From Pedobacter rhodius (lineage in GTDB: Bacteria; Bacteroidota; Bacteroidia; Sphingobacteriales; Sphingobacteriaceae), in NCBI RefSeq assembly GCF_027213645.1, contig NZ_JAPWGL010000002.1, positions 744,001 to 808,000 on the forward strand: 64,000 nt of DNA, in the 5' to 3' direction. A program made the position numbers and the translations under genes. The notes below the pieces were generated by a model. It saw only the letters and a program-made list of their open reading frames with translations, did no database searches and had not been told where the DNA came from. Below, piece after piece: positions 1-64,000 of the stretch. Position 1 is the first letter of the stretch, and every line of letters starts with the position of its first letter.

Positions 1-697
1 TGCCGTTTTCATATGAATGTCCCCACGTATCTTTTTCTGACTGATTATCAGGCCAGGAAAGTTTTACGTTTAATTTCAGATCCTTATTAAAAACCTGGTT
101 TACGAGTTGTTCCCAGGTCAGATTTGTAACCCTTTCCAACATCAAAGCCGCAAGCGTGTAGCCTGCGTTTGAATATACAAACTTGTTATTTGAGTCAATT
201 TTTGCTGGTTCAAGGGTCAAAACAAACTTTCCGAATGCTGCTCTCTTTTGTTGTCTGCTACCTTTAAAATCAGGCACAGTGGTATCCCCTTCTCCCTGGA
301 AAGGTTGTATAAATGCCTTGTGCGATAATAAATCCTGAAGCGTTATACCGTCATATGCCTTTTTTGAACTTTTTTGCCATTCGGGGTATATATCAAAAAA
401 TCTTGTATCCCATTTTAATTTTCCCTTTTCTACATATTTTGCAATGATAAAAGCAGTCATCGCTTTAGTGTTGGATCCGATATGAAACCTATCATTTAAC
501 GTTGCTGTATCATTTAAAAGGATTGAATGATAGCCAATTGCAGCGGCGGTTATTACCGACCGGTCAGTTACAACGGCGTAAGCCAGTTCCGGAATATGAT
601 TTGCTTTCCGTAAAGAATCGGCATATCTTATCTCTGGCTGAGCAAAGCTATTTATAGAAAGAAAAGCGATTAAGGCAACTATCGTTATTTTTATCAT
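1..697 (-). CDS. Serine hydrolase, beta-lactamase/transpeptidase-like family (3' part cut by window edge)
   Basis: Reading the minus strand from an ATG at 695-697 gives an open frame that runs off the left edge, so only the N-terminal ~232 residues are present. It begins with a signal peptide (MIKITIVALIAFLSINSFAQ). The sequence HIGSNTKAMTA supplies the SxxK nucleophile/general-base motif of class C beta-lactamase-like hydrolases, and YSNAGY about 100 residues later fits the YxN motif. The final KTG-like motif would lie outside the window. Such secreted enzymes are often esterases, D-amino peptidases or penicillin-binding relatives, and the substrate cannot be told from sequence. The gene diverges from the DUF2975 gene at 1057. 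Confidence 0.85.
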   Translation of the reverse strand, partial: MIKITIVALIAFLSINSFAQPEIRYADSLRKANHIPELAYAVVTDRSVITAAAIGYHSILLNDTATLNDRFHIGSNTKAMTAFIIAKYVEKGKLKWDTRFFDIYPEWQKSSKKAYDGITLQDLLSHKAFIQPFQGEGDTTVPDFKGSRQQKRAAFGKFVLTLEPAKIDSNNKFVYSNAGYTLAALMLERVTNLTWEQLVNQVFNKDLKLNVKLSWPDNQSEKDTWGHSYENG

Positions 698-994
698 GGT
701 TTTTAATACTATAATTACTACAGACTAATTCTCTTTGGAAACATATCGAACTTGTCATAATTGCAAATTTCAGGGAAAAAAATATAGCGAGCACATGTAA
801 TTGAAAAATGACTGCTTCCAGTTATTGATTGATTTAACGGCCCACGACCCCGGACTGATTCTCCTGTTAAACCTTCGCGAAGCCATAATAGTCATTCATG
901 CACATCTCTATACATACAATTTTTTTTTACCTCATTTCTCTTTTACGCAACACTTTTTAGTAAAAAATATTTTCTAAAAATATAATAATTTAGC

Positions 995-1033
995 AATTAA
1001 TTATTGTTTTACAATAATTAATTATTAATTTTG
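995..1033 (+). promoter_or_regulatory. Promoter with overlapping palindromic operator for the DUF2975/XRE pair
   Basis: A 13-bp perfect inverted repeat lies at 995-1007 and 1011-1023, centred on TTATTG-N5-CAATAA (1001-1017). A Bacteroidota-type promoter overlaps it: ATTG at 1003-1006, 19 bases, then TAATTTTG at 1026-1033, matching TAnnTTTG. The start codon follows at 1057. A protein bound to the palindrome would cover the -33 element, so autorepression by the XRE protein is the likely reading. The same core occurs in front of the paralogous cassette near 56.8 kb. Confidence 0.6.
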
Positions 1034-1056
1034 GTTTTAAATTTAATGTTTACCAT

Positions 1057-1572
1057 ATGAAATTAATCCGAATTATCTCTACATTCTTATTCTACATAGC
1101 CCGGGTTTTCTCTGGTGGTTATATTTTAACCGCCCTGCATGTGCTATTATCCGTATCACTTAAACTTTCAACTCTGGAAATACTGAAAACCGGTCGCTTC
1201 ATTATTTATTATCCATTCACAAACAAACGTTTTCTATTAGGCTCTTCCTATACGAAAAACTACATTGCCGAGATGATCCTATTAATTACCTTTTACGGTA
1301 CCTTTTTCTGGTTATTGAGCGATGTGTTTAAAACGTTCAGGCAAAAAAAATTATTTACCATAGCCGGGATTGCCAGGCTCAGATTATTTTACGTCACGAA
1401 TCTGATTATATGCCCGCTTCTTTTTTACATTTTAAGCTTATTTTCTGTTGAAGATTACCCCTATCTTGTAATGGTAACTGCACATTTCATAATGGGCGTA
1501 TTTGCACTATTTATCGGTGCAATATTTCAACAGGGGGTAAATTTGCAAAAGGACCAGGACTTATTTATTTGA
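1057..1572 (+). CDS. DUF2975-family four-helix membrane protein
   Basis: A 171-residue integral membrane protein with about four hydrophobic segments (roughly residues 7-30, 72-90, 107-128 and 138-158) and a short polar C-terminus ending QKDQDLFI. This layout, with an acidic tail of the D/E-DL-I type and a small XRE regulator immediately downstream, is typical of DUF2975 proteins. Biochemical function is unknown to me. The stop codon lies 2 bp before the ATG of the regulator, so the two are almost certainly co-transcribed from the promoter at 1003-1033. Two further DUF2975-like proteins occur at 55.8-56.8 kb. Confidence 0.8.
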   Translation: MKLIRIISTFLFYIARVFSGGYILTALHVLLSVSLKLSTLEILKTGRFIIYYPFTNKRFLLGSSYTKNYIAEMILLITFYGTFFWLLSDVFKTFRQKKLFTIAGIARLRLFYVTNLIICPLLFYILSLFSVEDYPYLVMVTAHFIMGVFALFIGAIFQQGVNLQKDQDLFI

Positions 1573-1574
1573 CC

Positions 1575-1781
1575 ATGCCAATAGTAATTAATGTAGACGT
1601 AATGCTGGCCAAACGAAAAATGCAAAGTAAAGATTTGGCAGAACAACTGGATATTACACCAGCTAATTTATCCATTTTAAAAACAGGTAAAGCCAAGGGT
1701 ATCCGGTTTGATACGCTGGAAGCAATCTGCCGTATATTAAATTGCCAGCCAGGCGATGTATTAGAATATGTAGCAGACTAA
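1575..1781 (+). CDS. XRE/Cro-type HTH regulator (YozG-like)
   Basis: A 68-residue protein consisting almost only of a Cro/C1 helix-turn-helix. The recognition region reads DITPANLSILKTGKAKGIR, followed by TLEAICRILNCQPGDVLEY, the standard ending of small YozG-like XRE proteins. I start it at the ATG at 1575 rather than the in-frame TTG at 1569, because its close paralogue at 55574-55780 begins at the matching MPI residue. It lies 2 bp after the DUF2975 stop. It probably represses its own operon through the palindrome at 995-1023; this is inference. Confidence 0.88.
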   Translation: MPIVINVDVMLAKRKMQSKDLAEQLDITPANLSILKTGKAKGIRFDTLEAICRILNCQPGDVLEYVAD

Positions 1782-1859
1782 ATCCATATCATATTTAATA
1801 ATTTGAAAACGCTTTAAAACAAGGCAGTGCATTGTATTGCCTAAAATTTACGAAACAAA

Positions 1860-2735
1860 ATGAATCATTTATCCATTAAAAACATCAGCAAAACCTACAA
1901 TACGGGTTTAAAGGTCATCAATAACATCTCGCTTGATATTAAGAACGGGGTTTTTGGATTATTAGGGCCGAATGGCGCGGGCAAATCATCACTAATGAAA
2001 ACCATTGTGGGGTTACAACACGCCGACAGCGGGACAATTACTTTTAATGGCGCGGATGTTTCTGCAAACCCCAACGAGATCAAGAAGCATTTAGGCTTTT
2101 TACCGCAGGATTTTGGCGTGTATCCCAAAACCTCAGCATACGATTTGCTGAATCATATGGCCATTTTAAAAGGTGTTACCAATGCTAACGAAAGAAAGGA
2201 ACAGGTGTTAGCCTTACTGGAAAAGGTAAACCTTTTTCAGCAACGCAAAAAGGAGGTGTATACTTTTTCGGGGGGGATGCGGCAGCGGTTTGGTGTGGCT
2301 CAGGCGCTGCTTGGCAACCCTAAAATTGTAATTGTTGATGAACCCACTGCCGGCCTCGATCCGGAAGAAAGAAACCGGTTTAATAATTTATTGAGCGAAA
2401 TAGGTACAGAAATTATTATCATCCTGTCTACGCACCTGGTAGAGGATGTACATAACCTCTGCGCGAATATGGCGGTTATGCATAAGGGTTCAATATTGGT
2501 ACAAGGCAACCCGGCCGACCTTATTCACAAACTGAATAACAGGATTTGGCAGAAACAAATCAATAAAACTGAATTGGCGTATTATCAGAATGAGACAAAT
2601 GTAATTTCATCTCAATTTACCGCCGGTAAGCTTAACATACGGGTGCTTACAGACAACCCTCCGTTTAATTTCCAGTCTGTACCTCCAATGCTGGAAGACG
2701 TTTATTTCGCTACGCTTAACCCAGTAAATACCTGA
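1860..2735 (+). CDS. ABC transporter ATP-binding protein
   Basis: A 291-residue ABC ATPase with all nucleotide-binding motifs: Walker A GPNGAGKSS near residues 36-44, signature FSGGMRQRF, Walker B IVIVDEPTAGLDP, and the switch histidine in LSTHLVEDV. It is of the type that pairs with ABC-2 permeases. The permease gene begins 2 bp after its stop, so the two form one operon and one transporter. The C-terminal ~60 residues after the ATPase core are not conserved enough to name. It would energise the fused permease-peptidase encoded next; the substrate is unknown. Confidence 0.93.
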   Translation: MNHLSIKNISKTYNTGLKVINNISLDIKNGVFGLLGPNGAGKSSLMKTIVGLQHADSGTITFNGADVSANPNEIKKHLGFLPQDFGVYPKTSAYDLLNHMAILKGVTNANERKEQVLALLEKVNLFQQRKKEVYTFSGGMRQRFGVAQALLGNPKIVIVDEPTAGLDPEERNRFNNLLSEIGTEIIIILSTHLVEDVHNLCANMAVMHKGSILVQGNPADLIHKLNNRIWQKQINKTELAYYQNETNVISSQFTAGKLNIRVLTDNPPFNFQSVPPMLEDVYFATLNPVNT

Positions 2736-2737
2736 TT

Positions 2738-5700
2738 ATGAAAGCAATATTTCTTTTCGATATACAAAGTTATTTTAAAAGATGGTCGTTTTGTGCCATC
2801 CTGGTCTTGATAGTAGCCGCGGGGATATTCGCCGGACAAAACGCACGCTTCTCCGTAAGTGAAAATATATTTGATAACTCCCCTTACCAAATCAGCTTTA
2901 TTACCACGCTGATAAGCTTAACAACGCTGTTTTTTAGTACCCTGTTTGCCTCGCAATTATTGTTCAGAGAAACCGACGCCCGTTTTGAACTTATAATTTT
3001 CAGCACGCCGATAAAAAGAGGTCAGTTTGTGGCAGGCCGATATTTATCCTTATTGGTTATGAGTTTTTTATGTACGCTGCTTTTGATTATCAGCTTTTTC
3101 ACAGGACATGCAATGAGCGATCATGCAGCAAAAAGTACAGATTTTTCATTGGCCTGGTACCTGTGCCCGATTGTGCTTTTTGCGCTGATCAACACCATTT
3201 TCACCATGTCAATTTTAAGCTTTGTTGCTTGGTTTACACACAATAAATTACTGGTATACGTGAGTGGTTTGTTATTGTATATATTTTATATGGTAGCGCT
3301 GATTTACTCAGGCTCTCCGTTTATGGCGCAAAGCATGCCCCAGTCGGAGCAAGCCCAGTTTATCTCCGCTATATTTGATCCATTTGGCTTCTCGGCCTTT
3401 TTTTACCAAACGGCCCATTGGTCGGTATCGCAAAGAAACACACAAATGGTATCGTTAACGGGTGTTTTTTTGATAAACCGTTTAATGATCGTATTGATTT
3501 CTGCCGGACTAATCTTTCTGGCATCTAGACGGTTTTCTTTTACCAGCACCAATAAAAATTCAAAGACAAAATTTACAATACCGTTAACTGACGAAAGCGC
3601 AATCTCCACAGACTATCAACCTGTTAAAACCCGGCACCACTTTCACGCCCAGGTACAGGCTTTATTTTCTTTCATAAAAATGGACCTGATATATTTATTA
3701 AAAAGTATCCCTTTCGTTTTAACCGCCATGGCCATTTTATTTTTTGTTGGGATGGAAATGTATGCGGAGATTGAAAAAGGAATCCGTATACCGCAAAAAT
3801 ATGCAAGTTCCGGCTTAATGGTAAGCACAATTATTCAAAACTTTCACGCGCTATGTATGGTGGCAACGTTGTATTACGCACATGAAATATTCTGGAGAAG
3901 TAAAAACTCGAACTTCAATCTGATTGAGGATAGTGCCGCTAACACAAAAACCGGTTTTTTTGCAAAATGCCTTTCCCTTAACATCCTTATTTTACTATTT
4001 ACTTTCCTGATGATTGTTGAAGGAATTGCATTTCAGCTTTTATATCATTATCCATTTATTGATTGGACAACTTATTCCTACATATTTTTATTTAATACTT
4101 TACCACTGCTGCTATTATCCTACCTGATTTTGCTGTTGCAGAAGATGATCCGCCAAAAGTATATCGGACTGGCCGTAACGGCATTGTTTGCTTTTGTGAT
4201 GGCAACCCCTTTAGGTAAAAAAATAGTTTCCTTTCCCCTAGCTAAATTTTTACAACCTTTTAGCGGCGATTACAGTGATATGAATGGCTTTGGTACTTAT
4301 GCCTTGGCCTATGCAGAAAGGTTATCATTTGGTTTGGAACTGGTCGTATTACTCATCATCATCTTTAATACGCCTAAACGCCGGCTAGCTAAATGGCCCC
4401 TTATTATCGGGTTAATATTATTGGGAACAATCCTTTTTTATACCGGGAAGGATGTAATAGCAGGATATCGTGCCAAAGATGTAAATGCGGACCTGCAGGC
4501 GCAGGCTGCCTACGAAAGATCATATAGAAAATATCAGCGCATGCCCATGCCGACTATTACGGCTGTTAAAACAACCGTAAATCTTTTTCCCGAAAAAAAT
4601 GCTTACCAGGTAAGGGGCACATACACAACAGTAAATAACACAGGTAAAAATATCCGTACCATTCTGGTTAATTTCGATGATGATTTTATTATTAATCATG
4701 CCGTATTCACTTTCGGTACAGAGCGGATTTCGGTTGAAAAACCACATCAGCTAATTGAATTGAAAAAAGCAATTTTACCTAAACAGAAGGCGGAGTTTGA
4801 TTTTGATATCAGTTACCAATGGAAAACAGTGAACGGTCACCAGTCTTTTAACGCAATCGTCCAAAATGGTTCATTTATGCGTATTAGCCGTTATTATCCG
4901 CAGTTTGGTTATTTGCAGGCAAATGAGATACAGGATGAGCATAATCGCAGGCAATACCAGCTGGGCGCTATTACGCCTGTTAAAGCTTTCAACGCCCCGA
5001 AAACTTTTAACAACGATTTTATAGACCTCGATATGACTGTTTCAACTTCAGTCAATCAAATCGCTATTGGTGTGGGCGAATTAACAAAGCGGTGGAACAG
5101 CAATGGGCGCAACTATTTTAATTATAAAACAACATCTCCTATACCATTTCGATTCGCCTTATCATCTGCACAATACGCTGTAAAAAAAGAAATCTACAAA
5201 GGCAAAAAATTTGAGATCTATTACCATCCATCGCATTATGAAAATGTAGCGCACTTGTTGAAAAATGCAAAATTGACTATGGATTATTGTGCGTTAAATT
5301 TTGGGCCCTGCCCGTTCAATACCGTTCGTTTCGCTGAAGTTTCCAGCTTTACTAAAGGTTTTGCCGCAACTGCATATCCTGCAACTATTTATATGACAGA
5401 AGATATGTTGTTCCATGCCAATATAAATGGAGACAAACAGCAAGATGTTGTAAATGAATTGGCCGGGCACGAACTTTCGCATTTTTGGTGGGGCAACAAC
5501 CAAATCGCTCCAGATGAAAGAGATGGCGCAGCCATGCTTACAGAATCTTTTGCCATGTACACAGAGATGATGATGCTGAAGAAAATGTATGGTAAAGAGA
5601 AATTAATGGATAAAATAAAAATGCACCTGGGCATTTACCTAGACGAAAGAGGTTATTCGAACGAAGAGCCCTTATATCAGGTAAAAAATGATAATACCTA

Positions 5701-5935
5701 TATTTCCTATTCAAAAGGTGCTGTTATTATGTATCAGTTAAGCGAGTTGATAGGAGAAGCAAAAGTAAACCTCGCATTAAAAAATTTCTTAACGAAGAAT
5801 AAGTACCCCAATAAAAATCCTATTACCACAGATTTTATTAAGGAATTATTTTTAGTTACCGACATAAAATTTCATTCTAAAATTGAGGCGATGTTTACAA
5901 AAATTGAGGACCTAAGCAACTTAAATATAAAATAA
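2738..5935 (+). CDS. ABC-2 type permease fused to M1-family (gluzincin) aminopeptidase domain
   Basis: A 1065-residue fusion. Roughly residues 1-590 contain about a dozen hydrophobic segments typical of an ABC-2 permease, with a soluble break near residues 270-310. The remainder is an M1-peptidase-like region with the zinc motif HELSH at residues 911-915 and a downstream TESFAMY whose Glu-936 fits the third zinc ligand. Twenty residues separate the motif from this Glu, against 18 in typical M1 enzymes. Both HExxH histidines and the catalytic Glu are intact, so it is probably active. Similar Bacteroidota permease-peptidase fusions are known but their substrate is not. It pairs with the ATPase directly upstream. 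Confidence 0.88.
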   Translation: MKAIFLFDIQSYFKRWSFCAILVLIVAAGIFAGQNARFSVSENIFDNSPYQISFITTLISLTTLFFSTLFASQLLFRETDARFELIIFSTPIKRGQFVAGRYLSLLVMSFLCTLLLIISFFTGHAMSDHAAKSTDFSLAWYLCPIVLFALINTIFTMSILSFVAWFTHNKLLVYVSGLLLYIFYMVALIYSGSPFMAQSMPQSEQAQFISAIFDPFGFSAFFYQTAHWSVSQRNTQMVSLTGVFLINRLMIVLISAGLIFLASRRFSFTSTNKNSKTKFTIPLTDESAISTDYQPVKTRHHFHAQVQALFSFIKMDLIYLLKSIPFVLTAMAILFFVGMEMYAEIEKGIRIPQKYASSGLMVSTIIQNFHALCMVATLYYAHEIFWRSKNSNFNLIEDSAANTKTGFFAKCLSLNILILLFTFLMIVEGIAFQLLYHYPFIDWTTYSYIFLFNTLPLLLLSYLILLLQKMIRQKYIGLAVTALFAFVMATPLGKKIVSFPLAKFLQPFSGDYSDMNGFGTYALAYAERLSFGLELVVLLIIIFNTPKRRLAKWPLIIGLILLGTILFYTGKDVIAGYRAKDVNADLQAQAAYERSYRKYQRMPMPTITAVKTTVNLFPEKNAYQVRGTYTTVNNTGKNIRTILVNFDDDFIINHAVFTFGTERISVEKPHQLIELKKAILPKQKAEFDFDISYQWKTVNGHQSFNAIVQNGSFMRISRYYPQFGYLQANEIQDEHNRRQYQLGAITPVKAFNAPKTFNNDFIDLDMTVSTSVNQIAIGVGELTKRWNSNGRNYFNYKTTSPIPFRFALSSAQYAVKKEIYKGKKFEIYYHPSHYENVAHLLKNAKLTMDYCALNFGPCPFNTVRFAEVSSFTKGFAATAYPATIYMTEDMLFHANINGDKQQDVVNELAGHELSHFWWGNNQIAPDERDGAAMLTESFAMYTEMMMLKKMYGKEKLMDKIKMHLGIYLDERGYSNEEPLYQVKNDNTYISYSKGAVIMYQLSELIGEAKVNLALKNFLTKNKYPNKNPITTDFIKELFLVTDIKFHSKIEAMFTKIEDLSNLNIK

Positions 5936-6165
5936 AGCATCATTTCGATAGCACATAAATTCTATAAACATATTTCACAAAACGCAGCGACCAGGACGGC
6001 ACAGGCGTTATTGGACGATTTCCCGACAAATTTTATTTCTGTGATATTCAGATAAATAACGGGCTCATTCCTTTAATGGCTTTTATTCATCCCTTCAGAA
6101 AATTTTCCGTACATATAAGGAATTTAATCTCGAAGGGGCAATCTCCATTTATTAATTTTATAAAG

Positions 6166-6576
6166 TTAATGTGGAAGCTTCTCCCGGATAAGCCCATAAA
6201 CCCAAGTCCCGGCCACAGCACTAAAGAGTGTAATAATGCTCAACAAAATTCCACTGCCAATCTGGGCAAATATTGGTCCCGGGCAGGCGCCAGTCAGTGC
6301 CCATCCAATGCCGAAAATTAATCCGCCGTAAACATTACCCCAATTAAATTTTTTGTCCGCAATTACGACAGGTTCTCCGTTAAGTGCTTTTATTTTAAAT
6401 TTCTTTATTAAAAATATAGATACCATCGCTACGATAATGGCACTTCCGATAATGCCATACATATGAAACGATTGTAACCGGAACATTTCCTGTATGCGGA
6501 ACCAGGAAACGACCTGCGATTTAATCAGTATAATGCCAAACAGCATACCCGCTATTACAAATTTTATATTTTTCAT
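6166..6576 (-). CDS. YeeE/YedE-family sulfur-compound transporter, second half
   Basis: A 136-residue membrane protein with about four hydrophobic segments and the motif TGACPGPIFAQIG, which carries the conserved cysteine of YeeE/YedE (TsuA-like) proteins. With the 185-residue protein encoded 12 bp upstream it makes a split two-gene transporter, as in PmpA/PmpB-type systems. The known members move thiosulfate or related sulfur species, using membrane cysteines as relay sites. The pair is transcribed on the minus strand from about 7150. No rhodanese or persulfide dioxygenase gene adjoins it here. Confidence 0.85.
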   Translation of the reverse strand: MKNIKFVIAGMLFGIILIKSQVVSWFRIQEMFRLQSFHMYGIIGSAIIVAMVSIFLIKKFKIKALNGEPVVIADKKFNWGNVYGGLIFGIGWALTGACPGPIFAQIGSGILLSIITLFSAVAGTWVYGLIREKLPH

Positions 6577-6588
6577 TATTTTAAATCG

Positions 6589-7146
6589 TTAAAGTTTTAG
6601 AAGAAGGGGTAACAATAGCCATGAAGTGGCAAAACCGCCTGCCATAAAACAGCAAGTGGCAATAAGAGATGGCCATTGTAAGGAAGAAATCCCCATAATG
6701 GCATGACCCGATGTACATCCACCCGCATAACGGGTTCCAAAACCAACAAGAAAGCCACCAATAATGATAAAAACAAATCCCCTTAATGTAAGAAGCTGTT
6801 GCCAGTTGAAAATATCTGCAGGAAGGAGTCCGTTGAAATTTTTTATACCCTGTGCCTTTAATTGCTCAACAGTATCAGAACTAACCTCAACCCTACCCGG
6901 AACGGATAGAAAATAAGTTGCAAGAAAGCCGCCTATCATAATCCCAAAAACAAAAAATAAGTTCCACTGTTCTTTTTTCCAATCGTACTTAAAAAAAGAA
7001 ATTCCTGCAGGAAAACAAGAGGCACAAATGTGTCTTAATGAAGCAGAAATTCCGAATGATTTGTTGCCTAGTATTAATAGCAAAGGCACAGTAAGTCCGA
7101 TGAGGGGGCCGGCAACATACCAGGGCCAGGGTTGTAAAACATCCAT
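6589..7146 (-). CDS. YeeE/YedE-family sulfur-compound transporter, first half
   Basis: A 185-residue membrane protein with about five hydrophobic segments. The stretch GFGTRYAGGCTSGHAIMGIS is the signature of YeeE/YedE transporters, with the functional cysteine in GGCTSGH. The segment RHICASCFP in the N-terminal half adds two more cysteines. It is the first gene of a two-gene minus-strand operon with the 136-residue partner downstream. By family, the pair imports thiosulfate or another reduced sulfur compound across the inner membrane. The exact substrate is inference. Confidence 0.87.
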   Translation of the reverse strand: MDVLQPWPWYVAGPLIGLTVPLLLILGNKSFGISASLRHICASCFPAGISFFKYDWKKEQWNLFFVFGIMIGGFLATYFLSVPGRVEVSSDTVEQLKAQGIKNFNGLLPADIFNWQQLLTLRGFVFIIIGGFLVGFGTRYAGGCTSGHAIMGISSLQWPSLIATCCFMAGGFATSWLLLPLLLKL

Positions 7147-7454
7147 TATTTATTCAATTTATTAAAACAGATAACAAAATTCAATAAGCTTATTATCAAC
7201 TGTACGTGGTCGATAAAAACAATTTATTGAGATAAGAAGTCGAAAATAGGAAAAAGGCAATTATAAATTTATAATCTCAAAGGCATTTTTCAATCCGGAA
7301 TAAGCGATTAATGGATATATATTTAAAATACTTAGTCCTCGAAAAAAAAGAATTTAGACAAAAACTAATGACCATTTAATTAAAATCGTTTGAAAAACAA
7401 AAAATTACTTCTTGTTGTTATATTCGCGTTAAATATTTCGAAACCTAACTCTAA
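7147..7454. other. Intergenic region, divergent
   Basis: 308 bp of AT-rich sequence separating the minus-strand sulfur transporter and the plus-strand kinase. It must hold both promoters, but I found no convincing TTTG-N19-TAnnTTTG pair and no open frame, repeat or RNA gene. Confidence 0.5.
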
Positions 7455-10046
7455 ATGAATTTTTTAGAATCACCATTATATAAATCACTCTTTAACGATA
7501 ATATTCCAAGGATAATTCTTGATGCGAATGATCCCGATTTTACAATTATTGATTATAATGATGCTTTTAAATCGGCCACTTATACGATCGAGAGAAATGT
7601 TAAAGGACAATCGGTTTGGGTAGCTTATCCAAAAGACGATACGAAAGAGGGTACTAAAATTTTAGCTGAAGGCTTGAATAATGCTGTCAAGACCAGTAAA
7701 AAAATTCAACTCCCTCCTTTTCAATATGATATACCATCAGCTGACATGCGCTCAATTGAACCGAGTTGGTGGCAGGTAGAGATAGAACCAATTGCAGGCG
7801 CAAACGATGAGGTAGATTTTTTGCTCATTAAAACCTTAAATATTACAGATAAAATTAAGGTAAATGATACAATCAGCAATTATATTGAACGCGAGGAAAT
7901 TTTAAACAGAAAATTATTTGACACTTATGAAGAGCTAGCTTCGTCTAACGAAGAACTTCAGACCAATTTAGAAGATTTACGAACAACAAATGAGGCGTTG
8001 GCAAATTCAAGGCGGGACCTTCAAAGCCTGAATGCAGAACTGGAAAACAGAATACAGGAACGCACCAAAGATCTTCAATCGAGCAGACTCCTTCTTCAGA
8101 ATATTGTATCTACGGCAAATGTTGCCATGACACTCTTAAAAGGTGAGTCGTTAGTCATTGAGCTGGCCAATCATAAAATGCTTGAAATATGGCAAAGACC
8201 GCTTGAAGCCGTTGAGGGTAAAAAGATAACCGATGTGTTTCCGGAACTTAAAACGCAACGTTTTCCAAAGCTTTTAGCGGATGTATTTAAAACCGGTAAA
8301 CGTATTGCCATGCCGGAAGTGCCGGTCGATATATCTTATCCAAATGGCGAAATGAAATTAATATATGTTGATTTTTCATATGATCCGATTTTTGGAACCG
8401 GTGGAAAGGTGGAATATATATTAGCGACAGTCAACGACATTACAACCCAGGTAGAAAATTTCAAACAGCTTGAAGAAAGCAAATCAGAACTGCAGGCAAT
8501 AACTGAGGAATTGGCCGCATCAAATGAAGAGTTATCTGCTACGAATGAAGAACTGGCAACCACTAATGAAGAATTACAGGAGGCTCAGGAAAGTTTATTT
8601 GTAAAAAATGAAACGCTTGCTGAAACGGAAGAAAGCTTAAGACTCGCACTGGCTTCGGGTAATTTAGGTACTTACAGTGTTGTTCCGAGTACCGGTAAAT
8701 TTGAAATATCTCAAAAGGCAAGAGAATTTTATGGGCTGCCTTTAAATGAAGAAATTTCCTGGGCAGATGTTACAGCAACGGTAGTTCCGGAACATGTACA
8801 GGTAATTGAGAGAGCAAGGGTTAAGGCACTTGCAACCAATCAACCCTTTGATGTACAATATCCGATAATTCAACCTAATACAAACGAAGTTAAATGGATT
8901 AGGGTAGTTGGAAAAAGTGTTCCGCCAACAAAGCTGAGACCGGCCAGATTTTTAGGGGTAATCATGGATATAACCACCGAAGTTGAACATCGCCTGGCCA
9001 TCGAAGAAAGTGAAGCTCGTTTCAGAAATATGGCTGAAGCAACTGATGTTTTTATTGCAGTAGGCGATTTAAATGGAAATGCAACCTATTTTAACAACGC
9101 CTGGACCAGGGTTACAGGGCGTTTAATGCACGAATTATTGGCGTTTGGCTGGGTAGATTTGATTCATCCTGAAGATAAAGAGCGGTATGTTAACTTATAC
9201 TTATCCGCTTTTGAAAAACAAGAACCTTTTACCGGAGAATTCAGGATACTGGGAACAGATGGTGAATATAAGTGGCTATTGGCCAAAGGTACACCACGTT
9301 TCCACACAGATGGTACATTTATGGGATACATCAGCTCCAGTGTCGACATTACTGAACTTAAGAAAGATGAAATCAGAAAAAATGATTTTATCGGTATGGT
9401 AAGTCATGAGCTTAAAACACCATTAACAGCAATAAGTGGTTTTGTACAGGTGCTGCAGGCCAGGGCTAAAAAAACCGAAGATAATTATGCATTGTCGGCA
9501 CTTAACAGGGCTTATAATCAGGTCAAAAAAATGACCACCATGATTAACGGCTTCCTGAATGTTTCCCGCTTGGAATCCGGCAAATTACTGATTGAAAAGA
9601 CGCAGTTTCAGCTGGATGAATTATTAAAGGAACTTATTGACGAAAGCGATATTGTACAATTTTCACACGAAATTAAGCTTGAGATAAAGGAGCCGGTTAG
9701 CCTGTTTGCTGATAGGGATAAAATTGGTAGTGTTGTATCGAACCTGTTGAGTAATGCGGTTAAATATTCTTCAGCAGGGACCCGTATTGATGTAAGTTGT
9801 GAGGTGATTGATAATAAAGCTTTGGTTAGCATAACTGATCACGGCATCGGCATAGATGCTGAAGATACTGAAAAACTTTTTGACAGGTATTATCGCGTAA
9901 ATAAACAGCATACAGTTTCGGGTTTTGGCATAGGGCTTTATTTAAGTGCAGAAATTATTGAAAGGCACAATGGAAAAATTGGTGTGACTAGTAAAGTGGG
10001 TGAAGGTTCAACTTTTTATTTCGAAATTCCCTTAAACGAAAGTTAA
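7455..10046 (+). CDS. Multi-PAS hybrid-less sensor histidine kinase
   Basis: An 863-residue kinase without membrane segments. An N-terminal PAS-like region (about 15-130) is followed by a coiled coil (150-210), further PAS/PAC modules (about 215-330, 395-515, 520-640) separated by a second coil made of TNEEL-like repeats (about 335-390). The dimerisation box is VSHELKTP with phospho-acceptor His-651. The catalytic domain has N-box SNLLSNAVKY, DHGIGI and GFGIGLYL motifs. No receiver domain and no response regulator gene are present nearby, so its partner is encoded elsewhere. Being soluble, it probably senses an intracellular signal through the PAS domains. Confidence 0.93.
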   Translation: MNFLESPLYKSLFNDNIPRIILDANDPDFTIIDYNDAFKSATYTIERNVKGQSVWVAYPKDDTKEGTKILAEGLNNAVKTSKKIQLPPFQYDIPSADMRSIEPSWWQVEIEPIAGANDEVDFLLIKTLNITDKIKVNDTISNYIEREEILNRKLFDTYEELASSNEELQTNLEDLRTTNEALANSRRDLQSLNAELENRIQERTKDLQSSRLLLQNIVSTANVAMTLLKGESLVIELANHKMLEIWQRPLEAVEGKKITDVFPELKTQRFPKLLADVFKTGKRIAMPEVPVDISYPNGEMKLIYVDFSYDPIFGTGGKVEYILATVNDITTQVENFKQLEESKSELQAITEELAASNEELSATNEELATTNEELQEAQESLFVKNETLAETEESLRLALASGNLGTYSVVPSTGKFEISQKAREFYGLPLNEEISWADVTATVVPEHVQVIERARVKALATNQPFDVQYPIIQPNTNEVKWIRVVGKSVPPTKLRPARFLGVIMDITTEVEHRLAIEESEARFRNMAEATDVFIAVGDLNGNATYFNNAWTRVTGRLMHELLAFGWVDLIHPEDKERYVNLYLSAFEKQEPFTGEFRILGTDGEYKWLLAKGTPRFHTDGTFMGYISSSVDITELKKDEIRKNDFIGMVSHELKTPLTAISGFVQVLQARAKKTEDNYALSALNRAYNQVKKMTTMINGFLNVSRLESGKLLIEKTQFQLDELLKELIDESDIVQFSHEIKLEIKEPVSLFADRDKIGSVVSNLLSNAVKYSSAGTRIDVSCEVIDNKALVSITDHGIGIDAEDTEKLFDRYYRVNKQHTVSGFGIGLYLSAEIIERHNGKIGVTSKVGEGSTFYFEIPLNES

Positions 10047-10572
10047 TTTCATTCATCGTTGGATAACTATCGGATGCGGGGATGAACGACGCGGTAATTT
10101 TCCTGATAAATTTAATTTCAAAAAGATTGCCGCCTGCGCGGGAAAGACGATTTGAGAATTAACACTGGACCATGCTAAGCGGCAGAAAATTCGTGTAACC
10201 ACCCCCAGCCCCAATGTCGTTAACCTGAGCATTATCGTTGTCAGTTTGAGCTTGTCGAAGACCATTCAGTAAAAAACAAAAAATATTTGTCCTTCACTTC
10301 GACTTTGCTCAGTGCAAGCTAGCTCAGGATAACAATATTTTTGTGTTTTTTTTGCTTATGTTAAGCCAATACCCCGGTTTTTTTCTTCCGTAGCAGGAAG
10401 ACTCCATGTCATGGAACAATTCGGTGATCAGTTTAAATGACGAATCGGTCGCTCTGAAGCTAAAAAAAATATTTTGAAAATTAGTTAAGGAATGTCCCCC
10501 CTAACTTGTCCCATTTGCCCTTTATTTCTTTTAAAATCTTCTGATATCTTTATCGTATAAAAAAATTTATTT
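10047..10572. repeat. Intergenic region with fragments of dispersed palindromic repeats
   Basis: This 526-bp gap has no credible gene. It holds pieces resembling dispersed Bacteroidota intergenic repeats: a segment around 10128-10155 (GATTGCCGCCTGCGCGGG, then AAGACGATTT) that resembles elements at 23210 and 58085, and a segment at 10235-10340 containing GAGCTTGTCGAAGACC and CTCAGGATAACAA words on opposite sides of a gap. The assignment rests on visual resemblance only. Confidence 0.45.
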
Positions 10573-10998
10573 ATGGCAACTGATAATACAACTCCGATTA
10601 CAATTGAAGCAACAGTAAACACAACTGTAGAAAAAGTTTGGGAATTCTGGAACAATCCGGAGCACATTAAAAATTGGGCTTTTGCATCTCCTGAATGGCA
10701 TGCACCAAATGCAGAAAATGATTTACGGGAAGGCGGAAAATTTTCGACCACGATGGCTGCACGAGATGGTAGTATGAGTTTCGATTTTGGCGGAACTTAC
10801 ACCACGGTTGAAACGCATAAACTGATTGAATATGTACTGGACGACGGCAGAAAAGTAAAAATACTTTTTGAAGGTGAAGGAGATAAAACCAAAGTTACAG
10901 AAACGTTTGATCCGGAAAACACAAATCCGCTTGACATGCAGAAAGGCGGCTGGCAAGCCATTTTGGATAATTTTAAACAGTATACGGAACAACACTAA
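10573..10998 (+). CDS. SRPBCC (AHSA1-like START-fold) protein
   Basis: A 141-residue cytosolic protein with the AHSA1/polyketide-cyclase-like pattern: ITIEATVNTTVEKVWEFWNNPEHIKNW at the N-terminus, FDFGGTYTTVE in the centre, and TKVTETFDPENTNP followed by a C-terminal helix GGWQAILDNFKQY. The fold forms a hydrophobic ligand cavity; members of this family in Bacteroidota have no established substrate. It stands alone, convergent with the rhamnosidase gene, and a bidirectional hairpin terminator lies between them. Confidence 0.88.
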   Translation: MATDNTTPITIEATVNTTVEKVWEFWNNPEHIKNWAFASPEWHAPNAENDLREGGKFSTTMAARDGSMSFDFGGTYTTVETHKLIEYVLDDGRKVKILFEGEGDKTKVTETFDPENTNPLDMQKGGWQAILDNFKQYTEQH

Positions 10999-11042
10999 AA
11001 CCTAAGCATTAAACATTTAATAAAATGCGCTTTAAATGGTTA

Positions 11043-11078
11043 ACGCTACAAAAGATCTTTAAAGATTTTTTGTAGCGT
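11043..11078. terminator. Bidirectional hairpin terminator between convergent genes
   Basis: Two 18-bp arms (11043-11060 and 11061-11078) pair over ACGCTACAAAAGATCTTT with a single mismatch. The site lies between the stop codons of the SRPBCC gene (10998) and the convergent rhamnosidase gene (11084), where a shared terminator is expected. Confidence 0.7.
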
Positions 11079-11083
11079 CATGT

Positions 11084-13483
11084 CTATGAACCACTTTTAT
11101 AAGAGATTTCGCCCCACCATTCGCCACCTGTTATATCGACGTAATACTGACCATTTTCATTTTTAAGATTTTTTGGTTTATTATTCAGGCGGAAATTGGC
11201 CACGGTATTTTCTCCGTTTAGTTTAAGCCTGGCCGTTACGCCTTTTGGAACGGTTACGTTAAATTTCATACCAGTCTTTGTTTTTGTCCATGAAACAGAT
11301 GTCTTCCCAAACTCGGTAACTACATCACCATTTGCATAATCCAGGTTTCCTAATCGCGGGTCGATAACCAGCTTTTTATTCCATACTGGTCCGTCGAGCC
11401 TTACCCCCAATACATAAGCACTTAAAAAGTAGGCCGGAAAAACACCATAAATATGTACCTTGCTTCCTTCTTCAAAATAATGTTCCCAGGCGGTCTGCCA
11501 GTCGTAATCAAGTGTAGCTTTCCATCGCTCACGAATCATATCTAATATTTTCTCATCTGTTTTGCCCTTATTTTCGGCATACATTTGTTTAAAGCTGTAA
11601 TAATAAGTCATGAAACAATAAGGTTTATCCCATTTGTTTTTTAAAAATTGCTTCATACTATCTAAACGACTTTTTGGTACCACCTCCTGGTCAATTGCAA
11701 AAATTGCAGCTTCGAAAGTTGGTTCCGCATAGCCATCTTTAATGCTGATGTCCATTTTTTGTGCTGCGAATATTTTTCTTGCAGCAGCTTCATTGTCTAT
11801 ATAGGCACTGTAATAAGTGCCCTTGTCTTTATTCCACAAATATTTGTTAATTGCAGTTCGGAGCTTTTGTGCTGCATCGCCGAAATAGGCCGCTTCTTCA
11901 TTTTGCCCGATTTCTTTTCCAAGGTAAGCCGCATCGGTAAGTGCTTTAAATATAAAAGCATTTAAGCCTGTGCCTTCGCAAACCTGGTAGCGTAATGGAT
12001 TTGTAGATACTTCCCATTCTCTGGCCTTAACCAATCCTCTCTCTGTACGGCGTTCCAGAAACCAGTTTAACTGACGGGTTACAGGAAGCCATATTTCCTT
12101 AATAAAGGCTTTATCTCCCGTACTTTCATAATACCTTCTGACCCCTTCTACCCAATCACAGGTACGGTCTTCCATGTAGCCATGAATGTCCCATCTGTCT
12201 GACGCTGTATGTGCTTTCACCCGTCCGTCTGGTTGTTGACTCAAAGCCGTACGGCGTAACATTTCTTTTAATAAGCGGGCATCGGCGTACATTTTTTTCC
12301 CGTTAAGATCGGGGCCTGCCATCGCGGTGCGGGTAACATCAAAGGCTGGTGGGTCGCAGTCCATCCATTCTACACGTTCGCGATCGGCACAATCGACATA
12401 AGCGTCTTCACTAAGTATTTGTAAAGAGCGGGTTAGCCTGTCCCATAATTTATTGAGCATCTTATCGCTGCTTTGAAAACTTCCTATCCGTTCGAAAGGG
12501 TATGTCCTTTCTGTTAAATTCAATCGATTTAATTTCAGATCGCCCTTTGTTGCGTAAATGATAAAATTTTTCGTTCCGTAAGTATCGTAAGTTGTATAGT
12601 TTTGCAGGCCATTGCGTGTGGTGTAGGTGTTATTTAATTCACCGTCTTTATCGAACAGACGCAAAACTGCGCCCGCTTCCGCCTGCAAATCCAGGCTAAG
12701 GTAAGCCTGGTAGTAATCGGGTAGCCTGACTTTAAGTGTATCGCCTTGCTTTATCGATATAGGGAAAAGCCTGGCCGCAGGTTTTGTATTGATGGTTAAA
12801 TTAGGGATGATGGTTTCTTTCAGAAATGGAAGTTCCTGTTTACGAAGTGCATAGAAATTTGTTAAATTTTTAACTTTTACTGCATTGGCCCAGGATTGAT
12901 CGTTAAAAGTACATGAAGTATAATTCGCAGGCATTTTACGGGCATCAATATTTTCACGTATAGACGACCAGGCGAATGAGCGGTTCAGGTAAGCATATTC
13001 AGGGGATACCTTCCAGCTATTGTCTGTTTTTATCTGACGTTTTGCAGCATCTTTTAAATCTATAAGGGCAGTAAAGCCCGCCTCATGCGCCATAATTTGT
13101 CCGGTGTGGTCAAAGCGATGGACCACCACCACCACTACATTTTTTCCTTTTTTCAGGTAAGCCGCTATATTGGCGCTTGCATATTGTGGTCCTTTATTTT
13201 CAAAACGTACAGGGCCACGCATTAAATATTTTCCGTTAATAAATACAGCAAAACGGTTGTAGGCAAAGAGATTTAAAGTTGCAGATTTACTAACTTCAGC
13301 TACTGAAAAACTTTTTCTGAAAACGACATGCAAATCACCTTTTATGCTGCTATCCTGAACATTCCAGATGTAATTTTTATCTAAGATTTTTGATATTTTA
13401 TCTTGTGAATAAGCATCGATAGAAAACGTAAACAGAAATAATATAATGATTGAGCAAATTATTTTCGGAAAATGTCTATTCAT
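11084..13483 (-). CDS. GH78 alpha-L-rhamnosidase-like glycoside hydrolase, secreted
   Basis: About 799 residues. The frame is open for 24 codons further upstream, but the ATG at 13483 directly precedes a good signal peptide (MNRHFPKIICSIIILFLFTF, then SIDAYSQ), so I start there. An N-terminal jelly-roll region resembling the rhamnosidase accessory domain (YNRFAVFINGKYLMRGP) precedes an (alpha/alpha)6 barrel with DCADRERVEWMDCDPP, the acidic DRERxEW motif of GH78. Later TAWEHYFEEGSKVHIYG fits the second catalytic region, and a C-terminal beta domain follows. It is the last gene of the SusC/SusD locus and suggests a rhamnose-containing glycan as the target. Confidence 0.85.
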   Translation of the reverse strand: MNRHFPKIICSIIILFLFTFSIDAYSQDKISKILDKNYIWNVQDSSIKGDLHVVFRKSFSVAEVSKSATLNLFAYNRFAVFINGKYLMRGPVRFENKGPQYASANIAAYLKKGKNVVVVVVHRFDHTGQIMAHEAGFTALIDLKDAAKRQIKTDNSWKVSPEYAYLNRSFAWSSIRENIDARKMPANYTSCTFNDQSWANAVKVKNLTNFYALRKQELPFLKETIIPNLTINTKPAARLFPISIKQGDTLKVRLPDYYQAYLSLDLQAEAGAVLRLFDKDGELNNTYTTRNGLQNYTTYDTYGTKNFIIYATKGDLKLNRLNLTERTYPFERIGSFQSSDKMLNKLWDRLTRSLQILSEDAYVDCADRERVEWMDCDPPAFDVTRTAMAGPDLNGKKMYADARLLKEMLRRTALSQQPDGRVKAHTASDRWDIHGYMEDRTCDWVEGVRRYYESTGDKAFIKEIWLPVTRQLNWFLERRTERGLVKAREWEVSTNPLRYQVCEGTGLNAFIFKALTDAAYLGKEIGQNEEAAYFGDAAQKLRTAINKYLWNKDKGTYYSAYIDNEAAARKIFAAQKMDISIKDGYAEPTFEAAIFAIDQEVVPKSRLDSMKQFLKNKWDKPYCFMTYYYSFKQMYAENKGKTDEKILDMIRERWKATLDYDWQTAWEHYFEEGSKVHIYGVFPAYFLSAYVLGVRLDGPVWNKKLVIDPRLGNLDYANGDVVTEFGKTSVSWTKTKTGMKFNVTVPKGVTARLKLNGENTVANFRLNNKPKNLKNENGQYYVDITGGEWWGEISYKSGS

Positions 13484-13599
13484 TTTTTTCTTTTTGAAGT
13501 ACATAAATAAGTAAGATACCATTATCAATCGCGTGCAAAAGCCCTTATAAACCAAACGAAGCGGTAATTGCCGCTTCGTTTGGTTAAATCTTATTATAA

Positions 13600-15081
13600 T
13601 TAATATCCGGGGTTTTGTGTCAACAGGTTATTTAAATTAAGTTCATCCTGTGGAATTGGGAATAGTAATCTGTTTACCGTTACATTAAACGCCAGGGGCG
13701 AAATATCAGGACGTGTAGGTTTAAGTTTCGCACCGTATGCATTCATTACGGTAATCGCTTGTCCTGTACGTACTAAATCCAGCCAGCGGTGATTCTCGAA
13801 TGCCAGTTCTATCCGACGTTCTTTAGCAATAGCAGCACGCAAATCTGTTTGGCCGGATGCGGCATAAGTCGTAATTCCTGCCCGGGTCCTTACCTGGTCT
13901 AGGTAGGTAATGGCTTCCGCATTTTTCCCTTGTTCATTTAAGCTTTCTGCCAGTAATAAAAGGGCATCAGCATAGCGGTAAACAGGCCAGTCATCGTTTG
14001 TATTGTTGTATTGAAAGTGAGGCAGGTGCAAATATTTATTTACATAAACCTGCTGTACGGTATTACCCGAACCATCCACATAAGAAGTAGCAATAGATGC
14101 CGCTTTTCGTTTGTCATTTGGCTCATATGCAGCAATCAGATCGGCTGAAGGAATATTCCATCCGCCCGTTGTCTGGTTATTACCAACAACTCCGGTAAAG
14201 TTTATAGTACTGGCTGTTGCAGGCAACATCTGGTAAACGATGCCGTTTTGCAAACCCACCAGGCCTTGAAGATACTGAACTTCAAAGATCATTTCTGCAT
14301 TGTTTTTATTAGCAGGCAGGAAAATTGATGCATAATCCGGCAACAGGCTGTAGCCTAAGGTGGTTACTTCTTTCAATACCCGCTCTGCATCTGCATATTG
14401 TTTCAAAGTCATATAAACATAACCCAACAACATTTTTGCAGCACCTTTTGCCACCTGACCTTTAACGACAGGTGTATTGGGCATCAGGTTTGCAGCATCA
14501 GTTGCATCAGCAATAATCTGCTTATAAACATCGGCTTTAGGCGAACGTGGTAGTTTGGTTTCAGCGACACTATTAACCTCTGATAAATCAGTCAGGTATA
14601 ATGGAACATCTCCGTAATATTGTACCAGTTCAAAATAGTAAAATGCCCTTAGAAATTCGGCCTGCCCCTTTAAGTTGCTTTTTAAAGTTGCATTAATGGT
14701 TGAGGCGTCAATTCGCTTTAAAACTGCATTGGCACGCGAAATTCCCTGATAACAAAATACAAATTTATTTTTGGTATTGAAGTTATTGGGCACATCAATA
14801 AAACTGGCTATTTCATATTTCGAAATAAACTGCCCGCCTGAAATGGTTGCGTTGAATACATAATTAGCATTGTCAGAACGCATTTCACCCATTACATAGG
14901 CATCGTTATACAAGCTACGTAATGAAGCATAAATTCCTGTAACCGCCTGCCTGTAATCATCGTCGGTAACATAGGTCGCATTTGAAGTTACCCTGGTTTG
15001 TGGCAATATTTCCAAAAAGCTTTTCTTGCACGAACTGCCAACTATCAGCAGCAGTACAATCATGAGTGTTCTTGTTTTCAT
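13600..15081 (-). CDS. SusD/RagB-family outer-membrane lipoprotein
   Basis: A 493-residue surface glycan-binding lipoprotein. The lipobox lies in VGSSCKK, and the sequence then runs SFLEILPQTRVT as in SusD proteins, with TPR-like helices and the terminal FPIPQDELNLNNLLTQNPGY expected of the family. An upstream ATG at 15108 would make a nine-residue longer protein starting 2 bp after the SusC stop; I prefer 15081 because it gives a normal lipoprotein signal and has an A-rich upstream stretch. It works as the lid of the TonB-dependent receptor encoded directly upstream. Confidence 0.93.
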   Translation of the reverse strand: MKTRTLMIVLLLIVGSSCKKSFLEILPQTRVTSNATYVTDDDYRQAVTGIYASLRSLYNDAYVMGEMRSDNANYVFNATISGGQFISKYEIASFIDVPNNFNTKNKFVFCYQGISRANAVLKRIDASTINATLKSNLKGQAEFLRAFYYFELVQYYGDVPLYLTDLSEVNSVAETKLPRSPKADVYKQIIADATDAANLMPNTPVVKGQVAKGAAKMLLGYVYMTLKQYADAERVLKEVTTLGYSLLPDYASIFLPANKNNAEMIFEVQYLQGLVGLQNGIVYQMLPATASTINFTGVVGNNQTTGGWNIPSADLIAAYEPNDKRKAASIATSYVDGSGNTVQQVYVNKYLHLPHFQYNNTNDDWPVYRYADALLLLAESLNEQGKNAEAITYLDQVRTRAGITTYAASGQTDLRAAIAKERRIELAFENHRWLDLVRTGQAITVMNAYGAKLKPTRPDISPLAFNVTVNRLLFPIPQDELNLNNLLTQNPGY

Positions 15082-15110
15082 GTTATTTTTTTTATCAAAC
15101 AGGTTCATGA

Positions 15111-18100
15111 TTATTTAAGGTTTAAGTTAACGCCGAAATTAAAAGTACGCGGTACAGGATATGTGGTATTATCAATACCTTGAACCAAGCCGGTTGAGTT
15201 GCCGTTATAGCTGTTAACTTCAGGGTTTGCACCATTGTATTTTGTGAATACAAATAATTGCTGCACACTGGTGTATACCCGTAGGTTTTTAAGGTATTTA
15301 TTGTCTTTGAATGGTAAGGTATAACCTAATGTTACGTTTTTAATGGTTAAAAAGCTACCATCACTAACCCAGCGTGAATTGGTGTTCCGCTCAATTGTGT
15401 AGGCCCCTGCCTTCGGATGAATACCATCTCCCGGATCCTGAACGGATTTCCATCTGCGGGCAACGTCTTTTGTTACATTGAAAACACCGTCAAGATTTTG
15501 AATGTACTCCAGCGTTCTGTTTTGAATATCATTCCCATATGAACCGGAGGCTACAATTGCAAAGTCGAAATTTTTATACGTCAGGTTGTTGGTTATTCCG
15601 AACGTAAAATCCGGATTTGGATCACCAATAACGGTTAAGTCGTTCAGGTTGATAACACCATCTCCATTAACATCGGCCATTTTTACAGTACCTACAGCAG
15701 AGTTAGCATATTTAGGAGAAGAATCAAAATCTTGCTGATCTTTATAAACACCAATAAATTTATAACCATAAAATAAACCAATAGGGCTGCCTACCTGGTT
15801 AATACTTGGGTTATTAGGGTCGCCTCGTGGTAACAGCCCAACATATGGATCAACGTTAACAACTTTATTTTTAATAAACGTAATGTTAAAATTAGTTGAC
15901 CATTTTAATGCGCCTACCAGGTTTTGGCTGGTAATGGCGAATTCATGACCGGTAAACTTAAACTTGCCGGCATTGGTGGTTACCGAAGAATATCCTGTAG
16001 CTGATGGTACATCTACATTCAGCAGCATATCCGTAGTAATCTTATTAAAATAATCGTAGGTAAAAAATATACGGTTATTAAACAAGCCTAAATCAAAGCC
16101 GACATCCAGTTGCTTCGATTTTTCCCAGGTTAAGCCCTGGTTTCCAATATTGCCAAGGGCGAAGCCCGGAGAAAGCGTGCCATTGTATGGATAATTGGTG
16201 GTCGTAGTATTAACCAGGTAGCTGTAATTACCAATATTGAAATTTCCGTTCAAGCCGTAACCTGCCCGAAGCTTCAGATTTGAAACTGCAGTGAAGTTTT
16301 TCATAAAATCTTCATCACTAATGTTCCAACCTGCAGATATGGCCGGGAAATTTCCGTATTTTACATTTGAACCAAATCTCGAAGAACCGTCACGACGGAA
16401 GGATGCCGACAACAGGTATTTCCCTTTATAATTATAATTCAAACGTGAAACCAATGAGGCTAAAGACCATTCCTGCGTATCATAACTAGGAACAAACTGT
16501 GTGGCCGCAGCTAATGATTGTATCTTATCATTTGGGAAACCGGTTGCATCGACATTACTATAGTCGCTATGGTATTTTTGTGCTGTGTAGCCTACAAGTA
16601 CATCAAAATTATGGTCACCAAAAGAACGGTTATAGTTCAATGTATTTTCTGTCAGCCACGAATAGTTTACAAAATTACGCTCGGTAGCGCTGGTTAAATT
16701 TGGTGGCGGCGCAAACAGTGAGCCAGATGTTGAAGGGCTGAAACGATTATACTGTTGGTTGGTATAATCGATGTTTACACTTGTTTTAAAATTTAAGCCT
16801 TTTACAAGCTCAACAGTTCCAAAAGCATTCGATAAAATACGTCCGGTACGGGTATAATTTTTAACCTCCTGCGCTACCCGATACCAGTTAGGATTAGGGA
16901 AAAGACCAGTTGAGGTTGCAATTAAAGGCAATGAACCATCAGCATTCATATACGGTGCCAATGGTGATGTAGCAATGGCATTTTGGATAATACCGCCACC
17001 AAATATGTTACCATCCGTATTAGGGGTATTATTAGTCGCATAACTTGGCGCAACATTAAGACCTATAGTAACCCTATCGTTAAATTTATATTCTGAATTT
17101 AGGCGTAGTGAATAACGCTTATAATCCGAATTGATGAGTACCCCTTTCTGGCTGATGTATCCAACCGTAGCCGATGTACTCAGCTTATCTTTTCCACTGG
17201 TTAATGATAAACTATAATTTTGTATAGGCGCTGTTTGCAACAGTACATCGTACCAATCGGTACCGCCACCGCGATATTGAGCAGGATTCTGGTATTCGGC
17301 AGGAATGCTGGTTGCTGTACCGGCCTTTATCCTGTCGCTATATAACTCTTTTTGAAATTGTGCAAATTCTTCGGCATTCATCATATCAGGCCGCCCTTTC
17401 TGAGGTACCGATTGTATACCATAAAACGCGTTAAAACTCAGGTTAGACTGCCCCTCTTTTGCTTTTTTAGTTTGTATCAGGAACACGCCATTGGCAGCTC
17501 GTGAACCATATAATGCGGTGGCAGATGCATCTTTTAATACCGAGAAACTCTCGATCTCGTCGGGGTTGATATTACTTATATCACCTACAATCGGGAAACC
17601 ATCCACTACATATAAAGGCTGGCTGCCTCCACCTATGGATAATGCACCCCGAATACGCACCGACATGCCCTGGCCGGGGATACCGCTGGTTTGGTTAATT
17701 TGTACACCAGCTATTTTACCCTGTAATTTTTGAGAAAACTGTGTTACCGGAAGGTCTTTTATCTCGCTGGCATTAACTGTACTTATCGAGCCTGTAACAT
17801 CGGCCCTTTTTTGCGTACCAAATGCCACCACAACCACCTCATTTAAGGTACTGCTTTCAGGTTGCAGGGAAATACTAAGGCTGGTTTGATCGCCTATCGT
17901 TACATCCTGTGTTTTGTAACCAATGTACTTAAATGTTAGTATGGATGATTTACCTGCAACAGTAATCCTGAAATTTCCGTTCGCGTCGGTTGTTGCTCCG
18001 TTTGCTGAACCTTTTTCGATAATTGAAACACCGATTAAAGGCAAGCCTTTTTCATCTTTCACCGTACCAGACACTGAAATGCTAAGTCGGGCTTTAGCAC

Positions 18101-18461
18101 CGGAAATTATAATCAGATCATTATTACGCACCTCATATTTAAGCGAAGTTTTGCTGAGTAGTGATTGTAATATTTCATCTACCGAAACATTTTTCATTTC
18201 TATTGAATTGTTTTGGTAGTCAGGTTTCAGCAACTCATCATTATAAAGAAAACGATAATGCGAAACTTTTTCAATTTGTTTTAGCGCTTTTTTAAGGGAT
18301 ACATTTTTCAGGGAAATATCCATCTTTTGCTGTCCAAATCCTTTTGAAAAGACTTGTGTAGAAAATGCCAGCACGAAAATTAGGATAAATTTAAACATAA
18401 TAAGAACCTTAAATGGCACACTTAACCCCGCCCGCATGGCGTGGCAATGAAGATTTTTCAT
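15111..18461 (-). CDS. SusC/RagA TonB-dependent receptor with N-terminal STN signalling domain
   Basis: A 1116-residue outer-membrane transporter. After a signal peptide ending near SKGFGQ comes an STN domain (MDISLKNVSLKKALKQIE..., about residues 45-105), a carboxypeptidase-regulatory-like domain (about 127-205), the plug (VVVAFGTQKRADVTGSIS to PLYVVDGFPI) and the 22-strand barrel. The STN domain is the part that touches FecR in the periplasm, so this receptor is a transducer as well as a transporter. The order sigma, FecR, SusC, SusD, GH78 on one strand shows a self-regulated uptake locus. The transported glycan is inferred from the GH78 gene only. Confidence 0.95.
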   Translation of the reverse strand: MKNLHCHAMRAGLSVPFKVLIMFKFILIFVLAFSTQVFSKGFGQQKMDISLKNVSLKKALKQIEKVSHYRFLYNDELLKPDYQNNSIEMKNVSVDEILQSLLSKTSLKYEVRNNDLIIISGAKARLSISVSGTVKDEKGLPLIGVSIIEKGSANGATTDANGNFRITVAGKSSILTFKYIGYKTQDVTIGDQTSLSISLQPESSTLNEVVVVAFGTQKRADVTGSISTVNASEIKDLPVTQFSQKLQGKIAGVQINQTSGIPGQGMSVRIRGALSIGGGSQPLYVVDGFPIVGDISNINPDEIESFSVLKDASATALYGSRAANGVFLIQTKKAKEGQSNLSFNAFYGIQSVPQKGRPDMMNAEEFAQFQKELYSDRIKAGTATSIPAEYQNPAQYRGGGTDWYDVLLQTAPIQNYSLSLTSGKDKLSTSATVGYISQKGVLINSDYKRYSLRLNSEYKFNDRVTIGLNVAPSYATNNTPNTDGNIFGGGIIQNAIATSPLAPYMNADGSLPLIATSTGLFPNPNWYRVAQEVKNYTRTGRILSNAFGTVELVKGLNFKTSVNIDYTNQQYNRFSPSTSGSLFAPPPNLTSATERNFVNYSWLTENTLNYNRSFGDHNFDVLVGYTAQKYHSDYSNVDATGFPNDKIQSLAAATQFVPSYDTQEWSLASLVSRLNYNYKGKYLLSASFRRDGSSRFGSNVKYGNFPAISAGWNISDEDFMKNFTAVSNLKLRAGYGLNGNFNIGNYSYLVNTTTTNYPYNGTLSPGFALGNIGNQGLTWEKSKQLDVGFDLGLFNNRIFFTYDYFNKITTDMLLNVDVPSATGYSSVTTNAGKFKFTGHEFAITSQNLVGALKWSTNFNITFIKNKVVNVDPYVGLLPRGDPNNPSINQVGSPIGLFYGYKFIGVYKDQQDFDSSPKYANSAVGTVKMADVNGDGVINLNDLTVIGDPNPDFTFGITNNLTYKNFDFAIVASGSYGNDIQNRTLEYIQNLDGVFNVTKDVARRWKSVQDPGDGIHPKAGAYTIERNTNSRWVSDGSFLTIKNVTLGYTLPFKDNKYLKNLRVYTSVQQLFVFTKYNGANPEVNSYNGNSTGLVQGIDNTTYPVPRTFNFGVNLNLK

Positions 18462-18592
18462 ACTTTTGTGTTTGATTTTGGTTTATAATTGGTTTTGAAA
18501 GGGCCGATATGTAGACACATATCTAATTTAAGACGGGGAATGCGCCAACATTTCCCGTTTTTTTTTGCGCAGCTATTTATTCATAGGCATAA

Positions 18593-19651
18593 TTAATAAA
18601 GGGTTATATGGTTTTTAGTTATTTTATAATGGAAATAGCTGGCCGATTGTAATTCTGACAATGCCTGCTCAATGGTTTCATTTTTAAACTGTCCGGTAAA
18701 TTTGTTTTGACGCAATGCTAATGACTCAATACTGATGCTGACATTATACCTTCGCTCCATTCTTTTGGCTAAATCCATCAGGTTTTCTTCATCAAAAGCA
18801 AGTATATTCTCAGTCCATTGTACTTCTAAAGGAATTTTCTGATTGGCAACTGAATGTACTGTCCGCAAAGTTATCAATGCAATATCATCGGTTGATGGCG
18901 TAACAACGGTTTCTTTACTATTTTCATTTTTCACCAAAATTTTTTCCATAGGGCGAACTATAAATTCTTTTTCCGGTTTTTTTAGTACCGTCAGATCAAT
19001 GCGCCCGGAAAGTAACGTCGTTTCTGTAATCTTGTCGTCGGGATAAGCACGTACATTAAAGCGTGTACCCAATACTTTGATGCGAATAAATGGTGTGGTA
19101 ACTAGAAAAGGATGACGGGCATCTTTTGTTACATCAAAAAAAGCTTCACCAGTTAAAAAAACTTCCCGCTGATTTGCGCCAAAGCTTTTCTTATAAGTAA
19201 TCTTACTGCCCGAATTTAGTAATACCTTCGTTCCATCTGAAAGCTGGATTTTAGTGATTGCGCCCATCGGGGCTACAATTACATTAGTTTTATTATCTTC
19301 GTCGCTCGCTCCAGACAGATAAATAAAGGCTATAGCAGATATTAATATTAAAGCTGTACACAAAGAGCCAAATATGAAATGCCTGTATTTTTTAAGAAGC
19401 GGGGTTCTTTCACGAACTTTTGGGGGTGAAGCTTTTTCTGCAGAAAGCAGCTTTTTCTCAAATTTTCCCCAGCGTACTTCTTTATCCTTTTGCGTTACCC
19501 CTCCGTTTTTAACCCAGGTTTTTTCGAGGATATCAAGTTGATATTTACTGGCAGGATCTTCATCTAAAAGTTTCGCTAATAGTTCCTGTTCGTCAGCGGT
19601 TGCTTCGCCCGAAAGTTTTTTACCGATGAGTATCCAGATTCTATTTAGCAT
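18593..19651 (-). CDS. FecR-family anti-sigma factor / signal transducer
   Basis: A 352-residue inner-membrane protein. A short cytoplasmic N-terminal region (MLNRIWILIGKKLSGEATADEQE) precedes one transmembrane helix at about residues 92-112 and a periplasmic FecR domain (VIVAPMGAITKIQLSDGTKVLLNSGSKI, GEAFFDVTKD). The C-terminal part (AKRMERRYNVSISIE..., FTGQFKNETIEQALSEL) resembles the STN-interacting region. It lies 63 bp downstream of the sigma gene and upstream of the SusC gene. It should hold the ECF factor inactive until the SusC STN domain reports substrate binding. Confidence 0.93.
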   Translation of the reverse strand: MLNRIWILIGKKLSGEATADEQELLAKLLDEDPASKYQLDILEKTWVKNGGVTQKDKEVRWGKFEKKLLSAEKASPPKVRERTPLLKKYRHFIFGSLCTALILISAIAFIYLSGASDEDNKTNVIVAPMGAITKIQLSDGTKVLLNSGSKITYKKSFGANQREVFLTGEAFFDVTKDARHPFLVTTPFIRIKVLGTRFNVRAYPDDKITETTLLSGRIDLTVLKKPEKEFIVRPMEKILVKNENSKETVVTPSTDDIALITLRTVHSVANQKIPLEVQWTENILAFDEENLMDLAKRMERRYNVSISIESLALRQNKFTGQFKNETIEQALSELQSASYFHYKITKNHITLY

Positions 19652-19714
19652 ACAATACTATTGTCTACTAATCAAGACCTGGAAAATCGCAAACACCCTA
19701 GTGTAAATTAAAAA

Positions 19715-20305
19715 TTAATTTGGTAATACTTTATTAACTTTAAATTTATGGATTGAAAAAGTTTCTTCGGCAAGACTTTTAGCAATACTTTTTAACGCAT
19801 TGCCCATATGATATTCTACTGTTTTTACAGATATATTTAAGTGTAAGGCTACATCTTTGTATTTCATCCCTTCATTTTTTACGAGTTGATATACATTGCT
19901 GCATTGTATGGGCAGGGCATTTACAGCCTGTTCAATAATATTTAATGTATCTTCTGCATATAAGTGTTCTTCACCGGTAGGCGCATTATCTTTAATCTCT
20001 ATATTAATTTCTTCGATTTGAATAATATCCGAAAGATACGAACTCGATAAATGATTAAGTGAACGGTTTTTTACGGAAGCGTAAAGATAGCTTTTGAAAT
20101 TAACAATTTCGGTTGCATGCGCCCGGTTTAACCAGATACGTATAAAAACATCGTCGACAATTTCCTCCGCCACTTCATTTGATTTTACAAAAGAATATGC
20201 AAATTTTAATAAAACAGTATTAAAGAACATGTATAGTTTCTTTAATGACGAATGATCATCATTAGCCATTCTGGCCAGTAAAAACCGTATTTCTGCCTCG
20301 CTCAT
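19715..20305 (-). CDS. ECF RNA polymerase sigma-70 factor (FecI-like, Bacteroidota polysaccharide-locus type)
   Basis: A 196-residue sigma factor with region 2 (LKFAYSFVKSNEVAEEIVDDVFIRIWLNR) and region 4 (LPIQCSNVYQLVKNEGMKYKDVALHLNISVKTVEYHMGNALKSI). It is the first gene of the minus-strand locus and lies just upstream of its FecR partner. By family it directs transcription of the SusC/SusD genes when FecR is signalled. The conserved TVEYHMGNAL in region 4 is typical of Bacteroidota ECF factors linked to FecR. Confidence 0.94.
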   Translation of the reverse strand: MSEAEIRFLLARMANDDHSSLKKLYMFFNTVLLKFAYSFVKSNEVAEEIVDDVFIRIWLNRAHATEIVNFKSYLYASVKNRSLNHLSSSYLSDIIQIEEINIEIKDNAPTGEEHLYAEDTLNIIEQAVNALPIQCSNVYQLVKNEGMKYKDVALHLNISVKTVEYHMGNALKSIAKSLAEETFSIHKFKVNKVLPN

Positions 20306-20624
20306 AATGAATTGGTATATTTTGAAACCCTAGTAGATTAGGTAGGGAGCGTTTCTACAAATCAAACAGTAATATTTGGTTATCCAATGTATGTAATTTT
20401 TTATAATTTGTGTTATTTTCTAACTTATTTTAACCAAATCAAAAGTAGATTGAATATTGAGATAATAGTTGTCTAAGATTTACATATTAATACCATCTAT
20501 TACCCGAAGTTCATAATATTGCGCTATGCTCAGCTGAAAAATTTGGAATAGGCCTTCAATATTGTAAACCATAATTTTAATTTCAAAATCAGAATGTTAC
20601 CTTAGCCATAACCGATTAAATTCC
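20306..20624. other. Intergenic region, divergent
   Basis: 319 bp between the minus-strand ECF sigma gene and the plus-strand hydrolase gene. No open frame, RNA gene or clear inverted repeat was seen. It should contain the promoter for the polysaccharide locus. Confidence 0.5.
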
Positions 20625-21482
20625 ATGCACATGAACCAGAAAATCATCAACTTGTACGATAAGTACACCCATAGCCAGTTAAGCCGGAAAGAATTTATGA
20701 AAAGGCTTGCAATCCTGACCGGCAGCACGGCTTTAGCATTAACTGTTTTACCTTTATTAGAGAATAACTATGCTTCTGCTGCAGCGTTTGAAAGTGATGA
20801 AATAACTTCAGAAGAAATAACCTTTCCGGGTGCTGAAGGTGATATGAAGGCTGTTTTAGCTAAACCAAAAGGCAAAAAGAATCTGGGCTCTGTATTGGTT
20901 ATACACGAAAACAGGGGTTTAAATGCGCATATTATCGATATTACCAAACGTGTTGCAGCGGAAGGTTTTATCGCTTTGGGTGTAGATGCCTTATCGCCAT
21001 TCGGCGGTACACCTGCGGATGAAGATAAAGGAAGGGAATTGATAGGGAAATTAGATCCGGAAAAGAATCTTCAGAATTATCTAAGAGGAATTGAATTCCT
21101 GCGTAAAATTAAAGGCGGAAATGGCAAAGTTGGTTGCGTTGGCTTTTGCTGGGGTGGCGGCATGGCGAATAAACTTGCGGTAAACGATCCTAATTTACAA
21201 GCGGTAGTAGCTTACTATGGCGCACAACCTGCAGCAGCAGATGTACCAAAAATAAAAGCAAGTGTAATGATGCATTACGGCGGTTTGGATGAGCGTATAA
21301 ATGCGGGTATTCCTGCTTATGAAACTGCCTTAAAAGCGGCAAATATTGATTACAAAATTTTTATTTACGACGGCGTGAATCATGCATTTAATAATAACAC
21401 CTCCCCAACCCGGTATAACGAAGCTGCAGCAAAATTAGCCTGGCAACGAACTATAGATTTATTCAGGCATAAAATAAGTTAA
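20625..21482 (+). CDS. Dienelactone hydrolase-family protein, exported
   Basis: A 285-residue alpha/beta hydrolase. The N-terminus is a helix (SRKEFMKRLAILTG) followed by a hydrophobic signal/anchor, a layout common in Bacteroidota dienelactone hydrolases; a twin-arginine pair is absent. The catalytic triad is visible: Cys-175 in GFCWGG, Asp in GGLDERIN, and His in GVNHAFNN. A second ATG two codons in is equally possible. The enzyme hydrolyses an ester or lactone; natural substrate unknown. The next gene, 29 bp downstream, may be in the same transcript. Confidence 0.9.
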   Translation: MHMNQKIINLYDKYTHSQLSRKEFMKRLAILTGSTALALTVLPLLENNYASAAAFESDEITSEEITFPGAEGDMKAVLAKPKGKKNLGSVLVIHENRGLNAHIIDITKRVAAEGFIALGVDALSPFGGTPADEDKGRELIGKLDPEKNLQNYLRGIEFLRKIKGGNGKVGCVGFCWGGGMANKLAVNDPNLQAVVAYYGAQPAAADVPKIKASVMMHYGGLDERINAGIPAYETALKAANIDYKIFIYDGVNHAFNNNTSPTRYNEAAAKLAWQRTIDLFRHKIS

Positions 21483-21511
21483 ATTTTTTCTGCTTAACTA
21501 AATTGCGCTAA

Positions 21512-23083
21512 ATGAAAAATACCGTTTGTGGCTTTATAATTCTTTTTGTGCTTTGTGCATGTACCAGAAATTATAAGGCCGACGAGGTTGATATTTCAAA
21601 ACCTCCTGCTAATGCATCCAATTCAGCCTTTAAAAACTATTTAGGCGTTAACGCATTTGAATGGGATTTTGTAGAAGATAAACAATCTGACGTAATTAGC
21701 GAAAGGAGAATAGCCGTTCTAAAATCCTTCGGCGGCATCAGACATTATCTGGATTGGGAAAGAATGGAAACGGAAAAAGGGAAATACACCTTTAATCCAA
21801 CGCATTCAGGCGGTGCCTATTATGATGTAATGTACGCCAGATTAAAACAGGAGGACATTGATGTTTTAGCTTGCATTAAAAATGTTCCGGGCTGGTTTTT
21901 GAAAGGTTATCCCAAAGATCAGCAAGGTGCAGACAACACGCCTGTACCTTTTGGTTACGACAAAAGCAAACCCGAATCTTACATCGCCCAGGCAAAAATG
22001 GGCTTTCAGTTTGCAGCAAGGTATGGTGCTAGCAAAAATATTGATTCGGTATTGCTTACTGTAAATAAATCTCCAAGATGGACATCTGATAACATCAATA
22101 CGGTAAAAATTGGTTTAAACCTTATTAAATATGTAGAATGTAATAATGAACCTGATAAATGGTGGGCTGGAAAAAAGGCACAACAGACTGCAGAGGAATA
22201 TGCAGCAAATTTATCTGCATTTTACGATGGAGACAAAGGTAAATTGGGTAAAAATGTGGGTGTAAAAAATGCTGACCCTGGTATGCAGGTCGTAATGGGC
22301 GGTTTAGGAGATGCAAAACCTGAGTTTGTGGAAAAAATGATTCTATGGTGCAAAAAAAACAGGGGACTTAAACCTGATGGAAGTATAAATCTTTGTTTCG
22401 ATGTAATTAACTACCACCTTTATGCAAACGATGCATTTGTAAACGGCGGCAAAGCAACAAAAGGTGTTGCGCCGGAATTATCTGAAATTGGCGGTATGGC
22501 AGGTAAATTTATCGCAGTGAGGGATAAATTCTGCAAAGAGATACCTGTTTGGGTAACGGAAACCGGTTATGATATCGGTAAAACACCACAAGGTGCAATT
22601 TCTATCGGTTCAAAATCTTCTTTAATTACGCAAGCAGACTGGAATTTGCGCACAGCGCTTTTATACGCCCGGCATGGCATTGCAAGATGTATGTTTTACA
22701 TGTTTGACGACGCCGGTGGCCCTAATAACCCTGTACAGTACAGCAGTTCAGGTTTTCATGATGATTTCAAAAAAAGGCCTTCCGCAGATTATTTCCTGCA
22801 AACCAAAAAACTATTGGGAAACTATTTTTACGCCAGAACATTAAGCAATGAGCCGGTAGTTGATTTATATAAGCTCGGCAAAAAAGAAATATATGTTTTA
22901 ACGGTACCCGATCAAAAAGATAGAAAAGTTACTTACCAATTGAATTTAGGTAACGCAAAGCAAGCTGTAATACATACTTTACAGGTTGGTAAAGATGATA
23001 TGTTTCGCAAAACGGTGAATATCAAAGGCGGAAAATTGACTTTAAAAGTAACTGAAACTCCTATTTTCGTTGAAAAAATATAA
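21512..23083 (+). CDS. Clan GH-A glycoside hydrolase-like lipoprotein
   Basis: A 523-residue protein with a lipobox (FVLCACTRN), so probably anchored in a membrane. The core reads as a TIM-barrel hydrolase of clan GH-A: VECNNEPDKWW carries the N-E-P acid/base motif (Glu-213), and VWVTETGYDIG supplies a nucleophile candidate (Glu-350). YLDWERMETEKGKYTF is also typical of the barrel start in GH5/GH39-like enzymes. A short beta domain follows (residues 440-523). The family and glycan are not certain; it is close to but not within the SusC/SusD locus. Confidence 0.7.
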   Translation: MKNTVCGFIILFVLCACTRNYKADEVDISKPPANASNSAFKNYLGVNAFEWDFVEDKQSDVISERRIAVLKSFGGIRHYLDWERMETEKGKYTFNPTHSGGAYYDVMYARLKQEDIDVLACIKNVPGWFLKGYPKDQQGADNTPVPFGYDKSKPESYIAQAKMGFQFAARYGASKNIDSVLLTVNKSPRWTSDNINTVKIGLNLIKYVECNNEPDKWWAGKKAQQTAEEYAANLSAFYDGDKGKLGKNVGVKNADPGMQVVMGGLGDAKPEFVEKMILWCKKNRGLKPDGSINLCFDVINYHLYANDAFVNGGKATKGVAPELSEIGGMAGKFIAVRDKFCKEIPVWVTETGYDIGKTPQGAISIGSKSSLITQADWNLRTALLYARHGIARCMFYMFDDAGGPNNPVQYSSSGFHDDFKKRPSADYFLQTKKLLGNYFYARTLSNEPVVDLYKLGKKEIYVLTVPDQKDRKVTYQLNLGNAKQAVIHTLQVGKDDMFRKTVNIKGGKLTLKVTETPIFVEKI

Positions 23084-23204
23084 TTAACCTCAGTTAATCC
23101 GTTCACAAATATCATCCGATTGCCATCTGATACGAACTTAGGCACGGGCCGTGTGAAAGTGTGGGGCAGTCTTTTTTTTGTAATAGATATCGTAAACTCA
23201 TATC

Positions 23205-23272
23205 AAGAAAGATTGCCTGCCTCGGTGGGCAGGTTTCGTTGGCTGAAATAGCCGCCTCACAAAGACGATTTA
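23205..23272. repeat. Dispersed palindromic intergenic repeat
   Basis: Contains a hairpin CCTGCC-TCGGT-GGGCAGG with flanks GATTG and TTTCGTTGG, and ends CAAAGACGATTT. It resembles elements near 10130 and 58083, so it is a member of a dispersed intergenic repeat family. Confidence 0.55.
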
Positions 23273-23277
23273 ATGAG

Positions 23278-24297
23278 TCAATTATTTACTTCAAGTTGAT
23301 AAATAAGCCCTTTATTTCCTGCCAGTAAAACTGAATTGCCCTTTTTAGCCTTCTGAACCGAATTAAAACTCACATCAGAAATGTGTTTCCAGTTTTTACC
23401 GCCATCAGTAGAAACATCTGTTCCGGATGTTCCTGTAGCAATCAGAGTGTTTTTATTCATGTACGCAACACCCGAGCGAAATCCGGCAACCGGAGTTTCA
23501 GGTTTAACCCAGGTTTTGCCACCATCATTTGTAAGTAAAACATTGTTGCTGTTGTCTTTATCTTTTACGTAATTTCCACCAACAAGCGCCCCGTTTCTGG
23601 CATCATAAAAATCAATTGAAAAAGGTCCGGTTGTACTTTCTCCCTGCCAAACCGGACATTTAAAAATTTGCCAGGTTAAACCATAATCGGGAGAGAAATA
23701 TATATTCGAAACTGTTCCTCCGCTGGCAACCCAGGTTTTACCACCGGATAAAGTTTTTATCGTGGTACCGCTGGCAGCAAATCCTGCTTCACCTTTTGTT
23801 AGGGGCATCATTAAATTTGATGAAATGTCCAGCCAGTTTTTACCCGCATCGACTGTTTTCAGCAATTTCATTTTATTATTGATAGGGTCACCAAATATGA
23901 TAGCCCTGTTTTTATCCCAGAACCCCAATCCGTCTAAAAAGATCGCCGTATCAATATTCTTGTAAGTTTCCGTCCAGTTTTCGCCTCCGTCAACCGTTTT
24001 TAAAATATAGGCTGGTGCGCCTGCATTAACGATTATAGCTTCCTTTTCATTGAAAGCTTCAATATCCCTGAAATCGAGTTTTTCATAACCTTTAGGCTTT
24101 ATCCATTGCCAGGTTAAACCGCCGTCAATAGTTTTACCGACAGAACCATTACTCCCGCTCACCCATGTAATTTTATCGGTAACAACACTCAAGCCTCTTA
24201 TACTTGTTTTGGTATTTTCATTTAAGGGTTTAAGAGAATACGTCTGGGCGGCGCAAAAAAAAGGTGCCAGAATCAGGCACCATACTAATTTCTTCAT
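23278..24297 (-). CDS. Secreted Asp-box / YCF48-like beta-propeller protein
   Basis: A 339-residue exported protein with signal peptide MKKLVWCLILAPFFCAAQ. It carries repeated Asp-box words (TIDGGLTW, TVDGGENW, TVDAGKNW, SPDYGLTW, NDGGKTW, STDGGKNW), spaced as in sialidase-like or Ycf48/Hcf136-type propellers. No catalytic residues of a sialidase are evident, so it is probably a scaffold or binding protein. It sits 8 bp downstream of the DUF2147 gene on the same strand, so the two are likely co-transcribed. Confidence 0.85.
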   Translation of the reverse strand: MKKLVWCLILAPFFCAAQTYSLKPLNENTKTSIRGLSVVTDKITWVSGSNGSVGKTIDGGLTWQWIKPKGYEKLDFRDIEAFNEKEAIIVNAGAPAYILKTVDGGENWTETYKNIDTAIFLDGLGFWDKNRAIIFGDPINNKMKLLKTVDAGKNWLDISSNLMMPLTKGEAGFAASGTTIKTLSGGKTWVASGGTVSNIYFSPDYGLTWQIFKCPVWQGESTTGPFSIDFYDARNGALVGGNYVKDKDNSNNVLLTNDGGKTWVKPETPVAGFRSGVAYMNKNTLIATGTSGTDVSTDGGKNWKHISDVSFNSVQKAKKGNSVLLAGNKGLIYQLEVNN

Positions 24298-24305
24298 TTT
24301 AAATT

Positions 24306-24737
24306 CTATTTAACTCTCTTAAAAGTCTCTGAGCGGCCCAATAAGGAAATACCTATATAGCCTCTAACATTCATTACATCATTGCTTTTTAAAGATATAT
24401 TGCAGCTATACGTTTTCCCGCTTTTTGGGTCGTAAATGGTTCCGTCGGTCCATTTACCATCATCATACACAAAATCCTTTAAAATTTCTAAATTTAATAA
24501 TGGCCTGTTCTGCAAACTTGCAGTTGGATTTTTAGCATCGGTTTTAGGTTTTCCATTCAAATTAGGCTCTTTTATCCAGGCCAATTTGCCATAATACTTA
24601 TCGCCTTTCTTGTAAATTTCTATCTGGCCTTCACCGGTTGGATTTAACCACTTCCCAACAATGGCATCTTTACTCTGCGCAATTGCGTTAAAACTTATTG
24701 CTGCAAATAACAGCAGAAAAAACTGGAACTTTCTCAT
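24306..24737 (-). CDS. DUF2147-family secreted protein
   Basis: A 143-residue protein with a signal peptide (MRKFQFFLLLFAAISFNAIA) followed by the DUF2147 pattern: IVGKWLNPTGEGQIEIYKKGDKYYGKLAWIKEPN, then YDPKSGKTYSC and LRGYIGISLLGRSETFKR-like ending. These are small periplasmic beta-barrel-like proteins of unknown function, common in Bacteroidota and Proteobacteria. Co-transcribed with the Asp-box protein downstream. Confidence 0.9.
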   Translation of the reverse strand: MRKFQFFLLLFAAISFNAIAQSKDAIVGKWLNPTGEGQIEIYKKGDKYYGKLAWIKEPNLNGKPKTDAKNPTASLQNRPLLNLEILKDFVYDDGKWTDGTIYDPKSGKTYSCNISLKSNDVMNVRGYIGISLLGRSETFKRVK

Positions 24738-24834
24738 AATTGATTTCTATTTAGTGTTTTTAAAGATAATAATTTGTTTTACTATGCAAACATAATAAAT
24801 ATAAAAGGCATGAAAAAGTTTTATAGATTTAATA

Positions 24835-25212
24835 TTATTTGGAAACTATCGGCAAGTATTTTTGTCGGTAAGCGTAAAAAAGAAATAAGTTAAACAGCAG
24901 CATAACAGCAACCATTGGTAATTCTTTAGGTCCTAAATACAAGTGATAGAAAAATATATTTAACGTAACCGGAAAAATAATCAATGCGGCCAATGGAGCC
25001 GTTCTTCCGATTAAAAGCAATACACCAGAAACTAATTCTGTAACCTTAATTAGTGGCATTAAGTATACAGAAGCCATAACACCGGCCATAAACGTTGTTT
25101 GTTCTGCCGACATTTTTGGCTGTTCAGGCATCAATTTCAAAAAAAAACTGACTGATGCAAAAAGATACATGGCACCTAACAGCACCCGGATAATAATCGT
25201 TGCAATTTTCAT
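24835..25212 (-). CDS. DoxX-family membrane protein
   Basis: A 125-residue membrane protein with four predicted helices and the DoxX-like pattern (ARVLLGAMYLFASVSFF-like start, ELVSGVLLLIGRTAPLAALIIFPVTLNIFFYH). DoxX relatives act in redox or lipid-linked roles but most, including this one, have no demonstrated function. The neighbouring VOC and DinB genes lie on the same strand but are separated by over 70 bp each. Confidence 0.85.
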   Translation of the reverse strand: MKIATIIIRVLLGAMYLFASVSFFLKLMPEQPKMSAEQTTFMAGVMASVYLMPLIKVTELVSGVLLLIGRTAPLAALIIFPVTLNIFFYHLYLGPKELPMVAVMLLFNLFLFYAYRQKYLPIVSK

Positions 25213-25316
25213 AATCGTAATTGGTTTAAGTTTGGGGTTAGTTAAAAATAATAAAAGGATATTGTATCAAAAAATATTATCTCAATTTTGTGTGGTTTAC
25301 CTTTATTTAAATCCTG

Positions 25317-25736
25317 TTATATATTATAATCATAGTTAACCATCCACTGAATCCCGAATTTATCGGTTAACATACCAAATAATGCACCCCAAAACATTTT
25401 ATCAAGTGGCATGGTCGCTTTACCGCCTTCAGCCAGATCATTAAATAATTTGTATGCCTCTTCTTCGCTCGATGCATCTACAGAGAGCGAAATACCTGTA
25501 CCGAATGTTGCAGGCGGCATTGGCTCGGTGATATCTGTGCCCATTAAAATATTGCCACCAATAGGTAATGCGATGTGCATTAATTTTTCCTGATCACTAA
25601 TTTTCATGCCTTCGCAACCAGGTGAATCTTTAAATCGTTGAACAGTTAGAAATTCTCCGCCAAATACCGATTTATAAAAATTAAACGCTTCTTCGGTGTT
25701 TCCGTTAAAATTTAAATACGTGTTTACTGTAGCCAT
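25317..25736 (-). CDS. VOC superfamily protein (PhnB-like glyoxalase fold)
   Basis: A 139-residue protein starting NTYLNFNGNTEEAFNFYKSVFGGEF, the recognisable start of PhnB/YdcJ-like glyoxalase-superfamily proteins, and ending WGALFGMLTDKFGIQWMVNYD, also characteristic. The metal ligands of true glyoxalase I are not obviously all present, so I do not assign an activity. It is a small cytosolic protein of the kind often found near stress genes. Confidence 0.9.
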   Translation of the reverse strand: MATVNTYLNFNGNTEEAFNFYKSVFGGEFLTVQRFKDSPGCEGMKISDQEKLMHIALPIGGNILMGTDITEPMPPATFGTGISLSVDASSEEEAYKLFNDLAEGGKATMPLDKMFWGALFGMLTDKFGIQWMVNYDYNI

Positions 25737-25810
25737 TGTTTTGTGCTTTAATCCGTTTACAGGATGGTTAAATTTTTATTTATTTCTTAGATATAGATAC
25801 GATTTTTTGA

Positions 25811-26305
25811 TTACATGTAGTTCATACCTGGGTAGCCCAGCAGTCTGCGCCAAAGTGCGATTTGCCCGATACAGTTTGCTTCACGATAGGTTGTAAAAGA
25901 AATCATATCAAAAAGAGTCATTTTCATTCCCGGCATTTCATATGGTTCATCCAGTTTAGCATCACTTGCATTCATCATCGCGTTATGCAAACCTGGCGAT
26001 ATCTTTAGCCAATCCTTTTTAAAATCTGCTAAATCAGGATATGATGCATCGTCAATTATTCCTTTATTGTCCTTAAATAATTCACCGGTTTCCGAATCTG
26101 AATTTATACCGAATGATTTCGCCAGGTAATACCTGCCATAAACGATGCTGCCGGTTATCCAGGAAATGTGATTTGCCTTTGTATTCAGCCTTTTCTGAGC
26201 ATCTTCTTCCTTTATTCCATCTAAAGCTTTTATTAAAAAATCTGTATGCATTTCAAACAGCACCATAATTCCGTATAATCTGCTGCTAACCGGTTTATTT
26301 TCCAT
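25811..26305 (-). CDS. DinB-family four-helix protein
   Basis: A 164-residue protein with the DinB-like layout: LYGIMVLFEMHTDFLIKALDGIKEEDAQKRLN, followed by ISWITGSIVYGRYYLAKSF and, near the end, TTYREANCIGQIALWRRLLGYPG. DinB proteins are metal-binding four-helix bundles; His-, Asp- or Glu-rich positions here are compatible but the usual HxxxH near the end is replaced by NCIGQ. Function beyond family membership unknown. Neighbours are VOC and a GlxA-type regulator on the opposite strand. Confidence 0.75.
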   Translation of the reverse strand: MENKPVSSRLYGIMVLFEMHTDFLIKALDGIKEEDAQKRLNTKANHISWITGSIVYGRYYLAKSFGINSDSETGELFKDNKGIIDDASYPDLADFKKDWLKISPGLHNAMMNASDAKLDEPYEMPGMKMTLFDMISFTTYREANCIGQIALWRRLLGYPGMNYM

Positions 26306-26446
26306 GTTAATTATTCTTTAGGATTTATTTAAGTAGTACATTAAAGTTACGAGGATATCTGATGACTTTTGCTTGCTGTAAAAGTCAAGATTAGGGGTTG
26401 TTTAAGACAATAATTTATATATTTAAAAAAATAAGTACCTAACCGA

Positions 26447-27409
26447 ATGATTAAGATTGCTGTTCTGATTCCTGAGCAATATAAGCTTTTAAGTGTTGCT
26501 GCCATTTTAGAAGTATTTGAAGCTGCGAATAAATTCCAGGCTAATAACCATGTGGAAGTGGCTTTTGACATTTCACTTTTAACATTAAATAACCGGGTTG
26601 ACGGTTTTTTTAAATCATACAAATCTGACAGGATTGAAAATAAAGAAAGTTACGAACTTATTCTTATTCCATCTTTTACCACAGATGATATGAAAGGTAC
26701 GTTAGCATTAAATCAAGCATTTATTCCATGGCTGATAAAACAATACCATTACGGTGCTGAAATCGCGACTTTTTGCACGGGTGCATTTTTACTTGGCGCA
26801 ACCGGTTTATTAGATGGAAAAGCTGCTACAACTCATGTAGATGCATGTTCAGCATTTTCAGCAGCCTTCCCTTCAGTTCAGTTAAAAGCAGATAAAACCG
26901 TAACACAGGATGGTAGATTATTTACAAGCGGGGGTGCAACATCTACCTTTCATCTTTTACTATACTTGTTGCAAATTCATTGTGGCAAAGATTTAGCCGT
27001 TAAGACAGCAAAAATCTTCGCCATCGATATGGACAGGCACAATCAATCTTATTTTAGTTCTTTTCAGCCAACCAGGCATCATAATGATGAAATTGTTGCT
27101 TCTGCACAGGAAAAAATTGAAAGTAATTATCAGGATGTAGCAACCATTGAAGAAATGATAAAAGATATTCCATCGAGCAGGAGAAACATAGTAAGGCGGT
27201 TTAAACAGGTAATCGGCATCACGCCGATAGAATACCTGCAACAAACAAGAATCGAAGCGGCAAAAAAGCTTTTAGAGCAAACGGCACAACAAATGACTGA
27301 AATAATTTATAACTCAGGCTATAATGATCCAAAGGCTTTCAGGAAGGTATTTAGAAAAACAGTGGGCATGACACCTTCTCAATACAGGGATAAATTTCAG
27401 GTCAGATGA
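26447..27409 (+). CDS. GlxA-type transcriptional regulator (DJ-1/PfpI domain plus AraC HTH)
   Basis: A 320-residue regulator. The N-terminal DJ-1/PfpI-like domain (residues ~1-180) has the elbow Cys-110 in ATFCTGAFLLGATGLLDGKAATTHV. The C-terminal AraC helix-turn-helix (about 220-320) has IPSSRRNIVRRFKQVIGITPIEYLQQTRIEAAKKLL and SGYNDPKAFRKVFRKTVGMTPSQYR. In this family the first domain probably binds a small ligand rather than acting as a peptidase. Divergent from the DinB gene; the target is not known from sequence. Confidence 0.93.
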   Translation: MIKIAVLIPEQYKLLSVAAILEVFEAANKFQANNHVEVAFDISLLTLNNRVDGFFKSYKSDRIENKESYELILIPSFTTDDMKGTLALNQAFIPWLIKQYHYGAEIATFCTGAFLLGATGLLDGKAATTHVDACSAFSAAFPSVQLKADKTVTQDGRLFTSGGATSTFHLLLYLLQIHCGKDLAVKTAKIFAIDMDRHNQSYFSSFQPTRHHNDEIVASAQEKIESNYQDVATIEEMIKDIPSSRRNIVRRFKQVIGITPIEYLQQTRIEAAKKLLEQTAQQMTEIIYNSGYNDPKAFRKVFRKTVGMTPSQYRDKFQVR

Positions 27410-27543
27410 CATTTAAAAGCTTTAACGGACTCACTTTTTTATCGAATTATTGTAATCATTCCAATACAGCAAAAAATAATTCTGAATAATAAAATAATTC
27501 TGATTAACTTAACGTTATTATATTTTAACCAAATAATTATATT

Positions 27544-27654
27544 ATGAGCACAATACTTTTAATTGTTGGTTCTTTCTATTTCATTTCACTTTGTGCAATG
27601 GTTTATTGTTATTATTCTGCAGAACCAATGCCTAGCGATTACGAGAAATTTTAG
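27544..27654 (+). CDS. Small hydrophobic protein (36 aa)
   Basis: A short frame MSTILLIVGSFYFISLCAM... ending SDYEKF with a TAG stop. One transmembrane helix and a short polar tail ending in acidic and aromatic residues. It has a plausible gene-like composition and stands in a 630-bp gap, but no shared neighbour or promoter confirms it. Confidence 0.4.
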   Translation: MSTILLIVGSFYFISLCAMVYCYYSAEPMPSDYEKF

Positions 27655-28040
27655 AATTATTTATGCAGTATTTATTGCTGCTGTGTTACACTAATCATAG
27701 TATATTGTTCTTTTATTAAATTAGAAGCACGATTGCGTATTTTAAACTTAATTAATTATTCCTTTTAACCGTAGTGCCAAAGTTGGTCTGGCAAAAGGCT
27801 AATTCAGCTTTCGCCTGTTAACCGGATTATGACCTTGTCTGTTAGAATTCGCTTACGAACCTGATGATTATTTCGAAGAAAAATTAAAATTTTATCGGCC
27901 GAAAAAACACTTCGTAATAAAGATCTTAAAAAAGTAATCATTGCAGGGAAGCATCTATACAACCTGATTTTATTTCCCGAATTTCAAAAACTAGGTCAGG
28001 CAGATTTTCCTGTTAATGCAATTATTTATTTTACGAAAAA
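27655..28040 (+). pseudogene. Intergenic region with a possible degenerate reading frame
   Basis: No intact gene. From about 27871 a plus-strand frame without a start runs on into the next gene and reads LKKVIIAGKHLYNLILF then PEFQKLGQADFPVNAII, which looks protein-like. The frame just upstream (DDYFEEKLKF) is in a different register. This resembles a decayed coding sequence with a frameshift. I do not recognise the parent family, and it could be chance. Confidence 0.25.
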
Positions 28041-28445
28041 TTACAAAGATGTTTTTACCGCTTTGCCTATCAGGCTTACATCAACAAGTTCTAGGGATTT
28101 AACCATATTCTTAACAGTGTCTTTATACTTCTTAAAATGAATGGTTTCTATATGCGATTTATATGCAGCTGTATCGGCATAAATTTCAAGTATTGTGATG
28201 TGCGCCGGGTTATTTTTATCAGCAACGGCATAATAAGCTAATACGCCAGGCTCAACACGTACGGCAGTCGTCATCTGTTCTTTTAGTGCTCGATTATACT
28301 GTTCCAGTTGCGATGGCTCAACTTCAATTTTTGCCAGTCTAACCATTTGATTTTTAGCCTGCGCTTTGCTATCCTTATGGAATAATACCATCAGTATAAA
28401 TAAACTTATTGCAAAGGTTAGCAAGGTATTCTGTTTTAGTCGCAT
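28041..28445 (-). CDS. Exported antibiotic biosynthesis monooxygenase (ABM)-like protein
   Basis: A 134-residue protein: hydrophobic export signal (LLTFAISLFILMVLF), then an ABM-domain core (VRLAKIEVEPSQLEQYNRALKEQMTTAVRVEPGVLAYYAV, HITILEIYADTAAYKSHIETIHFKKYK). ABM-fold proteins include quinol monooxygenases and haem-related enzymes; export to the periplasm is unusual for the first of these but common in Bacteroidota paralogues. Activity is not provable here. Next gene upstream on the same strand is the multicopper oxidase. Confidence 0.85.
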   Translation of the reverse strand: MRLKQNTLLTFAISLFILMVLFHKDSKAQAKNQMVRLAKIEVEPSQLEQYNRALKEQMTTAVRVEPGVLAYYAVADKNNPAHITILEIYADTAAYKSHIETIHFKKYKDTVKNMVKSLELVDVSLIGKAVKTSL

Positions 28446-28563
28446 ATCATTAATTGTTTTGTAAGCTTTAATCAGTAAATAAATATAGCATTGTTTAATG
28501 TAATTATAAGCAGTCTGAAAATCAATGTTCCTGAGCCTAGAAAAATATCTTTATTACGACGTC

Positions 28564-31128
28564 TTAATAACTCAACGTTAATCCCCCACCATAACCCATA
28601 TCACTATCATAATGTGTTGATAAACCAAAATACCTGGTAACAATATACCTGAAACCGGCCATATATTCCTTGTCGGTATTCACCATAAACTGAAACCGCA
28701 ATCTTTTAGAAACCGGGATATCCTCTCTCATCAGCTGAAACCTCAGATTTCCTTTATGATCGAGAGCAGCATCGGCCACAACCAGCAAAGGCAGGGTGTA
28801 CTGAACGCCCAAATGAAATACCTGCCTGAAGTTTTTGGTATTGTTTTGCCCGAAGAAGTTATTGCCTGGTGATAGAGATTGCCCGAAAATATTTTTATCC
28901 ATGGGTTCGACGGTTCTTTTTCTGAAATCCCAACCCACATAAGGCATCAGCCACTGGTTTTTACCGATGTACCTTCCTAAATGGCTTTCGCTTTCATAAC
29001 CCATTTCTTTATCAAAGCCAATGCGCCATTCAGTGGTGAAACGGTAACGCGTATTGGCCAGCATCATTTCACCATCGCTGCCATTGGTTTCCAGTCCGAT
29101 TCTTGCCATCGGGTGAAATGCCCTGTCATCATTAAATAGTTTACGTTGCGTCATTTTCGGATTTGATATTTCAGGATTCGACGGCGTACTCTCATAACTG
29201 AATATCCTTCCCATGCCACTCATCATGTGGTAAAGGATATGGCAGTGGAAAAACCAGTCGCCACCGGTCTCTGATGCAGCAAATTCGATGGTATCACGCT
29301 CCATGGGCATAATGTCGAGCACATTTTTCATTGGTGCATAAGCGCCCTGCCCATTAAGTACCCTGAAATCATGGCCGTGTAAATGCATCGGATGGCGCAT
29401 CATACTGTTATTGTAAAGAACAACTCTTAGGTTTTCTCCCCTTTTGATTAATATTTTATCACTCTCTGAAACAGTCTTATTATCCAGTGTCCACACATAG
29501 CGGTTCATATTACCCGTAAGATCAAACCTGAGTTCTTTCCACTGACCTTTTGGTAAGGTTGTTTGCTTCGGAGCGCGGAGCATATCGTAATTTAAGGTTA
29601 CGATATCTTTATTCTCCGCAGCCATAATCATTCCAGACTGGCTTTTAACGCCGGACATCTGCATGCCCTTCATGCTATTCTTTCCTTCGGGATTTTCCTC
29701 GCCGGTTATTTCCGGGTACATAACGGTATTCATATCCATTACCTGGTTCTGCATGTGCATGCCATCCATCTTAATCATGTTACCCCGACCATCCATCATG
29801 TTGTTCATCATCTTCATTCCGGCAAAATAGTTCAGCTTAGGCATTTTCTGTGCATAAACCTGTTCTCCCTTGCCCAGCCATAAGGAGGCTGATTTAGTCC
29901 TATCTTCAGGGGTTACTAAAAATTCGTAACTTTTATTTTCAGGAATAGTAACCACGACATCATATGTTTCGGAAACGGCAATAATCAACCGATCCACTTC
30001 CACCGGTTCTACGTCATTACCATCTGTTGCAACTACTGTAATTTTTCCACCTGCGTATTTAAGCCAGAAATAATCTGAAGCGCCTCCATTGGCAATACGA
30101 AGTCTAACTTTATCGCCGGCTTTAAACTGCGGATGTGATGACTCTTTTTCTCCGTTGATTAGAAAAGATTCATAGTAAACATCACTTACATCCATGGCAT
30201 TCATACGCTTCCATTCGTTGGCAACTTTGGTTTTAAAATGACCGGTTCTGATGGCTTCTGCATAACTTTGCGTAGTACCTTTTTTAATTGCAAACCAGTC
30301 ACTGGCATTTTTCAGGCTTCTGTGTACTTCTTCAGGTTTCATATCGGTCCATTCACTGATAACCACCGGTAGCGTTGGGATAGCCCATTCCGTCCTCCTG
30401 TTTATGATAAACGCGCCGTACATACCAATTTGCTCCTGAAGTTTGCTATGGCTATGGTACCAATGTGTTCCGTGCTGAACAACAGGAAATTTATAAATGT
30501 ATGTAGTATGTGGTTTGATGGGCATTTGCGTAAGAAATGGTACGCCATCCATTTTATTTGGCAAAAACAAGCCATGCCAGTGGAGTGCCGTTTCTTCGTC
30601 TAATTTATTGTGCACATAAATTAATGCCGTATCGCCTTCGGTAAAGGTCAGGGTTGGCATGGGAATCTGGCCATTTACGGCAATTGCCCGCTTTTTTTTC
30701 TTTCCATAAGTAACAATGGTATCTGCTACATAAAGATCGTAACGGACTGTCCGCGACGGGAATTTATTGGCGAGTGTCTTTAAAGAGCCTAAATTTTTTG
30801 TTGCTTTTTTAATATTAACGATGGTTTCATTAGTATCATCCATTTGCATTTTCCCCATATCTTCCACCCCCCTTTTTGATTCGCCACCCTTAATTTTCAG
30901 CTGACCATTATTTGGTAAAAGGGTCTTAGATTTTTCAGGTACCAGTTTCATTCCGCATTTAGGACAATTACCGGGTTTGGATTTATGTATTTCAGGATGC
31001 ATTACACAAGTGTAAACGGCCTGTGATGGTTCAGAAGCACTGCTTTTTGCTGAACTGCGTTTATTCATATCCTGGGCGGAAACAACGGAGCAGAGGATTA
31101 TTAAAAAAGCAGTTAATCGGTTTTTCAT
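28564..31128 (-). CDS. Multicopper oxidase with N-terminal heavy-metal-binding motif and C-terminal CopB-like domain
   Basis: An 854-residue exported protein. A signal peptide is followed by YTCVMHPEIHKSKPGNCPKCGMKLVPE (about 40-65), a YHS/HMBD-type metal motif. The oxidase carries LHWHGLF (~181), HWYHSHS (~225), HPMHLHGH (~582) and HCHILYH (~630), giving the trinuclear centre and type 1 site; a methionine-rich stretch lies at about 435-500. Residues ~660-854 (PMARIGLETNG, TEWRIGFDKEMGYES) resemble outer-membrane copper protein CopB. CopA and CopB are usually separate. It is likely a copper detoxification protein. Confidence 0.9.
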   Translation of the reverse strand: MKNRLTAFLIILCSVVSAQDMNKRSSAKSSASEPSQAVYTCVMHPEIHKSKPGNCPKCGMKLVPEKSKTLLPNNGQLKIKGGESKRGVEDMGKMQMDDTNETIVNIKKATKNLGSLKTLANKFPSRTVRYDLYVADTIVTYGKKKKRAIAVNGQIPMPTLTFTEGDTALIYVHNKLDEETALHWHGLFLPNKMDGVPFLTQMPIKPHTTYIYKFPVVQHGTHWYHSHSKLQEQIGMYGAFIINRRTEWAIPTLPVVISEWTDMKPEEVHRSLKNASDWFAIKKGTTQSYAEAIRTGHFKTKVANEWKRMNAMDVSDVYYESFLINGEKESSHPQFKAGDKVRLRIANGGASDYFWLKYAGGKITVVATDGNDVEPVEVDRLIIAVSETYDVVVTIPENKSYEFLVTPEDRTKSASLWLGKGEQVYAQKMPKLNYFAGMKMMNNMMDGRGNMIKMDGMHMQNQVMDMNTVMYPEITGEENPEGKNSMKGMQMSGVKSQSGMIMAAENKDIVTLNYDMLRAPKQTTLPKGQWKELRFDLTGNMNRYVWTLDNKTVSESDKILIKRGENLRVVLYNNSMMRHPMHLHGHDFRVLNGQGAYAPMKNVLDIMPMERDTIEFAASETGGDWFFHCHILYHMMSGMGRIFSYESTPSNPEISNPKMTQRKLFNDDRAFHPMARIGLETNGSDGEMMLANTRYRFTTEWRIGFDKEMGYESESHLGRYIGKNQWLMPYVGWDFRKRTVEPMDKNIFGQSLSPGNNFFGQNNTKNFRQVFHLGVQYTLPLLVVADAALDHKGNLRFQLMREDIPVSKRLRFQFMVNTDKEYMAGFRYIVTRYFGLSTHYDSDMGYGGGLTLSY

Positions 31129-31661
31129 GTTCTACTGATATGAGTTTTTGTCACCTTACAAAGGTAAAAGACGGGCCTGAAACTAATTTTATACAATTTT
31201 CCGTATCTTTTATATAATTATTTACCCTGTTCGGTCATACCCCATTACAAGCAAAAAAGATTACCTGCAAACTTACATCGCAAAAATCTTATCGTTTGGA
31301 AATACCTACAGCAAGTCAGTATGATATAGAAACCCGGATTAGCAAAAAAAGAATAGTTTGTGTGAAGTTGCTGCCACTGGATGGCATTGTTAAGGAACTA
31401 TAAAACGGGAACGAAGACCCAGAAAACCAGCGTTAAAAGATTTCTTAATGATTTTGAAATACAGGGTTCTTAACAGTAATAACTTTTAAAAGACTGTATA
31501 TTTTGTGTTGTATCGAGGTTGACGGATATTACAAATCTGCATCGAGATAATCCGGAAAATTGTCATTCCATATCATTACCTTTGAATTCCCCCTTCACAG
31601 TTTATTTCTCTGAGGCATAACCTCATCTACTGCCTACCACCTTACAAAAATATTGAGTGAT
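31129..31661. other. Intergenic region, divergent
   Basis: About 530 bp between the divergent copper oxidase and the CheB-CheR kinase. No credible gene, RNA or inverted repeat was seen. Short segments look like ordinary coding debris but no frame is long enough to name. Confidence 0.45.
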
Positions 31662-34600
31662 ATGAAAGAGCCAGAATATATAATTGCCATTGGCGCTTCG
31701 GCGGGCGGACTTGAAGAAATTACTGTTTTTTTCGACCATACCCCTCTTGACGGCGTATCTTATGTAATTGTACAGCATCTTTCTGCTGAGTTTAAAAGCA
31801 GGATGACCGAAGTACTTTCCAAGCACAGCAAACTTTCGGTTGAGCAGGCCACTGAGGGTATGCTGGTAGAATGTAACCGGGTTTACCTGATACCGAATGA
31901 TAAATTCATGACCATACGCGACAACAGGCTTTTTTTAACCCCAAAAGAAAAAATAAGCAGTCCGCACCTTACAATCAATACTTTTTTCGAATCACTTGCT
32001 CTCGACAGCGGTAGAAGAGCCATAGGAATAGTGCTTTCAGGCCTGGGAAGTGACGGCGCAGAAGGAATTACATGTATTAAAAGAGAAGGCGGGATGGTAA
32101 TGGCCAGGGACCCTGAAACTTCTGCTTTTCCAAGCATGCCGTACAAATCCATTTCAACAGGCATGGTCGACTTTATCCTCGAACCCGCATCAATGCCGGG
32201 CGCAATTGAAGATTATGTGAAATATGAAGGTATTTTGAAATCGGACACAGCTGAAGACAGCAAGTATCTTGCCCAGATTATCGAACTCATCCGAGAACGT
32301 TCTCCGCTTGATTTTTCTGATTATAAATCTTCAACGATCTTGCGCAGGACGAAAAGACGTGCAGCTTATAACAATCTGGGTACACTCAGGGATTATCTTT
32401 TCTTCCTTCGTGATACACCCAGTGAGATAGAATCGCTCTCGAAGGATTTCCTGATTAGTGTAACTGCCTTTTTCAGAGACTCATCGGCATTCGAATTTCT
32501 GGAAACTAATATTGTACCCCGTATGCTTGAAAAACTTATGCCCAGGGAAGAACTCAAAATCTGGGTAGCAGGTTGTGCTACCGGAGAGGAAGTTTATTCT
32601 CTGGCTATAATTATATGCGAGCAACTCAAAGGCATTTATGAAAATACTGCTGTAAAAATATTTGCAACGGATATTGACAGCAAGGCACTGGCACATGCCG
32701 GAAAAGGATTTTATCAAAAAGATGCAGTTAAAAATGTTTCTGCAGAAAGACTGGAGAATTATTTCATAGCCGAAGGTGAAGGATACAAGATAAAAACCAG
32801 CCTGCGCAAACTGGCCATTTTCGCACAGCATGATTTGGTCAAGAACCCGCCTTATTGTAATATGCATCTTATCAGCTGCCGCAACCTGCTGATATACATG
32901 GCTCCGGTGTTGCAGAAAAAGGTATTCGGAGTGATGTTGTTCGGACTTAAGCAGGATGGCTACCTGTTTCTTGGCTCGAGTGAAAACCCAATGCCCATTA
33001 TAAAGAATTTAGAGACAGTAAGCAAAGCGCATAAGATATACCGTAACCTTAAATCCAAGCATTCGGTAAGCTTTGATGCCTTTTCAATACCCGAATCCAT
33101 AACCGCCCGCCGGGTTTCCTCTAATTTTACACTTGCAGGGGGTAATAATGGCGGTTTTCACCTGGCTGATGCCATGCAAGAGAACCTGGCTCATGAACTT
33201 AACGTTCTCGTTGTCTGCATTGACGAGCAGCAGAACGTAATTAAGTCCTATGGAAACACATCCAGGTTCCTTTTACCAAAGCATTTTACGACTGACTTGG
33301 AAACACTGCTTCCTAAAAAACTTGCCATGGTTTACCATTCGCTCAGGAACAACGTGCTTAAGTCCAACGAAAAACTTACTTTAAATCGGATAAAAGTAAA
33401 ACATAACGAAGAATTCCTTCGGGTAAATCTTTCCCTTACCCCACTTGCAAATGGTGGCAGCGGGCAAAAGTTGATGATGGTTACTTTTAGCGAGGATCAT
33501 ACTTTTGCACCTTTAACACCTGAAGGCAACGAATTTGACGAGAAAAAATATCATGATGAATATACGCTGAATCTGGAAGAGGAAGTAAAAATATTGAAGG
33601 AAAAACTCAACGCGACTTATGAGCAGCTGGATGCATCGAATGAGAATATGCAGTCTTTTAACGAGGAAATGATATCTGCAAATGAGGAAATGCAGAGTAC
33701 TAATGAAGAGATGCAATCTGTAAACGAGGAACTGGATACCATCAATTCTGAATATCAGCTGAAAAACAAGGAACTATCCGAGATTAATGATGATCTGAAT
33801 AATTATTTCAGAAGTAACCTGAATGGTCAGCTATTTATAAATAATGAACTTTTGCTCATGAAGTTTTCGCCGGGCACAATTAAGCAGATCAATTTGCTTG
33901 AAAGCGATATCGGTAGACCGTTGAGCAATATTACAACAAATATCAAGTTCGAAACACTGACTGAAGATATCCGTAATGTACTTGACAACGGTACTGTCAT
34001 TACTAAAGAAATCGAAACAAATAATGGAAAATGGTACCAGGTTATGACCATGCCTTATGTCAGGCAATCTGATCAAAAAAACAGCGGTGCTATTATTACA
34101 TTTAACGATATTACCGAATTAAAAGAAGTACAGAAAAAATTAGATAACAGCAATAAGATGCTGGGAATGGCAATCGATGCCGACGGAACAGGAACCTGGT
34201 CTGTAAAAATTGAAACAGGAGAATTTTCCGCTTCACAACGGTTTAAGAATCTCTTCGGATTTACAGATAAAGAAGAGGTAAGTTATCTTTCTGCTGTTTC
34301 AAGGATAAAAGACGAATTCAGAGCGATATTTGAGCAGGCTGTGGACGTAACGGTAAAAACAGGTCAGCGATTCGACATAGAATTTGCCGTCTCCAGCGGT
34401 GATAATCGTTTCGACACCTGGGTCAGAGCAATTGGAAGCTTAGTACTTGATGGAGAAAAAAAACCAGCTTACTTCACGGGGGTGGTGAACGATATTACCA
34501 TCCATAAACAGGATGAAGTCCGTAAAAATGATTTCATAGCTATGGTTAGTCATGAACTCCGCTCCCCGCTAACCATCCTGCAGGCATATATCCAGCTGCT

Positions 34601-35195
34601 TAAATCAAAGGCAGATAAGCCCGATTTTAATTTTACAGTTTCAGCCCTGGAAAAAGCAAGCATACAAATCAGGAAAATGACTACACTCATAAAGGGTTTT
34701 TTAAGCGTTTCGAGCTTTGAGAGCGGAAGGATTAAGCTTAACAGGGAGACTTTTGAAATGAATGGCCTGGTCAGTGAAACGATTTATGAAATTCTTTTTC
34801 TGGCGCCTGTCCATACCATTGCTTTAAAAGAAGGACCATTGTGCAAAGTTAACGGAGACCGCGATAAAATCGGCCAGGTTATAAGCAACTATATTAGCAA
34901 CGCAATAAAATATAATATTGAAGAAAGACCCATCGAGATTGAGGTTAGTTGTACTGAAGACATTGTACAGGTATCTGTAGCCGACCTGGGGTTAGGAATA
35001 CACCAAAATGATCAGCACAGGCTTTTCGAACGTTATTCAAGGATAGATACGACTTCGACTAAAACAATTGCCGGCTTTGGCCTCGGGCTTTATCTTTCAT
35101 CTGAAATTATTAGCCGTCACAATGGGAAAGTATGGGTCGAAAGTGAGCCTGGCAAAGGATCCAAATTTTACTTTAACCTGCCAAAATTCGAGTAG
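31662..35195 (+). CDS. CheB-CheR-PAS-histidine kinase hybrid
   Basis: About 1177 residues. The CheB methylesterase has IGASAGGLEE, VQHLSAEF and LSGLGSDGAEG (Ser-His-Asp triad) but no N-terminal receiver domain. CheR follows (STAFFRDSS-like FLISVTAFFRDSSAFEFLE, WVAGCATGEEVYSLAI, CRNLLIYM). A coiled coil rich in NEEM repeats, PAS domains, a HisKA box VSHELRSP (His-964) and an ATPase domain (DKIGQVISNYISNAIKY, GFGLGLYL) complete it. A TTG three codons upstream (31653) is an alternative start. No chemotaxis genes adjoin it, so a motility role is not implied. Such hybrids are widespread in Bacteroidota. Confidence 0.93.
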   Translation: MKEPEYIIAIGASAGGLEEITVFFDHTPLDGVSYVIVQHLSAEFKSRMTEVLSKHSKLSVEQATEGMLVECNRVYLIPNDKFMTIRDNRLFLTPKEKISSPHLTINTFFESLALDSGRRAIGIVLSGLGSDGAEGITCIKREGGMVMARDPETSAFPSMPYKSISTGMVDFILEPASMPGAIEDYVKYEGILKSDTAEDSKYLAQIIELIRERSPLDFSDYKSSTILRRTKRRAAYNNLGTLRDYLFFLRDTPSEIESLSKDFLISVTAFFRDSSAFEFLETNIVPRMLEKLMPREELKIWVAGCATGEEVYSLAIIICEQLKGIYENTAVKIFATDIDSKALAHAGKGFYQKDAVKNVSAERLENYFIAEGEGYKIKTSLRKLAIFAQHDLVKNPPYCNMHLISCRNLLIYMAPVLQKKVFGVMLFGLKQDGYLFLGSSENPMPIIKNLETVSKAHKIYRNLKSKHSVSFDAFSIPESITARRVSSNFTLAGGNNGGFHLADAMQENLAHELNVLVVCIDEQQNVIKSYGNTSRFLLPKHFTTDLETLLPKKLAMVYHSLRNNVLKSNEKLTLNRIKVKHNEEFLRVNLSLTPLANGGSGQKLMMVTFSEDHTFAPLTPEGNEFDEKKYHDEYTLNLEEEVKILKEKLNATYEQLDASNENMQSFNEEMISANEEMQSTNEEMQSVNEELDTINSEYQLKNKELSEINDDLNNYFRSNLNGQLFINNELLLMKFSPGTIKQINLLESDIGRPLSNITTNIKFETLTEDIRNVLDNGTVITKEIETNNGKWYQVMTMPYVRQSDQKNSGAIITFNDITELKEVQKKLDNSNKMLGMAIDADGTGTWSVKIETGEFSASQRFKNLFGFTDKEEVSYLSAVSRIKDEFRAIFEQAVDVTVKTGQRFDIEFAVSSGDNRFDTWVRAIGSLVLDGEKKPAYFTGVVNDITIHKQDEVRKNDFIAMVSHELRSPLTILQAYIQLLKSKADKPDFNFTVSALEKASIQIRKMTTLIKGFLSVSSFESGRIKLNRETFEMNGLVSETIYEILFLAPVHTIALKEGPLCKVNGDRDKIGQVISNYISNAIKYNIEERPIEIEVSCTEDIVQVSVADLGLGIHQNDQHRLFERYSRIDTTSTKTIAGFGLGLYLSSEIISRHNGKVWVESEPGKGSKFYFNLPKFE

Positions 35196-35339
35196 CGGTT
35201 CAGCATTTTAAAATGTCTTGTAACATTTGAAAAAATTAGCGTCTATTTATTTAGTTAACTTTTAAAATAATACAGAACAGCGGTATTTTATAAAATATTT
35301 GCCATACATCAATAAATTAACAGTTAAACCTTCTAACCT

Positions 35340-36089
35340 ATGGAACAAGAATTGGAAAAAATGAAGAAAGATTTAAGGTTACTTAAATGGTATGCGGTAA
35401 CGATGACATCAATCCTTTTAGTTACAGGAATGTTTGCATTTACAGGTTCAAATATCCCGCATTTTAAAGAAATTTCTGCTGAACGAATTAATATAATCGA
35501 AAAAGATGGAAAATTAAGAATGGTCATTTCCAACAAAAGCCGCTCGCCGGAGGTGATGGCTTATGGTAAAGGGTTCACACCGTCTATTCCGGGCGGTGTA
35601 AGGCCTGGGCTTATTTTTTTCAATGATGAAGGCACAGAAAACGGCGGCCTGGTATTCAGTGGTGGAAAAGACAGTACGGGCGCCTATAGTGCTACCGGTC
35701 ACCTTTCATTTGATCAATATAACCAGAATCAGGTAATTTATATGCAGTATACCGATGATAATGGGTCGCAAAATACAGGGCTTCATATTGATGACTGGCA
35801 AACTTCGCCAGATTTTCGGGATTGGCGGGCGGAATATAAAAAAGCGCAGATGCTTCCAGATGGTAAAGAAAAAGAAACATTACTAAAAAAATTGATTGAA
35901 CCTAAAGAAGGGCAAAAAGCATACGCACAAAGAGTTTTTGTAGGTAAAGACAATGAAAAAACAGCTATGGTAACGCTTGCCGATCGTATGGGAAAACCTC
36001 GCCTGCAGCTACTGGTCGATTCTAATGGTATGGCAAAATTAAATTTCCTGGATCAAAAAGGCAATATAACCTATAGTTTGCCCAAATAA
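35340..36089 (+). CDS. Membrane-anchored hypothetical protein
   Basis: A 249-residue protein: a short coiled coil (MEQELEKMKKDLRLLKWY), one membrane helix at about residues 19-35, then an extracytoplasmic region rich in short beta elements (ERINIIEKDGKLRMVISNKS, RPGLIFFNDEGTENGGLVFSGG, YMQYTDDNGSQ) and ending FLDQKGNITYSLPK. Similar proteins are annotated as hypothetical in Bacteroidota. No function recognised. It stands alone, 144 bp after the kinase hybrid. Confidence 0.7.
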   Translation: MEQELEKMKKDLRLLKWYAVTMTSILLVTGMFAFTGSNIPHFKEISAERINIIEKDGKLRMVISNKSRSPEVMAYGKGFTPSIPGGVRPGLIFFNDEGTENGGLVFSGGKDSTGAYSATGHLSFDQYNQNQVIYMQYTDDNGSQNTGLHIDDWQTSPDFRDWRAEYKKAQMLPDGKEKETLLKKLIEPKEGQKAYAQRVFVGKDNEKTAMVTLADRMGKPRLQLLVDSNGMAKLNFLDQKGNITYSLPK

Positions 36090-36278
36090 AGCCTGGCTTG
36101 CCTGTATTCCAATTCATCTATTAAAAAATATGAAGCCTAATCTTTAGCCTTGGAAGTAAAGCTATTGGCATAGGTACCGCTCAAATGATCAGCTAAACGT
36201 TGAAAGATAGCTAAACAACTGCCAGTATAGTAGCAGTTCAACTTTTTTGAGTAAATAACATATACGCAAGCCATATAT

Positions 36279-36305
36279 AAAAAAAGCCTGACTTAATGCC
36301 AAGCT
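36279..36305 (-). terminator. Rho-independent terminator of tRNA-Leu(GAG)
   Basis: On the minus strand an 8-bp stem AGCTTGGC / GTCAGGCT (including G-U pairs) with a 5-nt loop (36285-36305) is followed by a run of six U (36284-36279), immediately downstream of the tRNA. Confidence 0.65.
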
Positions 36306-36310
36306 TATTG

Positions 36311-36394
36311 TACCCAGAAGCAGATTCGAACTGCCACGCCGTTGCCAGCGCCACCCCCTCAAGATGGTGCGTCTACCAATTTCGCCACCTGGGT
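36311..36394 (-). tRNA. tRNA-Leu (anticodon GAG)
   Basis: 84 nt folding as a class II tRNA. The acceptor arm is ACCCAGG against TCTGGGT with discriminator A. The D arm has GGCGAAATTGGTAGACGC, as in leucine tRNAs. The anticodon stem CCATC/GGTGG encloses loop TTGAGGG, giving anticodon GAG. A long variable arm (CGCTGGCAACGGCGT) and T-arm GGCAG-TTCGAAT-CTGCT follow. CCA is not fully encoded (ends CA). Confidence 0.93.
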
Positions 36395-36413
36395 TTGTAC
36401 TATTAAATCATTC

Positions 36414-36469
36414 CCACATTTAAATGTGGCGTCTACCATCCCGATAGCTATCGCGACCGCCACCCGAGT
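36414..36469 (-). pseudogene. Decayed tRNA-Leu 5' half split by a palindrome
   Basis: 20 nt upstream of the intact tRNA-Leu on the same strand. It preserves the acceptor half ACTCGGG, GTGGCGG and TGGTAGACGCC, then a stem CCACA-TTTAAA-TGTGG whose loop would give anticodon UAA. A 12-bp palindrome CGATAGCTATCG (36442-36453) sits inside the D arm. No T arm or 3' acceptor half is found before the next tRNA. It reads as the remnant of a second leucine tRNA. Confidence 0.55.
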
Positions 36470-36515
36470 AAGTGGAGTGCAAATATAATTTAATTTTGGA
36501 TTTTGAAGCAGTGAT

Positions 36516-37280
36516 TTACAATTCAATTTTTAAGCCGTCGTAAGCTAACCTGATGTTCGATGGTAAATCTTTTTCTACTTCCGCATGTAATCCTAAATTA
36601 TGGCTGATGTGTGTCAGGTAAGTCGTTTCTGCGCCAACCTTTTGTGCAAAGTCAATGGCCTCGCTCAAGGTAAAATGTGAAATATGAGGTTCTATTTGTA
36701 AAGCGTTAATCACCAGTATTTTTGTTCCTTCAATCTTTTCCAAACTTCTCTCAGGAATAGTTTTAGCATCAGTTATATAAGTGAAATCGCCAATTCTGTA
36801 ACCCGTAATCGGTAACAAATGATGCATTACTTCGAAAGGAATTATGGTATTATTCCCTATTTTAAAATCTTCTCCGTTATTAACGGTATGAAGATTAATT
36901 TGCGGTAAACCGTGGTATTTGGTTTCCGCAAAAATATAATAGAATTCTCTTTTTAGCGCCGTTTGAACCCGCTCGGTTGCATAAACATCAATTACTTTGT
37001 GCAACAAATAATTAAATGGCCGGATGTCATCTAAACCGGCAATATGATCTTTATGCTCATGGGTAAATAAAACGGCATCTAAATCTTTAACTTGTTCACG
37101 CAAAAGCTGGTAACGAAAATCCGGACCGCTATCTACCACAATTGTTTTACTGTCGGTTTCGATTAAAATCGATGTTCTTAACCGGTTATTTCTTTTATCT
37201 GCCGACTGGCAAACTTCGCAGTTACAAGCAATTACCGGAACGCCCTGTGATGTACCAGTGCCTAAAAAAGTAACTTTCAT
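36516..37280 (-). CDS. MBL-fold metallo-hydrolase (PhnP-like phosphodiesterase family)
   Basis: A 254-residue enzyme. An upstream ATG (37364) is open but the natural start is MKVTFLGTGTSQG at 37280. The metal motif is HEHKDHIAGLDDIRPF (HxHxDH), preceded by IVVDSGPDFRYQL and followed by TYLTHISHNLG; the C-terminal half keeps the expected His and Asp sites. Two cysteine-rich positions (CNCEVCQS) near the N-terminus match the zinc-site loop of PhnP-like proteins. Reaction: hydrolysis of a phosphodiester or cyclic phosphate; the substrate is inferred from family only. Follows the 90-residue protein on the same strand. Confidence 0.88.
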   Translation of the reverse strand: MKVTFLGTGTSQGVPVIACNCEVCQSADKRNNRLRTSILIETDSKTIVVDSGPDFRYQLLREQVKDLDAVLFTHEHKDHIAGLDDIRPFNYLLHKVIDVYATERVQTALKREFYYIFAETKYHGLPQINLHTVNNGEDFKIGNNTIIPFEVMHHLLPITGYRIGDFTYITDAKTIPERSLEKIEGTKILVINALQIEPHISHFTLSEAIDFAQKVGAETTYLTHISHNLGLHAEVEKDLPSNIRLAYDGLKIEL

Positions 37281-37311
37281 CGTAAAAAATTTTCCTTTCT
37301 GTGTACTTGCA

Positions 37312-37584
37312 TCAAAATAACTCGGTTTGTTGTAAGGAGTGAAAAAACTGACGTTGCTTTTCATCTAACAGATTTTCATCCGGATTGGTTTGCTTAACCA
37401 GCGTCACTAAAGCAGCAATTTTACCTTCCAGATTGGAGAATTTGTTAACGACGATGATTTTATTATGCTCCAGCAGGCATGAACCGGTTTTAAAGTTTCC
37501 TTTCTCATAACGAACCTTAAAACCCATTGCAAAAAGCAATTGCTCTAATTTCTCTAAAGTATGGTTTGTTAATGGTAAAGACAT
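37312..37584 (-). CDS. Small conserved hypothetical protein (90 aa)
   Basis: A 90-residue cytosolic protein (MSLPLTNHTLEKLEQLLFAMGFKVRYEKG, NFKTGSCLLEHNKIIVVNKFSN). The sequence resembles small Bacteroidota hypothetical proteins encoded beside an MBL hydrolase. Its stop lies 31 bp before the start of the hydrolase gene, so the pair is probably one operon. Function unknown. Confidence 0.72.
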   Translation of the reverse strand: MSLPLTNHTLEKLEQLLFAMGFKVRYEKGNFKTGSCLLEHNKIIVVNKFSNLEGKIAALVTLVKQTNPDENLLDEKQRQFFHSLQQTELF

Positions 37585-37645
37585 TGCAACAAACTTAGAG
37601 AAATCTGCGCAGCATTCATAAAAGTAGGATAGAAAAATATGATAG

Positions 37646-37985
37646 TTATTTTTACCACCTGAGAATCCGAAGAATATATAAGTTCATATTTATTTTCTAA
37701 GGTGTCTTAGGTGGTAGATAAAACCAGAAACAATAGTTGTTTTTTACCACCTCAGCCACCTAAGAATATACAAGTTCATATTTATTTTCTCAGGCGAACT
37801 AAGGTGTCTTAGGCGAAGGATAAAACCAAGAAAAAATAATTGTTTTTTACCACCTCAGATACCTAAGAACATACAATTTCATATTTATTTTCTCAGGTGA
37901 ACTAAGGTGTCTTAGCTGGTGGATAAAACCAGGAAAAATAATTGTTTTTTACCACTTCAGCCACCTGAGAAACCCCTTAGTTATT
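37646..37985. repeat. Tandem repeat, 92-103 bp unit, three copies plus a partial
   Basis: Units begin with ACCACCT at 37654, 37746, 37849 and 37951, so the period is 92, 103 and 102 bp. Each unit holds AAGTTCATATTTATTTTCT and GGTGTCTTAG, and the inverted words CCACCTAAG and CTTAGGTGG can pair within a unit. A final AATCGGTGTAATCC word at 37985-37998 recurs in the repeat at 49.6 kb. No coding potential. Confidence 0.75.
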
Positions 37986-38025
37986 GGCGAATCGGTGTAA
38001 TCCTTAAAACAGTGTAATCACCTTC

Positions 38026-39459
38026 TTAAAAATAATCCTCCTGTGCGGTCTTTGCAAAAAGCTGAGGTGCGAAATTAACCAAGTACAACTCCTTTTTTGC
38101 ACGGGTTACTGCCGTATACAACCACCTCAGAAAATCTAAATCAATCATTTCTTCCGTCAGGTAACCCTGGTCAGCGAAAACAGCATCCCACTGCCCGCCC
38201 TGTGCTTTATGACAGGTAACGGCATAAGCGAATTTAATTTGTAAAGCATTATAAAACGGGTCTGCTTTAATGGCAAGCATTCTTTCCCGCTTATTGGCAA
38301 TATGCCCATAATCTTCATTCAGGCCATCGAAAAGTTTTTTATTTTGCTCATATGGCAGATTTGCAGATTCCAGATTCAGGGTATCGAGCATCACTTTACA
38401 ACTGATTTGCCCCGCAGCAGGGAAATCCAGAAATTCCAAAGTTGCATCGGCGAAACGAAAACCATAACGTTCTTCCTCACCACGTACCCGAATAACTTTC
38501 GCCATATCGCCATTGGCAATAAAAGCCGTTTCCTCATTTTCAGGCAGCCAGAAGTAATTATTCCGAACCACCATAATCTGGTCGCCGCCGGTGAGTTCTT
38601 CTTCCCGGTAAAGCAACCTTGCCCTGATTTGCTGGTTATAAACATTTGCCGACTTATTGGAGCGACAAACCACCAGCGTATTCTCTATCCCAAACTTCCG
38701 GTAGGCATATTCCAAACCTTCTACCAGGCGGGCGCCAGCCATATTGTAAATGTCCTTATAATTTTTGGTGAGGAATTTGGGTTGCGGATGTTCAGGATTT
38801 TTAGAAATCTGGTTTCTCAACATGGTTGCATTAGCTAAAATTCCCGATTTCTTCTCCTGCCGAACCACTTCTTTTAGTTCTACAGCAGTCACTGTTAAAG
38901 CAAATTTATCTTTCAGATACTGCTCGTTTAAAGCCGGACTTTGCAAACTTCCAACAGGCGGCAACTGTGCCGTATCACCCACAAGAAGCAGGAAACAATT
39001 TTTAGTGTTGTATACAAATTCCAGCAAATCCCTCAAAATAGATGAGCCTGTTTCGTTAAATTCATCGGCAATCATCGATGCCTCGTCAATAATAAATAAC
39101 GTATTTTCTGATAAGTTCGGTGCCAGTTGAAACTGCATCTCAGGCGATGCTGCCGAACGCTTCCGGTAAATTCTTTTATGAATGGTTAAGGCTTTGCGAT
39201 ACGAATATTGGCTCATCACTTTTGCCGCCCGACCGGTTGGCGCCAGCAATTCGCTCCTTAAATTAAATTTCGCCAACACTTTTACCAAAGCAGCCACCGA
39301 TGTCGTTTTACCTGTTCCGGCATAACCTTTCAATACAAAACAGCGATATGCATCATCCTCCTGCAAAAACCTCGACATCCGTTCGCAAAAAAGCAACTGC
39401 TCTTTAGTTGGTGTATGTTCATAAGCTTGGGCAATGAATTGACTTTTATCGATGTACAT
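38026..39459 (-). CDS. RecD-like superfamily 1 DNA helicase
   Basis: A 477-residue helicase. Walker A is GYAGTGKTTS; motif II is LFIIDEASMI; motif III is LLLVGDTAQLPPVG; late motifs FAYAVTCHKAQGGQWD and WLYTAVTRAKKELYLVNF are typical of RecD/Dda-type enzymes. It lacks the long N-terminal region of RecD2, so its size fits a small RecD-like (Dda-like) helicase. The role is DNA unwinding in repair or recombination; the exact pathway is not known. Confidence 0.92.
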   Translation of the reverse strand: MYIDKSQFIAQAYEHTPTKEQLLFCERMSRFLQEDDAYRCFVLKGYAGTGKTTSVAALVKVLAKFNLRSELLAPTGRAAKVMSQYSYRKALTIHKRIYRKRSAASPEMQFQLAPNLSENTLFIIDEASMIADEFNETGSSILRDLLEFVYNTKNCFLLLVGDTAQLPPVGSLQSPALNEQYLKDKFALTVTAVELKEVVRQEKKSGILANATMLRNQISKNPEHPQPKFLTKNYKDIYNMAGARLVEGLEYAYRKFGIENTLVVCRSNKSANVYNQQIRARLLYREEELTGGDQIMVVRNNYFWLPENEETAFIANGDMAKVIRVRGEEERYGFRFADATLEFLDFPAAGQISCKVMLDTLNLESANLPYEQNKKLFDGLNEDYGHIANKRERMLAIKADPFYNALQIKFAYAVTCHKAQGGQWDAVFADQGYLTEEMIDLDFLRWLYTAVTRAKKELYLVNFAPQLFAKTAQEDYF

Positions 39460-39792
39460 TAATATTGAATGATTTTATTGTTAAATTGTTTGAAAAGTAT
39501 TCGTATTAATTTGTAGAAAGCAAATACAACGCTAATCGGTTCCGATAGTCCGTCTTTCCGCTATATCTTTTTTGTTTTCAGCTTTGACAACTTTCTTTAC
39601 AATTGCCCTAATTAAAAGTTGTCAAAGCTTAAGGTAAAACAAAAAAGGATGCCGCTGCAATACGGTTTAAGATGCAAAGCTATATGCTATTTTTAAAGCC
39701 GGTTCCTGCAAAACGCCTGAATATTTGAATTTCCATTCCACAATGCCTGGTTAAACAATTCAACAATATTTAGCAATAAAAACAATCTCCGC
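39460..39792. repeat. Intergenic region with a TTGACAACTTT inverted repeat
   Basis: 333 bp without a gene. An inverted repeat lies at 39580-39594 (AGCTTTGACAACTTT) and 39615-39629, perfectly complementary over 15 bp with a 20-bp spacer. A near copy (AAGCGTTGACAACTTT) is at 53826-53874. No T-run follows on either strand, so it is a repeat rather than a clear terminator. Confidence 0.6.
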
Positions 39793-40932
39793 CTATAGAA
39801 GCAATGTTTCAATCCGATGTGCCATCACCATATTTTGCAGCTTACTCCAGCTAAAAATTGTAAAATGACCGTCCTGGGAAGCAACCAAACCAATGGCTTG
39901 CGGCTGGTCGTTCACAAACTGCGCAACAGAAAAATGCCTTGTTCCGCCTAACTGCCCCGGGTATAAAATCTTATCCTCACCACCAACAATCGGCTCTGAA
40001 AACGCAATTTGTTCTACCGTCGGCTTCCCTTTTGCCCGACCGATTTTTGCGCCAAAAGCAATTAAATCAAACTGTTCGTTAATTATTGTCGCACCATCAA
40101 CAGCGGTTAATCCGGCCAGGTGCTCTACTTCCCTGCGCAAAGCGCCCTGAGAAAAAATTTCACTTTGATTCCCGCTTTGTTTAGCCAGATTTGACAATCC
40201 ACAGAAAGGCGGTTCCACTAAATATTGGATAGGATGAATGATAGACTCTTCCCATTTTGTATCCCCTTTTGGAATAATGAGCAAAGCCCCACCCCGACCA
40301 TGACTGCGCATCGAAACTGAAAACTGAATCAGAATATTTATCGGGTCGTTCCAGCTGGCCAGTACGGTTAAATCAAGTAACGCTTTTAAAATCGGCGGAC
40401 AATCGCGGTTTGAGCAAGAGGTATCATCTACAATTCTGATTTGCTCTCCTTTTAAAACCGCAACGTTTGTATATTTACCGATGCCGTAAATCCTGCGGTG
40501 TTTAATCACGATAAGTCCGGGTTCAGATACATCAACTACAAAACAGAAATTTGGAATATTTAAGGTTGTGCCCCAGATGTAAAGTTCCCCATCTTGCTCC
40601 CAAACACCTAAATGAATACCTGAGCGTTCTACACCAGGCGCAATTTTAGTCAGCGTATTGGCATTTAGCGGTAAAGGTTTAGCAAATTTTAGAGGTTTCG
40701 AAGTTTGCGATGGCGGCAGAAAAGCGATTGAAATACGAGGTGAATGACCCTCTTCTTTTCGCAAGCTACTCCAGAAAGCAACATCTATTAGCGTCTCAAT
40801 GGTTTTCTTATCCGGCTGGGTAGCTAAATCTACTTCTCCCTGTGCAGCTGCATTTGCGTGCAGTTTAATAAAATGCTGCTCAATTTTACCTGCAACTGTA
40901 TTTGCCGCTTTATAAGTAGGCTTATAACTCAT
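39793..40932 (-). CDS. DACNV-domain protein with DisA_N-like (diadenylate cyclase) C-terminal region
   Basis: A 379-residue cytosolic protein of the type annotated 'putative sensor domain DACNV'. The N-terminal region (1-180) is the predicted sensor. The C-terminal half reads as a DisA_N/DAC-like fold: LTAVDGATII keeps the DGA motif (Asp-279 to Ala-281). The second signature is GGTRHFSVAQF where DAC enzymes have RHR; the last position is Phe-334. DGA binds ATP ribose/phosphate and RHR binds phosphate, so activity is uncertain. It is a single gene here; no partner effector was found next to it. Confidence 0.72.
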   Translation of the reverse strand: MSYKPTYKAANTVAGKIEQHFIKLHANAAAQGEVDLATQPDKKTIETLIDVAFWSSLRKEEGHSPRISIAFLPPSQTSKPLKFAKPLPLNANTLTKIAPGVERSGIHLGVWEQDGELYIWGTTLNIPNFCFVVDVSEPGLIVIKHRRIYGIGKYTNVAVLKGEQIRIVDDTSCSNRDCPPILKALLDLTVLASWNDPINILIQFSVSMRSHGRGGALLIIPKGDTKWEESIIHPIQYLVEPPFCGLSNLAKQSGNQSEIFSQGALRREVEHLAGLTAVDGATIINEQFDLIAFGAKIGRAKGKPTVEQIAFSEPIVGGEDKILYPGQLGGTRHFSVAQFVNDQPQAIGLVASQDGHFTIFSWSKLQNMVMAHRIETLLL

Positions 40933-41008
40933 GTTTCGAATTTAAGGTGAATATTTCGAATTTCAGATAAGCAAAAGGTTTGATTTTGGTAAAAAGATCT
41001 CGCATTAT

Positions 41009-41149
41009 TTAACCGCAAAGAAGACAAAGAATTGTCAACCGCCAGGGCGCGAAGAACACAAAGTTATTTACCGACTTTCATTAGCATAAAAAAAAGAAAT
41101 ACCCGACTTTGTGTTCTTTGCGAAAAAACTTTGTACCCTTTGCGGTTAA
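41009..41149. repeat. Large imperfect inverted repeat upstream of DUF3822 gene
   Basis: Arms of ~50 bp start AACCGCAAAG (41011) and end CTTTGCGGTT (41147), with CGAAGAACACAAAGT pairing with ACTTTGTGTTCTTTGCG inside. AACCGCAAAGGACGC at 42509 is a half of the same repeat type. It lies directly upstream of the DUF3822 start at 41177. Confidence 0.65.
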
Positions 41150-41176
41150 TCTCTAAAAAACTCTATTTTTGTTTCA

Positions 41177-41983
41177 ATGAGTAAAAACAGTCTTCTATTA
41201 GTCGACCCGAATTTTAAAGCTGATGCATCAGCAAATTGCCATTTATTGTTAAAAATAACGAATGACAGCTTTTCTTATGCAGTGATTGATAAAAATTCTG
41301 AACAGATTAATGTGATTTTCGACATGCAGGGCTGTGAAAATATTGAGCAGAATTTAAAGTCTGCTTTCGAAACGGACAGTTATTTAACCCAAAAATATGG
41401 CGCCGTGAAAGCTGCCGTACATACTTCAAATTTTATTTTTATCCCTGACGAATGGTTTGATGCCGGCAATCTTTCCGTTTATTCAAAATTCTTAGGTGCG
41501 GATGGTAAAACTTACACTATACATCACGAAGAGTTGGGTTTCAATACCCTTTTTTCTTTAGCTGAAAAAGTAGAGGATAAGCTTCCTGAAAATACGGCTG
41601 TCTATCCTCAATCTTCGCCATTATTGGCTTTATTCAGCCATTTATCAGGCGATGCCTTATTAATTGACTTTACGGCATCATCATTCAACGTATTATTCAT
41701 AAAAGATAAGAAAATCAATTTCCAAAATCATTACGGAGCAGAAACCGCCGAAGAATTCAACTACTTTTTGTTGTTAATTATGGAGCAATTAGGGTTAACT
41801 GAATCTGTTCCGGTTTATCTACAAGGCATTATAAACGAAGACGACGATTATTATAATACCCTCTTAAAATATTTTAACAATCTTTATTTCTTTCTTCCGG
41901 CCGGAAAACAAAACAGTGAGTTATTGGCCGATATGCCTAAACACTATTTCAGCGGATTACTTGCTTTAGATTTATGCGAATAA
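41177..41983 (+). CDS. DUF3822-family protein
   Basis: A 268-residue soluble protein. The N-terminal half (LLLVDPNFKADASANCHLLLKI) and the centre (LLIDFTASSFNVLFIKDKKINFQNHYGAETAEEFNYFLLLIMEQL) suggest an ASKHA-like fold, as in DUF3822 proteins encoded next to RsmD. It overlaps the RsmD start by 10 bp, so both are translated from one transcript. Function unknown; the fixed position before rsmD in Bacteroidota suggests a shared role. Confidence 0.82.
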   Translation: MSKNSLLLVDPNFKADASANCHLLLKITNDSFSYAVIDKNSEQINVIFDMQGCENIEQNLKSAFETDSYLTQKYGAVKAAVHTSNFIFIPDEWFDAGNLSVYSKFLGADGKTYTIHHEELGFNTLFSLAEKVEDKLPENTAVYPQSSPLLALFSHLSGDALLIDFTASSFNVLFIKDKKINFQNHYGAETAEEFNYFLLLIMEQLGLTESVPVYLQGIINEDDDYYNTLLKYFNNLYFFLPAGKQNSELLADMPKHYFSGLLALDLCE

Positions 41984-42510
41984 TTGGTGGCAAACTAAAA
42001 GGCATTCGTTTACAGCCGCCGGCAAATTTGCCTGTCCGTCCGACAACCGACATGGCCAAAGAAGCACTGTTTAACATCTTAAACAACAGATTTGATTTCG
42101 AAGTTTGTTCTGTATTAGATTTATTCTGTGGAACGGGCAACCTGACTTTCGAATTCGCTTCACGTGATGCCGAAAATATTTTAGCGGTTGATATGGATTA
42201 TGGTTGCATAAACTGGGTTAAAACAACGGCCAAAAAGCACGAGTTTAATCAGGTTGAAGTTCGAAAAGGCGATGTTTTTAAATTGTTGAAACAGATGACA
42301 GGTTCATACGATATTATTTTTGCCGACCCACCCTATAATATGCCCAACATTCCGCAAATTCCGGTGATGGTTGCAGCGCAAAAATTGCTTAAACCCAATG
42401 GATTGCTTGTCGTGGAACATCAAAGCAACATGAAACTGAACAGCCAGCCCGGTTATACCGAAACCCGCAAATACGGGAATTCTTCTTTTAGTTTTTTTGA
42501 ATTTGTTTAA
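41974..42510 (+). CDS. rsmD: 16S rRNA (guanine(966)-N(2))-methyltransferase RsmD
   Basis: A 178-residue SAM-dependent methyltransferase. IGGKLKGIRLQPP is typical at the N-terminus; the SAM motif is VLDLFCGTGNLTFEFAS; the catalytic motif is IIFADPPYN. The family length (about 180-190 residues) is met. It methylates G966 in 16S rRNA (E. coli numbering) during 30S assembly. It overlaps DUF3822 by 10 bp. Confidence 0.93.
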   Translation: MRIIGGKLKGIRLQPPANLPVRPTTDMAKEALFNILNNRFDFEVCSVLDLFCGTGNLTFEFASRDAENILAVDMDYGCINWVKTTAKKHEFNQVEVRKGDVFKLLKQMTGSYDIIFADPPYNMPNIPQIPVMVAAQKLLKPNGLLVVEHQSNMKLNSQPGYTETRKYGNSSFSFFEFV

Positions 42511-42712
42511 CCGCAAAGGACGCTAAGTTTTTCGCAAAGGACGCAAACTGGAACACCATAAACGTAGTCGTCATTTCGACCGTAGCGGAGAACCACGAAG
42601 TGCTCAGCGAAGCTAAATCTTTTAACTGGCAACACCTGATAAATCGAATCTAAAAGATTTTTCCGTTTCGCTACGCTTCACCCGATGTTTACAGGGTCGA
42701 AAAGACGGCCAA
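42511..42712. repeat. Imperfect palindromic intergenic repeats
   Basis: Begins with AACCGCAAAGGACGC (also seen at 41011). Then a longer imperfect hairpin runs from about 42564 to 42710: CGTCATTTCGACCGTAGC at one end against GGGTCGAAAAGACGG at the other, with AAATCTTTTA and TAAAAGATTT as an inner stem. This resembles the dispersed GTCATTTCGA repeats of Bacteroidota genomes. Confidence 0.65.
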
Positions 42713-42734
42713 TTTATAACAGGCTGTTTTACAC

Positions 42735-42765
42735 TTTATGCTTTCCGTTTAAAAATCTATATTTG
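42735..42765 (+). promoter_or_regulatory. Promoter of coaD
   Basis: TTTA at 42735-42738, 19 bases, then TATATTTG at 42758-42765, matching TAnnTTTG. The start codon at 42770 lies only 4 bp after the -7 element, so the transcript would be leaderless or nearly so. Confidence 0.55.
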
Positions 42766-42769
42766 AACT

Positions 42770-43231
42770 ATGAAAATAGCGCTATTTCCAGGTTCATTTG
42801 ACCCAATTACGATTGCTCACGTAAACATTTTACAACGTGCTACGCCTCTTTTTGATAAGATTGTAATTGGTATTGGCTTAAATAGTTCTAAGCAAAATTT
42901 TCTTACCGCAGAACAACGTCTGCAAATTTTGGAAACTGTTTTTCAAGGTTATAAAAACATCGAAGTGCAAACTTACGAGGGCTTAACCGTTGATTTCTGC
43001 CGTAAAATAAATGCGACCTATATGGTTCGCGGTATTCGTTCAGCATCAGATTTTGAGTACGAAAGAGCGATAGCTCAGATTAATCAAACCATGATGCCGG
43101 AAGTAGAAACTATTCTCCTGTTAAGTAAACCTGAATATTCAGCCATCAGTTCAACCATCGTTCGTGATATTTTAAGGAATCATGGCGATGTCAGCCCCTT
43201 TGTACCTAAAGAAGCTTTAGGCTTTTTATAA
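42770..43231 (+). CDS. coaD: Pantetheine-phosphate adenylyltransferase (CoaD)
   Basis: A 153-residue nucleotidyltransferase for the fourth step of CoA synthesis. FPGSFDPIT is the conserved start, and the T/HxGH-like motif is present as TIAH, with Ala in place of Gly. MVRGIRSASDFEYE and ISSTIVRDI match the family. Length equals the family norm (about 155-160 residues). The gene probably has its own promoter just upstream. Confidence 0.95.
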   Translation: MKIALFPGSFDPITIAHVNILQRATPLFDKIVIGIGLNSSKQNFLTAEQRLQILETVFQGYKNIEVQTYEGLTVDFCRKINATYMVRGIRSASDFEYERAIAQINQTMMPEVETILLLSKPEYSAISSTIVRDILRNHGDVSPFVPKEALGFL

Positions 43232-43391
43232 GAAATCAGAAATCAATTTTCTTTTCCTAAATAATGTAACGTTTTTAAAAATCGATTACCAATAGAGTTA
43301 ATAAGCAAATTATGGAAACTCAACCGGTGGATTTTTTTGAGGCGGAAACATATCTTTCAAGTCATAACTATATTCTATTCATTTAGCTAAA

Positions 43392-43904
43392 ATGCCTGAA
43401 ATGAAAGAAACTGAAACGATATTTCTCTCCCTGATTAATCAGCACAAAGCGATTATACATAAGGTTTCGAAAATATATGTGGACGATGCTGAGCAGCAGC
43501 GGGATTTGTTTCAGGAAATTGTGATGCAACTTTGGAAGGCCTACCCCACTTTTAAGGGTAACAGTAAATTTTCAACCTGGATGTATCGTGTTGCGCTAAA
43601 TACGGCTTTGGTCTATTTCAAAAAAGATAATCGCAAATTGGATAAAACGCGGCTGGATGAAACAATTGATGTTATAGATGATAATGAAAGTGCCTTAAAA
43701 GAAGAAAAACTCGACTGCTTATATAAAGCAGTACAGGAATTAAATACGGTAGAAAAAGCGCTGATATTTCTTTTTCTCGAAAATCAATCGCACAGAGAAA
43801 TTGCCGAAAATTTGGGCATTAGTGAAGTAAATGCCCGGGTAAAGCTTAACAGAACTAAAGAAAAATTACAATTCATCATAAAGAAAAACGGTTATGAATT
43901 TTGA
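43392..43904 (+). CDS. ECF RNA polymerase sigma factor
   Basis: A 170-residue sigma factor: region 2 QQRDLFQEIVMQLWKAYPTFKGNSKFSTWMYRVALNTAL and region 4 VEKALIFLFLENQSHREIAENLGISEVNARVKLNRTKEKL. It is unlike the FecR-linked one at 20 kb. The next gene overlaps its end by 11 bp and encodes a membrane protein with a short cytoplasmic N-terminal region, fitting an anti-sigma partner. Confidence 0.93.
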   Translation: MPEMKETETIFLSLINQHKAIIHKVSKIYVDDAEQQRDLFQEIVMQLWKAYPTFKGNSKFSTWMYRVALNTALVYFKKDNRKLDKTRLDETIDVIDDNESALKEEKLDCLYKAVQELNTVEKALIFLFLENQSHREIAENLGISEVNARVKLNRTKEKLQFIIKKNGYEF

Positions 43905-44502
43905 AGATTTAAAAAAAGAATGGAATGCTGAAAGTACTGAGGAAACCAACATTTCAGAAGAGATGCTTAAAATAAAACAAGCACGAACTCCAATCGATAT
44001 TATCAGAAGGAAGATGAAACATGAGTTTAATTACCAGATTGCCACCTTGATTTTAATGGCTGCTATCCCATATTTTTTTGGCTTTTCAGCCAACATGAAA
44101 ATGATTTACCTGGTTTTCTACGCCGTAACCTGCGGCTTTACAGCTTATTACTTTTTCAAATTTTACAGGTTTTATAAAAACGCTTACGACATGACTATGG
44201 ATAGCCGGAAAAGTATTCTCTGGTTTTTCTACGAAATGAAATTGAACATCGAACTTTATAAAGCCCTTACTTACATTATTGCCTTTATTGGCCTGGCTTT
44301 TATTGCGGTATATCTTTTTGTAGAAAAGGCCTCCGTCTTTGCAAGAATTTTGAGTAAGCTTTCGCCGGTGTATCTTATTTTAAATTGCTTTATCTCCATT
44401 TTGATCATTGGCGCAATTACTGAACTGTGGGCCTGGTATTATTACGGAAAATATTTAAACCGGGTAAAAAAAGTAGTCGATGAGCTGGATTTTGAGCATT
44501 AG
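43894..44502 (+). CDS. Membrane protein, probable anti-sigma partner of upstream ECF factor
   Basis: A 202-residue protein. An acidic and charged cytoplasmic N-terminal region (MNFEDLKKEWNAESTEETN, about 1-48) is followed by about four membrane helices (roughly 50-68, 72-92, 128-150, 158-178). It overlaps the sigma gene by 11 bp, which suggests translational coupling. Anti-sigma activity is inferred from position and topology; the sequence does not show a ZAS zinc motif. Function otherwise unknown. Confidence 0.65.
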   Translation: MNFEDLKKEWNAESTEETNISEEMLKIKQARTPIDIIRRKMKHEFNYQIATLILMAAIPYFFGFSANMKMIYLVFYAVTCGFTAYYFFKFYRFYKNAYDMTMDSRKSILWFFYEMKLNIELYKALTYIIAFIGLAFIAVYLFVEKASVFARILSKLSPVYLILNCFISILIIGAITELWAWYYYGKYLNRVKKVVDELDFEH

Positions 44503-44532
44503 CACTATAAATTTAATTAGCCACTCAGTATG

Positions 44533-44577
44533 CGCTCGTTTCTAACGAGCGAATAATAATTAAGCGATTTAATCGCA
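44533..44577. terminator. Two hairpins between convergent genes
   Basis: CGCTCGTT-TCT-AACGAGCG (44533-44551) is a perfect 8-bp stem. A second GCGA-TTTAA-TCGC hairpin follows and is followed by ATTTT. The site lies between the convergent anti-sigma-like gene and dprA and probably ends both. Confidence 0.5.
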
Positions 44578-44592
44578 TTTTCATTCAGCAGT

Positions 44593-45687
44593 TCATGCAA
44601 GTTTATACACCTTCCCTGGCAGCGAAACGATAATTCCCTGCATCTCTAAGGTAAGCATAACAATTGCCAGTTTACTCTGTTGAATATTCAGTGCAACGCT
44701 AAGTTCGTCAATGGAAAGCTGGCCATTTTGCAGTGCATCCACCACTTTTTGTTCGTTTGCAGTAAGGTTCATTTGCAATGTTGTTTGGGCCTGTTTTTGA
44801 TGTACCTTCACTTCATCATCCCAGCCTAAATAATAAATCAGATCTTTTGCATTGTTAATCAATCCCGCCCGGTTTGTTTTTATCAGAAAGTTGCATCCTT
44901 CTGAGAGTATATCGTTTGTCCGGCCCGGAAAAGCATAAACATCTTTGTTATAAGAATTTGCAATTTCAGCTGTAATTAATGCGCCCCCTTTTATGGAGGC
45001 CTCCACAACAATTGTTGCGTCGGCAATACCTGCAATAATTCGATTTCGCTGGGGGAAGTTTTGCCTGTCCGGATTGGTTAAAATTGGAAACTCTGACAGC
45101 AGCCCTCCATTCGATACCATTTTTTGAGATACAGTTTTATGTACCTGGGGATATAACCTATCCAAACCATGGCCTAACACGCCTACTGTTGTTATGTCAT
45201 TTGAGATACATTCTTTATGTATAGCAACATCAATTCCATAAGCCAGGCCGCTTACAATTAAAACATTATATGGTGCTAAAACCTCGCAAATTTGTTTGCA
45301 CAAACTTCTCCCGTATTCTGTTGCATTTCTGGAACCAACAATACTGATTATCCTGGAGTGATTTAAATCCGCTTTACCTTTAAAATAAAGGAGAATTGGT
45401 GCATCACAACAATTTTTAAGTCTTTTAGGGTAGTTCTTGTCTGAGAAAAAAAGTACATCTATGCCATGCTTCTCTACAAATTTGAGTTCTTCTTCTGCTC
45501 GCTTTAGCGCAGTTGTATTTAAAATAGATTCTACAGTTTTACCACCAATTCCCGGAATCTGTAACAACTGTTTCCTGGTTGCTGTAAAAACACTTTCTGC
45601 ACTTCCGCAGTAAGCCAGTAAATTTTTGGCATGAACAGGACCGATAGACTTAATAAAAGTCAAAGCAATTTTGTGAAGTGTACTCAT
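44593..45687 (-). CDS. dprA: DNA-processing protein DprA
   Basis: A 364-residue protein. I start it at ATG 45687 because the codon one step upstream is TTG. The N-terminus has a helix-hairpin-helix (LLQIPGIGGKTVESIL); the Rossmann core has SIVGSRNATEYGR-like start, VSGLAYGIDVAIH, and GLDRLYPQVHK; a winged helix (LSIDELSVALNIQQSKLAIVMLTLEMQGII) ends the protein. DprA loads RecA on incoming single-stranded DNA in natural transformation. No competence genes adjoin it. Confidence 0.95.
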   Translation of the reverse strand: MSTLHKIALTFIKSIGPVHAKNLLAYCGSAESVFTATRKQLLQIPGIGGKTVESILNTTALKRAEEELKFVEKHGIDVLFFSDKNYPKRLKNCCDAPILLYFKGKADLNHSRIISIVGSRNATEYGRSLCKQICEVLAPYNVLIVSGLAYGIDVAIHKECISNDITTVGVLGHGLDRLYPQVHKTVSQKMVSNGGLLSEFPILTNPDRQNFPQRNRIIAGIADATIVVEASIKGGALITAEIANSYNKDVYAFPGRTNDILSEGCNFLIKTNRAGLINNAKDLIYYLGWDDEVKVHQKQAQTTLQMNLTANEQKVVDALQNGQLSIDELSVALNIQQSKLAIVMLTLEMQGIIVSLPGKVYKLA

Positions 45688-45741
45688 CAATTTTAAACTA
45701 AGGTTAATAAATGCGGGATGATTTATTCCTTAAAATGAAGC

Positions 45742-46008
45742 TTAAAAATCGATATCTATCAAGCTTTTAATTGGGATGTGGATGTTGTTTTTTAATTGTA
45801 TATATTTTTCTGTAACGGCCCAAACTGTTGTATCTACACGTTTCGGGCCAATTGTAGTATTAAAAGTGATAACTGCTTTGGATTTAAATTCATTACCAAG
45901 CCGCTGTGCCTCATTAAGTTTAGTTTTCAGTTCTAAAGTATGGTCTTCTTTTGCATTGATGATATTTAAATAGCTTATATGTTCCTTTTCTACAATTTCA
46001 ATTGGCAT
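45742..46008 (-). CDS. Small conserved hypothetical protein (88 aa)
   Basis: An 88-residue basic soluble protein (MPIEIVEKEHISYLNIINAKEDHTLELKTK, FKSKAVITFNTTIGPKRVDTTVWAVTEKYIQLKNNIHIPIKSLIDIDF). It looks like a PH- or SRPBCC-like small beta protein seen next to dprA in Bacteroidota. Function unknown. It is 54 bp upstream of dprA on the same strand. Confidence 0.65.
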   Translation of the reverse strand: MPIEIVEKEHISYLNIINAKEDHTLELKTKLNEAQRLGNEFKSKAVITFNTTIGPKRVDTTVWAVTEKYIQLKNNIHIPIKSLIDIDF

Positions 46009-46089
46009 AATATCTCTTTAACGATTAATGATAAACAAGCTTATCGAAATTTTAGAAAAAAAACAACCTTTAGTTTAATTTATCTGATA

Positions 46090-46123
46090 AATAAAAAAAC
46101 CGGTATTAGTCAGATACCGGTTT
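46090..46123 (-). terminator. Rho-independent terminator of the S41 peptidase gene
   Basis: On the minus strand, stem AAACCGGTAT / ATACCGGTTT (46114-46123 and 46097-46106) with a 7-nt loop, followed by seven U. It lies 19 bp after the stop of the peptidase gene. Confidence 0.8.
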
Positions 46124-46141
46124 CAAAAATTTATGTTTGGT

Positions 46142-47632
46142 TTATTTATTCAATTTCAACTTTCTGGTTTCCACCATTCCTTTAAATTCATGATTTAATT
46201 GCTCATTAGCCTGATCTATTAATGCCCTCGATGCAGAAGTACTGCTCAGCGAATTATCTTTAGCCAATGCAGAGAAGTTTCCGTTTGCAGAATAATACAG
46301 TGCCTGTGAAAGCATTTTCTCTGATACATCTCCAAAATCTTTTGTTAAATCATCCGTAACATCTTTATCAACTGTCATCCCTGAAAAATAGTCACCCTGG
46401 TTTAACTGGTTTTTAGTTTGAAATTGAGGGATATACAAATCATTTTTATCAATTCTTAAAGAAAAGAAACCTACAGGCTTACCATAAGTTGTTTTACCGA
46501 TTAACTTAACATCCATTACCGGTTTTAAGTTATTGATCAGCAATTCACTGGCTGATGCAGTAGAAGAAGTTACAATGAAATAAACCCTTGAAAGATTATT
46601 CAGTGCTCCTCTCTTAGCAAAAACTTCCTGATTTCCTGCCGCCGCAGTTGGCTTGTAGGAGTAATCAAAATAAGAATACAAACGTGTTACACCGTCATTT
46701 CCTTTAGCATAGAATTTCTGGTTTTGAAGAATAGTTGCTTTTTCATCCTGCATGGTTTGTGTCCAATAGGTTGTGTACATTATTTTTCCGTTTTGAGCGG
46801 GCGGTGCAATCAAATTGGTAAATACCTCAGAAGTAGCAACTGAACCGCCGCCGTTATAACGCAAATCAACAACCAACTCCGTAACGCCATCTGCAGCAAA
46901 TTTTGTAAAAGCAGCATCTAATAAAGTGGCTGAATTAGTTGTAAAGCTGTTAAATACAATATATCCAACTTTTTTTGCACCAACGGTATAGGTATTAGAA
47001 AATAAAATCGGGTTTATATTATAAGTAGCACGGTTAATGGTAACGTCTGCTGAAGTACCGTCGGGCTTCAAAACAGTCATTGTGATAGAAGGATTAGTTC
47101 CAAATATCGAACTATTTAAGTTATCAATATCTGCCTGGCTGGATCTGGAAACACCACCTCCGTTTACTTTTGTTATTTGATAGCCTCTTTTCAATCCTTG
47201 TGCATCGGCCGGAGAACCCGCATAAACAAATTTAACCCTTAGTAAATTGGTTGCATCAAAATTAGCTGAAAAACCATAGTCTCCGCTAACGCCACTTAGC
47301 TGTGTTGCCACTGAGCCATCATCAATAAATGAATATTTATCTTTTCCTCCGGTACTCGGCAAAGCTTTTATTGCTGCAAGCACGGCATCGTTAGAACTAT
47401 ACTGTCTTGGATTAAAAGTAGCATAAGTTGGCATTCCGGTATTCCAAAGATAAGTTTGCTGCGCATACAGGTAAATTGAATCTTTTGTTAGCTCCGCTCT
47501 TGTTCCTGGGGTACCAGGTACTGTAGAACCGCCGTCAGGACTAACGGAAGATTTTTTACATGATGTTGTTAAACCAATAACAGCAATTAAAGTGCACAGT
47601 AATAGTTTTTGTACATTAACCTTTTTAGTCAT
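46142..47632 (-). CDS. S41-family C-terminal processing peptidase, lipoprotein
   Basis: A 496-residue lipoprotein (lipobox GLTTSCKK). A tail-specific-protease core is seen: a PDZ-like region (YAGSPADAQGLKRGYQI), TELVVDLRYNGGGSVATSE, the nucleophile in VTSSTASASELLINNL, and Lys in GKTTYGKPVG. These supply the Ser-Lys dyad of S41 peptidases. It cleaves exported proteins from the C-terminus; the target is not known. It overlaps the next gene upstream (HAD-like) by 8 bp. Confidence 0.9.
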   Translation of the reverse strand: MTKKVNVQKLLLCTLIAVIGLTTSCKKSSVSPDGGSTVPGTPGTRAELTKDSIYLYAQQTYLWNTGMPTYATFNPRQYSSNDAVLAAIKALPSTGGKDKYSFIDDGSVATQLSGVSGDYGFSANFDATNLLRVKFVYAGSPADAQGLKRGYQITKVNGGGVSRSSQADIDNLNSSIFGTNPSITMTVLKPDGTSADVTINRATYNINPILFSNTYTVGAKKVGYIVFNSFTTNSATLLDAAFTKFAADGVTELVVDLRYNGGGSVATSEVFTNLIAPPAQNGKIMYTTYWTQTMQDEKATILQNQKFYAKGNDGVTRLYSYFDYSYKPTAAAGNQEVFAKRGALNNLSRVYFIVTSSTASASELLINNLKPVMDVKLIGKTTYGKPVGFFSLRIDKNDLYIPQFQTKNQLNQGDYFSGMTVDKDVTDDLTKDFGDVSEKMLSQALYYSANGNFSALAKDNSLSSTSASRALIDQANEQLNHEFKGMVETRKLKLNK

Positions 47633-48242
47633 ATTTATTGTAAATTTCTAGTGACACAATATACGGCAAATTAATTAATTTAGATTGTTGTTCATCAAAT
47701 TTATTTGCACCTACAACTAACGCATCTTTAGCGGTTAAATTGTTGTTATTTAATATGTTCTGAAAAATTTCTGCCTTAGACTGATTCAGTTCATTTGTAA
47801 AGAAAACAGTCAGGTATTTTTCCAGGCCATTCCACTCGGTTTGTTTAATTTTATTTAATTGCTGTTCGGCGTCGCCGGTCGTAACAATAAAAATTTGTTT
47901 TCTGTCTATTACCAATTCCTGTAAAAACTCAAGCATATTTTTATACAGCAATAATTTTAATGGTAAACGGGCATTCTGGTGTAATAAATCAAAATTATGC
48001 TGATAACTGTCGGCAAGCCCGAATTTTTGAGCCGTTTTTTTAAAAAGCCCATCAGTTCCTTTACCTTCATATTCTAAGCGCATAAAATCTAATATGGACT
48101 GCGCATTTTTTTGCTCGGTATATTCTATAAATTGAGCAAATAAATAATAAACCTGTAACAGATAATCTTTCGCAGGAAATAAAACATCATCAAGTTCAAA
48201 AATTATGATTTTTTTATCTTTCGCTAGTTGGTATGCATCCAT
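47625..48242 (-). CDS. HAD-superfamily-like protein with degenerate catalytic motifs
   Basis: A 205-residue protein of HAD fold. Motif I reads FELDDVLFP where active members have FDLDDTLxP, so the nucleophile position is Glu. Motif II is IVTTGD, the Lys motif is in NQSKAEIF, and the motif IV region is VVGANKFDE instead of VGDxxxD. Two of the catalytic Asp residues are therefore altered, and phosphatase activity is doubtful. It starts 1 bp after the stop of the next upstream gene, and overlaps the peptidase gene by 8 bp: one operon of three. Confidence 0.7.
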   Translation of the reverse strand: MDAYQLAKDKKIIIFELDDVLFPAKDYLLQVYYLFAQFIEYTEQKNAQSILDFMRLEYEGKGTDGLFKKTAQKFGLADSYQHNFDLLHQNARLPLKLLLYKNMLEFLQELVIDRKQIFIVTTGDAEQQLNKIKQTEWNGLEKYLTVFFTNELNQSKAEIFQNILNNNNLTAKDALVVGANKFDEQQSKLINLPYIVSLEIYNKYD

Positions 48243-48243
48243 A

Positions 48244-48720
48244 TTAGATGGTAAAAAGTTTAAAATCCTTATTATTATCTGAATAAAATACCCCGTTTAA
48301 GTTTTCGGCGGTTTTTAAATTATGCTTTTCTCCGGAGGTATAAATGCAATTTCCTTTTATAAAAATGCTGAAATTTGTTCCTGAACTTTTTTCCCCGCTT
48401 AAAAAATCATGTAAATTTTCTAATGATGGTAAAAGAACATCTATACCATATTCTCCAAATAATACTGCAGATTTTGCAATTGGCTCTACTTCAAAATGGT
48501 GAAGTGGAATTATGCTATCAACTGCTTCAGTAATGCAAAAATTAAGTAAAATATGTGCGATACTATCTTTATTTAATTCGCCTATTGATGAAAACGCATA
48601 GTTATCCGTAATCATACCCGGTACAGATCCATAATCTGCAAATAAAATAAAATGACCGGGAAAAGCTTTTAGTAATTTTAGTGCTTTTGAATTATTGCCG
48701 CCTGTAATGAGTATTTTCAA
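48244..48720 (-). CDS. Rossmann-like (pre-ATP-grasp) protein, 158 aa
   Basis: A 158-residue protein with the start TGGNNSKALKLLKAFPGHFILFADYGSVPG and HHFEVEPIAKSAVLFGEYGIDVLLPSLENL, similar to the N-terminal part of ATP-grasp ligases of the PylC/carbamoyl-phosphate-synthase type but without the ATP-grasp domain. It uses a TTG start (48718-48720), as no in-frame ATG precedes the fold. First gene of a minus-strand operon with the HAD-like and S41 genes. Function not known. Confidence 0.55.
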   Translation of the reverse strand: MKILITGGNNSKALKLLKAFPGHFILFADYGSVPGMITDNYAFSSIGELNKDSIAHILLNFCITEAVDSIIPLHHFEVEPIAKSAVLFGEYGIDVLLPSLENLHDFLSGEKSSGTNFSIFIKGNCIYTSGEKHNLKTAENLNGVFYSDNNKDFKLFTI

Positions 48721-48789
48721 ATTTGATATTGCTTTATTGCCCGATAGTAATTGCTGAATTGCTTTATTGTTGGTAATAGTGTATCAACA

Positions 48790-48938
48790 CCATAATCCTG
48801 AAAATCCTTAAATCCTGTTCTTATACGATTAATCCACCCTATTTTTAAAACCATTTCATCATGAAAATCCTTAAATCCTGTTCATCATGAAAATCCTTAA
48901 ATCCTGTAAATCCTGTTCCTATACGATTAATCCGTCTT
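48790..48938. repeat. 98-bp tandem duplication including the lolD 3' end
   Basis: AAATCCTTAAATCCTGTTC occurs three times between 48801 and 48910. The word ATACGATTAATCC occurs at 48823 and again at 48921, where it is the last codons and stop of lolD, giving a period of 98 bp. The gap after lolD therefore holds a tandem duplicate of its 3' end. Confidence 0.65.
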
Positions 48939-49569
48939 TCATGGTCACTACCCTGTCGCTTGTTTTCGCAAGGTGTTCGTTATGTGTTACAATTACAAAA
49001 GTTTGTTGAAAGTTGTCCCGAAGGTTAACAAAAAGCTGATGCAGTGCAGCGGCGTTTTCCGAATCCAAATTTCCTGAGGGTTCATCTGCAAGAATGATGG
49101 ATGGATTATTGATTAATGCCCTGGCTATTGCCACCCTTTGTTGTTCGCCACCTGATAACTGATTCGGTTTATGATTTGCCCTATCCTTCAGTCCAAATAA
49201 ATCCAGTAATTCTAAAGCCCTCACTTCAGCTTGTTTTTTATTTGTTTTAGCAATAAATGCAGGAATGCAGATATTCTCAATTGCACTGAACTCCGGCAAT
49301 AAATGGTGAAACTGAAATACGAAGCCAATATTCTGATTCCGGAAAGCGCTTAATAATTCGCCGCTTAATTTGCTTATTATGATTCCTTTTAGCTCTACCG
49401 CTCCGCTATCAGGTTTGTCGAGCGTTCCCAAAATATGTAACAACGTACTTTTTCCTGCTCCTGAAGGACCAATAATACTGACGATTTCTCCCTTTTGCAC
49501 CTCAAAATTTACCCCTTTTAATATCTGTAGATTTCCGTACGATTTTCTTACTTCAGTGGCTTTTAGCAT
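48919..49569 (-). CDS. lolD: ABC ATPase, LolD-like (lipoprotein-release type)
   Basis: A 216-residue ABC ATPase. Walker A is GPSGAGKST, signature LSGGEQQRV, Walker [12 protein letters not shown], switch VTHNEHLA. Length, [22 protein letters not shown], and the short C-terminus fit LolD/MacB-type ATPases that drive lipoprotein release or MacB-like export. No LolC/E permease gene adjoins it, so the partner is elsewhere. The 3' end is duplicated in the following gap (48790-48918). Confidence 0.85.
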
Positions 49570-49599
49570 GGTGTAAAATTAAGAAAAAAGATTAAAGCG

Positions 49600-49930
49600 G
49601 AAAGAGCAAGGAACAAGGATAAAAGAACAAAGAACTAAAACCTAAATCGGTGTAATCCAAAAATCAGTGTAATCATCCCGAAGAAAAAAGGGAAGCCCAA
49701 AGAATAAGGATAAAAGAACAAGGAAATAAAACCTAAAAGCAGTGTAATCCAAAAATCAGTGTAATCATCCCGAAGGAAAAAGGAAGCCCAAAGAACAAGG
49801 ATAAAAGAACAATGAAATAAAACCTAAAATCAGTGTAATCCCAAAATCAGTGTAATCATACCGAAGGAAAAAAGGAAGATTAAAGAACAAGGATAAAAGA
49901 ACTAAATCTAAAATCAGTGCAATCATCCCA
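49600..49930. repeat. 91-bp tandem repeat, about four copies
   Basis: The word GGATAAAAGAAC begins at 49617, 49708, 49799 and 49891, so the period is 91 or 92 bp. Each unit also contains the words AATCAGTGTAATCAT and CCGAAGGAAAAAGGAAG. The AATCGGTGTAATCC word also occurs at 37985. No protein frame runs through. It separates lolD from the membrane module at 50 kb. Confidence 0.8.
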
Positions 49931-49946
49931 CAGAAAAAAAATAAAA

Positions 49947-49999
49947 TTTGCAAATACGAAATTCTTATTTAACTTTGAAAAACAAAGCACTTTTAAAAT
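49947..49999 (+). promoter_or_regulatory. Promoter plus palindromic operator of the membrane module
   Basis: TTTG at 49947-49950, 19 bases, then TAACTTTG at 49970-49977. The CTTTG-AAAAA-CAAAG palindrome begins inside the -7 element, and the repeat element as a whole (ACTTTGAAAAACAAAGCACTTTT..., 49972-49999) ends at the ATG (49998). It recurs before the DUF4173 gene at 50951. It is a likely operator for the winged-helix protein encoded at 50635. Confidence 0.65.
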
Positions 50000-50633
50000 G
50001 AATAGTCAGGAAGAACAACTAAATGCACTAAAAGACATCCGACAGATGATGGATAGATCGTCAAGATTTATTTCTTTAAGTGGTTTATCTGGTGTATTTG
50101 CGGGTGTTATCGCTTTATTTGGCGCTTATTTTGCCAATGAAGAAGTAGAAAAGTTCTTAACAGGCAGCGGTTATAGTTATGGTATTCAGGGTGAAATTGA
50201 CCTGGAATACAACCTCATCAAATTAGCATTAATTGTTTTATTTGTGGCTTTGGCCGGCGGCATTTTGTTCACCTACCGACAAAGTCAGCGAAATAACTTA
50301 CCAATTTGGGATAAGACATCTAAATCGCTACTCATCAATCTTTTTATACCAATATTTACGGGCGGGTTATTCATTATTGCTTTACTATTTAACCACCCGA
50401 ATACCTACAGCATTATTGCACCAACCTGTTTAATTTTTTATGGCTTAGGCCTTATAAATGCAAGTAAGTATACCTATAGCGACATCCGTTACCTGGGCTA
50501 TCTGGAGGTTATACTCGGCTTAATCTGCATGTTTAATGTAGGCTATGGCTTAATTTTCTGGGCGATTGGTTTTGGCGTTTTACACGTTATTTATGGTCTT
50601 CTGATGTATTTTAAATACGAGAAAGGCAAATAA
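49998..50633 (+). CDS. Multi-spanning membrane protein of unknown function
   Basis: A 211-residue protein. An upstream frame is open to 49917, but the ATG at 49998 sits right after the promoter, and MNSQEEQLNALKDIRQMMDRSSRFISLSG is a sensible start. After the charged helix it has about six hydrophobic segments (LSGVFAGVIALFGAYF, LIVLFVALAGGILF, IPIFTGGLFIIALLF, GLGLINASKYTY, LGLICMFNVGYGLIFWAIGF, VLHVIYGLLMYF). First gene of the module; the winged-helix gene begins 1 bp later. Confidence 0.8.
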   Translation: MNSQEEQLNALKDIRQMMDRSSRFISLSGLSGVFAGVIALFGAYFANEEVEKFLTGSGYSYGIQGEIDLEYNLIKLALIVLFVALAGGILFTYRQSQRNNLPIWDKTSKSLLINLFIPIFTGGLFIIALLFNHPNTYSIIAPTCLIFYGLGLINASKYTYSDIRYLGYLEVILGLICMFNVGYGLIFWAIGFGVLHVIYGLLMYFKYEKGK

Positions 50634-50634
50634 G

Positions 50635-50931
50635 ATGAAGAACCCGATAGCTGATTTAAATAAAATTTTTGATAGCCGGATCAGGTTAGGCGTAATGTCT
50701 GTACTTGTGGTTAATAATGAAATCGGCTTTAACGATTTAAAACAAATGCTGGAGTTGACCGACGGTAATTTAGCATCACATTTAAATACATTAGAACAAG
50801 CCGAATTTATTAAGGTGCATAAAGGCTTTATCGGCAGAAAAACCAGCACCACCTATTCTATAACAGATTTGGGCAAGCAAGCTTTTAAAGCTCATTTAGA
50901 TGCCCTTGAAAAAATGATTAAAAAACTGTAG
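50635..50931 (+). CDS. Winged-helix transcriptional regulator
   Basis: A 98-residue winged helix (DSRIRLGVMSVLVVNNEIGFNDLKQMLELTDGNLASHLNTLEQAEFIKVHKGFIGRKTSTTYSITDLGKQAFKAHL). It is similar to the small ArsR/MarR-like regulators that accompany Bacteroidota membrane modules. It lies between two genes that carry the same CTTTG-N5-CAAAG palindrome in front, so it is the likely repressor of both. Ligand not known. Confidence 0.85.
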   Translation: MKNPIADLNKIFDSRIRLGVMSVLVVNNEIGFNDLKQMLELTDGNLASHLNTLEQAEFIKVHKGFIGRKTSTTYSITDLGKQAFKAHLDALEKMIKKL

Positions 50932-50950
50932 CTATTTTTTTTATTTAAAC

Positions 50951-50978
50951 ACTTTGAAAAACAAAGCGCTTTTAAAAT
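50951..50978 (+). promoter_or_regulatory. Second copy of the CTTTG-N5-CAAAG operator
   Basis: ACTTTGAAAAACAAAGCGCT followed by TTTAAAAT matches the element at 49972-49999 in 27 of 28 positions (one A to G change). It lies 9 bp before the DUF4173 start (50988). The TAnnTTTG pattern is not conserved here (ACACTTTG), so it may act as an operator for read-through or an internal promoter. Confidence 0.6.
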
Positions 50979-50987
50979 TAAAAAACA

Positions 50988-52526
50988 ATGAAAAATAAAT
51001 CCAACCTCTTATTATTGGCGGCCCTTATCGGCGGCTTGCTCTTCAGCATTATATTTTGGGAAGAACGATTGGCCCTTAATTTACTCATTTACAGCCTCTA
51101 CCTGCTAACCATTACCTATTTAAACCCTGAGGTAATTAAAAGTAAAAAAATTAATATTTATGGTGCGGCACACGTTCTGGCGGTAATCCTGGTTGTTGTT
51201 AACAATTCTGATTTAACCTTAGTAACTTATTACATCAGTTTAATTTTAGTTGTCGGCTTCGGTCATCATCAACAATTGAGAACTGTTTTCATGGCTTTTT
51301 TTGCTTTTGTTTTGCAGATGATGACGGTTCCTTTTAACGTAATCAGAAACCTTGGCGAGGTTACTATTGGTAATTTTAACTTGAAACCTCTTTTTAAAAT
51401 CATTAAATACATATTTATACCTGCTGTAATTGTTGTGATTTTTACTTGCCTGTATTCAGCAGCAAGCAGCGTTTTTGCACATTATGCGGAAGCATTATTA
51501 GTGACTATCGGCAATTTTTTCAATACTGTTTTTGGTTTTATCTTTAAAGATTTAAGCTTTGCCCGCTTTATGCACTTCTGTTTCGGACTAATGGTTACAG
51601 CTGGTTTGCTGATGGCATTTTTTGACAAAAGCTTGCAGGAATTTGAGTTAAAATGCAAAGAACAATTATCAAGAACCAGGAAAAATATGAACCAAAAAAC
51701 AATTTGGTTTGAATTTATAAGAATTTTTAGCGGAAATTTATTAACCAGAAAACTCGCATTAAAAACTGAATTTATTACCGGTCTGATTTCCTTTAGCGCA
51801 TTAAACTTATTGCTTCTTTTGTTAAATGCGATTGATATTACCACACTCTGGTTCGGCTATAAACCGGCGGGCAACTTTTCAGCAGATTTACATGATGGTA
51901 CCAATGCATTGATTTTTAGCATTGCTTTGGCAATGGCCATAATCATTTATTTCTTCAGAGGAAACCTGAACTTCTACAGCAAAAGCAAAACTTTAAAAAT
52001 ACTTGCCCTTTCCTGGATGATTCAAAATGCCATTCTTATCATTTCAGTTTTAATACGAGATGGCTATTACATCGAGTTTTATGGCTTAACGCATAAAAGA
52101 ATTGGCGTTTTGGTATTTGCGTTACTCTGTATCATCGGTTTAGCAACTGTTTATGTAAAGGTAGCTAAACAAAAAACGTTTTTTTACTTACTGAAAGTAA
52201 ATGGTGCCATTTGGTTTGCTTTACTGCTCGCATTCAGTGCAATAAACTGGGATATATTTATTGTCAAATATAACTTATCGCATTCTGATTCTATTTCGGT
52301 TGACGCAGACTATTTATTGTCTTTATCTGATAAAACACTACCCGTTTTAGACAAGAACAGATCGAAACTTGAAGGTTTTCTTTTAAAAAGATCAGGAAAA
52401 TCAACTTATCAAAATGAGCTCGACGAAAGGGTAAGCTATTTTAAAGAGCGTTACGAAAAAGTAAGCTGGGTATCGTGGAACCTGCAGGACTGGAACACTG
52501 CTAAATACTTTGGGATTGAGAAATGA
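50988..52526 (+). CDS. DUF4153/DUF4173-type polytopic membrane protein
   Basis: A 512-residue protein with ten or more hydrophobic segments through residue ~430 and a soluble C-terminal end (DYLLSLSDKTLPVLDKNRSKLEGFLLKRSGK, VSWNLQDWNTAKYFG). This order and the terminal W-N motif resemble DUF4173/DUF4153 proteins. No activity is known. The small 40-residue protein overlaps its stop by an ATGA. It belongs to the module with the winged-helix regulator. Confidence 0.75.
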   Translation: MKNKSNLLLLAALIGGLLFSIIFWEERLALNLLIYSLYLLTITYLNPEVIKSKKINIYGAAHVLAVILVVVNNSDLTLVTYYISLILVVGFGHHQQLRTVFMAFFAFVLQMMTVPFNVIRNLGEVTIGNFNLKPLFKIIKYIFIPAVIVVIFTCLYSAASSVFAHYAEALLVTIGNFFNTVFGFIFKDLSFARFMHFCFGLMVTAGLLMAFFDKSLQEFELKCKEQLSRTRKNMNQKTIWFEFIRIFSGNLLTRKLALKTEFITGLISFSALNLLLLLLNAIDITTLWFGYKPAGNFSADLHDGTNALIFSIALAMAIIIYFFRGNLNFYSKSKTLKILALSWMIQNAILIISVLIRDGYYIEFYGLTHKRIGVLVFALLCIIGLATVYVKVAKQKTFFYLLKVNGAIWFALLLAFSAINWDIFIVKYNLSHSDSISVDADYLLSLSDKTLPVLDKNRSKLEGFLLKRSGKSTYQNELDERVSYFKERYEKVSWVSWNLQDWNTAKYFGIEK

Positions 52527-52645
52527 AAAGATATCAAAAAATTACCGCAATGATTTCAGCCCTTATTTTGTTAGCCTGCTTTATCCTAAATAACACGGCT
52601 AAAGAATTTTTTAACCTGCTGATTAGTGAATCACACATTAGATAA
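52523..52645 (+). CDS. Small single-helix protein (40 aa)
   Basis: MKRYQKITAMISALILLACF followed by NNTAKEFFNLLISESHIR. Its ATG overlaps the DUF4173 stop in an ATGA arrangement, which indicates translational coupling. One membrane helix with a short polar tail. Too short for most automatic annotation. The next gene starts 5 bp later. Confidence 0.6.
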   Translation: MKRYQKITAMISALILLACFILNNTAKEFFNLLISESHIR

Positions 52646-52650
52646 ATATT

Positions 52651-53424
52651 ATGAAAACTCATTCTTCAACTTACTGGAAAAATTATTTCATTCAAAATGC
52701 CTCGATTAAAAGGGTTGATTGGAAATTGAAACCCAATCTTCAGGAATCGGAAAGAAACAATATTTTGAAATCCTTACAAGCATGGCAATTAGGCGAAACA
52801 TCTGAAGGTGAGCATTTAATGCGTGCAGCAAAGCAATATTCAATTGCGGTAAATGACGCTGAATATCCAGATGCAGTTAAGCTTTTTATAAAAGAAGAAC
52901 AAAAACATGGAAATAACTTAGGTAAATACCTTGATTTAATAGAAGAGCCCCGGATAAAAAAGGATTGGGGCGATAGCATATTCAGAAAAATCAGGTATTA
53001 TAATACGAATATGGAGCTTTGGACAATTGCCGTAATTACCGTTGAAAGTGCAGCCCAAATTTTTTATCAAGCTTTAAAGGATGCAACTAACTGTAATCTA
53101 ATGAAGCAAATATGTACTGATATTTTAATCGACGAAGCCGCTCATATCACCTTTCAGAAAGAAAGATTGTATATCATTTTCAGTCAAAAAAACGCGGTTT
53201 TAAAATTTTTAGCTTACCATGCTTATACCTGCTTCTTCCTTTGTACAAGCCTTGTTGTCTGGCATGCGCACAAAAAATTATTTAAGGCCGGGAACGTTAG
53301 CTTCTCCAGGTATTTCAATAAAATGAAATTTAAACTTAATAAAGTAGCAGGTAAATCAATTTTATATCCGCAAAAAAAACAGCAGGAAATCCAGCTACTT
53401 GAACTGAATAGAAGTCCTTTTTAA
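52651..53424 (+). CDS. Ferritin-like (rubrerythrin-type) diiron protein
   Basis: A 257-residue four-helix protein. The ligand pattern is GETSEGEHLM, KEEQKHGN, VESAAQIFYQAL and DEAAHITFQKER, i.e. two ExxH motifs with extra glutamates, as in diiron ferritin-like proteins. A later hydrophobic stretch (LAYHAYTCFFLCTSLVVW) may touch the membrane. It is in the same strand as the preceding membrane genes, 5 bp after the 40-residue protein. A diiron cofactor and any oxidation role are inferred from the motif. Confidence 0.8.
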   Translation: MKTHSSTYWKNYFIQNASIKRVDWKLKPNLQESERNNILKSLQAWQLGETSEGEHLMRAAKQYSIAVNDAEYPDAVKLFIKEEQKHGNNLGKYLDLIEEPRIKKDWGDSIFRKIRYYNTNMELWTIAVITVESAAQIFYQALKDATNCNLMKQICTDILIDEAAHITFQKERLYIIFSQKNAVLKFLAYHAYTCFFLCTSLVVWHAHKKLFKAGNVSFSRYFNKMKFKLNKVAGKSILYPQKKQQEIQLLELNRSPF

Positions 53425-53505
53425 AATCAACCTTGGCAAAGGTTTAAATACCGGAGCAATAAAACTTATTTCAAATATTATTTAAAATCATTAATTTAAA
53501 ACATC

Positions 53506-53814
53506 ATGAAAAATCAGGAAACGATTAATCTTTCTAAACTAAGAATTACAATCATTTTAGTGGTAACAGCCTTAATATTAAGCATTCCATTAATAGCCAT
53601 GCAATTTACAAACGAGGTAAAATGGACCTTATCAGACTTCGTTGCAGCGGCTATATTGTTATTGAGTGCAGGATTTGGAATTGAACTGGTCATTAGAAAG
53701 GTAAAAACCGGCACATTAAGAACGGTACTATTTGTGGTTATTCTCTTAGCATTGTTTTTAATCTGGGCAGAGTTGGCCGTTGGCATTTTTGGGACGCCAT
53801 TTGCCGGAAGTTAA
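53506..53814 (+). CDS. Small three-helix membrane protein
   Basis: A 102-residue protein with a short polar N-terminus (MKNQETINLSKLR) and three hydrophobic segments (about 14-33, 44-63 and 74-95). It ends GIFGTPFAGS. It lies 81 bp after the ferritin-like gene on the same strand. No family recognised. Confidence 0.65.
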   Translation: MKNQETINLSKLRITIILVVTALILSIPLIAMQFTNEVKWTLSDFVAAAILLLSAGFGIELVIRKVKTGTLRTVLFVVILLALFLIWAELAVGIFGTPFAGS

Positions 53815-53825
53815 ATACTTCGTTT

Positions 53826-53874
53826 AAGCGTTGACAACTTTTATGATAACCCGACAAGAAGGTTGTCAACGCTT
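53826..53874. repeat. TTGACAACTTT-type inverted repeat
   Basis: Arms AAGCGTTGACAACTTT (53826-53841) and its complement with one mismatch (53859-53874), 17-bp spacer. Related to the inverted repeat at 39580-39629. It follows the stop of the 102-residue protein at 53814, so it may act as a transcription end although no T-run follows. Confidence 0.6.
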
Positions 53875-53934
53875 TCAACTGGAAATTACGATTAACACAA
53901 AATGTTCATTTTCTGAAAAAATCGGAAATTGCTA

Positions 53935-53965
53935 TTTGTTTAGAGGCTTTGAAATTGTAGCTTTG
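53935..53965 (+). promoter_or_regulatory. Promoter of sucC
   Basis: TTTG at 53935-53938, exactly 19 bases, then TAGCTTTG at 53958-53965, an exact fit to the Bacteroidota TTTG-N19-TAnnTTTG consensus. The start codon is 17 bp downstream of the -7 element. Confidence 0.8.
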
Positions 53966-53982
53966 GGCAAATTTTGTAGCAA

Positions 53983-55176
53983 ATGAATATTCACGAATAC
54001 CAGGGTAAACAAATATTAAAAAGTTTCGGTGTTAACGTTCAAGAAGGAATTGTTGCCGATACGCCAGAGCAAGCTGTTGAGGCTGCAAAGCAATTGAAAA
54101 CAGATTATAATTCTGATTGGGTTGTAATTAAAGCGCAAATCCATGCTGGTGGCCGCGGTAAAGGTGGTGGTGTAAAATTAGCCAAAAACCTTGAAGAGGT
54201 TAAACAACGCGCAACCGATATCATTGGTATGCAATTGGTTACGCCTCAAACCGGACCGGAAGGTAAATTAGTGAACAAAGTTTTAGTTGCTCAGGATGTT
54301 TATTATCCGGGTGCTTCAGAAACTAAAGAATTCTATATTTCGGTCTTGTTGGATCGCGCAAAAGGCCGTAACATCATTATGTACAGCACGGAAGGCGGTA
54401 TGGATATCGAAGAAGTTGCGGAGCATACACCACACTTAATTTTTAAAGAAGAGATTGATCCTAAAGTTGGTTTACAAGGTTTCCAGGCTCGTAAAATCGC
54501 GTTTAACTTAGGTGTTAGCGGTAATGCTTTTAAAGAGATGGTTAAATTCGTATCGGCTTTATACAAAGCATATGAAGCAACCGATTCTTCCATGTTTGAA
54601 ATCAATCCGGTTTTAAAAACATCTGACGATAAAGTAATTGCTGTTGATGCTAAAGTTAATTTAGATGAAAACGGTTTGTTCCGTCACCCGGATTATGCAG
54701 CCATGCGTGATGTTACAGAAGAAGATCCAATGGAAGTTGAAGCAAGTGCAAGTAACCTGAATTTCGTTAACCTTGATGGTAACGTAGGTTGTATGGTTAA
54801 CGGTGCCGGTTTAGCAATGGCTACAATGGATATTATTAAACTGGCTGGTGGCGAACCTGCAAACTTCTTAGACGTTGGCGGAACTGCCAATGCACAAACC
54901 GTTAAAGCAGCTTTCAATATCATTTTGAAAGATCCGAACGTTAAAGCAATCTTGATTAACATTTTCGGAGGTATTGTTCGTTGCGACCGTGTTGCACAAG
55001 GAGTTATCGATGCATATAAAGAAATCGGAAACATTCCTGTGCCGATTATCTGCCGTTTACAAGGGACAAATGCTGAAGAAGCTAAGAAACTAATCGACGA
55101 ATCAGGACTTAAAGTTTACTCTGCAATTGCTTTAAAAGAAGCTGCTGATTTGGTAACTAAAGTTTTAGCTAATTAA
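53983..55176 (+). CDS. sucC: Succinyl-CoA synthetase (ADP-forming) beta subunit
   Basis: A 397-residue ATP-grasp enzyme of the TCA cycle. MNIHEYQGKQILKSFGV is the conserved start, and KAQIHAGGRGKGGGVKLAK gives the nucleotide-binding loop. NPVLKTSDDKVIAVDAKVNLDENGLFRHPD supplies metal ligands, and FLDVGGTANAQTV and LINIFGGIVRCDRVAQGV contact the alpha subunit. Length matches E. coli SucC (388). The alpha-subunit gene sucD does not follow; in many Bacteroidota it is encoded elsewhere. A strong terminator comes 45 bp after the stop. Confidence 0.97.
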   Translation: MNIHEYQGKQILKSFGVNVQEGIVADTPEQAVEAAKQLKTDYNSDWVVIKAQIHAGGRGKGGGVKLAKNLEEVKQRATDIIGMQLVTPQTGPEGKLVNKVLVAQDVYYPGASETKEFYISVLLDRAKGRNIIMYSTEGGMDIEEVAEHTPHLIFKEEIDPKVGLQGFQARKIAFNLGVSGNAFKEMVKFVSALYKAYEATDSSMFEINPVLKTSDDKVIAVDAKVNLDENGLFRHPDYAAMRDVTEEDPMEVEASASNLNFVNLDGNVGCMVNGAGLAMATMDIIKLAGGEPANFLDVGGTANAQTVKAAFNIILKDPNVKAILINIFGGIVRCDRVAQGVIDAYKEIGNIPVPIICRLQGTNAEEAKKLIDESGLKVYSAIALKEAADLVTKVLAN

Positions 55177-55220
55177 GCGAAAAGCGAAAAGACTAAAGCT
55201 TAAAGCTATATCATATTTAT

Positions 55221-55256
55221 AAAACCTTTCAGTGAAAACTGGAAGGTTTTTTTATT
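55221..55256 (+). terminator. Rho-independent terminator of sucC
   Basis: Stem AAAACCTTTCAGT / ACTGGAAGGTTTT with loop GAAA, followed by TTT. Confidence 0.85.
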
Positions 55257-55573
55257 CCCCTTTTTTAGAGGAGTGTCCTCAGGACGTGGTATTCTTCTGA
55301 CCGTCATTACTAGAAAACCCCATAGATCTAAACCTAATATCAATTCGGCCTAAATGCGCTAAAATGCCTTAAGTAGTCATTTTTTTTTGAAATTTAAGGT
55401 TCCGTGATTATCGCAGTTGACAGTCCTGCTATCCCTCCAAGTCCTCACTCATGCTTCGCTCCGGGCTTTCCGTCCTATCAGGTTTATTTAACTTGTGTTC
55501 GTCGTACTTCGGCAAAAAGCATCGTTAAACTTACGAAGTCCTTCCCACACTTCAGCCCTTCTAGACTTCGTAT
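55257..55573. other. Intergenic region between convergent units
   Basis: 317 bp between the sucC terminator and the XRE gene. No frame, RNA or inverted repeat that I can support. Confidence 0.5.
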
Positions 55574-55780
55574 TTAGCGTGAGCGAAACTCCAGGATATC
55601 ACCCGGCTGGCAATCCAGAACATTACAAATCGCTTCCAGCGTCTCTAACCGAACAGCCTTTGCTTTACCCGTTTTTAAAATGGATAAATTAGACATCGTA
55701 ATGCCAACCCGATCACTCAATTCGGTAAGTGACATTTTGCGACGGGCGAGCATGACATCTAAATTTATAATAATTGGCAT
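55574..55780 (-). CDS. XRE/Cro-type HTH regulator, paralogue of the one at 1575
   Basis: A 68-residue Cro/C1-type protein. MPIIINLDVMLARRKMSLTE, then VGITMSNLSILKTGKAKAVR and TLEAICNVLDCQPGDILEF, are about two thirds identical to the 1575-1781 protein, so they are recent paralogues. It ends a minus-strand operon after two DUF2975-like genes (gap 18 bp). Likely represses its own operon at the palindrome 56865-56905; this is inference. Confidence 0.9.
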   Translation of the reverse strand: MPIIINLDVMLARRKMSLTELSDRVGITMSNLSILKTGKAKAVRLETLEAICNVLDCQPGDILEFRSR

Positions 55781-55798
55781 AGAATGATGAGGGTAAAG

Positions 55799-56302
55799 TT
55801 AAATCGTTAAATCATTTTCCTGTTTGAGTTTTAACGCATAATTAATTAAATACAAAAACACCCATACAATAAGTATCGAAATAAGCAAATCTGAATATGG
55901 TGCAACTGCCATTTTAGCAGAATAACCCAAACCATCCGCTAAACTTCTATCAGTTGCAAACGGGATCACATAGCGCTTTATCAAGAATAGTGTTGTTATC
56001 TTAAACACCAGTAAACCAACTAAACAGTACCAGATTTTGGTCATTCTTTTCAAACTAGCTGAGGAGACCAAATTATTTAAGATTTTTTCTGAACTGTAGA
56101 AAACATAATATAGGTGATACCCAATAAAAACATAAAAAAAATTGCAAAAAAGTTGCCTCAGTCCATCCAAAAATACCAATGAATCAAATGGTCTTGATAG
56201 CGCAGTAGCTAAACTAATTACCGAGATTAAAATATAAAATCCAAAAATTGATATATAAATTTTAAGCGCATTTTTAACTCTGTGTGATACTTTATTTTCC
56301 AT
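55799..56302 (-). CDS. DUF2975-like membrane protein
   Basis: A 167-residue protein with about four membrane helices (near residues 12-32, 46-68, 88-108 and 136-156) and the C-terminus LKLKQENDLTI. The end matches the neighbour encoded upstream (KLKEENDLTI), so both belong to one family. It starts 2 bp after the stop of the upstream gene. Function unknown. Confidence 0.78.
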   Translation of the reverse strand: MENKVSHRVKNALKIYISIFGFYILISVISLATALSRPFDSLVFLDGLRQLFCNFFYVFIGYHLYYVFYSSEKILNNLVSSASLKRMTKIWYCLVGLLVFKITTLFLIKRYVIPFATDRSLADGLGYSAKMAVAPYSDLLISILIVWVFLYLINYALKLKQENDLTI

Positions 56303-56304
56303 AA

Positions 56305-56817
56305 TTAGATTGTTAAATCGTTTTCTTCTTTAAGCTTTCTATTTGCGTTCAAGACAGCGGACGTAAAAAACATGAGTATGGTTATTATAATGAAACTGAG
56401 GTTTGGAATAATAATAAATGGTGCCAGGTCAGACCATAAAAAAGTTGGCTTTGCAAAATCAATCCCTGATAAATTATTATGATTAATGATAATTGAGGAA
56501 TATATCAAATAAACCATCATTGAAAAAGGAATCCATTTCATAACATTCAATGGCTTAACTAATTTTTCAGACAGGACAAATGAAGAAGAAACTTTGACAA
56601 CATTATCTAAGAAAACGAAAAATGCTAAATAAAAGATGCAGCCGACAGTTGTGTAATAGTCAGATTGATTATGAAAAGCGGCTTTGGAAAGGAAATTGAG
56701 CAGGTAAAGAAATGTTAATATTCCAAATATCCTGACAAAAATCTTTATCAGTACCAATGCCCAAAAATTAGAGACGGCATTTTTTAACTTCCAATTTGTA
56801 AATTTTATAAAAGTCAT
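56305..56817 (-). CDS. DUF2975-like membrane protein, first gene of cassette
   Basis: A 170-residue protein with about four membrane helices and the terminal KLKEENDLTI. I start at the ATG at 56817 rather than the in-frame TTG at 56826. It is the first gene after the palindromic promoter at 56840-56905, and is followed by a second DUF2975-like protein and the XRE regulator. The equivalent cassette at 1.0-1.8 kb has only one DUF2975 gene. Confidence 0.78.
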   Translation of the reverse strand: MTFIKFTNWKLKNAVSNFWALVLIKIFVRIFGILTFLYLLNFLSKAAFHNQSDYYTTVGCIFYLAFFVFLDNVVKVSSSFVLSEKLVKPLNVMKWIPFSMMVYLIYSSIIINHNNLSGIDFAKPTFLWSDLAPFIIIPNLSFIIITILMFFTSAVLNANRKLKEENDLTI

Positions 56818-56839
56818 AGTTTTCAAATAAATTCTGAAG

Positions 56840-56905
56840 CAAACATAAAAATTAATTATTACAAATCAAAATATATTTATTGAATTACAATAAATATATT
56901 TTGAT
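56840..56905 (-). promoter_or_regulatory. Promoter with 18-bp perfect palindrome for the DUF2975/XRE cassette
   Basis: Two 18-bp perfect inverted arms lie at 56865-56882 and 56888-56905 with a 5-bp spacer, centred on TTATTG-N5-CAATAA (56877-56893). On the minus strand TTTG (56870-56867) lies at the palindrome edge, followed by 19 bases and TATGTTTG (56847-56840). The ATG is at 56817. The core word and its position are shared with the operator at 1001-1017. Confidence 0.7.
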
Positions 56906-57046
56906 AATCGGCTATTCCATACCTAGGTGGGCAAATATTCATCAAAACTAAATTGGAATGATTTTTGTTATAAGTAAAACTGTAAAAAACTTGTGCAAAC
57001 ATCAACATTTTCAGCATTTTATCCTTTCTAATTGCTTACAAATTCG

Positions 57047-57054
57047 TAACTTTG
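57047..57054 (+). promoter_or_regulatory. Possible -7 element of rpoD
   Basis: TAACTTTG matches TAnnTTTG 37 bp before the rpoD start. The -33 element is not a clear match (TTTC at 57025-57028, 18 bases away), so the call is tentative. Confidence 0.4.
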
Positions 57055-57091
57055 CACACTCAAATAATTTAAGAGCACACAATACGTATAA

Positions 57092-57952
57092 ATGAGACAA
57101 CTCAAGATAACGCAATCCATTACCAACCGTGAAAGTCAGTCATTAGATAAATACTTACATGAAATTGGTAAAGTAGATTTAATAACAGCAGAAGAGGAAG
57201 TAATTTTAGCAAGGAAAATTCGTGAAGGTGATCAGGCTGCATTAGAGCGACTTACCAAAACAAACTTACGTTTCGTTGTTTCTGTAGCAAAACAATACCA
57301 AAATCAGGGCTTAACTTTAGGCGATTTAATTAACGAAGGTAACTTAGGCTTAATTAAAGCGGCAAAGCGTTTTGATGAAACCAAAGGTTTCAAATTTATT
57401 TCTTATGCTGTTTGGTGGATTCGTCAGTCTATTTTGCAGGCCATTGCAGAACAAAGCCGTATTGTACGTTTGCCATTAAACCAGGTTGGTTCACTAAGTA
57501 AAATTAGTAAAGCTTTTTCTAAATTAGAGCAGGAATATGAGCGTGAGCCTTCACCTGAAGAATTGGCAGATATTTTAGAAACTACTGTTGACAAAATCTC
57601 TGACACATTAAGTAATTCGGGTCGCCACGTATCGATGGATGCACCTTTTGTTCAAGGGGAAGAAAACACATTGTTAGATGTGTTGGAAAACCATGAACCA
57701 AATACCGACAGTTCATTAATTAATGAATCATTATCAGAAGAAATCAAACGTTCTTTATCTACCTTAACAGAAAGAGAAAGAGAAATTATTGTTTTATTCT
57801 TTGGTTTAGGCTCCAATCATCCGCTTTCGTTAGAAGAGATTGGCGAGAAATTTAACTTAACGCGTGAACGTGTACGTCAGATTAAAGATAAAGCGCTACA
57901 ACGCTTACGTCATACTTCAAGAAGTAAAATTTTAAAATCATATTTAGGATAA
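57092..57952 (+). CDS. rpoD: Primary RNA polymerase sigma factor RpoD (SigA), short Bacteroidota form
   Basis: A 286-residue group 1 sigma factor, shorter than in Proteobacteria because the N-terminal and non-conserved regions are missing, as is usual in Bacteroidota. Region 1.2 is [27 protein letters not shown]; region 2 is [57 protein letters not shown]; region 4 is [49 protein letters not shown]. It directs most housekeeping transcription and recognises the TTTG/TAnnTTTG promoter. A good terminator follows. Confidence 0.96.
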
Positions 57953-57979
57953 TAAATTCCTAAATAACGGAAATAATGG

Positions 57980-58009
57980 AAAAGACCGGCAAGTTTGCCG
58001 GTCTTTTTT
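57980..58009 (+). terminator. Rho-independent terminator of rpoD
   Basis: AAAAGACCGGCAA against TTGCCGGTCTTTTTT, GC-rich 9-bp stem with a short loop and a T-run. Confidence 0.85.
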
Positions 58010-58024
58010 GTTTAAAGAGTTTCC

Positions 58025-58051
58025 AAAAAAAAAAGACCAGCTTTGCTGATC
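58025..58051 (-). terminator. Terminator of amn (minus strand)
   Basis: On the minus strand GATCAGC-AAA-GCTGGTC (58051-58035) followed by a run of U from the A-tract at 58034-58025. It is 84 bp downstream of the amn stop, so it is probably the end of that transcript. Confidence 0.7.
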
Positions 58052-58082
58052 TGTGAATGTTATACTTTTCTATTATACTAAG

Positions 58083-58130
58083 AGATTGCCTGCCTGCGGT
58101 AAACAGGCTTCGTTCCCGGCAATTAAAGCG
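58083..58130. repeat. Dispersed palindromic intergenic repeat
   Basis: GATTGCCTGCCTGCGGTAAA followed by CAGGCTTCGTT resembles the element at 23210 (GATTGCCTGCCTCGGTGGGC, AGGTTTCGTT). Confidence 0.5.
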
Positions 58131-58134
58131 AGTG

Positions 58135-59010
58135 TTAAAACAACAAATGCTTAACAGTTAGTCCGTTATTTATCAATTGTTTTAAGGAATCAATTCCGAT
58201 TCTTAAATGCGTTTCCACATACTTTTCTGTAACTGTACTATCACTCTCAGCCGTTTTAACACCTTCCGGAATCATGGGTTGATCTGAAACCAAAAGCAAA
58301 GCTCCGGCCGGTATTTTATTTGCAAAAGCAGTGGTAAAAATAGTAGCCGTTTCCATATCAACGGCCATCGCTCTTAAAGTTTTTAAGTATCGTTTAAATT
58401 CTTTATCGTGCTCCCAAACCCGTCTGTTTGTTGTGTAGCAGGTTCCGGTCCAGTAATCTCTGCCATGGTCGCGGATTGTTGTTGAAATCGCTTTCTGCAA
58501 CGCGAAAGCCGGTAAGGCAGGCACTTCTGCCGGAAGGTAATCATTAGATGTTCCTTCTCCCCTGATTGCTGCTATTGGCAGAATTAAATCGCCCAGTTGA
58601 TTTTTCTTTTTCAAACCACCACATTTACCCAAAAACAATACTGCCTTTGGTTTTATTGCAGTTAACAAATCCATCATTGTTGCTGCCAATGGACTCCCCA
58701 TTCCGAAGTTGATAATGGTTATACCGTTTGCCGTTACACTTTGCATTGGTTTATCAAGCCCCATTATTGGTGCATTATCATTCCACTCAGCAAACATGCT
58801 AACATACTTACTGAAATTCGTTAACAGGATATAATCTCCAAATTGATCCAGTGGCCTGCCGGTGTATCTTGGCAACCAGTTTTTCACAATTTCATCTTTC
58901 GATTTTAATCCCGCTTTTACCGGACTTTCAACCTCTTTTATCTTTTTAGATTTCTCTACAAGTGCCTCGTCTTTTTTTACATCTTTTTCTTCATTCATAT
59001 TTTTTAGCAT
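58135..59010 (-). CDS. amn: AMP nucleosidase
   Basis: A 291-residue enzyme of the nucleoside phosphorylase fold, resembling the shorter Bacteroidota Amn. The start is charged (MLKNMNEEKDVKKDEALVEK); the core reads EIVKNWLPRYTGRPLDQFGDYILLTNFSKYV, GMGSPLAATMMDLL, LFLGKCGGLK and RAMAVDMETATIFTTAF. MDMET is the ribose-binding motif. It cleaves AMP to adenine and ribose 5-phosphate. A second ATG four codons in is possible. Confidence 0.9.
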   Translation of the reverse strand: MLKNMNEEKDVKKDEALVEKSKKIKEVESPVKAGLKSKDEIVKNWLPRYTGRPLDQFGDYILLTNFSKYVSMFAEWNDNAPIMGLDKPMQSVTANGITIINFGMGSPLAATMMDLLTAIKPKAVLFLGKCGGLKKKNQLGDLILPIAAIRGEGTSNDYLPAEVPALPAFALQKAISTTIRDHGRDYWTGTCYTTNRRVWEHDKEFKRYLKTLRAMAVDMETATIFTTAFANKIPAGALLLVSDQPMIPEGVKTAESDSTVTEKYVETHLRIGIDSLKQLINNGLTVKHLLF

Positions 59011-59054
59011 AGAGCTTAGCGCATGGCGCCAAGCGTTAACAAATAGTATATTAC

Positions 59055-59090
59055 AAAAAATCCTCTCGTTTTAGCGAGAGGATTTTATTT
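59055..59090. terminator. Bidirectional terminator of clpX
   Basis: Stem TCCTCTCG / CGAGAGGA (59061-59068 and 59075-59082), preceded by an A-run and followed by a T-run. On the minus strand it ends clpX (stop at 59093). Confidence 0.85.
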
Positions 59091-59092
59091 TT

Positions 59093-60331
59093 TTATGCGG
59101 CTTGTAACTTTTTAAAGTCTGCCTTTTCAAATTTCTCTATCGCGTAATCGAGATTGATGTGCAACTCTTTAACATCCTTCTGCGTCGGCGTATCGAACAT
59201 TGCATCAAGCATAATGGCTTCGCAAATTGAACGTAAACCACGTGCCCCAAGCTTATATTCCATTGCCTTATCCACGATAAAGTCTAAAACGTCGTCTTCA
59301 AAAACCAGCTTAACATTTTCATAAGCAAAAAGCTTAACATATTGCTTGATTAAAGAATTTTTAGGCGCAGTTAAAATATTTCTGAGCGAATCTTTATCCA
59401 ACGGGTTTAAGTGTGAAAGAACCGGTATACGTCCGATTAATTCGGGAATTAAACCAAATGACTTTAAATCCTGTGGCGTAATGTACTTATAAAGATTTTT
59501 AAGGTCAAGAATGGTATCATCCTTTTTAACTTTATAACCTACTGCCTGTGTACGTAAGCGATTTGCTATTTTACGTTCAATGCCATCAAATGCACCACCA
59601 CAAATAAACAAGATGTTATTGGTATTAACCGGAATCATTTTTTGATCAGGATGCTTCCGTCCACCTTGCGGCGGAACGTTAACAATGGTACCTTCCAAAA
59701 TTTTTAATAATGCCTGCTGAACACCTTCGCCTGATACATCACGCGTGATTGACGGATTATCGCTTTTACGCGCTACCTTATCAACCTCGTCTATATATAC
59801 AATACCACGCTCTGCCGATGCAACATCATAATCTGCTGCCTGTAATAAACGGGTTAAAATACTTTCTACATCTTCACCAACATAGCCAGCTTCGGTTAGA
59901 ACAGTTGCATCACAAATACAAAAAGGTACGTGCAGAATTTTAGCAATAGTTTTAGCTAAAAGTGTTTTACCCGTCCCGGTTTCACCAACCAGCATGATAT
60001 TTGATTTTTCAATCTCTATCTCGTCTTTTTCAATTTTTTGATTTAAACGTTTGTAATGGTTGTAAACTGCCACCGACAATACCTTTTTGGCATCGTCCTG
60101 ACCGATAACATACTGATCCAAATGCTGCTTTATCTCAAGCGGCTTTAACAATGTTAGCGTTGATTGAATGCCTTTACTATTTTTAGTGCCTAGTTCCTGG
60201 GCAAGCAACTGATTGGCCTGGGTAATACATTTATCACAGATAAATGCATCCATTCCTTCAATTAACATTAAAGTCTCATGCTTGCCTGAATGGCAGAAAG
60301 AGCAACGGGATTCTTTATTTTGTTTCGCCAT
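59093..60331 (-). CDS. clpX: ATP-dependent protease ATP-binding subunit ClpX
   Basis: A 412-residue AAA+ unfoldase. I start at ATG 60331 ([13 protein letters not shown]), since the upstream extension lies inside clpP. A C4 zinc finger ([17 protein letters not shown]..., ICDKC) is followed by Walker [14 protein letters not shown], Walker [10 protein letters not shown] and the sensor/arginine region [13 protein letters not shown]. It feeds substrates into ClpP, encoded directly upstream; the clpX start lies 17 bp inside the clpP end, a coupling overlap. Confidence 0.96.
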
Positions 60332-61022
60332 CTTTTTTCGAGTTTCTCGATAATACTTCATCAACCATACCAAATCCTTTTGCTTCATCAGCAGTCATCC
60401 AGTAATCACGATCTGAAGCTTTCTCCACCCAGTCGTAAGTTTGTCCTGAATGCTCAGAAATAATATCGTACAATTCTTTTTTCAATTTTAACATTTCTCT
60501 TAAGTTGATCTCCATATCAGATGCAACGCCTTGTGCGCCTCCTGATGGCTGGTGAATCATTACTCTCGAGTGCGGCAATGCGGCACGTTTACCTTTAGCA
60601 CCGGCAACCAATAAAACGGCACCCATTGATGCTGCAATACCCGTACAAATCGTAGCTACATCCGGCTGAATATACTGCATGGTATCATAAATACCTAAAC
60701 CTGCATATACAGACCCACCCGGTGAGTTAATGTAAATCTGAATGTCTCTATCGGCATCGGTTGATTGCAAAAACAACAACTGCGCCTGGATAATATTTGC
60801 ATTCTGATCATAAATTGCATCACCTAAAAAGATAATACGATCCATCATTAACCTGGAAAAAACATCCATTTGAGCGACATTCAACTGGCGTTCTTCTATA
60901 ATATAAGGCGTCATGTTCTGTGGGTTCAGATTAGCCTGTGCAATAAATTTATCTACGTGTAAACCACCAATCCCCTGATGTTTAACGGCAAATTTTCTGA
61001 ATTCTTGTGAATCTATGTTCAT
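60315..61022 (-). CDS. clpP: ATP-dependent Clp protease proteolytic subunit ClpP
   Basis: A 235-residue serine peptidase. The catalytic residues are visible in GIAASMGAVLLVAG (Ser), HSRVMIHQPSGG (His) and the downstream DRDYWM region (Asp). The N-terminal ~30 residues before the core are longer than in E. coli, as in other Bacteroidota. The end overlaps clpX by 17 bp. tig lies further upstream on the same strand, but a 480-bp gap with a pseudogene separates them. Confidence 0.96.
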   Translation of the reverse strand: MNIDSQEFRKFAVKHQGIGGLHVDKFIAQANLNPQNMTPYIIEERQLNVAQMDVFSRLMMDRIIFLGDAIYDQNANIIQAQLLFLQSTDADRDIQIYINSPGGSVYAGLGIYDTMQYIQPDVATICTGIAASMGAVLLVAGAKGKRAALPHSRVMIHQPSGGAQGVASDMEINLREMLKLKKELYDIISEHSGQTYDWVEKASDRDYWMTADEAKGFGMVDEVLSRNSKKDGETK

Positions 61023-61084
61023 AGTATGGTTATGAGTTTGGCGTTTTGCGATAAGCGTTCTAACCGCCCGAGCAAGTACGCAGG

Positions 61085-61440
61085 TTATTTTAATAAATAT
61101 TTCCTGAAGTTGGTTAATTTCCGTGCCAATTTATCTAATTGTTACAGATAATCATTCAGTTCAATGTCAGAAATATAATTTCTTCTTGCTAAAACTACTA
61201 AAATATTTGCATTCTCAAATGCAGAACGATGTGCAATATTCAGATAATGAGCAAATTCCTTATTAAAAACAGAACTTGAGCCTTATGCGATATTATTAGA
61301 TATGCTAAGAGCAGCTCCATTGAGCTGCTCTGCAAATCTGTATTTTTTATCAACTGACAATCGGTCAGCTATATCGAGTAATCTATCAGTCAATTCTATA
61401 GATAACTGCCAAACTTCGAGTGATTAAAATTTAAATTGAG
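61085..61440 (-). pseudogene. Four-helix-bundle (23S rRNA intervening-sequence-type) protein, inactivated by in-frame stops
   Basis: In the gap between tig and clpP a single minus-strand frame reads LEVWQLSIELTDRLLDIADR, KKYRFAEQLNGAALSISNNIA, KEFAHYLNIAHRSAFENANI, LVVLARRNYISDIELNDYL and KLARKLTNFRKYLLK, a clear match to small four-helix-bundle proteins (S23/TIGR02436 type). There are three in-frame TAA codons: after KF (61426), in NNIA-stop-GSS and after NDYL. The family expects Glu at the NIAEGS position and probably at the other two. No frameshift is seen and the start codon is missing. Confidence 0.8.
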
Positions 61441-61503
61441 CCGCTGCTAAATATAGCAATTTGAACAATCATTTTAAGCGCATCACGGTAAACGCAATAC
61501 CTC

Positions 61504-62856
61504 TTACTTCTTCTCTGCTAACGCTACAAATTTATCGTAATCAATTGATTTATCTTCTAAAGTAACAATTGATTTAATTTGCTCGAAAGTTTTTAAAGCT
61601 TTTACTTCTTCGAAGGTACGGTTAGCATTTTCTTTGTCCTGCAAGAATTGAACTGCATATTGCGCCAATTGATCTTCTGGAAGCGGGCTTGGACTGTACA
61701 TTCTGAATTGAGCATCTAATTTTGCTTTAGCGGCAGCAACCACATCTTCATATTTAATCTCGATGTTGTTGTCTCTGATGATTTTATTCTCGATCAAAGT
61801 CCATTTAAGGTTTTTAGCGAAATCATCATATCCTTCTGCCAGTTCTTCATCCGTTAGTTTCTCATTTGTTGCTTTTAACCAGCGACGTAAAAACTCATCA
61901 GGTAAGTCGAAGTTATGTTTAGCTAAAAGTTGTTCATAAATATCGTTTGATAATTTACGCTCAGCATCCTGTTTAAACATGCCTTCGACCTCTTCAGTAA
62001 TCTTTTCTCTGAAACCGGCTTCGTCCGTTACAGTGCCTTCTCCAAATAATTTATCAAAAAATTCCTGGTTTAAATCTGATTCTTCTAAACGGTTAACATT
62101 TTTTACGGTTAACTGAAAATTAGATTTTAATTCAGCGGCATCTCCTTCAGAAATATTTAATGCTTTTGCAATTACAGCCGCATCACCAAAAGCTTTCTGA
62201 ATATCGATGGTTACAACATCATCCTTTTTCAAGCCCGTTAAAGACTTCAGTATATTTTTATCCGTAACCTGATCCAGGCGAAGTGTAGCTGTATTTGTAA
62301 TTCCGCCTTCGAAAACGGAACCATCGGCACCTAATTGCACTAAATCTGCATATAAAACATCGCCTTCGGCAGAAGCTTCAGGGTTTGACATTTTACCATA
62401 GCTACGGCGGATATTTTTAATACGGGTTTCTAAAGTTTCTTTATCGGCCTTAATTACATATTGAGTGAATTTATCTTTAGATGAAATATTCACATCAAAA
62501 GCAGGTGCTAAACCTAATTCGTAATCAAATTCAAAATCATCTGTATTATCCCATTTGAAGTCTCTTGAATCGTCCATTTTAGGAAGTGGCTGACCTAAGA
62601 TTTCTAATTTTTGCTCGGCTATGTAGTTTGATAAGGTGTCGTTTAACAAATTGTTAACCTCTTCTACCAAAATACTTTTACCATACATTCTTTTGATATG
62701 AGATGCAGGCACCATCCCTTTACGGAAACCTGGTAGTTGCGCTTTTTTTGCCTGGTCTTTAATTGCTTTATCTACTTTTCCGGTATAATCTGCAGGTGCA
62801 ATTTTGATTTTTACAACAGCATTTAAGTTGCCGGTTTTTTCCTGTGTAATATTCAT
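61504..62856 (-). CDS. tig: Trigger factor (ribosome-associated chaperone and peptidyl-prolyl isomerase)
   Basis: A 450-residue chaperone. The ribosome-binding domain is recognisable (LPGFRKGMVPASHIKRMYGKSILVEEVNNLL, with FRKG), and the PPIase-type middle and long helical C-terminal arms follow (FFDKLFGEGTVTDEAGFREKITEEVEGMF). Length matches the family (about 430-450). It works at the ribosome exit tunnel and functionally connects to ClpXP, whose genes are on the same strand downstream; a pseudogene separates them. Confidence 0.95.
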   Translation of the reverse strand: MNITQEKTGNLNAVVKIKIAPADYTGKVDKAIKDQAKKAQLPGFRKGMVPASHIKRMYGKSILVEEVNNLLNDTLSNYIAEQKLEILGQPLPKMDDSRDFKWDNTDDFEFDYELGLAPAFDVNISSKDKFTQYVIKADKETLETRIKNIRRSYGKMSNPEASAEGDVLYADLVQLGADGSVFEGGITNTATLRLDQVTDKNILKSLTGLKKDDVVTIDIQKAFGDAAVIAKALNISEGDAAELKSNFQLTVKNVNRLEESDLNQEFFDKLFGEGTVTDEAGFREKITEEVEGMFKQDAERKLSNDIYEQLLAKHNFDLPDEFLRRWLKATNEKLTDEELAEGYDDFAKNLKWTLIENKIIRDNNIEIKYEDVVAAAKAKLDAQFRMYSPSPLPEDQLAQYAVQFLQDKENANRTFEEVKALKTFEQIKSIVTLEDKSIDYDKFVALAEKK

Positions 62857-62877
62857 TTCTTTTGAATCAACGTTTTA

Positions 62878-62913
62878 AAAAACAAAACCGTTCCGATGTT
62901 TAAATCGAAACGG
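62878..62913 (-). terminator. Terminator downstream of tRNA-Leu(UAG)
   Basis: On the minus strand, CCGTTTCGAT pairs with ATCGGAACGG (one G-U) across a 6-nt loop (62913-62888), and a U-rich tract follows. It is 15 bp after the tRNA. Confidence 0.75.
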
Positions 62914-62927
62914 CCTTTATCTTATTG

Positions 62928-63009
62928 TGCGGAAGAAGGGACTCGAACCCCCACGCCGTGAAGCGCCAGATCCTAAGTCTGGTGCGGCTACCAATTACGC
63001 CACTTCCGC
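62928..63009 (-). tRNA. tRNA-Leu (anticodon UAG)
   Basis: 82 nt. Acceptor GCGGAAG pairs with CTTCCGC, discriminator A. D arm TGGCGTAATTGGTAGCCGC. Anticodon stem CCAGA/TCTGG with loop CTTAGGA gives UAG. Long variable arm (CGCTTCACGGCGT), T arm GGGGG-TTCGAGT-CCCTT. Class II leucine tRNA reading CUA/CUN codons. Confidence 0.95.
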
Positions 63010-63212
63010 AGTTAGGATTTATTAAGGACTGCAAAGATAGAAATTAGAATGAAACTTCAAAAAGGATTTACAATATTTTATGAATTATTTTAGAAATAAA
63101 ATGCTAAGTAATTAAGGCTAAGACAGAATCATTTAAAAAATAAAATTCAAAAAACAGTCAGGATTTGTTTCGTACAATTCAAATCTGCATTTGTATAGTC
63201 CATTTTGCATCA

Positions 63213-63515
63213 TTATAACTTTATCAATGATACATCGACAAGTTCAGGCCCGCCTTCTAATGGATAGCCGGGAACCTTTTTACCTTTAATGGTTACCTTT
63301 TTATCTAAATACAAATCGAGATTAATTCCGCTCGCCTTCAGTGCATAGGTTTTGTTTTCAGCCTTTAAAATATGTGTGCCATACTGAAAGGTTGTCATGC
63401 CTAATTTTTGAATTGTCCCGGTCGCAGTAACACGAGTTGCCATGCTCGAATCTTTAAACGAAGTACATCCTGAAACGACAGCAACGAATAGAGATAAAAT
63501 GATAAGCTTTTTCAT
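63213..63515 (-). CDS. Small lipoprotein
   Basis: A 100-residue protein with a lipobox (VVSGCTSFK) and a beta-rich remainder (TRVTATGTIQKLGMTTFQYGTHILKAENKTYALKASG, LYLDKKVTIKGKKVPGYPLEGGPELVDV), reminiscent of small OB-fold-like lipoproteins. Function unknown. Followed downstream by tRNA-Leu on the same strand. Confidence 0.75.
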   Translation of the reverse strand: MKKLIILSLFVAVVSGCTSFKDSSMATRVTATGTIQKLGMTTFQYGTHILKAENKTYALKASGINLDLYLDKKVTIKGKKVPGYPLEGGPELVDVSLIKL

Positions 63516-63575
63516 AGCAGAGATTTAAAATTTATGATTGGATGCCGTAAATCTAAAAGAAATAACAGTAAAAGA

Positions 63576-64000
63576 TTAGGAAAGTTCTTTTTGAAATTCG
63601 AAAAAATACTGAACGGCCTTTACCAAACGACTGCCATACCAGCTAAACATTTCACCATCAACCAGCATCACTTTAGCGTTGGGGATTGCCTTTTGTATTT
63701 CTTCGATATGTTTTTCTTTAAAAGGATAAGGCTCTGAGGAAAGGAGAATCAGTTCACAGCTTGTCGTTTCCAGTTCTGCCAGGGTCATTTCGGGATAACG
63801 CTCCTGATTAACGACGTTAATCATGCCATTGGTTGACAGCACATCATCAATAAAAGTATTTTTACCTGCGGCCATGAAAGGTTTACGCCAGATAAGGTAG
63901 GCTACCCTTATCCCCGTGAAGGGCGCTTTACCAGCAAGTGTTTTTAAATCATTAAATCCTGAAGCAATTAAATGATTCAGATAAGATGCTTCCGGCGCTC
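63576..64000 (-). CDS. Helical-backbone metal receptor / ABC substrate-binding protein (5' part cut by window edge)
   Basis: The frame is open to the right edge, so the N-terminus is missing. The visible part reads SYLNHLIASGFNDLK, VAYLIWRKPFMAAGKNTFIDDVLSTNGMINV, YPEMTLAELETTSCELILLSSEPYPFKEKHIEEIQ, which matches BtuF/FhuD-like substrate-binding proteins (YLIWRKPxMxAGxxTFxxDxL). An internal ATG at 63875 is not the start. Substrate is probably a corrinoid or siderophore; the TonB and ABC genes would lie outside the window. Confidence 0.88.
   Translation of the reverse strand, partial: APEASYLNHLIASGFNDLKTLAGKAPFTGIRVAYLIWRKPFMAAGKNTFIDDVLSTNGMINVVNQERYPEMTLAELETTSCELILLSSEPYPFKEKHIEEIQKAIPNAKVMLVDGEMFSWYGSRLVKAVQYFFEFQKELS

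Follow-up and report, generated by a model that had tools for sequence, protein, structure and literature searches.

A probable autoregulatory operator of DUF2975/XRE gene pairs, overlapping the promoter and repeated at 21 bp in Bacteroidota and Bacillota

SinR and the C-proteins (C.AhdI, C.BclI) are small XRE proteins that work at nearby promoters; to our knowledge they have no membrane partner, and their operators differ from the one described here. In Bacillus subtilis, the membrane protein SdpI is thought to hold the autorepressor SdpR at the membrane and so to lift repression; SdpR is an ArsR-type regulator and SdpI belongs to another membrane family than DUF2975. In the CylR1/CylR2 system of Enterococcus faecalis, a small stand-alone XRE repressor acts on the promoter and a predicted multi-span membrane protein is needed for induction, without a phosphorelay (PMC3709268). 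The association of an Xre protein with a YoaS-like membrane protein was tabulated by Makarova et al. 2009 and set aside as non-toxin-antitoxin (PMC2701414). This YoaS/YozG-type pair (DUF2975, PF11188, with HTH_26, PF13443) is the same gene pair as the one analysed here; PMC2701414 gives the gene association alone, and the operator, array and tail reported below come from the present analysis. The open-access literature searched yielded no operator, array or tail of a DUF2975/XRE pair, and on DUF2975 function, HTH_26 operators and yoaS/yozG it yielded just the 2009 table and one microarray row.

The window, which is the whole 64-kb stretch of DNA analysed, contains two such cassettes, cassette B at 1 kb and the paralogous cassette A 55 kb away, with the following features.

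1001-1017, strandless palindrome: candidate operator core of cassette B, TTATTGTTTTACAATAA, read as TTATTG-TTTTA-CAATAA; its TTATTG (1001-1006) is also the predicted -33 element
1022-1027, plus: TTATTA, a further left half-site located exactly 21 bp past the TTATTG of the core, at the 21-bp peak found across loci
1026-1033, plus: -7 element TAATTTTG (TAnnTTTG), N19 after TTATTG (1001-1006)
1057-1572, plus: DUF2975 membrane protein of cassette B, 171 aa, four predicted helices (PF11188, 29.2 bits, cut-off 27)
1575-1781, plus: 68-aa XRE regulator of cassette B (HTH_26, PF13443, 86.4 bits), starting 2-3 nt past the DUF2975 stop
1860-2735, plus: ABC transporter ATPase
2738-5935, plus: ABC permease that, to judge by its translation, carries a fused M1-type aminopeptidase domain
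55574-55780, minus: 68-aa XRE regulator of cassette A (HTH_26, 85.7 bits)
55799-56302, minus: second of the two DUF2975-like proteins in cassette A, 167 aa, with tail KQENDLTI (20.1 bits)
56305-56817, minus: first of the two DUF2975-like proteins in cassette A, 170 aa counted from the ATG at 56817, with tail KEENDLTI (22.3 bits)
56840-56847, minus: -7 element TATGTTTG of cassette A, N19 after ATTTTG
56856-56872, minus: degenerate second candidate operator of cassette A, ATTTTG-ATTTG-TAATAA, 21 bp downstream of the core; its ATTTTG (56872-56867) is the predicted -33 element
56877-56893, strandless palindrome: candidate operator core of cassette A, TTATTGAATTACAATAA (minus strand TTATTGTAATTCAATAA), with 18-bp perfect arms
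56898-56914, minus: degenerate third candidate operator of cassette A, TAGCCG-ATTAT-CAAAAT, 21 bp upstream of the core
57092-57952, plus: primary-sigma-like gene (rpoD type), divergent from cassette A, with synteny kept across the genus

The palindrome of cassette B has perfect arms of 12 bp (995-1006 and 1012-1023) and one inner T-A pair, 13 bp in all, which bears out the initial annotation of a TTATTG-N5-CAATAA core inside a 13-bp perfect inverted repeat. With the Bacteroidota promoter grammar TTTG-N17-19-TAnnTTTG, a TAnnTTTG -7 element was found at N19 from a TTG-containing -33 element in both cassettes, as TTATTG-N19-TAATTTTG at 1001-1033 and as ATTTTG-N19-TATGTTTG at 56872-56840. The former is a good Bacteroidota promoter, and the overlap of the core with the -33 element that had been proposed is therefore correct for cassette B. 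At cassette A it does not hold in that form, as the -33 element is covered by a degenerate copy, with the perfect core 21 bp further upstream. Likewise, the exact core that had been noted before the paralogous cassette is present, but its position relative to the -33 element is not the same.

Both XRE regulators scored well above the curated PF13443 cut-off of 22. The two DUF2975-like proteins of cassette A fell below the PF11188 cut-off; their matches nonetheless reach the end of the profile and their tail is the same. The cassette B protein ends in NLQKDQDLFI (codons to 1569). Cassette A is arranged as two DUF2975-like genes followed by the XRE (56817-55574, minus). The divergent arrangement of cassette A and the primary-sigma-like gene recurs in about 40 loci, and solo XREs hold the same sigma-adjacent place in other genera after loss of DUF2975. 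The promoter of the sigma gene lies about 200 bp from the cassette A operator (window 55574-57952). The cassette B type, defined by XREs with MQSKELAE, is followed 3' by an ABC ATPase in 19/23 loci (58-74% identical), and the permease/M1 peptidase gene (2738-5935) is the probable fourth gene of the unit. This suggests a four-gene unit DUF2975-XRE-ABC-permease/M1 peptidase at 1057-5935. A serine hydrolase of the beta-lactamase family, assigned by eye from the translation, is divergent from cassette B (2-697, minus).

Counts of the motif within the window were uninformative, with 13 matches at ≤2 mismatches vs 11.9 expected by chance. The whole genome (4.68 Mb) contains three exact copies of TTATTG-N5-CAATAA, two of them at cassettes B and A, and directly behind these two lie all the XREs of this kind (two) and all the DUF2975 genes (three) that the genome was found to encode. 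The third exact copy (L001) is within an unrelated ORF and was treated as a chance match. At ≤1 mismatch the genome showed 42 matches vs 41 in the control, which is background. In Bacillus mojavensis the single exact site in 4.0 Mb is at the DUF2975/XRE pair, and in Tumebacillus avium two of three exact sites are at its two pairs; from these two genomes the regulon looks local.

For comparison across genomes, XRE homologues were gathered with the protein as sole criterion from 60 genomes of the genus, 151 of the family and 247 of the phylum, and further XRE loci were taken from named genomes, among them 59 Bacillota loci (75-83% identity) from Bacillus, Paenibacillus, Geobacillus, Trichococcus, Desulfosporosinus and others. 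The motif was searched within ≤2.3 kb upstream of the XRE, with the same motif reversed as control. TTATTG-N5-C[A/G]ATAA was exact in 170/267 loci and present at ≤1 mismatch in 221/267 (reversed control 0 and 7); because the loci were gathered through the XRE, close relatives are over-represented and these counts are not independent events. Exact matches and matches at ≤1 mismatch were found in 38 and 50 of the 70 genus loci, 32 and 42 of 60 in other genera of the family, 38 and 51 of 58 in other families of the phylum, 49 and 58 of 59 in Bacillota, and 13 and 20 of 20 in other named genomes. The centre of the site is mostly 40-70 bp ahead of the next gene start. The remaining 46/267 loci had no site at ≤1 mismatch and showed other palindromes, none, or too little upstream sequence. 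The motif was thus present upstream of other DUF2975/XRE pairs, where its absence would have spoken against the initial annotation.

A motif-free census of spaced inverted hexamers ranked TTATTG-5-CAATAA first (92/189 loci), with the best unrelated motifs in 12 and 11 loci. These two, TGAAAC-N5-GTTTCA and CTCTAA-N-TTAGAG, fall within the conserved coding sequence of the sigma gene and were set aside. Ranked fourth was CAATAA-4-TTATTG, which arises where two sites spaced 21 bp apart adjoin. Around 122 distinct cores, left half-sites (1 mismatch allowed) peaked at +21 (52) and -21 (36) and right half-sites at +21 (35) and -21 (33), against a mean of less than 3 over all flank offsets and a next highest value of 13. 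In Bacillota, right half-sites were found at -21 in 40/55 and at -42 in 32/55. As the extra half-sites are exactly 21 bp away, the sites form arrays.

The arrays are also in register with the promoter. In the 122 sites, TAnnTTTG starts 25 or 46-47 bases past the core start, that is N19 after the half-site of the core or one period later, and so a half-site of the array occupies the -33 position in both arrangements; a perfect TAnnTTTG box was not seen at 68/122 sites. In Bacillota, a TTGTAA-17-TTAAAT-like promoter begins with the TTG of TTATTG, in the same place. The left half-site is thus read as doubling as the -33 element in Bacteroidota or the -35 element in Bacillota. Two promoter grammars place the operator alike, which favours occlusion of RNA polymerase, and this geometry argues for repression without proving it.

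The occurrence of the site was compared with the type of regulator at the 43 sigma-adjacent loci. Among those with DUF2975, the site was found at ≤1 mismatch in 22/22. Where intact DUF2975 is absent and the usual K-[T/N]-G-K follows the recognition helix, the site was found in 10/10; in this group L026 retains a DUF2975 remnant with its tail and the XRE match of L077 is truncated. Upstream of the XRE in L026, DUF2975 has decayed with most of the gene lost, and the operator and a QQENDLTI tail persist. XREs with K-N-[Q/N]-K after the recognition helix had the site in 0/11, and since they form one clade this loss of the operator counts as one event. A regulator-specific operator predicts that site and XRE change together, as was seen in two further groups. 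At seven loci with TIVN recognition-helix XREs (L047, L049, L051, L052, L054, L055, L060), an everted palindrome AAAACGATAA-N4-TTATTGTTTT (CGATAA-N4-TTATTG) was found, which can be read as a pair of half-consensus operators spaced by 21 bp, and the partner tails are ENESFV-like. The XREs of L073 and L117 (SMTN) have TTATGT-N3-ACATAA instead, in L073 twice at 21 bp. On the sequence evidence, the site appears to go with the XRE and not with DUF2975, through losses of DUF2975 and changes in the recognition-helix region, and the earlier proposal of an operator specific to this XRE family gains support.

The structure model of the XRE (pLDDT 88) had XRE domains as its best PDB matches (Z 10-11.8). 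The top fold match was CylR2, with 2xiu at Z 11.8 (rmsd 1.7 over 65 residues) and 1utx at Z 11.1 (1.7-2.0 A over 65-66 residues for the two), where ranks with Z within 1 count as tied. SinR-type and C-protein (C.AhdI, C.BclI) domains were also near, at Z ~10. The PDB sequence search with the XRE returned VanU-type 3tyr alone, and the NCBIfam search returned sub-cut-off VanU/TrbA matches alone.

The DUF2975 proteins have a mean column identity of 17%, and the part conserved best is the very end of the protein, which reads ENDLT[I/V]-COOH or closely resembles it. Tails of the L-T-[I/V]-like class were found in 218/236 chained upstream genes. All four codons are used for the penultimate Thr (ACG 57, ACT 34, ACC 31, ACA 30), and the peptide itself is therefore under selection. 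A unit may have up to three DUF2975 copies, and extra copies that do not abut the XRE also keep the tail. CKPGD-type XREs pair mostly with ESF[V/I]-like tails and CQPGD-type XREs never do; with few independent cases, this is suggestive of tail type and XRE type going together. The DUF2975 model (pLDDT 92) showed four long helices, with a beta hairpin separating helices one and two and the fourth helix reaching the C-terminus, and the charges of the loops suggest that the tail is cytoplasmic. A fold search with this model gave scattered proteins, with a best Z of 9.6 that falls in the range of unrelated helical bundles, and no trustworthy relative, although a known one may exist. The ENDLT[I/V]-type peptide is likely a docking tail; alternatively, its role may lie in protein turnover or membrane insertion. 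A Bacillota-like DUF2975/XRE pair with a AIDIKSENDLTV tail was also found in a Candidatus Wolfebacteria MAG (L264, 3001-3204), by transfer or contamination.

Taken together, the palindrome is very probably the operator of the XRE encoded downstream in the same unit. The site is A/T-rich, its half-site resembles a -33 element and matches at ≤1 mismatch in the genome stay at background, as would suit the operator of an unrelated global regulator or a mere AT-rich promoter feature. Such an origin is highly improbable in view of the near-zero reversed control, the concentration of exact sites at the cassettes, the variation of the site along with the XRE, and the recurrence of the motif in two phyla whose promoters differ. 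That the palindrome acts as a leader hairpin in RNA (attenuator or riboswitch) is hardly credible: RNA folding of the strand is possible (z -2.3 and -1.9), but with the folding energy of any perfect palindrome, and the palindrome, which contains the -33 element and extends 5' of it, therefore lies mostly upstream of the predicted transcription start.

The remaining explanations concern the partner. A type II-like toxin-antitoxin system, with DUF2975 as membrane toxin and the XRE as antitoxin and autorepressor, would agree with two small tightly coupled genes, a likely XRE autoregulation and a patchy presence. It is improbable nonetheless, since the operator is kept at solo XRE loci, units have up to three DUF2975 copies, and synteny by the sigma gene or the ABC transporter is stable on the chromosome; the 2009 survey also left the pair out, for want of any known type II system with a membrane component (PMC2701414). 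A more serious possibility, though a doubtful one, is that the XRE binds the site and that DUF2975, merely co-transcribed, is an effector (permease, immunity or stress protein) without control over the regulator, which would sense something else or be a constant autorepressor. Site and XRE do persist at loci without DUF2975, and the YoaS-like partner has been termed a likely permease (Makarova et al. 2009, PMC2701414). Against this stand the exact ENDLT[I/V] end as the best conserved part of a 17%-identity family and the match of tail type to XRE type (CKPGD with ESF[V/I], in few independent cases).

The preferred reading as a whole, an autorepressor operator of a YozG-type regulator relieved by its membrane partner in a CylR1/CylR2-like manner, is considered likely. 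TTATTG-N5-C[A/G]ATAA would be the operator of the 68-residue HTH_26 XRE (YozG-type) of a DUF2975/YoaS-type pair, with one 17-bp palindrome taking one regulator dimer. Further dimers would occupy half-sites 21 bp away, two helical turns on the same DNA face, and this spacing would allow weak neighbours to be filled cooperatively. As the left half-site doubles as the -33/-35 element, binding would block RNA polymerase and the unit would repress itself. DUF2975 is placed in the membrane with its C-terminal helix predicted to end in the cytoplasm with ENDLT[I/V]. From its conservation, its codon use, the XRE/tail pairing and this predicted cytoplasmic end, the tail is proposed to capture or re-set the regulator, most likely by binding it or altering its affinity for DNA; such capture by the tail is about as probable as its opposite. 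The outer part of DUF2975 may sense something in or outside the membrane, upon which repression of the pair would be lifted and, at cassette B, also that of the ABC transporter/M1 peptidase behind it. More tentatively, and at slightly below even chances, the pair may be an ancient phosphorelay-free membrane-to-DNA system of Bacteroidota and Bacillota, in which a C-terminal hexapeptide pulls an autorepressor off tandem operators spaced 21 bp apart and operator, regulator and tail co-change.

Overall, the initial annotation appears correct in substance and smaller than what was found, which is a probable local autoregulatory operator retained in two phyla. The 21-bp arrays, the half-site shared with the -33/-35 element, the association of the site with the XRE, the conserved DUF2975 tail and the ABC/M1 peptidase genes 3' of the cassette B type are new here. 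It is unusual for a local autoregulator that a 17-bp site is kept in two phyla, merged with the -33 element in Bacteroidota and with the -35 element in Bacillota. A very widespread and uncharacterised regulator pair, including that of the Bacillus yoaS-yozG type, thus gains a candidate binding site, an array logic and a candidate docking peptide. The function of the pair becomes directly testable, the motif permits prediction of the regulon, and the ABC transporter/aminopeptidase unit is indicated as cargo of one cassette type.

With regard to the known systems, Bacillus mojavensis (L271) has a 160-aa DUF2975 protein (155.7 bits), with an XRE of 78% identity behind it and the same operator. 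SinR and the C-proteins share the DNA-binding fold of the XRE model. CylR1/CylR2 resembles the present pair in its small XRE, where the likeness to CylR2 is of fold only (~21-23% identity). CylR1 is, however, reported with three spans (PMC3709268) whereas DUF2975 is predicted with four, and the CylR1/CylR2 pair is divergent from the genes under its control. CylR1/CylR2 may be regarded as the nearest characterised mechanistic analogue, as a system that would work in a like manner and not as one to which the DUF2975/XRE pair belongs.
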